Positions 1-40,732 of a DNA stretch of 40,732 bases are shown in pieces. Source of the DNA: Dehalococcoidia bacterium. Its GTDB lineage: Bacteria; Chloroflexota; Dehalococcoidia; Lucifugimonadales; Lucifugimonadaceae. The notes beneath the pieces are model-generated. The model was not told the origin of the DNA. It ran no database searches and saw only the letters and a list, made by a program, of their open reading frames with translations. Numbering within the stretch: the first letter of the stretch is position 1; each line of letters opens with the position of its first letter. The position numbers were made by a program, and so were the translations under genes. The stretch spans positions 1 to 40,732 of the forward strand of contig PBNX01000019.1 in assembly GCA_002723375.1 (NCBI GenBank). The letters run 5' to 3'.

Positions 1-544
1 TGGAACCTTCATCAAGACCAAAATAATTCTCTAAATCCAAAGATAATTTTTTTGTAACACTAAAACACTTAATTTTTTTTGATCGTTTTAAAGTAAATTT
101 GAATATTCTTTTTGATATCAGTGGAGGCATATCATGAAACTCAATTGCACTAGGAATTCCTGATAAATATGAAAAAAATAAACTAAATGGAGTATTGTCC
201 CTAAAAAACAAGAAATCAGGAGTATATTTCTTGGCATAATTAACTGAAAAAATGCCCCATATAAAATCTACTAGAAATGAGAAAAATCTATATATGAATT
301 TAGGTATAAATGGACGAAAAATATAAGGGTCAATAAATTTTAGAGATTTAACTTGAAAAACTTTTTCCATTTTATAGAAATTAAATACATCAGTTTTATG
401 GGAAATTTCTGCCTGATACCGTTTCGGATGAATTAATACGGTTTGGTTTCCTAAACCTGAAAACCCTTTAATCATTTTCAAAATTTGGACTCCATGAGCC
501 TTTTCAGTCGGTAATCTAGCGTTTGTGATGTAAACTATTTTCAA
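1..544 (-). CDS. Glycosyltransferase family 4-like protein, N-terminal part (3' end outside window)
   Basis: Reverse-strand open frame from TTG at 544 to the window edge: (M)KIVYITNARLPTEKAHGVQILKMIKGFSGLGNQTVLIHPKRYQAEI..., typical GT4 N terminus. Absent from the supplied ORF track because it is truncated. Confidence 0.75.
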   Translation of the reverse strand, partial: MKIVYITNARLPTEKAHGVQILKMIKGFSGLGNQTVLIHPKRYQAEISHKTDVFNFYKMEKVFQVKSLKFIDPYIFRPFIPKFIYRFFSFLVDFIWGIFSVNYAKKYTPDFLFFRDNTPFSLFFSYLSGIPSAIEFHDMPPLISKRIFKFTLKRSKKIKCFSVTKKLSLDLENYFGLDEGS

Positions 545-594
545 AATATCTATCTAATTAGGTAAAATCGAATTTTAATTAAATTGTAGAGAAG

Positions 595-1644
595 ATGGCC
601 AGAGAAATCATTTTTAATAAAACATTGGTTAACGATGAAGCAAGATGTTATGTAATTGCAGAGATCGGAAATAATCATCAAGGCAACTTAGATAATGCAA
701 AAGAGATGATAATTTCTGCTAAAGAAAGTGGCGCTTCTGCGGTAAAATTTCAAAAAAGGGATAATAAAGAATTATTTACTTCAGAAATGTTTAATTCATC
801 TTATGTTGGTCCTCAAAGCTTTGCATCAACATATGGAGAACATAGAGATAAATTAGAATTAAGTGATAATGATTTTGAAGAACTCTTTAAATTCTCTGAA
901 AAAAAAGATATATCATTTTTTGCAACTCCATTTGATCTAAAAAGCGCAGATTTCTTGAATGAAATGGGGCTTAACTGTTTCAAGATTGCATCTGGAGATT
1001 TAACTACTTTTCCATTAATAGAAAAGGTAGCAAAATTTGGCAAACCAATGATTATTAGTACTGGAGCTGCTGATTTTTGGGAAGTTAAAAAAACTTTTGA
1101 CTTTGTGATTGACATAAATCCAAATGTGGTAATTATGCAATGTACTTCCATATATCCTGCAAAGCCAATAACAATAAATCTTAACGTAATAAGTACCTAT
1201 AGAGATAAATTTCCTGATACTGTAATAGGTTATTCTGGTCATGATTCAGGCATATCAATTCCTGTAGCTTCTTATGCATTAGGTGCGAGGTTTATAGAAA
1301 AACATTTCACTTTAGATAGATCTCAAAAGGGAACTGATCATCAGTTTTCATTAACTCCTGAATTATTAAAAGAGCTTGTTGATGAATTAGAAAATGTTAG
1401 GTTGTCATTAGGCGATTATGAAAAAAAATTACTTTCAGAAGAAAAATTAGCAAGATTTAAAATGGGCAAAAAAATAGTTGCAAATAAAGATTTAGTTAAA
1501 GGTTCTATTATTAATTTGGATGATTTATCTTTTAAGTCACCAGGAGACGGGATTCCCCCTAATGAACTAGAAAAGGTTCTTGGTAAAAAATTAACAAAGA
1601 ATTATAAGTTGGATGAAGCTCTTCAGTTAGAAGATATTGATTAA
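595..1644 (+). CDS. neuB: NeuB-family nonulosonate (sialic acid-like) synthase with C-terminal SAF-type region
   Basis: YVIAEIGNNHQGNLDNAKEMI, SGASAVKFQKRDN, GYSGHDSGISIPVASYALGARFIEKHFTLDR.QKGTDHQFSL; C-terminal GKKIVANKDLVKGSIINLDDL. Confidence 0.85.
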   Translation: MAREIIFNKTLVNDEARCYVIAEIGNNHQGNLDNAKEMIISAKESGASAVKFQKRDNKELFTSEMFNSSYVGPQSFASTYGEHRDKLELSDNDFEELFKFSEKKDISFFATPFDLKSADFLNEMGLNCFKIASGDLTTFPLIEKVAKFGKPMIISTGAADFWEVKKTFDFVIDINPNVVIMQCTSIYPAKPITINLNVISTYRDKFPDTVIGYSGHDSGISIPVASYALGARFIEKHFTLDRSQKGTDHQFSLTPELLKELVDELENVRLSLGDYEKKLLSEEKLARFKMGKKIVANKDLVKGSIINLDDLSFKSPGDGIPPNELEKVLGKKLTKNYKLDEALQLEDID

Positions 1645-2170
1645 GATCATGGAAGATTATTTGAATAATATAAATAAAATTCCAGAAGAAACTAAAAATT
1701 TGTTCAAAAACATAAAACTTATAGCTTTCGACTTTGACGGAGTTTTCACAGATAACTATGTCTACACAAATGATAGAGGTGAAGAAATGGTTAAGTCATC
1801 TAAGCTAGATGGCTTTGGACTAAACAAATTAGACAAATTAGGTATAAAAAAAATAATACTATCTACAGAAACTAATGAAACTGTAAAAAAAAGGGCAGAA
1901 AAACTAAATATAGATTGTAAATATGGTTTAGCTCATAAGGAGGAGCAACTAAAGGAGATTTCTTTAGATCAAAAAATTGATTTAAAAAATATAGCATTTG
2001 TAGGTAATGACATAAATGATATTAATTCTTTAAAAATTTGTGGCCTTCCAATTGTTGTTAGGGACTCTCATCCAGAAACAATAATTTTTGCTAAATATAT
2101 AACTGTTCTTAAAGGTGGAAATGGTGCAGTTAGAGAGGTTTGCGATATAATCGAAAAATTAAATCAATGA
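1637..2170 (+). CDS. KdsC-like HAD phosphatase (HAD-IIIA)
   Basis: LIAFDFDGVFTDNYVYTNDRGEEMVKSSKLDGFGL, KKIILSTETN, FVGNDINDINSLKICGLPIVV; overlaps the neuB end. Confidence 0.8.
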   Translation: MIKIMEDYLNNINKIPEETKNLFKNIKLIAFDFDGVFTDNYVYTNDRGEEMVKSSKLDGFGLNKLDKLGIKKIILSTETNETVKKRAEKLNIDCKYGLAHKEEQLKEISLDQKIDLKNIAFVGNDINDINSLKICGLPIVVRDSHPETIIFAKYITVLKGGNGAVREVCDIIEKLNQ

Positions 2171-2181
2171 CTTTCTAAATT

Positions 2182-2985
2182 ATGAATAATAAATCTGAAA
2201 ATATCTTTGACGTTCAAGGCAATGTTGTTATTTTAACAGGCGGGAGCGGTAAGCTTGGCTCTGTGTACACTAATTATCTTGTAGATAATGGTGCGATAAT
2301 TTGTAATTTTGATATAAAAAAACCTTCAGAAGAATTATTGAATTTATCTGGCGAAAACTATAGTTTCTTTAAAACTGACCTAACTAAAAAAGAAGATATT
2401 TCAAAATCACTAAACCAAGTAATTAATCAATTTGGGATTCCAGATGCATTAATTAATAATGCTGCCTTAGATTCTCCTCCAGGCTCTGAAGAAAATCAAA
2501 ATGGAGCTTTTGAGGAATACCCAGAGCTATCTTGGGATAAAGTTATGGAAGTAAATTTAAAAAGTGTTTTCTTATGCTGCCAAATAATTGGCGCTGAAAT
2601 GGCCAAAAACGGAGCTGGGTCTATAATAAATATTTCATCTCATTACGGAGTTATTTCTCCAGATCAAAGAATCTACGAATATAGAAAAAAAGTTTTCAAT
2701 AAACCCATATCTTATTCTGCGTCAAAATCTGGTATTTTGAATATAACTAGATATCTCAGCACTTACTGGGGAGAAAGAAATGTTAGGGTAAATACATTAA
2801 CTTTAGGTGGAGTTTTAGATAGCCAAGATAAAGAATTTATCGAAAATTACTCCTCAAAAGTTCCTTTAAAAAGAATGGCAAATGAATCCGAATATAACGG
2901 AGCAATTCAATTCCTAATTAGCTCGGCATCATCATATATAACTGGGAGCAATATGATCATTGATGGCGGCTGGACAGCTTGGTAG
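2182..2985 (+). CDS. Short-chain dehydrogenase/reductase (SDR)
   Basis: VVILTGGSGKLGSVYTNYL, LINNAA, SIINISSHYG, SYSASKSGILNITRYLS, C-terminal ITGSNMIIDGGWTAW. Confidence 0.85.
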   Translation: MNNKSENIFDVQGNVVILTGGSGKLGSVYTNYLVDNGAIICNFDIKKPSEELLNLSGENYSFFKTDLTKKEDISKSLNQVINQFGIPDALINNAALDSPPGSEENQNGAFEEYPELSWDKVMEVNLKSVFLCCQIIGAEMAKNGAGSIINISSHYGVISPDQRIYEYRKKVFNKPISYSASKSGILNITRYLSTYWGERNVRVNTLTLGGVLDSQDKEFIENYSSKVPLKRMANESEYNGAIQFLISSASSYITGSNMIIDGGWTAW

Positions 2986-3737
2986 CTATGGGTGAGAAAA
3001 AAGTAGCGCTCATTCCGGCAAGATCAGGGTCTAAAAGAGTTAAAAACAAGAATATAAACATATTAGAAAAACATCCGTTAATTGCATATACAATCCAGTC
3101 AGCATTAAGTAGTAATATATTTGACGAAATAATTGTCTCTACAGACTCATCTGAAATAAAGAAAATATCAGAGTATTATGGTGCTAATGTCCCTTTTATT
3201 AGGCCTAAAGAATATGCAAAAGATACTTCTCCTGATATAGAGTGGGTAAAACATTCATTAGATTATTTTAAAAACAACGGAGTTAATTATGATATTTTTA
3301 GTATTCTTAGGCCAACAAGTCCATTTAGAAAGCCTAAAACTATATTAAGGGCATTTAATTTATTTAAATCTACAAAATGTGATTCGCTTAGAGCTGTAGA
3401 GAAATGCCTTCAACACCCATGCAAAATGTGGAAAATAGAAGATAATTATATGTCTCCATTTGTTAATCTAGAAGAAAAAGGGCCATTAAATCAGCCACTA
3501 CACAGTTCGCAATATCCATCGCTACCAGAAGTATATATACAAAACGCTAGCTTAGAGATTGCATACACTGAAACGGTAATCAAATACAATAATATCTCTG
3601 GTGATAGAGTAGTTCCCTTTGTTACGGTAGATGATGAAGGATTTGACTTAAACATTGAAGAAGACTGGGAATTAGCAAATATTTTAATATCCAAAGGCAA
3701 GGCAGCTCTTCCAATAATAAACAAAAAACCATATTAA
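2979..3737 (+). CDS. Cytidylyltransferase family protein (CMP-nonulosonate synthetase-like)
   Basis: VALIPARSGSKRVKNKNINILEKHPLIAYTIQSA, DEIIVSTDSSEI, ILRPTSPFRKPKTI. Confidence 0.83.
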   Translation: MVAMGEKKVALIPARSGSKRVKNKNINILEKHPLIAYTIQSALSSNIFDEIIVSTDSSEIKKISEYYGANVPFIRPKEYAKDTSPDIEWVKHSLDYFKNNGVNYDIFSILRPTSPFRKPKTILRAFNLFKSTKCDSLRAVEKCLQHPCKMWKIEDNYMSPFVNLEEKGPLNQPLHSSQYPSLPEVYIQNASLEIAYTETVIKYNNISGDRVVPFVTVDDEGFDLNIEEDWELANILISKGKAALPIINKKPY

Positions 3738-3738
3738 T

Positions 3739-5628
3739 ATGAATTTAACTTACATAAGCAAAGAAAATTTTGATTCTTTACTATCAACTGAATTAAATCC
3801 CTTGCAAAAAAACAAAATTTTTTCTGATTTATGCAGAATAAATATACTTTACATGATATGCAGTGCTGGATCAGGTCATATCGGATCTTCGTTTAGTTCT
3901 GTTGATGCTATGTCCTGGATAATGGGAGAGATAAAAAGCAAAGAAGAAAATGTATATTTCTTTTCTTCAAAAGGTCATGATGCTCCTGCAATGTATTGTG
4001 TAATGATTTCATTAGGACAACTAGATTTCTCATTACTTAATAAATTAAGAAAAATTGATGGTTTACCCGGCCATCCGGACATAAACACTCCGAATATTTT
4101 TACTAATACTGGGTCTTTAGGTATGGGAATCTCTAAAGCAAAAGGAATAATTAAATCAAACAGATTAAAAAATAAAAAGTGCAAAGTTTTTGTTATGACA
4201 GGAGATGGCGAACTTCAAGAAGGACAAATATGGGAATCTCTTAACAGATTATCACAAGAAAAAATGAAAGAGTTAATAATTCTTGTTGATAATAATAAAT
4301 TTCAATCTGATAGAAGAGTTAGTACAACTAGTGACCTTAAAAATCTAGAAAATAAGTTCAAATCATTCGGGATTAGTGCAATAACTTGTGATGGCAATAA
4401 TGTTGAAGAATTATCCAAAGCATTAGATAAAATTTCTGAAGATAATGAACCTAGTGCAATAATTTTAGATACGGTTAAGGGAAGTGGTGTTTCGTTCATG
4501 GAAGGAACAAATTTAGGAGATCAAGAATTCTATAAATTTCATAGCGGGGCAGTTGATCAAAAAGTTTATGATAAGAGCATTGCAGAGTTAACTGACAAAT
4601 TATACAAATACATCGATTCAAATAAAATAAATTACAGTTTTAACCTTTCAAATAAAGAATCTAAAAATAACAAAAAAACTACTACTTCTAGTCAAAATCT
4701 TATTAATGCATATTCAAAAGCTCTTATTAACCAAGCTTCTTTAAATAAAAAAATAGTAGCTTTAGATGGAGACTTAATTTTAGACACTGGATTGATTGAA
4801 TTTGAAAAAAAATTTCCAAATAGATTTTTTGAATGCGGTATAGCTGAGCAGGATATGGTTTCACAAGCAGGTTCATTTGCTAAGGAAGGTTTTATACCAT
4901 TCGTTCATTCGTTTTCTAGCTTCTTAACAAGCAGGCCAAATGAACAAATTTATAATAACTCTACTGAAAAAACTAAGGTAATTTATGTAGGCTCTCTTGC
5001 AGGCCTACTCCCAGGGGGGCCAGGCCATTCTCATCAAGCAGTTAGAGATATAGCAAGTATGTCTGGAATACCTAATTTAGAAATGATACAGCCTTTAAAT
5101 GAGATAGAAACAAAATTAGCAGTAGAATATGCAGTTAATTCAAGTAATAATATTTATATAAGATTGTGCTCTTTGCCTATTAATTTACCATTCAATTACC
5201 CTAAAAAGGATTCAATTAAAATAGGTGAAGGGACAGTAATTTCAGATGGAGAAGAAATAGTTATATTTTGCTACAGCCCATTAATATTTACAGAACTCTG
5301 GAAAGCAAAAGAGCAACTAGTAAATAATAATATAAATCCCAAATTAATTTCGTTCCCTTGGTTAAATAAATTTTCATCAAACTGGATAAAAAATCAAATA
5401 GAGGATTTCAAACATGTGATTACAATTGATGACCATTACATAGAAGGTGGTTTTGGTGAGAAATTTATTTCAAATGCTATTAAAAATATTGATGCCTCAC
5501 ATATAAAAGTAACAAATATAGGTATAGATGAAATTCCACATAGTGGCACAAACGAAGAAGTTATTGATTACCACGGACTATCAGCTAGTAAACTTAAACA
5601 AAAAATTATTAATTTAATTAAAAGTTAA
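3739..5628 (+). CDS. Transketolase, N- and C-terminal halves joined in one polypeptide
   Basis: N-half: GSGHIGSSFSSVDAMSWIM, FFSSKGHDAPAMYC, TGDGELQEGQIWESL (ThDP motif). C-half: RFFECGIAEQDMVSQAGSFAKEGFIPFVHSFSSFL, GPGHSHQAVRDIA. The halves are separated by a low-complexity linker, NKESKNNKKTTTSSQ. Confidence 0.85.
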   Translation: MNLTYISKENFDSLLSTELNPLQKNKIFSDLCRINILYMICSAGSGHIGSSFSSVDAMSWIMGEIKSKEENVYFFSSKGHDAPAMYCVMISLGQLDFSLLNKLRKIDGLPGHPDINTPNIFTNTGSLGMGISKAKGIIKSNRLKNKKCKVFVMTGDGELQEGQIWESLNRLSQEKMKELIILVDNNKFQSDRRVSTTSDLKNLENKFKSFGISAITCDGNNVEELSKALDKISEDNEPSAIILDTVKGSGVSFMEGTNLGDQEFYKFHSGAVDQKVYDKSIAELTDKLYKYIDSNKINYSFNLSNKESKNNKKTTTSSQNLINAYSKALINQASLNKKIVALDGDLILDTGLIEFEKKFPNRFFECGIAEQDMVSQAGSFAKEGFIPFVHSFSSFLTSRPNEQIYNNSTEKTKVIYVGSLAGLLPGGPGHSHQAVRDIASMSGIPNLEMIQPLNEIETKLAVEYAVNSSNNIYIRLCSLPINLPFNYPKKDSIKIGEGTVISDGEEIVIFCYSPLIFTELWKAKEQLVNNNINPKLISFPWLNKFSSNWIKNQIEDFKHVITIDDHYIEGGFGEKFISNAIKNIDASHIKVTNIGIDEIPHSGTNEEVIDYHGLSASKLKQKIINLIKS

Positions 5629-6780
5629 ACTCTTGAACTTTTTTAACATTTTACCTTTTAAATAAGACTTAATCTTAGTCTTAAATGCCATCATAACTAT
5701 TTTTGAATGCCAATCAAAATTAATGTCTTTTGAAATAAGGTCAGATTCTTCTATATGACTTAATATTCCTTTAATATCATCAGTATTTAAGCTTTCATAA
5801 AATTGTCTTGCGAAAAATCCTACTCTTAACTCATTCTTAAAAATTTTATCCCACTTCTTAGAATAAGAATTATAAAATTCTTCTGAAAAATCTCTAGTTA
5901 ATAAAGAGTCATTTATGACTTCAGATGCAATATCTGCAGATCTCATAGCAAAATATATTCCACCTCCAGTTGTAGGCTTAACTTGCCCTGCTACATCGCC
6001 TACTAATAACGCACGGGATCTTGACTTACGACCTACAGGACTTATAGGAATACCCCAAACTTTGGTTTTGCCTTCTGTTTTAAAATCAAATTTTCTTCTC
6101 ATATCTGAAAGAAACTCAAGACCATTATTTTGCAATTTTTCTTTACCCAGTATCCCGCAATATCCTTTATTTTTAAAAGTTGGAACTACCCACCCAAAGT
6201 GTCCTTTAGGTAAATTACCCCCCGAAAAAACATTCACTCTATCAACATTCACATTGCTTATTTCAGTCTGGTATCCGTATATATAATGCTCGCTTAAATC
6301 AAAGCCAGCATGTTTTGCTATTTTTGATCCATAGCCTGAAGCTATAACTAATGCATCAGAATTATATTGCTCTACTTTCCCATTATATTTTGCAAAAACT
6401 TCCACTCCATTTTCAGATATCTTAAAATTACTAACAATTCTTTGTAGTTTTAAAATTGCCCCATAATTTTTAGCTTCTAATGAAATATTTTTTATAAATT
6501 CCTGCCTATCTATAATTAAAGCTTGAGTTTTATTTTTTTTAATTTTTAAAAAATAATCGTTGTCGCAATAAATATTTGCAGATCTAGATTCATTTAGTAC
6601 ATAGTTAGTAACTTCTGGGTAATGATTTAGTATTTCTGTCCCTACTATTCCAGTGCATAATTTATCTCCAACATTAATACGGTAATCAAGTAATGTAACT
6701 GAAAAGCCTCTTTGAGAAAGGTTTCTTGCAGCCTGAGCACCGCCGGGCCCGCAACCAATAATAATTACATCTGTTTTCAT
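5614..6780 (-). CDS. Geranylgeranyl reductase family FAD-dependent oxidoreductase
   Basis: DVIIIGCGPGGAQAARNLSQRGFSVTLLD, LVGDVAGQVKPTTGGGIYFAMRSADIASEVI. Confidence 0.82.
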   Translation of the reverse strand: MKTDVIIIGCGPGGAQAARNLSQRGFSVTLLDYRINVGDKLCTGIVGTEILNHYPEVTNYVLNESRSANIYCDNDYFLKIKKNKTQALIIDRQEFIKNISLEAKNYGAILKLQRIVSNFKISENGVEVFAKYNGKVEQYNSDALVIASGYGSKIAKHAGFDLSEHYIYGYQTEISNVNVDRVNVFSGGNLPKGHFGWVVPTFKNKGYCGILGKEKLQNNGLEFLSDMRRKFDFKTEGKTKVWGIPISPVGRKSRSRALLVGDVAGQVKPTTGGGIYFAMRSADIASEVINDSLLTRDFSEEFYNSYSKKWDKIFKNELRVGFFARQFYESLNTDDIKGILSHIEESDLISKDINFDWHSKIVMMAFKTKIKSYLKGKMLKKFKSLTFN

Positions 6781-6883
6781 ACTATTCCATAATTATAAAT
6801 TTCATTAATTAAATAATGACATTCTCCCTGAATAATCCAAAAAGTAACTATGAAACAAATTATTTTTATATATAATAATTTCC

Positions 6884-7810
6884 ATGGATAAAAAGACAAC
6901 TGAATTATTAATTGCTGGTCAAGGTGCTGCAGGATATTCAGCCGCACTATATTCGGCGAGGTACCAATTACAAACTATTCTTGCAGGCGCAGAATTTGGA
7001 GGAGAGACAGCTATAGGAGGGATGATAGAGAATTATCCTGGATTAGAAGCTGATGGTTTTGACCTAATGATGAACATGAAGAATCAAGTAATGAGTTATG
7101 ATGTCGAGCTATTTGAAGAAAATTTAGAAGAGGTATCGAAAATTAATGAAGGTTTTTTGGTTAAGACTAATACAGCTGAGATAGAAGCTAAGGCTGTAAT
7201 ATTGTGTGTAGGAAGAGAAAGAAGAAAGTTAAATTTATCTAACGAAGATTCATTAGTAGGCAAAGGCGTCTCATATTGTTCAACATGTGATGCTCCCCTT
7301 TATAAAGATAAAATAGCAGTTGTTGTAGGAGGAGGGAATGCAGCCGTTGAAGGAGCTGTCCTTTTAAGTAAATATGCAACCAAAGTTCATCTAATTTATA
7401 GAGGGTCATCTTTATTTCGACCAGAAAAAGTTTTATTAACACAGCTTGAAAAATGTAAAAATTTAGAATTGCATTTAAATTCAGAGATAAAAGAAATTAA
7501 AGAAGGTAATGACGGCGTTGAGGGAGTAATTATTTCAAAAAAAGATGAATCATTACTTATACCCTCAAATGGGTTATTTATAGAAATAGGAGCTGATCCA
7601 AGATTAGAAATTCCAAATCAATTAGGAATAAAAATTGATAACGAAACTAATGAAGTTGCTGTTAATAAGCTTATGGAGACAAACATTAAAGGAATTTTTG
7701 CTGCTGGCGACTTAACAAATGCTTCTGGTCCTCTAAAACAAACAGTAACTGCTGCTGGCCAAGGTGCTATTGCTGCGTTATCAGCTTACACTTTTCTGGG
7801 CTCTAAATAA
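6884..7810 (+). CDS. trxB: Thioredoxin reductase-like FAD/NAD(P)-disulfide oxidoreductase
   Basis: LLIAGQGAAGYSAALYSARYQL, SYCSTCDAPLYKDKIAVVVGGGNAAVEGAVLLS, IKGIFAAGDLTN; redox CSTC motif. Confidence 0.82.
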   Translation: MDKKTTELLIAGQGAAGYSAALYSARYQLQTILAGAEFGGETAIGGMIENYPGLEADGFDLMMNMKNQVMSYDVELFEENLEEVSKINEGFLVKTNTAEIEAKAVILCVGRERRKLNLSNEDSLVGKGVSYCSTCDAPLYKDKIAVVVGGGNAAVEGAVLLSKYATKVHLIYRGSSLFRPEKVLLTQLEKCKNLELHLNSEIKEIKEGNDGVEGVIISKKDESLLIPSNGLFIEIGADPRLEIPNQLGIKIDNETNEVAVNKLMETNIKGIFAAGDLTNASGPLKQTVTAAGQGAIAALSAYTFLGSK

Positions 7811-7820
7811 TTTCAAAATA

Positions 7821-8738
7821 ATGTTAATTAATAAAGAAATATCAATTAAAGTTCCTGGCACTACAGGTAATGTTGGTTCTGGATTTGATTGCATAGGCCT
7901 TGCTATAGATGTTTGGAATTCGTTATCAATATCATTTAACAGCAACAAATTGATTATTAAAAACAGTGGGGTCAATAATAATGCTTATGAATCTATCAAA
8001 ATTAAGGACAACCTAATCATCACTGGAATTCAAGCTGTATGTCCAGAATTCGATATTTCAAAAATAAAAATTTTAAGTGAAAATGAAATTCCTTTTTCTA
8101 ATGGATTAGGTAGTAGTGCTGCTGCTCTATGCACAGGACTCTTAATTGGAAACTATTTAATTGGTAATAAATTTTCATTAGAAGATTTAAATGAAAAAGC
8201 AATAAAAATAGAAGGTCATCCTGATAACGTAACTCCTTGTCTCTTTGGAGGGTTAACCATATCTGTATTTAACGATAAAAAAGATAAATGGATAATAAGG
8301 AAAATAGATGTCTCTAGTGAATTAAACATAATGGTATTTACCCCAAATTTTATTTCAAATACAAATAATAGTAGAAAAAAGCTTTCAAAATCTGTGACCA
8401 GGTCGGCAGCAGTTTATAATATCAGTAGGGTTGCATTACTAATAGATTCTTTAAATAAGAAAGACTTTACTTTTTTAAATGAAGCAACCAAAGATTCGTT
8501 GCATCAAGACACAAGACTTGAAGGCTTTCCAGAGATGAGATCAATTATGAATGCTGCTATTGATGGAGGTGCTTTGGGAGCAATAGTTTCTGGATCAGGC
8601 CCTTCAGTAATGATTTTTACTAAAGGAAATGAATTTACAATAGACTATGAAATAAAAGAGGTTGCAAGAAAGCATAATTTAGATGGAAGCATCATTCTCA
8701 CAAAGCCTTCAAATCAGGGAATAATATTATCTAAATAA
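7821..8738 (+). CDS. thrB: Homoserine kinase (GHMP family)
   Basis: SIKVPGTTGNVGSGFDCIGLAIDVWN, PFSNGLGSSAAALCTGLLIGN, GHPDNVTPCLFGGLTIS, GALGAIVSGSGPSVMIF. Start set to ATG 7821 rather than the upstream in-frame start at 7764, which lies inside trxB. Confidence 0.85.
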   Translation: MLINKEISIKVPGTTGNVGSGFDCIGLAIDVWNSLSISFNSNKLIIKNSGVNNNAYESIKIKDNLIITGIQAVCPEFDISKIKILSENEIPFSNGLGSSAAALCTGLLIGNYLIGNKFSLEDLNEKAIKIEGHPDNVTPCLFGGLTISVFNDKKDKWIIRKIDVSSELNIMVFTPNFISNTNNSRKKLSKSVTRSAAVYNISRVALLIDSLNKKDFTFLNEATKDSLHQDTRLEGFPEMRSIMNAAIDGGALGAIVSGSGPSVMIFTKGNEFTIDYEIKEVARKHNLDGSIILTKPSNQGIILSK

Positions 8739-8746
8739 ATCAACTC

Positions 8747-9970
8747 ATGGTAAATATAATAGTTCAAAAATATGGTGGCACTTCTTTATCAAATGAAGAA
8801 AAAATATTAAATGTTGCTAATAAAATAAAAGGATCTTTGTCTATTGTAGACAAGCTGATTGTAGTTGTGTCAGCAATGGGGAATTCAACTGATAACTTAG
8901 TGAAACTAGGTTCGGAATTTTTAGATGATCAATCTGATTTAGAAAATCTCAGAGACTTTGATCAATTACTGTCTACTGGAGAAATAGTTAGTGCCTCTTT
9001 AATGAGCTTAGCATTGAGAAAAATAGGAGTTAAATCAACTAGTTTAAGTGGTTCTAAAGCAGGTATTAATACTAATTCCTTACATGGATCTGCAAGGATA
9101 TCATCAATAAATACAGAGCTAATTTTTGAACAATTTGAAAGTAAAGATGTTATTATTGTAGCTGGATTTCAGGGTGTTTCAGAATCTGGAGAGACAACCA
9201 CTTTAGGGAGAGGTGGATCTGATACTTCAGCGGTTGCCTTAGCATCAGCAATGAATGCAGAAAGATGTGAAATATACACTGATGTTGATGGAATTTTTTC
9301 TGCAGATCCCAGAATTGTTCCCAATAGTAAACTTATTGAATATATATCTTATGAAGAGATGCTTGAAATGGCCTCCCTTGGCGCAAAAATGCATCCAAGG
9401 TCAATTGAAATAGCAGCTATAAATGAAGTTGCAATGACTATAAAGCACTCTGAAAGAAATACAAAAGGAACTATTTTAAGAAAAGAAGGGGAAAAAAATA
9501 TGGAAATAAGAAATGCAGTTACTGGAATACCTACCTCCAAAGGTGTTAGCAAAATAACTCTTAATAACATAAAAGATAAACCAGGCATAGCATCTTCTAT
9601 TTTTGAGCCTTTAAGCTCAATTGGTATTAATGTAGATGTAATTGTCCAAACAGCTAGCTCAGAAGGGACAACAAATTTAAGTTTTACACTTGATGATAAA
9701 GATCTTAAATCTTGCTTAAAGGAATTAATAAAAAGCAATGTAACAAATGAAGATAATATTCAAACACAAAGTAGTCTAGGAAAAGTAAGTATAGTTGGGA
9801 CAGGAATTCAAAATCAGCCTGGCTATGCTTCAAGGATGTTTAAAGCTTTGTCTGATAAAAATATAAACATAGAAATGATTACAACTTCTGAAATAAGGAT
9901 AACTTGCATAATCAAAGAATCAGATTTAGAAAAAGCTGCTAAATCACTTCACAAAGAATTCATAGACTAG
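8747..9970 (+). CDS. lysC: Aspartate kinase with tandem ACT domains
   Basis: IVQKYGGTSLSNEEKI, VVVSAMGNSTDNL, GRGGSDTSAVALA, CEIYTDVDGIFSADPRIV; C-terminal ACT repeats. Confidence 0.92.
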   Translation: MVNIIVQKYGGTSLSNEEKILNVANKIKGSLSIVDKLIVVVSAMGNSTDNLVKLGSEFLDDQSDLENLRDFDQLLSTGEIVSASLMSLALRKIGVKSTSLSGSKAGINTNSLHGSARISSINTELIFEQFESKDVIIVAGFQGVSESGETTTLGRGGSDTSAVALASAMNAERCEIYTDVDGIFSADPRIVPNSKLIEYISYEEMLEMASLGAKMHPRSIEIAAINEVAMTIKHSERNTKGTILRKEGEKNMEIRNAVTGIPTSKGVSKITLNNIKDKPGIASSIFEPLSSIGINVDVIVQTASSEGTTNLSFTLDDKDLKSCLKELIKSNVTNEDNIQTQSSLGKVSIVGTGIQNQPGYASRMFKALSDKNINIEMITTSEIRITCIIKESDLEKAAKSLHKEFID

Positions 9971-10745
9971 AAATCTCTTTATATAATTTAGGAAGTATAT
10001 CAGTTGAAGATCCTCTCAAAATTATCTCACATTCGGAAGACAGCTTAGTATCATTAATATTTACCTCGATTAGTTTAGCCCCATCAGACTTTGCTATCCA
10101 AGAAAGCCCTGCAGCAGGCCTAACAGTAGATGAGCTGCCAACTATTATTAATAAATCGCATTCTTTGATTGCATTTTTAGAGTTCTTTAACATTAACTTA
10201 GGTATAGGTTCTCCAAACATAACAGAATCGTACTTTATAACTCCGCCACAATTACTACATGGCAATGGTTTTTCAAAAATAGGAGATGAAAATCGGTATC
10301 TATTCTCACAATCTACACATCTTAAATAATTTCTATTTCCATGGATCTCTATAACATTTTTACTACCAGATTCGATATGAAGGCCATCAATATTTTGAGT
10401 AATAATATGATTAATTTTTCCTAATTTCTGAATATCACATATTGCATAATGAGCATCATTCGGTTTTGCTTTTTCTATAGCTCTCCTCAGTTCCATTACG
10501 TATGGAGATCTTTGATGATTGATTTCTCTATCCCACCATGAATCCTTATTTTTTATGAATTCAGAAAATGCATTCATTTTAGGTTTGCCAAATCTTGCCC
10601 ATAAACCTTCAGTGCCTTGGAAAGTTGGAATTCCACTATCAACTGAAATCCCAGCACCAGTCATTAAAACCACTTTTTTTGATTTAGAAATTAATTCTGC
10701 AGATTTAACTATGTTAGATTTGATTTTATCTAATTTATTTGTCAA
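9960..10745 (-). CDS. SIR2 family NAD-dependent protein deacylase (sirtuin)
   Basis: VVLMTGAGISVDSGIPTFQGTEGLWARFG, HIITQNIDGLHIESG, zinc CVDC...CSNC, IIVGSSSTVRPAAGL. TTG start preceded by GGAG. Confidence 0.87.
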   Translation of the reverse strand: MTNKLDKIKSNIVKSAELISKSKKVVLMTGAGISVDSGIPTFQGTEGLWARFGKPKMNAFSEFIKNKDSWWDREINHQRSPYVMELRRAIEKAKPNDAHYAICDIQKLGKINHIITQNIDGLHIESGSKNVIEIHGNRNYLRCVDCENRYRFSSPIFEKPLPCSNCGGVIKYDSVMFGEPIPKLMLKNSKNAIKECDLLIIVGSSSTVRPAAGLSWIAKSDGAKLIEVNINDTKLSSECEIILRGSSTDILPKLYKEISSL

Positions 10746-11856
10746 TTATTTCTCCATTTTTTACGAAAAATATTTTACCATTAAATTTGGGATTTTTTAC
10801 TAATAATTTCTCGTCAGGTGCAGTTAAAATAACTTGATCGTAATTATCTATGTAATCCATAACAGTACCTCTTCTAACTTCATCAAGCTCTGAAAGAATA
10901 TCATCGAGTGCAATAATCGGTGAATTGTTTATATTATTTTTTAGAGCATTAGCTTCACCTAATTTTAATGCTAATGCTATGGTACGAATTTGCCCTCTAG
11001 ACGAAAATTCTGAAGAAGGATGACCATTTATATTAATGTCAAAATCATCTTTATGAGGACCATAAAGAGTTGAGCCTAAAGAAATTTCTCTTTTTATATT
11101 CTCAGCGAATATAGCCTTTAATGAATCATTGTTTAAATTATCCAGATCATCATAAGATGCCACAAAGTTAATATCTAGATTCTCATCTCCAAATATAAAA
11201 TTAGGAAAAATCTTTAAAGTTTCATCTGTGATTTTATAAAGTTTTTCTTTCCTTCGTTTACTTATAATTAATCCATCTTCAATTATCTTTTCTGTCCAAA
11301 ATTCTAATTCTAATTTTGATGACTTTCCGATTTTTATATCTTTTAGTACCTTATTTCTACTCTGCAAGACTTTATTATATCTTTGCAAAGCTTTTAGATA
11401 GGAAAAATCTTGCTGAGAAATATGAATATCTAGGAACCTTCTTCTTGCAATTGGGCTACCTGTTATGATACTTAAATCTTTTGCTTCAAATAGAACTACA
11501 TTTAACTTTCCAATAAAATCTATAGAGCTCACACTAGAACTGTTAAAAGAATAGGTTTTTGATACTCTCTTTGTTTCTTTATCAACTTCGATATTTAACA
11601 TAAGGTCTGATGCACTATTATTGTAGTGAGCAATCCCTTTCAAATATGAAGAATAAGATCCTGAATCCTTATTTACTAAATTAATTCCCTTAGATGTTCT
11701 GTAAGATTTACCAATTGAAAGAGCATAAATAGCTTCAAGTAAGTTACTTTTTCCGTGTCCATTTCTTCCAATAAAATAATTTGATCCTTTTTCAAAATCT
11801 AATGAAACATCATTAAAATTTCGAAAATTATTTATCTGGAATTTAGAAATATAAAT
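10735..11856 (-). CDS. recF: DNA replication/repair protein RecF; 5' end extended beyond the ORF track, putative ATT start
   Basis: Upstream in-frame translation (I/M)YISKFQINNFRNFNDVSLDFEKGSNYFIGRNGHGKSNLLEAIYALSIGKSYRTSK carries the Walker A motif and aligns with the usual RecF N terminus (compare MYIQNLELTSYRNY of B. subtilis). The track start (TTG 11643) would delete Walker A. C-terminal SRGQIRTIALALKLGEA and ALDDILSELD are RecF motifs. SD GAGG lies 5 nt before ATT 11856-11854. Confidence 0.82.
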   Translation of the reverse strand: MYISKFQINNFRNFNDVSLDFEKGSNYFIGRNGHGKSNLLEAIYALSIGKSYRTSKGINLVNKDSGSYSSYLKGIAHYNNSASDLMLNIEVDKETKRVSKTYSFNSSSVSSIDFIGKLNVVLFEAKDLSIITGSPIARRRFLDIHISQQDFSYLKALQRYNKVLQSRNKVLKDIKIGKSSKLELEFWTEKIIEDGLIISKRRKEKLYKITDETLKIFPNFIFGDENLDINFVASYDDLDNLNNDSLKAIFAENIKREISLGSTLYGPHKDDFDININGHPSSEFSSRGQIRTIALALKLGEANALKNNINNSPIIALDDILSELDEVRRGTVMDYIDNYDQVILTAPDEKLLVKNPKFNGKIFFVKNGEIIDK

Positions 11857-11863
11857 ATTAACC

Positions 11864-12841
11864 TCAACTTAATTTTTCTAAAGATTTAACATTTTCTTTA
11901 TACCAATTAATTGTCTTGTCTAATCCAGATTCAAGGCCCTCTAAAGGATTCCAATTAATTAATTTCTTGGAATTTGATATATCAGCCGAAGTTCTATTTA
12001 CATCCATTTGGTTCTGAGGTTTATAAATTATTTTAGCTTTTTTTTCTAACTTATTTTCAATTATTCTTACAGCAGTAATTAATTTATCAGGACTTGATTT
12101 TCCTAAATTAATTAAATTAAATCCTTTTAACTTTGAGCTGTCATAAGTTCCTCTACATACATCAGAAACGTAAGTAAAGTCCCTCTCTTGGCTTCCATCT
12201 CCATATATCGTAATTGGCTTATCTTTATAAATTAAGTTAATAAATTTTAATATACTCATATCAGGTCTTCCAGCTACTCCATACACTGTAAAATACCTCA
12301 AAACACAGATATTTAATCTATATAAATTAGAAAATAATTCACATATTTTCTCTGCATTTAATTTTGAACTAGCATATGGTGAAATTGGATTTAAAGAGTC
12401 ACTTTCCTTGGAAAAATATCCTTTAGAAATATCACCATAAACACTCGAGGTTGATGAAAATACCAAAGATTTTGCTTTAATTGACTTGTGTAATTGAAGT
12501 ATATTAAAAGTGCCTCTTAAATTAACATTGTAATATTTATCAGGATTCTCAATAGATTTTCTTACTCCAGCAAGCCCAGCTAAATGAAATATACTTTCTA
12601 CATTACCAATTTTATTCAATTCTTTAGCAATAGATTCAACTTGATATTTATCAGAAATATCAGCTTTGAAAGTTTCTATTCCAATTTTCACTGATTCTTT
12701 ATATCTCAATTTTCTCAATGAATCAGAATTTTTATCTATATCTACCCCAATTACTCTGTGGCCCCTTTCAATTAAAGATTTAGAAAGATTGAAGCCAACA
12801 AACCCCAAAGAACCTGTAATTACATATATACTTTTATTCAT
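11864..12841 (-). CDS. NAD-dependent epimerase/dehydratase (extended SDR, UDP-sugar epimerase-like)
   Basis: YVITGSLGFVGFNLSKSLIERGHRVIGVD, HLAGLAGVRKSIENP, YASSKLNAEKIC, RYFTVYGVAGRPDM, DFTYVSDV. Confidence 0.85.
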   Translation of the reverse strand: MNKSIYVITGSLGFVGFNLSKSLIERGHRVIGVDIDKNSDSLRKLRYKESVKIGIETFKADISDKYQVESIAKELNKIGNVESIFHLAGLAGVRKSIENPDKYYNVNLRGTFNILQLHKSIKAKSLVFSSTSSVYGDISKGYFSKESDSLNPISPYASSKLNAEKICELFSNLYRLNICVLRYFTVYGVAGRPDMSILKFINLIYKDKPITIYGDGSQERDFTYVSDVCRGTYDSSKLKGFNLINLGKSSPDKLITAVRIIENKLEKKAKIIYKPQNQMDVNRTSADISNSKKLINWNPLEGLESGLDKTINWYKENVKSLEKLS

Positions 12842-12873
12842 AACTTATTCATTTTATTCATGAGTCATAAGAA

Positions 12874-13608
12874 ATGCTAAAAAAATTGAAATTGAAAACT
12901 AAATTGATTTCTTTTGATCTATGGGAAACTTTAATTACTGATAGGCCTCACAGAAAAAAAATGAATTTAAGGTCATCTGAAAGGACAAATATTTTATATT
13001 CATATTTAAATAATAAAAAACCCGATCTAACCCATGCTGAAATTAAAAAAGGGTTGATTATGTTAAGTCAAAGATGCACCCAAGATCATAATAGAGGTAA
13101 AGACATCAGGTTTAATAAGAGAATAAAAAAATTATTTGAAATACTAGAAATAGAAAATAGTGTTAATACAATTCAAGAAGTTGGAGCAATTCTCGACGAT
13201 TGTTTTTTAAAATATCCACCCCAAATGTTCCCTAAAACATTAGAGTTATTAAAATCATTATCGAAAGAATATAAACTATGCCTTACTTCTAATACAGGAA
13301 TAACATCTCCGGAAACATATTACAAATATCTTGAAATAATTGGTATAAAAAAACTATTCGATAAAATATACCTATCAAATGAAATAGAAATTGCTAAACC
13401 TTCAATTAATATTTTTAAATTAATTTTAGAAGACTTTAATCTAAATCCTGAAAATATAATTCACATTGGAGATAATATTTTTACAGATATTTTTGGAGCA
13501 AAAAAAGCTGGATTTAGTGCAATATATGTAAATAAACGCAAAGGTGTAGATAATGAATTAGCATTTAATCCTGATTACACGGTAGCAGATATATCTGAAT
13601 TACTTTGA
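12874..13608 (+). CDS. HAD-superfamily hydrolase
   Basis: KLISFDLWETLITDRP, LTSNTGITSPE, SNEIEIAKPSINIFKLIL, IIHIGDNIFTDIFGAKKAGFSAIYVN. Confidence 0.75.
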   Translation: MLKKLKLKTKLISFDLWETLITDRPHRKKMNLRSSERTNILYSYLNNKKPDLTHAEIKKGLIMLSQRCTQDHNRGKDIRFNKRIKKLFEILEIENSVNTIQEVGAILDDCFLKYPPQMFPKTLELLKSLSKEYKLCLTSNTGITSPETYYKYLEIIGIKKLFDKIYLSNEIEIAKPSINIFKLILEDFNLNPENIIHIGDNIFTDIFGAKKAGFSAIYVNKRKGVDNELAFNPDYTVADISELL

Positions 13609-14250
13609 CTGATAAAACAGACTTCTAAATAAAATATAAACTATAACGTTTAATATAAAAGAAGTTACTAGTATCAAAATTGCGACATCTCTAAAAAAAT
13701 CCTCAGGATACATCATTAATAAATAATCTTCATTTGGATTAAGAATCCATAAGTCATTATTAAAAGCTATTTGATGGAAAATAATAAATAATTCTTGAAA
13801 AAATAATAAAAAAGAAGTTCCTAAAAATACCAGTATTGATAAAAAGAGTGATAGAGAATAAAAAATTAATTTATAAATATAAACTCTAAAATATGAATAC
13901 AATACAAATGTAAGTATGCAGAAAACAATAGATAATATTTTACTTATATCAAAAATAAAATTCATTACAGATTTAACATCTTTCATATGCAGAATTTCCT
14001 TATTAGAAAAAATATCAATATCTAATAATTCTTTTTCGTTAAAAAAATATGTCCTAATTCCAAGATTTATCTCATTAATTTTTTCTAATGACAACGATGT
14101 TCTTTTTTCAATAGAATATGCAGAGATATTATAGTCATAAATCAGGCTTGACCTAACTATAAAATTCAAGGAACCACTTATAATGATCAAAATAAATATT
14201 AGAGAAGTTATTATGGTAAGTGTTAATCTAAATATTGAAAATAAGTTCAT
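13600..14250 (-). CDS. Integral membrane protein of the DUF1461/TIGR01906 type
   Basis: Several hydrophobic TM segments; LHMKDVKSV and FHQIAFNNDLWILNPNEDYLLMMYPEDFFRD resemble the conserved DUF1461 region. ATG 14250 chosen over upstream TTG 14268. Confidence 0.6.
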   Translation of the reverse strand: MNLFSIFRLTLTIITSLIFILIIISGSLNFIVRSSLIYDYNISAYSIEKRTSLSLEKINEINLGIRTYFFNEKELLDIDIFSNKEILHMKDVKSVMNFIFDISKILSIVFCILTFVLYSYFRVYIYKLIFYSLSLFLSILVFLGTSFLLFFQELFIIFHQIAFNNDLWILNPNEDYLLMMYPEDFFRDVAILILVTSFILNVIVYILFRSLFYQSK

Positions 14251-14271
14251 AAAATAACAATAACTCAAATT

Positions 14272-14922
14272 ATGAAATCAACAAACATTCAAATTGAAAA
14301 AAACTTCATTAATTTAGTTAATACTGTAGCAAAATTAAGATCAGACCAGGGGTGCCCTTGGGATCTAGAGCAAACTTCTGAATCATTATCTCAATATATT
14401 CTTCAAGAAACTTATGAAGTACTAGAATGTATAGATAATAATGACTCGAAAGCTTTGAAAGATGAGTTAGGAGACCTACTATTTCAGATACTTATACAAA
14501 GTCTAATCCGTGATGAGAAAAAAGAATTTAGCATATCTGACGTATTAGAATCTATTAACATTAAATTAATTAATAGGCACCCTCATGTTTTTAAAGACAA
14601 TAACAATAATATTGATTCAAAAAATGTTGTAAAAAATTGGGGGAGAATGAAAAAAGAGGAAAGTAAAAATGATAAATCTTATATAAAAAATATAACTAAG
14701 ACACTACCGTCTCTTTCATTTGCATATGAACTATATAAAAAAACTTCTGATATAAATATCGAATTAGTAAATACAGATAAATATGATAATTTTTCTAAGG
14801 AGCAAATTATCAATATCTTATTTGAATTAACCTCTTCAGCCTCGAAAAAAAATATAGATTTAGAAAATGAATTCAGGAAATACATCAAAGCCAAACAATT
14901 AGATATAATTAAAAAGATATGA
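14272..14922 (+). CDS. mazG: MazG family nucleotide pyrophosphohydrolase
   Basis: LRSDQGCPWDLEQTSESLSQYILQETYEVLECID, LKDELGDLLFQILIQSLI, NRHPHVF...WGRMKKEE. Confidence 0.88.
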   Translation: MKSTNIQIEKNFINLVNTVAKLRSDQGCPWDLEQTSESLSQYILQETYEVLECIDNNDSKALKDELGDLLFQILIQSLIRDEKKEFSISDVLESINIKLINRHPHVFKDNNNNIDSKNVVKNWGRMKKEESKNDKSYIKNITKTLPSLSFAYELYKKTSDINIELVNTDKYDNFSKEQIINILFELTSSASKKNIDLENEFRKYIKAKQLDIIKKI

Positions 14923-16244
14923 ATAAACAATCTTTAGTAAAACTAAATCATATATTCCCTGAAAAGACAGGAATAAATAAAATTGGGAACTTAGAAATAG
15001 GTGGATTTGATTTATCTGAATTAGTTTCAGAATATGGATCTCCATTGTATATTTATGATGAAAAAACAATCAGGAATTGTGCAAGATCCTTTTTAAATGA
15101 ATTTAAATCTAAATATAACAATATGCATGTTTCCTACTCTTCCAAAGCTTTTATTAATCCTGCATTAGTAAAAATATTAAATGAAGAAAACTTAGGCATA
15201 GATGTTGTTTCTGGTGGTGAATTAGAAGTGCTAATAAGATCTGAATTTCCTATGGAAAAAACTAATTTTCACGGAAATAATAAAAGTGAACACGAACTAA
15301 ATAAGGCTGTAAAAAATAATATAGGTCTAATAACAATTGATAGTTTTTATGAACTTGATATTCTAGATGAAATTTGCAAAAAAAATAAAACTTCGCAAAA
15401 CATTACTCTTAGATTATCTCCTAGCGTAGATCCTCATACTCATGAACTAACTTCAACAGGAATACTAGATACTAAATTTGGATTCTCTATAGAAACTGGA
15501 GCTGCAAAAAAAGCTTTAAATGTAGCGAGTTCAAAAAATAACTTAAATCTAAAAGGTGTACATTTTCATCTTGGTTCTCCAATATTTGAATTAAAGCCAT
15601 ATTCCGAAGCAATTAACTACGTCTTTAAATTTTTAGAAAAAAATTATCCAAAAAATAATAAATTAGAAATATTCAATGTGGGAGGTGGATTCGCTGTTTC
15701 ATACAATCAGGATGATCCAACAGTAGATATAAATTTGTATGCAAACACAATATGCGAAGCAGTTAACAATAACATTACAAATCTTGGAATAGATCCTCCA
15801 GAACTAGTTATAGAGCCAGGAAGAGCAATAGTTGCTAGATCAGGGGTTGCAATATATACAGTTGGAGGAATAAAGAACATTCCAAATCTTAGGACATATG
15901 TGAGTGTAGATGGAGGAATGGCTGATAATATAAGGCCAGCTCTTTATGGTTCAAAATACACTGCCCTATCAGTAAATAAAGCAGGAATGAAACATGACAA
16001 GTTAGTTACCATTGCAGGAAAATATTGTGAAACAGGAGATAAATTAGTAGAAAATGTGCTTCTTCCTAACCCTGAGCCTAAAGACTTAATTGCAATTCCT
16101 GCTTCAGGTGCCTACAACAGTTCCATGTCAAGCAATTACAACGTAAGTTTAAGGCCAGCAATACTGCTTATTTCTGAGGATAAAATAAAAATAATAAGGA
16201 GGCGTGAAACTTATGATGATGTCCTTATTACAAGTGAAATTTAG
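14919..16244 (+). CDS. lysA: Diaminopimelate decarboxylase
   Basis: YGSPLYIYDEKTIR, VSYSSKAFINPALVKIL, GIDVVSGGEL, GVHFHLGSPI, EPGRAIVARSGV, CETGDKL, PASGAYNSSMSSNYN. Confidence 0.88.
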   Translation: MNKQSLVKLNHIFPEKTGINKIGNLEIGGFDLSELVSEYGSPLYIYDEKTIRNCARSFLNEFKSKYNNMHVSYSSKAFINPALVKILNEENLGIDVVSGGELEVLIRSEFPMEKTNFHGNNKSEHELNKAVKNNIGLITIDSFYELDILDEICKKNKTSQNITLRLSPSVDPHTHELTSTGILDTKFGFSIETGAAKKALNVASSKNNLNLKGVHFHLGSPIFELKPYSEAINYVFKFLEKNYPKNNKLEIFNVGGGFAVSYNQDDPTVDINLYANTICEAVNNNITNLGIDPPELVIEPGRAIVARSGVAIYTVGGIKNIPNLRTYVSVDGGMADNIRPALYGSKYTALSVNKAGMKHDKLVTIAGKYCETGDKLVENVLLPNPEPKDLIAIPASGAYNSSMSSNYNVSLRPAILLISEDKIKIIRRRETYDDVLITSEI

Positions 16245-16256
16245 CTGGAGGACACA

Positions 16257-17276
16257 ATCTTCTACTGGGAAACGTTAGGACAACAAAGAATAACTGAAAG
16301 TCTATATAAAATTTACAAAGAAAATAATATTCCTAATTCATTAATTTTATATGGAGAAAAAGGTATAGGCAAAATGTCTCTTGCTAAAGATTTCGCTAGA
16401 TTAATTAATTGCAAAAAAGATGATATTGATGAACCAATACTATGCAATTGTTTATCATGCGAAAAGATAAATAACAAGAAACATCCAGATTTTACAGTAA
16501 TAGAAAAATCTTCAATGTGCTCTAATAATTCGTGCTGCAAATCTTCTAATAGTTCTGCAATAAAAAATTGTGTTGTATCTGAAAATATTATAAGTAAATC
16601 AAAATTTAGCCCTTTTATGAGTAATTATAAAGTTGTTGTTGTTAACCAGGCTAACTATTTAACAAAAGTATCAGCAGAAAGCTTACTAAAAACCTTAGAA
16701 GACATTAATAGTAATTTTATAGTCATTCTTTTAATAGAAAATCTTTATGATCTTCCTGAAACTATTATTTCAAGGTGCCAAACTTGGAAATTAAATAAAA
16801 TATCCGAAAAAAAAATTTTGGATATATTATCAGAAAGCCATCCAGAAAAACAAAAACAAATTTTAGAGATAATGTCTTTTGGGTCTCCGACATTAGGAGA
16901 AGCCACTGAAATGCTAAATGATTCAATTTTCTTTGAAGAAAGACAAGAAGGCCTTAGAAGGATCGTAAAAATTATAAACTCACCTATGTCAGATAAATTA
17001 AACTATTCAAAAGAATTAACTCAACTTTATAGAAAAGACAAAGAAAGGGTTCTGTATGAATTGAAAATATGGAAAAATTTATTTAGAAAAATATTAAAAA
17101 CAGAAGATATGAATGAAGATCTAGAAACTATATCAATTATGAGCCCGATAAAAAAGGCAAATAAATTAGGAATTAAAAAAAATATCCAAAATATATTAAA
17201 AACAGAAGATAATCTTAAATTTAATGGGATGCCTTCTTTAGTTTTTGATAATTTTATAATTAATTTAGAGGCTTAA
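16257..17276 (+). CDS. holB: DNA polymerase III delta-prime-like subunit; 5' end extended beyond the ORF track, putative ATC start
   Basis: Upstream in-frame sequence (I/M)FYWETLGQQRITESLYKIYKENNIPNSLILYGEKGIGKMSLAKDFARLINC restores the P-loop and delta-prime N terminus lost if ATG 16374 is used. NCLSCEKINNKKHPDF, YLTKVSAESLLKTLED, ISRCQTWKL follow. GGAGG (16247-16251) lies 5 nt before ATC 16257. Confidence 0.75.
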   Translation: MFYWETLGQQRITESLYKIYKENNIPNSLILYGEKGIGKMSLAKDFARLINCKKDDIDEPILCNCLSCEKINNKKHPDFTVIEKSSMCSNNSCCKSSNSSAIKNCVVSENIISKSKFSPFMSNYKVVVVNQANYLTKVSAESLLKTLEDINSNFIVILLIENLYDLPETIISRCQTWKLNKISEKKILDILSESHPEKQKQILEIMSFGSPTLGEATEMLNDSIFFEERQEGLRRIVKIINSPMSDKLNYSKELTQLYRKDKERVLYELKIWKNLFRKILKTEDMNEDLETISIMSPIKKANKLGIKKNIQNILKTEDNLKFNGMPSLVFDNFIINLEA

Positions 17277-17927
17277 ATGATTATTACAATTGATGGAGCA
17301 GCAGGAACAGGTAAAACTACAGTAGGAATTTTAACAGCCAATAGATTAAATTTTAGCTTTCTTGATACCGGAAAAATATATAGGGCTTTTACTTTAAAAC
17401 TTATAAAAGATTCCATTCAATTAAATGAAGAAGAAATAATAAAAAATCTTAATAAAACAGAAATCCATTATTCGTATGACAATCAAAAGGAGTTTATTTT
17501 TTTAGATAAAATTGATGTTTCAAATGAAATTCTCTCTAAAGAAGTTGAAAAAAGTGTCTCTTTAATTTCTAAAATTCCTGAAGTAAGGAATAAAATGACT
17601 GCACTTCAAAGATCGATAGTAAATAATAAGAATTTTGTTGTTGCAGGTAGAGATATTGGGACTGTGGTGCTACCAGAGGCAGAAGTTAAAATATTTTTAA
17701 TTGCATCTTTAGAGGAAAGAGCAAAAAGAAGGCTTGCGGAAAGAAAAGATCAAACTTACTTAGATATAATAGAATCTATGAAAAATAGAGATAATATCGA
17801 CTCTACTAGGAAAATAGCCCCATTAAAAGCACCTAAAAATTCATTGATTATTGACACGGAAGGCTTAAATATCATAGAAGTAAGTAATAAAATTATCAAA
17901 GAAACAGATAATGAATATTCTATATAA
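17277..17927 (+). CDS. cmk: Cytidylate kinase
   Basis: IITIDGAAGTGKTTVG, FLDTGKIYRAFTL, VVAGRDIGTVVLPEAEVKIFLIASLEERAKRRLAE. Confidence 0.88.
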   Translation: MIITIDGAAGTGKTTVGILTANRLNFSFLDTGKIYRAFTLKLIKDSIQLNEEEIIKNLNKTEIHYSYDNQKEFIFLDKIDVSNEILSKEVEKSVSLISKIPEVRNKMTALQRSIVNNKNFVVAGRDIGTVVLPEAEVKIFLIASLEERAKRRLAERKDQTYLDIIESMKNRDNIDSTRKIAPLKAPKNSLIIDTEGLNIIEVSNKIIKETDNEYSI

Positions 17928-18585
17928 TATATCCTGTATAACTCTTAAATTAAATTTAAAGATATGGACTAAATACAAAGTAATAAACCAAGATTTTATT
18001 CCAAAAAAAGGAAATCTGCTTATAATATCTAACCATCAATCAAATATAGATGCCGGCCTATTGGGAGCTTCTATAAAGAGAAGATTAAAATTTCCTGCAA
18101 AAATAGAACTATTTAAAAATCCTTTAATGAACTTTTTTTTAAGAAGTTATGGAGCATTCCCTATTAAAAGAGGGGTGGCTGACATAAATTCATTTAAGAG
18201 GATGAAAGAAACTCTGAGCACACTTAATGGATCTATATCTTTGTTTCCCGAAGGAACTAGAAGTAACGGAGAATTATTAAATGGAAAACCTGGGGCTGCA
18301 AAATTAGCTTATAATCTTGACCCTGTCATTCTTCCGGTGGGAATTACAGGTACTGCTCATTTAAAAGGCCTATTTAGAGTATTTAACCCCAGCGGTAGTA
18401 TAACTGTTACAATAGGAAGGCCTTTCAAAATAAATAAGACATCAGAATTAACAGGCGAAAAGGGATTCTTTAAAGATTTAACAAATGAAATGATGTTAAG
18501 AATATCTGAATTATTGCCTCCAGAAAAAAGAGGAGCATACAAAGATATTAAAATTAAAGATTACCTCTTAACTGAGAATTGTTAG
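17911..18585 (+). CDS. plsC: 1-acyl-sn-glycerol-3-phosphate acyltransferase (PlsC-like)
   Basis: LIISNHQSNIDAGLLG (HX4D), GAFPIKRG, SLFPEGTRSNGELLNGKPGAAKLA. Confidence 0.87.
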   Translation: MNILYNISCITLKLNLKIWTKYKVINQDFIPKKGNLLIISNHQSNIDAGLLGASIKRRLKFPAKIELFKNPLMNFFLRSYGAFPIKRGVADINSFKRMKETLSTLNGSISLFPEGTRSNGELLNGKPGAAKLAYNLDPVILPVGITGTAHLKGLFRVFNPSGSITVTIGRPFKINKTSELTGEKGFFKDLTNEMMLRISELLPPEKRGAYKDIKIKDYLLTENC

Positions 18586-18589
18586 AAAT

Positions 18590-20401
18590 ATGTGCGGAAT
18601 AGTTGGATATATAGGAAAAGAAAATGCCTCAAAAATATTAATTGATCTTACAAGATCTTTAGAATATAGAGGTTATGATAGTGCAGGTATTGCAATATAT
18701 GACAATAAAAAGGATAAATTTTTAATTAAAAAAACTACCGGCACCATAGATAAAATAAAAGAGGAAATTCTTGATGCTATAGACGGGACTACAGGTATAT
18801 CACATACTAGATGGGCTACACATGGGAAAATTAATAATAAAAATGCACACCCTCAAATAAGTTCAAATAATAAAATACTAATCGTGCATAACGGGATAGT
18901 TGAAAATTATCAAGAAATAAAAAATGATTTAGTTAATAATGGCTACGATTTTATCTCAGAAACTGACTCAGAAGTAATAGCAAATTTAGTTGATTTTAAT
19001 CTTAAGAAATTAAATCTCAAAGATGCTTTAGAAAAAACTATTGATGCTATAACTGGGTCTTCTTCAATAGTGGGAATAGACATAGATAACCCAAATGATA
19101 TTTTTTTAATGAAGAAAGGAAATTCAGGAGGATTGGTAATAAGTGAAAATAAGTCTGGAGAAAAAATAATATGTAGTGACCCTACAATAATTACCGAATT
19201 CAGCTCTTCTTACAGATATCTAGTAGATGATGAGGTAGCAATAATTTCAAAAGACAAAAATGATTTTATTAGAGAAAAGAAAGAGCCAAACAAAAGAATT
19301 GTTGAAATAAAAACAAACACCATATTAGAGAACGACAAAGCTTACCAATATAAGATGGAAGAGGAAATCTTTTATCAAAAAAAATCAATAAAAAGAATAA
19401 TTGATAATAAAAATGATTTGATAATAAAAAATTTAAATGAATCAAATATAGAATTTAAAAATATAAAACGAGTTCTTGTTATAGGGATGGGAAGTTCGTT
19501 TAATGCCGGATTGCTAGGGTCATATTATTTTGAATCTATTTCTTCTTTAAAAAGTGAGACTATTAATGCATCTGAATTTATAGATTCTAAAAGAATAATT
19601 GATAATAATGATTTAGTGCTAGGAGTGACACAGTCTGGTGAAACTGCTGAGACTATAAAAGCCTTAGAATATGCAAAATCTATGGGAGCTAAAACTATCT
19701 CTATAACAGAAAAGAATATATCTCAAGCATCAATAATTTCTGATGTTAATGTAAACATAGGCTGTGGTCCGGAATACGCTGTGGCATCAACTAAAACCTT
19801 TACAGCAACCGTACTAACATTATATATAACTGCTATATATCTATCTAAAAATATCTCAAATAAAAAAGGATTAGAAAATAATATATTAGGCCTTGATTCA
19901 AAAATAGAATCATTGTTATTAGACACTAAAAAAACTAAACAAATAGCAAAGATTCTTTCAGCTAAAGATCATATTTTATATCTAGGCAGGGGCATTATGT
20001 ATCCAGTAGCATTAGAGGGAGCCTTAAAAATGAAAGAGGTTTGCTATATTCATTCAGAAGGTTATGCGGCCGGAGAAATGAAACACGGAGTTAACGCTTT
20101 AATAGGGGTCAATATGCCTTCGGTTGTTATTTCCCCTCTAAACGAAACATATTCTAAAATGATAAGCACTATAAATGAAATTCAAGCAAGAAATGGAGAG
20201 GTAATAGGTCTTGTTGATGCAAAAGACGATGATATTAATAGTTTATTAAGTAATTACTTAACAATTGAAAATCACAATTTATACCTGGATCCTATACTTT
20301 ATGTCATTCAACTTCAGCTTATATCTTTTTACGCATCTCTAAGCCTAAAAATTAATCCAGATCGACCTAGAAACCTAGCGAAAACAGTCACTGTAGAATA
20401 A
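18590..20401 (+). CDS. glmS: Glutamine-fructose-6-phosphate aminotransferase (isomerizing)
   Basis: MCGIVGYIGKENASKIL, EYRGYDSAGIAIY, ISHTRWATHG; two SIS domains; C-terminal NPDRPRNLAKTVTVE. Confidence 0.95.
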   Translation: MCGIVGYIGKENASKILIDLTRSLEYRGYDSAGIAIYDNKKDKFLIKKTTGTIDKIKEEILDAIDGTTGISHTRWATHGKINNKNAHPQISSNNKILIVHNGIVENYQEIKNDLVNNGYDFISETDSEVIANLVDFNLKKLNLKDALEKTIDAITGSSSIVGIDIDNPNDIFLMKKGNSGGLVISENKSGEKIICSDPTIITEFSSSYRYLVDDEVAIISKDKNDFIREKKEPNKRIVEIKTNTILENDKAYQYKMEEEIFYQKKSIKRIIDNKNDLIIKNLNESNIEFKNIKRVLVIGMGSSFNAGLLGSYYFESISSLKSETINASEFIDSKRIIDNNDLVLGVTQSGETAETIKALEYAKSMGAKTISITEKNISQASIISDVNVNIGCGPEYAVASTKTFTATVLTLYITAIYLSKNISNKKGLENNILGLDSKIESLLLDTKKTKQIAKILSAKDHILYLGRGIMYPVALEGALKMKEVCYIHSEGYAAGEMKHGVNALIGVNMPSVVISPLNETYSKMISTINEIQARNGEVIGLVDAKDDDINSLLSNYLTIENHNLYLDPILYVIQLQLISFYASLSLKINPDRPRNLAKTVTVE

Positions 20402-20442
20402 TTTATTGCACTAATAATTCTCAATCATAGTAAAATTATAAT

Positions 20443-21042
20443 ATGAATAATTTACATAAATATTTTATTATTTTATTAATAATAGGTGGATTAATTTCAA
20501 TTGGGTACTTTGTATACCTTAGACTTAATTCAGAAAATTTAAACTCAGAAACAATGATAATTGATAATTTAACACCCGAAAAAAACCAAAAATGGGTATT
20601 TTTTACAGATAGGGTAATGGGAGGAGTATCATCAGGAAAATTAGAAATTGGATCGGAAGACGGATCTAAGTTTTATCGCATGACAGGAAATGTAAGCACT
20701 GCAAATAACGGAGGATTTATTCAATTCCAAGCGGACTTGTCAAATATTTCAAATACAGAAGAGGTCTTTAATGGAATTAAAATAAAAGTAAGGGGTAACA
20801 ACGAAAATTATCAAATTTTTATTAGAACCAATCTAACTGTTCTTCCATGGCAGTACTATTCATCAGAATTTTATGCGTCAAACCAATGGAAAGAAATAAA
20901 ATTGCCTTTTAATTCATTTAAAAGGTCAAATTTTTATCAACCTAAGAATATTAATAATACAGACATAAGAACTCTAGGTATTGTTGCGTATGGTAAGGAT
21001 TATTCTGCAGATTTAAACGTTGGGCTTATTGAATTTTATTAG
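20443..21042 (+). CDS. Membrane-anchored CIA30 (NDUFAF1-like) domain protein
   Basis: N-terminal TM anchor, then WVFFTDRVMGGVSSGKLEIG and NGGFIQFQADL...FNGIKIKVRGNNENYQIFIRT, as in the CIA30 domain. Confidence 0.65.
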   Translation: MNNLHKYFIILLIIGGLISIGYFVYLRLNSENLNSETMIIDNLTPEKNQKWVFFTDRVMGGVSSGKLEIGSEDGSKFYRMTGNVSTANNGGFIQFQADLSNISNTEEVFNGIKIKVRGNNENYQIFIRTNLTVLPWQYYSSEFYASNQWKEIKLPFNSFKRSNFYQPKNINNTDIRTLGIVAYGKDYSADLNVGLIEFY

Positions 21043-21050
21043 AAGGAAAT

Positions 21051-22127
21051 TTGAAAGAAGAAACGACAAAAAAGATTTCATATCATCAAAAAGATTTAGA
21101 GTCATTGCTGTCTCCAAATGCAATAACATCTAAAAATACAAAAGGAAGAATTAAAGCTGAAAAAATTAATAATCACATAAGAAATATCTTTCAAATAGAT
21201 AGAGACAGAATTATTCATACTAATTCATTTAGAAGATTGAAACATAAAAGCCAGGTATTTATAGCACCTCTTGGTGATCACTTTGTAACTAGACTAACTC
21301 ATACAATTGAAGTAGCTCAAATAAGTAGAACCATAAGTAGAGCTTTAAGATTAAATGAAGATCTTACTGAAGCTATTGCCTTGGGCCATGATTTAGGCCA
21401 TTCTCCTTTTGGGCATGTAGGAGAAACAGCATTAAATAAAATCTCTTCTGATGGTTTTCATCATAGCAAGCAAAGCGTAAGAATTATAGAGAAACTAGAA
21501 AAAAATGGGAGGGGCTTAAATTTAAACTATGAGGTTATTGATGGAATTAAGAGGCACTCAAAACCACAAGGAAAATTTTTTGCTAAAGAATTTATTAAAG
21601 GTCTCTCTTTAGAAGGTCAAATAGTTAGAATATCTGATTTCATTGCTTATGTAACAAGCGACATAAATGATGCCACGAGAGCTGGACTTTTAGATTTAAA
21701 TGATTTGCCAAAAAATGTGCTTGAAGCAATTGGAGAAAAGCATTCATCTAGAGTTAATACCCTTGTTACAAATATAATTGATAACTCATCTGACTGTATG
21801 GAAGGTGAAGGTGATCCCTGGATAAGAATGTCAGACGAATTAATTGAAATTGTTACTGAATTGAGAAATTATATGTTTGAAAATATTTACTTACCAGTTT
21901 CAAATTCTTCAGCTGCAATAAGTTCAATGAGAATAATAGAAATTTTATTCGATTACCTAATGAATAATTCCGATCTAATCCCTGATTATTTACTTGAAGT
22001 ATCAGAAGGCAACTTAGAAAAATCTGTAATTGATTACATTACAGGAATGACAGATGATTTCGCACTTAGGTTTGCAGAGACACTAGACCCTTCGCTTGCA
22101 TCAGATGTGTTTGAAGGAAGGCTCTAG
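21051..22127 (+). CDS. dgt: dGTPase-like HD-domain deoxynucleotide triphosphohydrolase
   Basis: DRDRIIHTNSFRRLKHKSQVFI, FVTRLTHTIEVAQISRTISRAL, ALGHDLGHSPFGHVGE. TTG start with AAGGA upstream. Confidence 0.87.
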   Translation: MKEETTKKISYHQKDLESLLSPNAITSKNTKGRIKAEKINNHIRNIFQIDRDRIIHTNSFRRLKHKSQVFIAPLGDHFVTRLTHTIEVAQISRTISRALRLNEDLTEAIALGHDLGHSPFGHVGETALNKISSDGFHHSKQSVRIIEKLEKNGRGLNLNYEVIDGIKRHSKPQGKFFAKEFIKGLSLEGQIVRISDFIAYVTSDINDATRAGLLDLNDLPKNVLEAIGEKHSSRVNTLVTNIIDNSSDCMEGEGDPWIRMSDELIEIVTELRNYMFENIYLPVSNSSAAISSMRIIEILFDYLMNNSDLIPDYLLEVSEGNLEKSVIDYITGMTDDFALRFAETLDPSLASDVFEGRL

Positions 22128-22145
22128 ATTCTATATTATTAAATA

Positions 22146-23798
22146 ATGACCGTATCAAATAATAATCAGCATGATATTGTTGATTTAATTAAAACTCAAT
22201 TAAGTATTACTGATGTAGTTTCAAAATATGTTGATTTAAAAGGTAATTCAAGGCTAATGAAAGGATTATGTCCTTTTTATCCAGAAAACACTCCTTCCTT
22301 TGTTATTTACCCGGAGAGCCAAATTTTTAAATGCTATTGTGGTTCATGTGCAGGAACTTCAGGGGGTGACATATTTTCTTTTATCATGCGTATTGAGAAT
22401 ATTAACTTTGTTGAAGCATTAAATATGTGCGCTGAATTGGCAGGAGTTAAATTAAATAATTACCAACCTAAAAAAGTTAAATCTATAAAAAAAGATCTAA
22501 CCCATGCTCTTGAATCAGCAGCTGATTTTTTTAAAAACTCACTTAATAGCAGATATGGATTACCTGCAACTAGCTATCTTAAAGATAGAGGTTTTTCAGA
22601 AAAAAAGATTAAAGAATTTAATTTTGGGTTAAGCCCAACTGGATTATCTACATTGGTTGACCATTTAAAAAAAGTGGGCGTAAAAAGTAATTCAGCGGTT
22701 GAATCAGGGCTTGTCCAAAAATGGGCAGATAATACTTGGCATGATTTTTTTGTAGATAGGTTAATAATAGAGATAAGAGATGAAGATAATAATCTTGTAG
22801 GATTTGGAGGGAGATCTCTTAACAATAAAACTCCCAAATACATAAATACTCCTCAGACAGAACTTTTCAATAAGTCCGAACTCCTTTTTGGTTTGAATTT
22901 AGCTAAAAAAGAAATATTGAAGCTTAAGGAATGTGTAATTGTAGAAGGATATATGGATGTATTTGCTGCTCACTCTGAGGGATTTAATAATGTTGTGGCA
23001 TGTATGGGAACATCATTAACATTTAATCAGTTAAATAAGGCCAAAAAATATGCTGATAAGATAATTCTATGCCTTGATTCAGATATTGCAGGAAAAAGAG
23101 CTTCTGTTAATAATCTTATAAAATTAATAAACTCTCATGACAATTTATCTAACATACATAAATCAATTTATATTGCATCTATAGATTCTGGAAAAGATCC
23201 TGATGACCTTATAAGGCAAGATCCTTCAAAATGGGAGAAGGTGTTATCCGAGGGCACGCCTTTATATAAACATTTAATTAATAATTTAGACCTTGTATAT
23301 GATTTAACAGATAATAATCAAATAAATGATGCAGCAAATGTTGTATATAAACTTGTATTTCAAAATACTGATAGCCATTCTCAAGATCAAACATTATCTC
23401 TCTTATCTAATAAATTGAATATAAATAGAGAAAAGCTACCTACTCCAAAAATTTTAAACCGTAACTTACCTCCTAAGCCAATATCAAATAACACAAATGG
23501 AAAGCAAAACCCCATCGAAAAACATATTATTGCTTTAATTTTACAAAATGAACTTCTCAAAAATTATATTAGGGAGCAATCAAATGAACTATTTGATGAT
23601 CCTAAATTAAGGGCAATTTTTGAAATCCTAAAAACAGATGATGACATTGAATCTATAAATGATGACATATTAAATGAGATAATATTAGACTTAAAATCTT
23701 TTTCTTTGCCAGAAACTAATGAGAAAGATTTGATAACTGAACTAAATGATTGTATAAACAGATTGTATAATCATCATTTGAAGAGGAAAAAAATTTAG
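22146..23798 (+). CDS. dnaG: DNA primase DnaG; an in-frame TAG truncates a probable longer frame running to 23918
   Basis: CPFYPENTPSF...C-Y-C-G-S-C zinc-binding region (variant), YLKDRGFSEKKIKEFNFGLSP, GFGGRSL, TOPRIM VIVEGYMDVFAAHSEGFNNVVACMGTSLT. After TAG 23796-23798 the same frame continues 39 codons to TGA 23916-23918. Confidence 0.88.
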   Translation: MTVSNNNQHDIVDLIKTQLSITDVVSKYVDLKGNSRLMKGLCPFYPENTPSFVIYPESQIFKCYCGSCAGTSGGDIFSFIMRIENINFVEALNMCAELAGVKLNNYQPKKVKSIKKDLTHALESAADFFKNSLNSRYGLPATSYLKDRGFSEKKIKEFNFGLSPTGLSTLVDHLKKVGVKSNSAVESGLVQKWADNTWHDFFVDRLIIEIRDEDNNLVGFGGRSLNNKTPKYINTPQTELFNKSELLFGLNLAKKEILKLKECVIVEGYMDVFAAHSEGFNNVVACMGTSLTFNQLNKAKKYADKIILCLDSDIAGKRASVNNLIKLINSHDNLSNIHKSIYIASIDSGKDPDDLIRQDPSKWEKVLSEGTPLYKHLINNLDLVYDLTDNNQINDAANVVYKLVFQNTDSHSQDQTLSLLSNKLNINREKLPTPKILNRNLPPKPISNNTNGKQNPIEKHIIALILQNELLKNYIREQSNELFDDPKLRAIFEILKTDDDIESINDDILNEIILDLKSFSLPETNEKDLITELNDCINRLYNHHLKRKKI

Positions 23799-23914
23799 CA
23801 ACAAAGAGCTATTGAGCTAGGAATTGAGTCTAATCCAGAAGATATAGACAATGTTATAGAAGATAGCCTTAAAACGAACAAACTATTAAAAGAAATTCAA
23901 TCTAACCAAAAACA

Positions 23915-25432
23915 ATGACACAAGAAAATCAAATAAATTCCATATCCGTATCATTTACTGCTGATAGTAGCGATGATGAAAGTAATCAAGACGCCTCAAG
24001 AGTATTAAGAAAATTACTTCCTGGTGCAACATCTGAGTTTGATGGTTCTTGGGATGAGCCTTCAACAGATCAAGTAAATGAAATTGAAGAAGACCCAACA
24101 TGGGAAGCTAACGTTAATGAAGCAGATATAACAGATGACCCTGTAAGGATGTATTTAAGAGAAATAGGGAAGGTCAATTTATTAAATGCTCAAGGTGAAA
24201 AAGATTTAGCGAAACAAGTAGAAAATGGAAAAATTATAAAAAGATTTCTTAGAGAAAATGCTGATCAAGACAATCCAAATATTTTTATGCTAAAAAATTT
24301 CATAAAACATATTGGATCTAATACGGATTTAATAAAAGAATTAAAGCTTAAAACAGAAACAGAAGAAACAGAAGATTTTAGCGTAAAAGATATTCTAACA
24401 GGAAAAGCTGACAGCATACTTAACAGCTCGACTAAATCTGAAGATCAAGAACAAATGATAAGAGAAATGAGTGATTCTTTAAATATTTCAGAAGATGAAA
24501 TACATAGTAATATTTCTGATCTTTCTGCAGCTACTCAAATATTTCCAGACTGGCTTTTTGAACATATGTTTGATGAAGATGATGATATAAAATCATTAAA
24601 GAAAAAAACAAAGAAGAAAAATATATCTATTGGAAATTTCACTGACGAAGATTTAGAAGGATTACTAAAAAATCATATAACCAAACTTGAATCAAATGCC
24701 AAACAGTGTAGCGAGCACCTAGTTCAAGCAAATCTAAGATTAGTAGTTAGTGTGGCAAAAAAATATATTGGAAGAGGTATGTCTTTGCTTGATTTAGTTC
24801 AAGAAGGAAATATAGGATTAATTAGAGCTGTAGAAAAATTTGAATTTAGAAAAGGCTATAAATTTAGTACATATGCAACATGGTGGATCAGGCAAGCAAT
24901 AACAAGGGCTATTGCTGATCAAGCAAGAACTATTAGAATACCTGTTCACATGGTAGAAACAATAAATAAATTATTAAGAGTAAGTAGAAAATTAGTTCAA
25001 GAATATGGAAGAGAACCAACTACAAAAGAAATTGGCCAAGAGATGGACTTACCCCCTTCAAAAGTTAGAGAGATACTAAAAATATCCCAAGAACCAGTTT
25101 CTTTAGAAACACCTATAGGTGAAGAAGATGATTCACATTTAGCTGACTTTATAAAAGATGAAAAATCACTTTCTCCAGTTGAAGCTGCATCAAATAACCT
25201 ACTTAAAGATCATGTAGGAATTGTATTAGAAAGTTTAAACCATAGAGAACAGAGGGTGCTTCAATTAAGATTCGGCCTCGAGGATGGAAGAAGCAGAACA
25301 CTTGAGGAAGTAGGCAGAGAATTTGGAGTAACAAGAGAAAGAATAAGACAAATTGAAGCAAAAGCACTTAGAAAACTTAGACACCCTACAAGATCTAAAA
25401 AACTCAAAGATTTCATTGATCAAAGTTATTAA
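23915..25432 (+). CDS. rpoD: RNA polymerase primary sigma factor (sigma-70)
   Basis: [95 protein letters not shown]; region 4 [30 protein letters not shown]. Confidence 0.95.
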
Positions 25433-25480
25433 GTAATTAGTTAATAATTTAAAATAAATAATTTACCAATTCATATATTA

Positions 25481-25508
25481 TTGTTACTATCACAGTAATT
25501 AATATAAT
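25481..25508 (+). promoter_or_regulatory. Candidate promoter (-35 TTGTTA, 16-nt spacer, -10 TATAAT)
   Basis: TTGTTA 25481-25486 and TATAAT 25503-25508, upstream of the gene at 25522. The spacer region contains the inverted repeat TTACT-ATCAC-AGTAA. Confidence 0.4.
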
Positions 25509-25521
25509 TTAATCTTTTGAT

Positions 25522-25836
25522 ATGGATATAGCTTTACTTAGAGATATTTTAATAATATTCGGAATAATTTCTGGCTTTATATTTTTGTTAACTGCATTAA
25601 TTCTATTATTAATAATTTTTATAAGAGTAAAAAAAATTATTAGATATATTGAAGGTTCAATAAATGAAATTGATTCTCTAAGATCTAAAATAAAAGAATC
25701 TGTACCAAAGCCTCTATCAGATATTATAAATGGAGTCTTAACAATTAAAAAATTTACTGAATCATTAACTAAAAAAGCTAAAAAGAAGAAGAAAACAAAA
25801 AGTTCACGAAAAATAAAGGGGGATAAAAATGAGTAA
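25522..25836 (+). CDS. Small membrane protein, DUF948-like in architecture
   Basis: One strong N-terminal TM segment, then a coiled-coil-like region and a Lys-rich tail; sits directly upstream of the YtxH-like gene. Confidence 0.5.
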   Translation: MDIALLRDILIIFGIISGFIFLLTALILLLIIFIRVKKIIRYIEGSINEIDSLRSKIKESVPKPLSDIINGVLTIKKFTESLTKKAKKKKKTKSSRKIKGDKNE

Positions 25837-26077
25837 TGATAATGACGGAGGATTCTCAAGCGGGTTTATAATAGGAGGAATAATGGGATTGATTGGAGGC
25901 TTAATATTTGCTCCAAGACCTGGAGATGAAACTAGAGCCATACTTACTGAAGCAAGCAATGACTGGAGAGACAAGGCAAAAGATCTAACTGATTTTGCAA
26001 AAGAGCGGATTATAGATGCAACCAATGAAGGTAAAAGGGTTGCCGAATCGCTTAGAGAAGAACTGGAAGAAAATTAA
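25829..26077 (+). CDS. YtxH domain-containing protein
   Basis: GFIIGGIMGLIGGLIFAPRPGDETRAILTEASNDWRDKAKDL; SD AAGGGGG before ATG. Confidence 0.72.
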   Translation: MSNDNDGGFSSGFIIGGIMGLIGGLIFAPRPGDETRAILTEASNDWRDKAKDLTDFAKERIIDATNEGKRVAESLREELEEN

Positions 26078-26910
26078 TTATTAAAGATTTGATAAGATCC
26101 TAAAATCTTTAAATTGCAAGTTTTTTTAATAATATTCAAACATAATGAAAGTTTTTCATCTCTCACATTACCCTCAACATCAATAAAAAAATAGTAGTTG
26201 CCCAATTTCTCTTTAGTTGGCCTAGATTCTATCTTAGTCATATTTATCTTGCTTACCGAAAAAGGTCCTAAGGCAATGTATAATGACCCAGGAGCATCCT
26301 TATCAAAGGATATAACTAATGACGTTTTGTCATTATTAGTTACTTTTTCGTGTGGATTACTACTAATAATTACAAATCTAGTGACGTTATTTTTTACAGA
26401 TTGAATATTCTCATCTAGAAGTACAACTTTCTCATTATTTTTCATCCATGGAGGACCAATAAAGGCTCCAGGTATATTATAATCTTCTAGATCATTTAAA
26501 GAGTCAGCTGTGCTATTAGAAACTTTTAACTCTGCGCTAGAATAATTATCATTTATATACTTATAACATTGACCTAAAGCCTGAGGATGGCTAAAAATTA
26601 CTTGAACCTGATTATCTTTATATTTTTCTAGAGTATAAATTGAATGATTAATATTTAATTCAAGTTCACCAATGATATTATAGTTATTTTTTTCATCAGC
26701 TAAGAAATCTAGAACTTCAACTATTGATCCTTGTATGCTATTTTCTAAAGGAACTATAACTAAGTCAGTAGATTTATCTTTTAAAGATCCTAGTACTTCA
26801 TTTATTGAATTAAATGGAATTTTATTTAATTTTTGTGAATATAATTCAGCCGCTCGATAACTATATGTTCCTTTTGGGCCAAGATATCCAATATTTAAAT
26901 TATTATCCAT
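26074..26910 (-). CDS. pheA: Prephenate dehydratase with C-terminal ACT domain
   Basis: IGYLGPKGTYSYRAAELY, VVPLENSIQGSIVEVLDFL, FSHPQALGQCYKYI, NVTRFVIIS, ACT ESRPTKEKLGNYYFFIDVEG. Confidence 0.9.
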   Translation of the reverse strand: MDNNLNIGYLGPKGTYSYRAAELYSQKLNKIPFNSINEVLGSLKDKSTDLVIVPLENSIQGSIVEVLDFLADEKNNYNIIGELELNINHSIYTLEKYKDNQVQVIFSHPQALGQCYKYINDNYSSAELKVSNSTADSLNDLEDYNIPGAFIGPPWMKNNEKVVLLDENIQSVKNNVTRFVIISSNPHEKVTNNDKTSLVISFDKDAPGSLYIALGPFSVSKINMTKIESRPTKEKLGNYYFFIDVEGNVRDEKLSLCLNIIKKTCNLKILGSYQIFNN

Positions 26911-27595
26911 TATCTTTACCTTGAAAAAATCTTGTCATTGATTCTTCATTCCTGTTTGAAGAAATAATTAAAACAGTGTCATCTTGCTCAATATCTATAT
27001 TCTCAGTAGATTGAAAAGGGTTACCTTTATTGTCTATCTTGCCTAAAATTATTGCCCTAAATGGGAATTTCAATTTAGATATGTCTTTACCAATAATGCT
27101 CGAGCCAGCTGGTATTTTTATTGACCACACTGATGTCCCTTTTGATTGAATATCCATTAACTTAATAGGCAAGCTTACTCCAGCTGTATTAAGTATTGAT
27201 TCAGTTATTGATTTTTCTTTAAGAACTAACTCATTTATTCCATAAGCATTAAATAAAGGCATATTTTCTCTACTATTTACTACCGACACTACTTGTTGTA
27301 ATTCATATTTTAATTTTACAATTTCACATGAAATTAGATTAACTGAATCACTATCTGTCATAGAAACAAAAATAGGCTGAGAATTTTCTCTATTTATACC
27401 AATAAATTCTAAAAATTCAGGAGATACTGGGTTACCTGAATATGCAATTAGGTTCTGAGATTTATGATTTAAATTATTAACTAATTCCTTATTCGAATCA
27501 ATAAATACAACATCATCTAATCCATGATTTAACAATTCTTCATACAGAATTTGTGACTCACTATTGATTCCATTAATAATAATATTCTTTTTCAT
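26903..27595 (-). CDS. TrkA-like (RCK) regulatory protein with TrkA-C domain; Gly-rich NAD motif degenerate
   Basis: Rossmann-like N domain (IIINGINSESQILYEELLNHGLDDVVFIDSN) and TrkA-C-like VWSIKIPAGSSIIGKDISKLKFPFRAIILGKI...DDTVLIISS. Confidence 0.7.
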   Translation of the reverse strand: MKKNIIINGINSESQILYEELLNHGLDDVVFIDSNKELVNNLNHKSQNLIAYSGNPVSPEFLEFIGINRENSQPIFVSMTDSDSVNLISCEIVKLKYELQQVVSVVNSRENMPLFNAYGINELVLKEKSITESILNTAGVSLPIKLMDIQSKGTSVWSIKIPAGSSIIGKDISKLKFPFRAIILGKIDNKGNPFQSTENIDIEQDDTVLIISSNRNEESMTRFFQGKDNG

Positions 27596-27999
27596 TTGAA
27601 TTTCTCTATATATTTTACAACTTTATCCAATGTTAAATTACTAGAATCCAATATTATAAAACCCAGATCTTCAAATATATCTGAAATAGACATGTCCTCT
27701 AAGATAATAAATATAGCATTTGATAAATTGATATTACATTTTTGAGCAACAAATAAACTTTCTGCATCATCTCCCATATCAATTATTATAATATCTGAAT
27801 CTTCTAATCCTGCCTTTAGTAAAGTATCTATTTCTTTTGCTTCCCCATTATAAAAAGTTACATTATCTCTATTTAATGCAGCCCAAGAAGAGAATTTAAA
27901 TTGTTCAGAATTTAAAAAAAATAAATCATCAATCTTTTCAATTAATAATTCACTTATTTTCTTCAGATTATTACTAGAACCTATAATTAATGATTTCAT
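27592..27999 (-). CDS. Stand-alone TrkA-N-like domain protein, degenerate
   Basis: MKSLIIGSSNNLKKISELL...VTFYNGEAKEIDTLLKAGLEDSDIIIIDMGDDAESLFVAQKC follows the RCK Rossmann pattern without GxGxxG; overlaps its operon neighbour. Confidence 0.55.
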   Translation of the reverse strand: MKSLIIGSSNNLKKISELLIEKIDDLFFLNSEQFKFSSWAALNRDNVTFYNGEAKEIDTLLKAGLEDSDIIIIDMGDDAESLFVAQKCNINLSNAIFIILEDMSISDIFEDLGFIILDSSNLTLDKVVKYIEKFK

Positions 28000-28446
28000 T
28001 TATCCTTTATCTTGCCAAAACATAATTGAAGTATTTATTTCATCCATTACTTTAGTTATAACCAAGTTATTATTAAATTTATTAGAGTTTAAATTAGATT
28101 TAATTAATCTTTCCGGAATAATAACTAAATCGGGTGAATCTTCAAAAGCTTTTTCAATAATCCCAAAATTTAAATCTCTAACTTTAAATATTCCGCCAAA
28201 CATTCTAGATTTTGAAATTTTTTTTAGATTCATTTCTTTTTCAAAGCTTTTTAGTATTTGCTCCGCCAAATCAAAATCATTTTTGAAATATTCATTCTCA
28301 GTATCGATAGGATATTGCATTGGAATTTCAATAAAAAATGAATAAAAAATTTCTGTCCCCTTAGTCTTAATTATTGAAGTAAGGTCCTCTATCATATGTT
28401 TATTATTTGCATCTATTTTATCTAATATTAATAAAATTTTATTCAT
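28000..28446 (-). CDS. Hypothetical protein, possibly UspA-fold
   Basis: Size (148 aa), alpha/beta pattern (KILLILDKID...; SPDLVIIPERL) and TrkA/TrkH context suggest a universal-stress-protein fold; weak motif support. Confidence 0.4.
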   Translation of the reverse strand: MNKILLILDKIDANNKHMIEDLTSIIKTKGTEIFYSFFIEIPMQYPIDTENEYFKNDFDLAEQILKSFEKEMNLKKISKSRMFGGIFKVRDLNFGIIEKAFEDSPDLVIIPERLIKSNLNSNKFNNNLVITKVMDEINTSIMFWQDKG

Positions 28447-28451
28447 AATAA

Positions 28452-29135
28452 TTAATTTTCCGGTTTAATATTAGCAGGGCTAACTATATCTGAAATTTTT
28501 TCATCAGGGCCTGCAATTATAAGCGTATCATTTGAGGTAAGCGTTTGGTTTTCATCAGGATTTAAAATTATATCCTCTCCTCTCTGAATAGCTATTAATG
28601 CAACTCCATATCGGTCTCTTAAATTATTAAAATTACTATTTTTTAAAGTTTGACTTATAAATCTTGTTGGGACTTTTATTTTACTTATCCCATAAGTTGA
28701 AGTTAACTCCATATACTGCTCAATCCCAGGAAGGAATAGGTCATGGGCTAGCATTCTACCCATATCAGTTTCTGGATAAACCACTTTATCGACTTCAATT
28801 CGATCAAGTGTTTCTCCTTGTAATTTTGTAACAGCTCTGGCAACAACAACATCTATTTGTAAAGATTTAAGCAATACACTCACCATAATGCTTGCCTCTG
28901 TATTTGATCCAATTGCAACTACAGCATATTCAAATTTCTCTATGCCTAATTCTTTTAAACTAGATTCATCTGAAGCATCAGCTGCAACTGCATAAGTTAC
29001 TTGACCTGCTAGTTCTTGAACTTTTAAAGGGTCAACATCGATAGCTAATACATCATGACCCATTTGATACAATGTGGTTGCAACAGTAGTTCCAAACCTA
29101 CCTAAACCTATTACAGCTACTTGAGTTATTTTCAA
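28452..29135 (-). CDS. trkA: TrkA/KtrA-type potassium uptake regulatory subunit
   Basis: VAVIGLGRFGTTVATTLYQMGHDVLAIDVDPLKVQELAGQVTYAVAADASDESSLKELGIEKFEYAVVAIG; TTG start with GGGGG upstream. Confidence 0.87.
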   Translation of the reverse strand: MKITQVAVIGLGRFGTTVATTLYQMGHDVLAIDVDPLKVQELAGQVTYAVAADASDESSLKELGIEKFEYAVVAIGSNTEASIMVSVLLKSLQIDVVVARAVTKLQGETLDRIEVDKVVYPETDMGRMLAHDLFLPGIEQYMELTSTYGISKIKVPTRFISQTLKNSNFNNLRDRYGVALIAIQRGEDIILNPDENQTLTSNDTLIIAGPDEKISDIVSPANIKPEN

Positions 29136-29148
29136 TCAGTCCCCCTTT

Positions 29149-30624
29149 TTATCCTATTCTAACCTTCTCTTGGAAAAATCTATACTCAACAGGTTTTTGT
29201 GACCCAGCCAATAACAATGCCAAAGTCATTGGGCCTAATCTTCCAATAAACATTATAAAAGAGTGCAAAATCTTTGTTATATCATTAATTTCTCTACTAA
29301 TTCCTGTCGACATCCCATTGGTACTAAAAGCTGAAATAGTATCAAATACTAGATACATAAAATAGTGATCTCCGCCCGAATAAGAGTACTCAATGAACAA
29401 TGTTAATAAAACTGTAATAAAAATTATAAAAAAACTTAAAATTAATATAACCATAGCTCTTACACCAATATCATAAGGGACCTCTCTGCCAAAAAATGAA
29501 ATATTATTACTTCCTCTTATGTGGCTAAATATCATTAAAATTACCAATACAAATGTAGTAATTTTTATACCTCCGGCTGTCGAAGCAGGTCCTCCTCCGA
29601 TAAACATTAAAAATCCACATACTAAATTTGTATAATCATACGACTGAGCCATATCAAACGAATTAAAACCGGCTGTTCTTGTAGACATGGATGTAAAAAT
29701 ACTATTTATAATTTTTTCGGCTAATGTCATAGAGCCTAGGGTGTTAGGGTTGGAAAACTCTAATAAAAAAATGAAAATAGCTCCACCAATTGAAAGTGCC
29801 AGAGATCCTACTAGTATTATCTTGGTCTCTAAGCTGAGCAAAACTCTAAATCTTCTTATGCCTCTACTCCCCAATATCCTTCTATGATGTATTAAATCAT
29901 TCATGACAAAATACCCAATTCCTCCAAAAAAGAACATTAGTGCAGTTATCAATAGAATAATATTGTTAACTATTCCTTTAGAAAAAGGTTCTAGGTTATT
30001 TCCAAAATTAAAAATTGTGAAACCTGCATTATTAAAAGAAGAAATTGAATGAAATATTGAGTACCAAGTATTTTCTTTAATATTATCGAACCCAAAAGAA
30101 TAGGAAAATAAAATAAAAAATATTATGATTCCTATTATTTGAAATGATAGAGATGATAAAACAACTTTCCAAACTAAATTTCCAATAGATCCTAAGTTGT
30201 CTTCACCAAGACCTTCTCCAATCTGAACACTCCTTCTAAGCCCAAGAGATTGGCCTGCAGCCAATAAAAAAAATGCAGCGCCCGTCATAAATCCAATTCC
30301 TCCAATTACAATAAGAAAACCTATTACAATCTGACCAAATAGAGTCCAAGTAGTTGCGGTATCTAAAACAATTAAACCAGTAACTGTAGATGCAGATGTT
30401 GCGGTGAACAAGGCGTCTATGAATGAGATAGGTTCATTATGTGAAAAAGGAAGAATCAACAAGATTGCTCCTAGTAAAATTAAAGCTAAAAATCCATAAA
30501 CAACTATTAATGGGGACGATGCACCTCTTTCTGAGGCACTTCTAACTTCACTTTTTACAATAATAGGCTTTAAGCCATCATCTCTTGGCCTAATACTCGT
30601 TGATTTTGATGAATTTGAAGGCAT
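29149..30624 (-). CDS. trkH: TrkH/KtrB-type potassium transporter membrane subunit
   Basis: Multi-TM protein with K+ selectivity-loop motifs STVTGLIV, NNAGFTIF, TRTAGFNSF, STNGMSTG. Confidence 0.9.
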   Translation of the reverse strand: MPSNSSKSTSIRPRDDGLKPIIVKSEVRSASERGASSPLIVVYGFLALILLGAILLILPFSHNEPISFIDALFTATSASTVTGLIVLDTATTWTLFGQIVIGFLIVIGGIGFMTGAAFFLLAAGQSLGLRRSVQIGEGLGEDNLGSIGNLVWKVVLSSLSFQIIGIIIFFILFSYSFGFDNIKENTWYSIFHSISSFNNAGFTIFNFGNNLEPFSKGIVNNIILLITALMFFFGGIGYFVMNDLIHHRRILGSRGIRRFRVLLSLETKIILVGSLALSIGGAIFIFLLEFSNPNTLGSMTLAEKIINSIFTSMSTRTAGFNSFDMAQSYDYTNLVCGFLMFIGGGPASTAGGIKITTFVLVILMIFSHIRGSNNISFFGREVPYDIGVRAMVILILSFFIIFITVLLTLFIEYSYSGGDHYFMYLVFDTISAFSTNGMSTGISREINDITKILHSFIMFIGRLGPMTLALLLAGSQKPVEYRFFQEKVRIG

Positions 30625-30682
30625 TACAATATTATATTATTTTCCTTGAATATTCGTAATTCTATTATGATAAAATGAAGTA

Positions 30683-31762
30683 GTGAAAAATATTGCTAAA
30701 ACTTTGCTCCTATTAAATTTATTTCTTTTATTATTGATTTCTTGTACTACAGATATAGAAACAGAAACAAATTCGACTACTCCAAAAACTGATATGTCAC
30801 TTCCAAGTTTAAGTGAAACTATCGAATATGTTTCTCCTTCTGTAGTAGCTGTAAATATTTCAACTGTAGCATTAGATAGATTTTTTATTCCAAGAATAAG
30901 ATCAGCTGATGGGAGTGGAGTAATAATTTCTAAAGATGGCTACATTGTCACAAATGATCATGTAATTAAAGATGCAAGAGAAATCTCAGTTATTTTAAAT
31001 GACGAATCAATATATCAAGCTGAAATTATTGGTAGAGTTCCATATAGTGATATTGCTTTAATAAAAATTAATACTAAGCAAGAGTTAATTCCTATAGAAT
31101 TCAGTAGCTCGAAAGAATTAAGGGTTGGTGATTGGGTAATAGCTTTAGGAAATGCTTTTGGACTGGCTGGAACGCCTACAGTTACAGCAGGAATTGTTAG
31201 TGCAAAAGAGAGAGTAATAGAAACTGAAGATAATAGGACATTAACAGATATGATACAAACAGATGCGGCTATAAATAACGGAAATTCTGGTGGACCACTT
31301 GTTAATCTCTCAGGAAAATTAGTAGGAATAAATAGTACTATTATGAGAGGTGCTGAAGGCATAGGCTTCGCTATTAGCTCAGATCTTGTTCTAAGATACA
31401 TTAATGACTTATTAGAATTTGGAGAAGTTCAAATTCCTAGGGATGGAATTGAAGGAAGAACTTTGGATCCTAATTTTATTAGCACTTTATGTGAAGTGGG
31501 GTATAACTTATGTGAGTTAGATGAAAATTTCAAAGGCGTTGCAATTTTAGAGATAGCTTTAGATAGCCCAGCATCAAAATCAGGATTATTGCCAGGAGAT
31601 ATAATTATTTCTATAGAAAATAAGCCTGTAAGAAACTATGGAGAATATATGAGCTGGACATACAATTTTAAGCCAGGAGACACTATTAATTTAAACATAA
31701 TCAGAGGTCAAGAAGAAATAGAACTATCATTAGTGTTAGATAGAGCTTTAGATTTAAACTAA
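30683..31762 (+). CDS. HtrA/DegP-type (S1C) trypsin-like serine protease with PDZ domain, predicted lipoprotein
   Basis: Lipobox-like LLLISC; GSGVIISKDGYIVTNDHVIKDA, YSDIALIKI, QTDAAINNGNSGGPLVNLSGKLVGIN; PDZ SPASKSGLLPGDIIISIENKPV. GTG start. Confidence 0.9.
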   Translation: MKNIAKTLLLLNLFLLLLISCTTDIETETNSTTPKTDMSLPSLSETIEYVSPSVVAVNISTVALDRFFIPRIRSADGSGVIISKDGYIVTNDHVIKDAREISVILNDESIYQAEIIGRVPYSDIALIKINTKQELIPIEFSSSKELRVGDWVIALGNAFGLAGTPTVTAGIVSAKERVIETEDNRTLTDMIQTDAAINNGNSGGPLVNLSGKLVGINSTIMRGAEGIGFAISSDLVLRYINDLLEFGEVQIPRDGIEGRTLDPNFISTLCEVGYNLCELDENFKGVAILEIALDSPASKSGLLPGDIIISIENKPVRNYGEYMSWTYNFKPGDTINLNIIRGQEEIELSLVLDRALDLN

Positions 31763-34700
31763 TTTAATTATTTTAAAAGCAGCCCTAATTCCATTTAATT
31801 CTTCTTGAAAATCAAATTCATTATCTTTATCGTCAAATACAACTTCTTTTGCGAGAATTTGGTTTTTAACAAACTCTAAATTCTGAATTACAGAATCAAT
31901 TAGATATTTATCCCCGGTTAAATTAATTTTTATAAAATCAGAAACATCAAATTGCTTCTCTCTTCTTGTAGTTTGTACGGCCCTAACTAAGTCTCTTGCT
32001 ACACCTTCTCTTTTTAACTTTTCATCTACAGAAAGATCCATCTCAACTATAAAATCAGTGCCTTCAATTGACTGAATGCTGGGATCATCATTTATAACTG
32101 TTTCAATCTCATATTCCCCTTCATTAAGTTCAAAATCTCCAATAACTACTATACCGTTTTTTTCTTTCCATTTTCCTTCTTTAGCTAATTGGATACATTC
32201 CTGAACCTTTTTACCAATTCGAGGACCAAGCAATCTAGGATTTATCTTTAATTGGACAAGATTTTCATGATTTTTAACCTCTTCAATATTTATATTTTTA
32301 ACATTTACTTCTTCTTTTATTAACTCAAAATATTCTTCAACCCAATTACCATTATTAGATTGAATTGTTAATAAACTTAAAGGCTGTCTAACTCTTATTT
32401 TATTTATTTTTCTTATAGACAATGATGTAGAAACTACTTTCCTTATTATATCCATCTCTTTTATCAACTTATCTTCAGATTCTATTTCATGAACATCTGG
32501 CCAATTTTCTAAATGAACTGATTTGCCTCCATTTAAATTCATAAATAGTTTTTCAGAAATAAGTGGAGACAAAGGCGCAATTATCTTTAAAAGAATATTT
32601 AACACTGTATATAAAGTGTCATAAGCATCAGTAGCAGATGAAGTATCGGCTTTAGCCCAAAATCTATTACGAGATCTTCTTATGTACCAATTATTCAATG
32701 TATCAATGAACTCAGAAACTGCTGTGCATGCACCAGTTATATCATAATTATTTAAAAATTCTTTAACATCCAAAGAAGCTTTTTTAGATTTAGAAAGAAT
32801 ATATTTATCTATAGGAAAGTTTCCTTTATTTATTAATTTAGGTTTATATTTCTCTAAATTGCAATAAAGATTAAAAAAATAAACCGAATTCCATAAAGGA
32901 ACTAATACCTGCCTAAGAGAGGAATCTATTCCGGAACCCGTGCTATCCATCATTAAGTTCTGTCCTCTAAGTATTGGAGATGAAACCAAAAACCACCTTA
33001 AGGCATCTGCTCCAAAATTTTTCCACACTTCCTCAGGTTCTGGATAATTATTTAATCTTTTAGATAATTTTAATCCTTTTTCATCGACTACTACGCCGTG
33101 TCCAATTGCATTTAAAAAAGGAGGCTTGTCGAATAGAGCTGTTGATAACACCATTAGGGTGTAAAACCATCCTCTAGTCTGAGCGATATACTCAACAATA
33201 AAATCTGCAGGAAAATGAGATTCAAACCATTCTTTATTCTCAAAAGGATAATGAACTTGAGCAAATGGCATAGACCCAGATTCAAACCAACAATCAAAGA
33301 CTTCTTCAACTCTTCTCATGGTACTTTTACCAGTTGGATCATCAGGATTAGGTCTAGTTAATTCATCAATATATGGACGATGTAAATTATCTGGCCTAAC
33401 TCCAAAATCTGCTTCAATCTCATCAAGGCTTCCGTAAACGTCAATTCTTGGATAATTTGGATCATCACTTTTCCACACAGGAATAGGAGTTCCCCAAAAT
33501 CTGTTTCTACTTATAGACCAGTCTCTTGCTCCAGCAAGCCAATTACCAAATGCTCCATCTTTTATATGGTCAGGTATCCAATTTATTTTTTGATTATTTG
33601 AAACCATGCTATCCCTAAATTTTGATACTTCCACGTACCATGAATTGAGTGTTTTATAAATTAAAGGCTCATCTGTTCGCCAGCTATGAGGATAATTATG
33701 CTTATAATTTTCTCGTTTCAATAGATTTCCATCTAATTTCAATTTTTTAATAATTTCGGGATTAGCATCAAAAACAAGTTGCCCTGAATAATCAGAAATT
33801 TCAGATGTAAATTGACCTCTAGAATCAACTGGGCAAACAGTTTTTATATCGTTATCTTCACAAATGGCTTGATCATCTTCACCAAATCCAGGCGCCATAT
33901 GGACTATTCCAGTTCCTTCTTCGGTATTCACAAATTCAGCAGAAAGTACCTTGAATGCATTAGGTTGTTTTACAAAATAATTAAATACAGGGCAGTATTT
34001 TAGCCCCACTAAATCAGAACCTTTAATTTTTTCTTCAACTCTATAACCGGACAATTCATTATCATATTTTGATAAAGCAAACTCTCCTATAATCAATTTC
34101 TCAGATTCATTACTAATAAGCACATAATCTAATTCGCTATTTACAGCAACTGCCAAATTTGAAGGTAATGTCCAAGGAGTAGTAGTCCATATTAAAATAC
34201 TCGTGTTAGTAAACTTTGTTTCTTCATCTAACCTAAACTTAACTGTAACCGCAGGGTCTTCTCTCTCTCTATAAGAATTATCAAGTCTTGTTTCAAAATT
34301 TGATATAGGGGTTTCAGCTTTCCATGAGTAAGGCATTACCCTATCTTTTTCATAAATTAATCCTTTTTTCCATAATTCCTTGAAAGCCCATATAACTGAT
34401 TCCATATATGAAATATCCATAGTTTTATAATCATTTTTGAAATCTACCCATCTTGCTTGCCTATTAACTGACTTTTCCCATTCTTGAGTATATTTCATGA
34501 CAGATTTCTGGCAATGTTCATTAAAATTTTCAACACCGAATTTAATTATTTCTGCCCTTCCTGATACTCCCAATTCTTTTTCTGACTCCATTTCGGCAGG
34601 AAGGCCATGACAATCCCATCCAAATCTACGATCAACCTTGTTGCCTAACATGGTTTGAAATCTAGGAATTATATCTTTTACAAATCCAGTTAAAAGATGC

Positions 34701-34882
34701 CCGTAATGAGGTAATCCATTGGCAAATGGAGGGCCATCATAAAATACAAACTCTGATGATTGGCCTTTATTAAGTGTTTTGTTAAAAGTTTCGTCTTTAT
34801 CCCAAAAATTTATTATTTCATTTTCAATTTCTGAAAAATTAGGTTTTGAATTTAGGTCAGGAAACTGCTTTTTATTCTTCAT
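31754..34882 (-). CDS. ileS: Isoleucyl-tRNA synthetase (eukaryote-like IleS2 type)
   Basis: FYDGPPFANGLPHYGHLLTGFVKDIIPRFQTMLG, RRFGWDCHGLPAEMESEKELG, KLSKRLNNYPEPEEV (KMSKS-region variant), long C-terminal region. Confidence 0.93.
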   Translation of the reverse strand: MKNKKQFPDLNSKPNFSEIENEIINFWDKDETFNKTLNKGQSSEFVFYDGPPFANGLPHYGHLLTGFVKDIIPRFQTMLGNKVDRRFGWDCHGLPAEMESEKELGVSGRAEIIKFGVENFNEHCQKSVMKYTQEWEKSVNRQARWVDFKNDYKTMDISYMESVIWAFKELWKKGLIYEKDRVMPYSWKAETPISNFETRLDNSYREREDPAVTVKFRLDEETKFTNTSILIWTTTPWTLPSNLAVAVNSELDYVLISNESEKLIIGEFALSKYDNELSGYRVEEKIKGSDLVGLKYCPVFNYFVKQPNAFKVLSAEFVNTEEGTGIVHMAPGFGEDDQAICEDNDIKTVCPVDSRGQFTSEISDYSGQLVFDANPEIIKKLKLDGNLLKRENYKHNYPHSWRTDEPLIYKTLNSWYVEVSKFRDSMVSNNQKINWIPDHIKDGAFGNWLAGARDWSISRNRFWGTPIPVWKSDDPNYPRIDVYGSLDEIEADFGVRPDNLHRPYIDELTRPNPDDPTGKSTMRRVEEVFDCWFESGSMPFAQVHYPFENKEWFESHFPADFIVEYIAQTRGWFYTLMVLSTALFDKPPFLNAIGHGVVVDEKGLKLSKRLNNYPEPEEVWKNFGADALRWFLVSSPILRGQNLMMDSTGSGIDSSLRQVLVPLWNSVYFFNLYCNLEKYKPKLINKGNFPIDKYILSKSKKASLDVKEFLNNYDITGACTAVSEFIDTLNNWYIRRSRNRFWAKADTSSATDAYDTLYTVLNILLKIIAPLSPLISEKLFMNLNGGKSVHLENWPDVHEIESEDKLIKEMDIIRKVVSTSLSIRKINKIRVRQPLSLLTIQSNNGNWVEEYFELIKEEVNVKNINIEEVKNHENLVQLKINPRLLGPRIGKKVQECIQLAKEGKWKEKNGIVVIGDFELNEGEYEIETVINDDPSIQSIEGTDFIVEMDLSVDEKLKREGVARDLVRAVQTTRREKQFDVSDFIKINLTGDKYLIDSVIQNLEFVKNQILAKEVVFDDKDNEFDFQEELNGIRAAFKIIKLV

Positions 34883-35148
34883 TTTCTTCCACCAGCTATA
34901 GAAGGAAGAAAATGTATTTCAGATACATTATCCAATTTATGAATTAATCCCAATCTTGTTGTTTTTCCATCAATTACTGCAGACATTCCTGGCCTTAATT
35001 TTCCTTCATCAACTAAATGATCTTTGACGCCTGGATACATGCCTTCAATATTATCAATAAGGTTCCTTAAGTTAGAACCTTGAGCTTCTATCTCTGTAGG
35101 AACGTCAAGAGTTTCTCTTATCTTATAAGGAAGAAAGATTTTTATCAT
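34879..35148 (-). CDS. MoaD/ThiS-family ubiquitin-like sulfur-carrier protein with C terminus GG-RK
   Basis: MIKIFLPYKIRETLD...NLRNLIDNIEGMYPGVKDHLVDEGKLRPGMSAVIDGK...VSEIHFLPSIAGGRK; beta-grasp pattern. Confidence 0.78.
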   Translation of the reverse strand: MIKIFLPYKIRETLDVPTEIEAQGSNLRNLIDNIEGMYPGVKDHLVDEGKLRPGMSAVIDGKTTRLGLIHKLDNVSEIHFLPSIAGGRK

Positions 35149-35155
35149 CAGAAAA

Positions 35156-37429
35156 TTATTTTTTTCTTTTCAAAGCCTCTGTAATTCTTGAAGGCTTCAT
35201 TGGAGTGCTAAGTAGCCTTAATCCTAATGCATCATTAATTGCATTTCCAATGGCCGGAACAGGAGGAACAATAGGAGGTTCTCCTACTCCTCTAACACCA
35301 TAAGGATGTTCTTCGCTAGGAACTTCAACCATAATGGTATTTATCATTGGTAAATCAAGGGCTATAGGCATCCTGTAATCTAGGTAGCTCGAATTAAGCA
35401 TCACTCCATCATCACTCATGAAATATTCCTCATTTAAAGCCCATCCTATTCCTTGAGCAGCTCCTCCTTGCATTTGTCCTTCAACATATGATGGATGGAT
35501 AGCCTTGCCAACATCTTGAATAGCAGTGTAATTTACAACATCAGTCTTGCCTGTCTCTTCATCAATTTCTAAGTCAGCAATGTGGACTGCAAAACCACCG
35601 CCAGCCTCTTCTAAGTCAACTGATGCAGAAGAAACAATAGGTCCTCCAGGAGGATCGTCAGCAATCTCCTTTAATGTCATTTTTAATTCAGAATCAGTTT
35701 TTGATTTAACTACTCCATCTGAATATTCAATTTGATCTTTACTTATATCCCATTTTAAAGCAGCTTTTTCAATAATTTCTTCAATTAATTTATGTGCTGC
35801 GTTGTATGCAGCGTAACCTGTTGCATATGTAGTACGACTTCCTCCTGTCACATCAGTAATTCCTATACTATCCGTATCTACAACTGAAGGTCTTACATCC
35901 TCAGCCGGTATACCTAAAACTTCTGCAGCTTGCATAGCAATAGAAGCTCTTGATCCGCCAATATCAGTTGATCCCTCAATTAGAGCTACCTTGCCATCTG
36001 GGTTAAGTGAAAGGTTAACCGAAGATTTAAAACCGATATTAAACCAATAACCACTTGCAATGCCTCTTCCTCTTTTCTTTCCAGTTTTTGGATTGGAGTT
36101 CAAATTTGATTTCCAATGGTCTGATTTTTTTGCAGCTTCTAAACATTCTTTTAATCCTATAGTTCTATATTTAGGACCTAAGGCAGTTCTAGTTCCCTTC
36201 TCTGCAACATTTAATAGCCTAAAGTCAATTGGATCATAACCTTTAATTTTACAAATTTCATCAACAACTGTTTCAGTAGCAAAAGCAACTTGTGGAGAAG
36301 CTGGTGCTCTATAAGGAGCAGAGCTTGGCTTATTAACTAATACATCATATGCATCTATTTTCATTGCAGGCACGTCATAACAAGAAAATACGCACTTAGC
36401 AGCTGCCTCAATAAAAGCTTCAGGGTACGCTCCTGCTTCAAGTCTTATGTCAGCATAAGCAGCTAAAATTTTTCCATCAGCATCAATTCCAATTTTTACT
36501 TTGACCTTACCACCAGGTCCAGGTCCAGTTGCATCAAATACATCTGTCCTGCTCATCATTGTCTTTACTGGTCTTCTTGTTTTTCTTGATAAAACAGCTG
36601 AAATAGGCTCCAAGTATATAGGAATCTTGCCTCCAAATCCTCCTCCTATTTCCATAGGGGTAACTTTAACTCTTGATACATCTAAATCTAAAACTTTAGA
36701 TACACTATCTCGGACAGCAAATGATCCTTGAGTGCTAGTCCAGACTTTAACTCTGTCTTCTTCATCCCAAACAGCTGTTCCACTGTGTGGTTCTATATAA
36801 CCTTGGTGAACAGTTTGCATATCCACCTCTTTTTCAACTACTAAATCCGCCTTATCAAAACCATTTTCTAAATCTCCATTTTCATGCCTTACATGGGCAG
36901 CAACATTACTATTTTTAACTTCTTTTCCTAGATGATCACAAGTATAATCTTCGTGAAGAATAGGAGCATCCTTTGACATTGCTTGATCAACATCTATTAC
37001 AGGTTTCAGTATTTCATAATCAACTTTAATTTTTTTTGCTGCTTCAAATGCTGTATTTTGATCTTTTGCAGCAACTCCTGCTACTACATGGCCTTTGTAA
37101 AGCACTTTATCAAAAGCCATAACGTTTTCACTTAAGTGTTTTTCTGACCCAGATTCTTCGGAATTTCCTCGAACAACATCACCTAGCCTTGGCAAATCTT
37201 TAGCAGTCATAACTGCAAAAACTCCGTCCAATCTTTCAGCTTCAGAAGTGTCTATAGACTTAATTCTTGCATGTGCATGAGGACTTCTAACAACTGCTCC
37301 AATTAGCATACCTGGTAATTTAATATCTGCGCCATACTGAGCTCTGCCAGTAACTTTGTCATAACCATCATGCCTTATTGGTCTAGTCCCAATTACTTTA
37401 TAATTTTTATTTTCTGGAGTTGATACCAT
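35156..37429 (-). CDS. Xanthine dehydrogenase family protein, molybdenum-cofactor-binding large subunit
   Basis: PIRHDGYDKVTGRAQYGADIKLPGMLIGAVVRSPHAHARI, EIGGGFGGKIPIYLEP, APYRAPASPQVAFATE, YGVRGVGEPPIVPPVPAIGNAINDA. Confidence 0.9.
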   Translation of the reverse strand: MVSTPENKNYKVIGTRPIRHDGYDKVTGRAQYGADIKLPGMLIGAVVRSPHAHARIKSIDTSEAERLDGVFAVMTAKDLPRLGDVVRGNSEESGSEKHLSENVMAFDKVLYKGHVVAGVAAKDQNTAFEAAKKIKVDYEILKPVIDVDQAMSKDAPILHEDYTCDHLGKEVKNSNVAAHVRHENGDLENGFDKADLVVEKEVDMQTVHQGYIEPHSGTAVWDEEDRVKVWTSTQGSFAVRDSVSKVLDLDVSRVKVTPMEIGGGFGGKIPIYLEPISAVLSRKTRRPVKTMMSRTDVFDATGPGPGGKVKVKIGIDADGKILAAYADIRLEAGAYPEAFIEAAAKCVFSCYDVPAMKIDAYDVLVNKPSSAPYRAPASPQVAFATETVVDEICKIKGYDPIDFRLLNVAEKGTRTALGPKYRTIGLKECLEAAKKSDHWKSNLNSNPKTGKKRGRGIASGYWFNIGFKSSVNLSLNPDGKVALIEGSTDIGGSRASIAMQAAEVLGIPAEDVRPSVVDTDSIGITDVTGGSRTTYATGYAAYNAAHKLIEEIIEKAALKWDISKDQIEYSDGVVKSKTDSELKMTLKEIADDPPGGPIVSSASVDLEEAGGGFAVHIADLEIDEETGKTDVVNYTAIQDVGKAIHPSYVEGQMQGGAAQGIGWALNEEYFMSDDGVMLNSSYLDYRMPIALDLPMINTIMVEVPSEEHPYGVRGVGEPPIVPPVPAIGNAINDALGLRLLSTPMKPSRITEALKRKK

Positions 37430-37444
37430 TTCTTGCCTCTTTCT

Positions 37445-37930
37445 TTACTTTGATTCTTTGGAAGCCTTAGTTACTGCTTTTACTATTTTGTCGTAACCAG
37501 TACATCTACATAAATTCCCCGCTAACCAATGCCTTATTCTTTCTTCAGAAGGATCAGGCTCATTATCAAGCAATGCTTTTGCTGAAACAAGAAAACCTGG
37601 AGTACAAATTCCACACTGAAGAGCAGCTTCTTCTAAAAATGCTTGCTGAAGTGGGTGGAGTCCATCAGGCGTTGCCATGCCTTCAACTGTCTCTATATTT
37701 TTACCTTCTGCTTCTACCCCTAAAACAAGACAAGAGTCTACAATTCTTCCATCCAGATTTATAGTACAAGCTCCACAGTTTCCGTCATTACATCCTTCTT
37801 TTGTTCCTGTAATCCCAACTACTTCTCTTAAAGTCTCTAATAGGCTTATATATGGATCAACAAGTATGTCCATTTCTTCGCCATTAATTGTAGTATTTAC
37901 TGCTACTTTTTTTACTTTATTTTCAGACAT
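37445..37930 (-). CDS. 2Fe-2S iron-sulfur subunit of the molybdenum hydroxylase
   Basis: GTKEGCNDGNCGACTINLDGRIVDSCL and LQCGICTPGFLVSAKALL...LAGNLCRCTGYDKIV. Confidence 0.93.
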   Translation of the reverse strand: MSENKVKKVAVNTTINGEEMDILVDPYISLLETLREVVGITGTKEGCNDGNCGACTINLDGRIVDSCLVLGVEAEGKNIETVEGMATPDGLHPLQQAFLEEAALQCGICTPGFLVSAKALLDNEPDPSEERIRHWLAGNLCRCTGYDKIVKAVTKASKESK

Positions 37931-38794
37931 TTAAACCCCTACTCTTTCTAGTGCTTTTGATATTGTTCTTCTAGTCAAAACTTCAATTAAATCCTTACGA
38001 TGCTCTATTGTACCTCTCATGTCGGCAATAGGACTGGCAATCTCTTTAGCTTTTTCAGAAACTATCTTTATATTATCTTCTGTTGGTTCTTTGCCAATAA
38101 TTAATTCTGAAGCCGCTTGAGCATAAATTGGAGTTGGCCCTACTGCAGCTAGAGCAATTCTACATGAAGAAACTTTTCCATCTTGCATTTCAACTGAAGA
38201 TGCAACTGCAGCTACAGCTATATCCATCTCATTTCGCGGAATAAATCTTTCATAAGAAGCTGAGAATTTATTATCTTTTAATGGAATTTTTATAGATACC
38301 AAAAATTCTCCATTTTCAAGTGCGTTTCGTCCAGGCCCTTGACACATTTCTTCAACTGGAATTTCTCTTAATCCAGACGAGCCAGCTATCACACAAATTG
38401 CTTCATGAACAATTAATGAGCATATTCCATCAGCACTTGGCGAAGCATTACATAAATTTCCTCCCAAACTTGCTCTTGATTGAATCTGAATACCACCTAT
38501 CAAAAAAGCAGAATCAATGATCCCTGGGAACTTTTCACAAACTTTTGGATCTTCATAGAGCACATAGCAAGGAGTAGCGGCTCCGAAAACTAAATGACTA
38601 TCTGTCCATTTTAACTCTGTTAATTCAGGAATTTTCTTAACATCTACAATAGCATCAAGATCAAATTTCTCACCTCTTGTCTGAACAAGCACATCAGTTC
38701 CTCCTGCAAGACATTTTGCCTTTTCGCCATATTTTTCTAATATTTTTGATGCTTCTTCGATTGACTCAGGAGCATAGTAATTAAATGGATGCAT
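37931..38794 (-). CDS. FAD-binding middle subunit of the molybdenum hydroxylase
   Basis: FNYYAPESIEEASKILEKYGEKAKCLAGGTDVLVQTR, IQIQSRASLGGNLCNASPSADG; SD GGAGGT before ATG. Confidence 0.9.
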   Translation of the reverse strand: MHPFNYYAPESIEEASKILEKYGEKAKCLAGGTDVLVQTRGEKFDLDAIVDVKKIPELTELKWTDSHLVFGAATPCYVLYEDPKVCEKFPGIIDSAFLIGGIQIQSRASLGGNLCNASPSADGICSLIVHEAICVIAGSSGLREIPVEEMCQGPGRNALENGEFLVSIKIPLKDNKFSASYERFIPRNEMDIAVAAVASSVEMQDGKVSSCRIALAAVGPTPIYAQAASELIIGKEPTEDNIKIVSEKAKEIASPIADMRGTIEHRKDLIEVLTRRTISKALERVGV

Positions 38795-38854
38795 ATGTGA
38801 CCTCCGATTAGTTGTAGGTTAAAGGGGCTTATTTTAAAACTCTCCTTAAATATA

Positions 38855-38882
38855 ATTATAGTCGTAAAATCGGTTTCAGCAA
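38855..38882 (-). promoter_or_regulatory. Candidate promoter for the molybdenum hydroxylase operon (-35 TTGCTG, 16-nt spacer, -10 TATAAT)
   Basis: Reverse strand TTGCTG (38882-38877) and TATAAT (38860-38855), upstream of the 38794 start with its GGAGGT SD. Confidence 0.45.
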
Positions 38883-38892
38883 GATTTTTAGG

Positions 38893-39474
38893 CTATTTTT
38901 CTAAAAGAGATAGTAAATTATCACAATTTTTCATTGAAGCATTCAGATCCATTCCTTGGCAAAGTAATATAAAATTGCCTTGAATTACATAATTTCTATA
39001 CTTTGAATTTATACAATGACCACCTATTCCAGCTCCACCACCTGCAACTCCTCCCTCTCCTTGAGACTCACCAAAACAATGCCTTACATCCTTTAAGCCT
39101 TCAGTAAAAACAGCTTCGTCTTTGTCGAGTTTTATTTCTTCTTTAGTTCCTGCTCTTTCTCTAACCAAAGCTTCTCCATTTAATGCGCTCTCATGTGAAT
39201 CAAAAAACCTAATTTCATAATCGACTGGCTCTTCAAATTTTCTAAATCCATAAAATACGCTTTTTGCATATGTTAGCTCTTCAACAGAATATTCCTTTAA
39301 TTTCTTAAACTTAACAGGTGATCCAGTAAAATCATCAAGATTATATATAACATCACTGGATATAGTCTTTCCAACTTCTACAGCACTGCTCTCGCCACTA
39401 CTTTGTCGAGAAGAACAGCCTGTAATTAATAAAATCAATAAAGTCATTAAAATAATTTTATATATGTTTTTCAT
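38893..39474 (-). CDS. Predicted lipoprotein, Gly/Cys-rich C-terminal half; related to the 40008-40592 protein
   Basis: Signal peptide with lipobox LLITGC; YEIRF, GLKDVRHC, SKYRNY...GNFILLCQG...NCDNLLSLL shared with the second protein. Confidence 0.7.
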   Translation of the reverse strand: MKNIYKIILMTLLILLITGCSSRQSSGESSAVEVGKTISSDVIYNLDDFTGSPVKFKKLKEYSVEELTYAKSVFYGFRKFEEPVDYEIRFFDSHESALNGEALVRERAGTKEEIKLDKDEAVFTEGLKDVRHCFGESQGEGGVAGGGAGIGGHCINSKYRNYVIQGNFILLCQGMDLNASMKNCDNLLSLLEK

Positions 39475-39526
39475 TTTTACTTTCTCCTAGTTTTTTAATC
39501 TATTTATTTTATAATCTTTAGATTAT

Positions 39527-40021
39527 TTATTTATTTGGCTTTGGCCCGAAACGATTATCACCTTCATCTCCCAGCTGAGTTAAAAAAATAAATATTGGAA
39601 AACAATACCATAATGCAGCAGCAAAAATACCAAATATATAAGTCAGAATTAAAATTATTTGAAAAATATCAAATTGAGACGGAGTTTGATTGCTTGGAGA
39701 AATTAAAGATAGTAAAAAAACTGCCATATAAGCCATAAGAACAAAGGGGCCAGGCACAATAAGCCATAATGCACTTTTATTTACATCGTGCAACCTTCTT
39801 ACAGTCACAGATAAACTTGGCACTATAATTAATAGAATATAAATTATTAAGAATATAACTAATGGCTTTATTCTGAGAGACAATATTAATAAAGATAAGG
39901 TCGTCAATTGGGAAAAAACCCAAGAACTCCAATATTCTTTTATGGGTGCTCTTCCAGAAAAAACAAAAGGTTTTTCAAAAAATACTACCTTTATTTGCTT
40001 AAAAAAATCATTCAACTTCAT
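39527..40021 (-). CDS. DUF805 family membrane protein
   Basis: FVFSGRAPIKEYWSSWVFSQL and SVTVRRLHDVNKSALWLI with several TM segments match the DUF805 pattern. Confidence 0.78.
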   Translation of the reverse strand: MKLNDFFKQIKVVFFEKPFVFSGRAPIKEYWSSWVFSQLTTLSLLILSLRIKPLVIFLIIYILLIIVPSLSVTVRRLHDVNKSALWLIVPGPFVLMAYMAVFLLSLISPSNQTPSQFDIFQIILILTYIFGIFAAALWYCFPIFIFLTQLGDEGDNRFGPKPNK

Positions 40022-40592
40022 TGCCTTGAATTAATGTAAGAAGGTCAACGCAATGTATTCTAGATTCTGTTTCATTCTCACCCTGACACAATGCAATCAT
40101 ATTGCCGATTACAAAATATTCATTATATTTTGGAGAAGAACAGCTTCCAACTGCGTGGTCTCCTGCAGCGCCAACTCCACCTCCACTTACTCCTCCGCCA
40201 GCTCCCCCGCATTGCCTCGCATCTTTTAGTCCTTCTGCCCAAGTTGTCTCATCTTTTTTTAATTTAGCATCAGGACCAACTCTTTCTTTTGCTATATCTA
40301 ATCCTGGTGACATAGCTAAGTCGTGATTAGGGTAAAATCTTATCTCGTATTCAATTGCTTCTTTTGAGCCAGCCTTTTTATAAAATACGAAATATGCACT
40401 TTCTGCTTCTTTTAAATCTTTAACTTTGTAAGTTTTTCCTTTTTTTACACCTAAACTTTTCAAATCTTCAAGCGTATAAACTTTTTCTGATGGATTAATT
40501 TGTGTAAAAGCTACATCCGAACTGTCTTCACTTCCACAAGCGAACAATCCTATCATCAAAGTAAATAATATAGATGTCATTGTAATTCTCAT
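40008..40592 (-). CDS. Predicted lipoprotein, Gly/Cys-rich; related to the 38893-39474 protein
   Basis: Lipobox GLFACGS; YEIRF, GLKDARQC, GGAGGGVSGGGVGAAGD, SPKYNEYFVIGNMIALCQG...HCVDLLTLI. Confidence 0.7.
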   Translation of the reverse strand: MRITMTSILFTLMIGLFACGSEDSSDVAFTQINPSEKVYTLEDLKSLGVKKGKTYKVKDLKEAESAYFVFYKKAGSKEAIEYEIRFYPNHDLAMSPGLDIAKERVGPDAKLKKDETTWAEGLKDARQCGGAGGGVSGGGVGAAGDHAVGSCSSPKYNEYFVIGNMIALCQGENETESRIHCVDLLTLIQGNEVE

Positions 40593-40654
40593 AAATATCC
40601 CCCAAAATACAATTTATAAATTTATTTTATCACTCAAAATTATTAAATTAAAAA

Positions 40655-40732
40655 ATGAAGAATAAATCAAAAATAAAAATTGCTGCACAAGTAAGCCCTA
40701 ATCCCAGTGAAGAAGACATTGCATTTATAAAA
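40655..40732 (+). CDS. N-terminal fragment of a protein of unknown function (3' end outside window)
   Basis: Open frame ATG 40655: MKNKSKIKIAAQVSPNPSEEDIAFIK..., open to the window edge. Vaguely like TIM-barrel isomerase/dehydratase N termini; too short to assign. Confidence 0.4.
   Translation, partial: MKNKSKIKIAAQVSPNPSEEDIAFIK

Follow-up and report, generated by a model that had tools for sequence, protein, structure and literature searches.

To our knowledge, natural AUU or AUC start codons are known for very few genes. In Escherichia coli, infC, the gene for IF3, begins with AUU and is subject to autoregulation by its own product. The selectivity at work is that IF3 rejects AUU, AUC and AUA (together AUN in what follows), which it does not do with AUG, GUG and UUG (PMC4611024). 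The E. coli pcnB gene also has an AUU start, as quoted in a later paper (Binns and Masters 2002, cited in PMC13009471). In Staphylococcus aureus, the AUA of infC, the AUU of cvfC1 and the AUA of ccpN are conserved, are accompanied by an extended Shine-Dalgarno (SD) sequence and give about 10% of the activity of AUG (PMC13009471). For Listeria, the ATT start of infC and the ATC start of rnhC have been confirmed experimentally, and non-canonical starts are fixed in 6 of 2265 conserved genes (PMC13068326).

The window analysed here, 40,732 nucleotides long, comes from an uncultured marine SAR202 bacterium, represented by a metagenome-assembled genome of the Dehalococcoidia (Chloroflexota). This genome is referred to as G000, and other G numbers denote genomes of relatives. 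A preliminary description of the DNA had placed the start of holB at an ATC codon 5 nt behind a GGAGG, and both the coordinates and the spacing proved right (Table 1). The holB frame matches TIGR00678 (E=1.3e-36, 126 bits) from residue 19 of a 343-aa open frame, with the P-loop included in the match; the curated cut-off of 180.6 is reached neither by this protein nor by its G006 orthologue (120 bits). The gamma/tau chains of solved clamp loaders match as well, and the product is a delta'/gamma-tau AAA+ clamp-loader protein. A separate dnaX-like ORF of 528 aa, giving a 31% identical match to holB, lies on another contig (G000:C4). Since the cut-off is missed, the name delta' is based on the best hit, the size and the existence of this separate dnaX.

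Table 1. Features of the holB and recF loci in the window (SD, Shine-Dalgarno sequence).
Feature	Position	Strand	Basis or remark
recF	10735..11856	-	TIGR00611, 291 bits, cut-off 172
recF start codon ATT (AUU)	11854..11856	-	aligned with outgroup ATG/GTG/TTG at exactly that residue
recF SD, GAGG	11862..11865	-	sequence; overlaps TGA stop of upstream gene (11864-11866)
lysA (diaminopimelate decarboxylase), 5' neighbour of holB	14919..16244	+	TIGR01048, 438 bits, cut-off 297.9
lysA stop codon TAG	16242-16244	+	sequence; 12 nt before holB start
CTG in holB frame	16245-16247	+	sequence; overlaps SD
holB SD, GGAGG	16247..16251	+	sequence; kept in 7/7 genus genomes
Spacer ACACA, SD to start codon (5 nt)	16252-16256	+	sequence
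holB start codon ATC (AUC)	16257..16259	+	position of N-terminus; ATC/ATT at same residue in genus
holB, DNA polymerase III delta' subunit, 339 codons + stop	16257..17276	+	TIGR00678 best match, gamma/tau matches, separate dnaX
P-loop GEKGIGK	16353..16373	+	translation; lost if ATG 16374 is taken as start
First in-frame ATG, rejected as start	16374..16376	+	directly behind P-loop; 38 preceding codons with dN/dS 0.05-0.16
cmk, directly 3' of holB stop	17277..17927	+	TIGR00017, 206 bits, cut-off 135.6

When the holB frame is read through from the lysA stop to the ATG at 16374, no ATG, GTG or TTG is encountered. The stretch downstream of the ATC at 16257-16259, IFYWETLGQQRITESLYKIYKENNIPNSLILYGEKGIGK, reaches to that ATG, and the translation bears out the earlier argument that a start there would cut the P-loop from the protein. 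Codons 2-39 have a dN/dS of about 0.05 with respect to the nearest relative and of about 0.14-0.16 with respect to the next two, indicating purifying selection on a protein-coding sequence.

Conservation of the start was assessed in the seven genomes of the genus in which holB was found; these, like the others of the genus, derive from uncultured organisms and are incompletely assembled (completeness of G000, 59%). The start residue is encoded by ATC in G000, G002, G005 and G008 and by ATT in G003, G006 and G007, so that the third base alternates between C and T and is never G. All seven have a GGAGG or GGAGGG as SD, 4-6 nt from the start codon. None has a canonical start near the AUN codon, the only one in G003 being an ATG 16 codons upstream, inside lysA. 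The open frame ahead of the codon varies in both length and sequence between species. Since identity between the most distant holB proteins of the genus falls to about 34-37%, the AUN codon must be long-lived, even though its third base has changed. Relatives outside the genus begin holB with a canonical codon, in many cases at a different residue; G023 is ambiguous.

The preliminary description had also drawn attention to a second AUN start in a replication or repair gene within 5 kb, and this too is borne out: recF, on the opposite strand, starts with ATT behind a GAGG. The phyletic distribution of this start is much broader than the genus. ATT is found in seven of the eight recF genes of the genus, the exception being the ATG of G003. 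In the rest of the family a canonical codon is missing from the N-terminus in 12 of 12, ten of which have ATC, ATT or ATA at the exact residue. AUN starts make up 9/22 in the remaining families of the order and 3/25 in the remaining orders of the class. Among 19 sequences from other classes of the phylum there is no AUN start; 18 carry ATG, GTG or TTG at exactly this residue of the alignment and the other a GTG three codons earlier, which shows the alignment to be well calibrated. As judged from these alignments, an AUN recF is characteristic of much of an order, gains or losses included. Among the papers searched, none links either recF or SAR202 to AUN starts.

When compared with the described systems, holB resembles E. 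coli infC in having a near-cognate AUN start behind an SD, in a lineage whose own infC is also without a canonical start (AUA in G000). It differs in lying outside the initiation machinery, so that putative control by IF3 would act in trans. With pcnB, whose weak AUN start keeps its level low according to the work as cited, it shares the nature of a housekeeping nucleic-acid enzyme, although gene and phylum are different. The AUC of Listeria rnhC and the AUU of its infC offer a parallel both in the fixation of AUC in a DNA replication or repair gene and in the mere handful of such genes per genome; the fixation there is species-wide, whereas AUN is genus-wide for holB and extends over much of an order for recF. 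Conserved AUN starts with strong SDs are also seen in S. aureus ccpN (AUA) and cvfC1 (AUU), but the products there are a repressor of transcription and a small protein, not replication proteins, and the starts were mapped experimentally.

The rarity of such starts was assessed by a census of about 2 Mb, made up of stretches sampled from six genomes of the genus and covering about half of G000. It took in 1531 genes with a homologue in another genome; for 1205 of these, belonging to 334 families, a homologue exists on the other side of the deepest split within the genus. Pairs were limited to that split, since near relatives align upstream of genes; close pairs were then compared using a dN/dS-like filter. 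Homology starting well before any ATG, GTG or TTG on both sides was seen for holB, recF, a transporter behind fabI and some shadow ORFs; for infC it was seen on one side only, and proS was added by the close-pair comparison. Some 4 of the 334 G000 genes sampled thus have AUN starts, an incomplete figure in that the census detects only genes with a sampled orthologue and without a chance canonical codon nearby. Nearly all families tested keep ATG, GTG or TTG. The small number of AUN starts indicates that they are gene-specific and do not reflect a general tolerance. The preliminary description had suggested either lineage-wide tolerance or regulatory use: the first does not hold, with only infC, recF, holB, proS and a doubtful transporter recovered from the sampled stretches, while gene-specific and probably regulatory use is supported. 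The genome-wide enrichment of ATT, ATC and ATA behind GGAGG that it had proposed to look for is absent (0.94, 0.73 and 1.06, respectively), in a test of little power given that most GGAGG are intragenic and that even ATG reaches only 1.16.

Among the additional genes, proS, encoding proline--tRNA ligase (G000:C12:17163; L084:17163-18860, plus strand), has an ATT start behind AGGAGG. ATT is present in eight of ten genus genomes, behind strong SDs such as AGGAGG, and ATG, with no visible SD, in G006 and G007. ATT is seen again in the proS of the distant G075. The infC start is ATA in G000 and a canonical start is missing in most of the genus, as is also the case for infC in several other bacteria. 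The transporter, major-facilitator-like and directly behind fabI (G005:C12:225857-227137, minus strand; orthologues in G002, G008, G006 and G007), lacks a canonical start upstream of the first helix. In G002, G005 and G008 a conserved ACG is preceded, at a distance of 4 nt, by an SD-like (A)GGRGG; no SD is seen in G006 and G007, and the status of the transporter as a gene with a non-canonical start is doubtful. In one genome, G006, a folP-like ORF (L123:10905) seems to start with ATT behind GAGGTGA. Two further candidate families (2540 and 2675) turned out to be shadow ORFs on inspection. Two others, the N-terminal regions of an epimerase and an rsmD-like ORF, showed no clear SD and stayed unsupported.

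AUN starts have unusually strong SDs. Across the genus genomes sampled, 20 of 25 AUN starts have an SD matching over 5 nt or more, vs 122 of 485 well-placed canonical ones (p=4e-8, with related sequences counted separately), and in G000 alone the proportions are 4/4 AUN genes and 20/115 canonical (Fisher p=0.0013). Such a difference is to be expected of weak AUN codons that require support. An initiator anticodon arm of the standard CAU type is present in G001, G005 and G009, while the initiator tRNA of G000 was not found in the part of the genome assembled. No initiator-like tRNA with a GAU anticodon was found; the pattern matches retrieved for one gave no tRNA prediction.

Our reading, which we consider well supported and probably correct, is that holB is translated from the AUC at 16257 with the support of GGAGG, and that selection keeps this codon as a low-output, IF3-sensitive setting of the infC and pcnB kind. 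It is built on the observations that the frame is coding, that the position, the AUN codon and the SD are all conserved and that such starts are rare; from these we infer the use of fMet-tRNA, the low yield, the sensitivity to IF3 and the selective reason. The initiator fMet-tRNA, with its CAU anticodon, would pair imperfectly with AUC, and the strong, well-spaced GGAGG would anchor the 30S subunit and so partly offset the weak pairing. Discrimination by IF3 against AUC would make the holB yield low, and lower still when IF3 is abundant, as for E. coli infC and pcnB. Selection would maintain AUC because delta' is needed in few copies, and the same device may serve infC (AUA), recF (AUU) and proS (AUU) but few other genes of the lineage. 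A regulatory or dosage-limiting use is probably the best reading of the AUN starts here.

The genes flanking the start raise the question of whether translational coupling is involved: ribosomes terminating on lysA might stay near, rebind GGAGG and restart at AUC, tying holB output to lysA. The end of lysA is 12 nt from the holB start in G000 and G002 and 16 or 22 nt in G003 and G006/G007, and in G005 and G008 the stop and start share one base (TAATC; L004 and L005, around position 1500). With AUC in place of AUG, TAATC corresponds to TAATG, a common form of overlap between stop and start. Similarly, recF of G000 begins 7 nt past the stop of the upstream gene, and re-initiation in E. coli depends on the IF3 level (PMC2268962). 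Against coupling, family members G010, G011, G016 and G018 have an AUN recF but no long ORF that ends in the 60 nt upstream of it, and the same is true of infC; an AUN start in this lineage therefore does not require a coupled neighbour. We regard coupling as the explanation for holB as somewhat unlikely, though it may act alongside the weak start; given that lysA and holB adjoin, or almost do so, in each of the seven genomes, it may add to the use of AUC.

It is quite improbable that the IF3 of the lineage is simply relaxed, making AUN starts cheap and leaving them to neutral drift. The preliminary description had recommended inspecting infC for altered discrimination residues, and such changes do exist: throughout the family IF3 has lost Arg at the positions equivalent to E. 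coli 112 (Lys) and 116 (Thr, Ser, Gln, Gly, Ala or Phe, all non-basic), positions at which IF3 of other families in the order keeps basic residues (infC loci L034-L052). R129 is variable in the family too, but likewise in Thermus. The share of AUN starts is also higher here, at about 4 of some 334 sampled G000 genes, than the 6/2265 in Listeria (PMC13068326). Drift should, however, strike many genes rather than leave nearly every family tested with ATG, GTG or TTG, and the strong SDs at AUN starts are what weak codons would call for. Both R112 and R116 are kept in G068 and G087 and their recF is still AUN, showing that the change at these positions is not required. Retention of AUA by infC itself is as expected if IF3 still discriminates. 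The substitutions, read from sequence comparison, are best treated as a suggestive lead with no tight link to AUN starts.

Very unlikely indeed is a start at the CTG at 16245, or readthrough from LysA into HolB across the TAG. The CTG is in frame and holB of G000 is in the lysA frame but, as had already been recognised, the codon overlaps the SD; moreover it is present only in G000 and G002, being missing in the other five genomes, where the lysA stop is at another distance and mostly in another frame (G005, G008, G003, G006 and G007). Lastly, a sequencing or assembly error concealing a true ATG, conceivable in a metagenome assembly with ATC one base away, is excluded by the agreement of seven separate genomes on two different codons; the preliminary description, too, had argued against a random error. 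Two of these genomes are public records as well, with the same bases (JAAZYI010000014.1, a Dehalococcoidia MAG, and VFGU01000012.1, SAR202 cluster OSU_TB34).

What is new here is the identity of holB, recF and proS as users of AUN starts, along with the depth of their conservation. The selective, weak-start reading of holB can be taken further, in a proposal that we put forward as unlikely but worth stating: the AUN starts of infC, holB, recF and proS might constitute a small IF3-controlled set in SAR202, in which the ratio of IF3 to 30S subunits, reflecting translational capacity, would determine in trans how much of the replication and repair proteins is made, recF being controlled in this way across much of an order. 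In practical terms, gene finders limited to ATG, GTG and TTG truncate AUN genes, so that the P-loop of delta' and the N-terminus of RecF would be lost both within the genus and in the order. For the biology of these bacteria, a conserved AUN set in replication, repair and tRNA charging provides natural tests of dose setting by weak starts and of its link to IF3.
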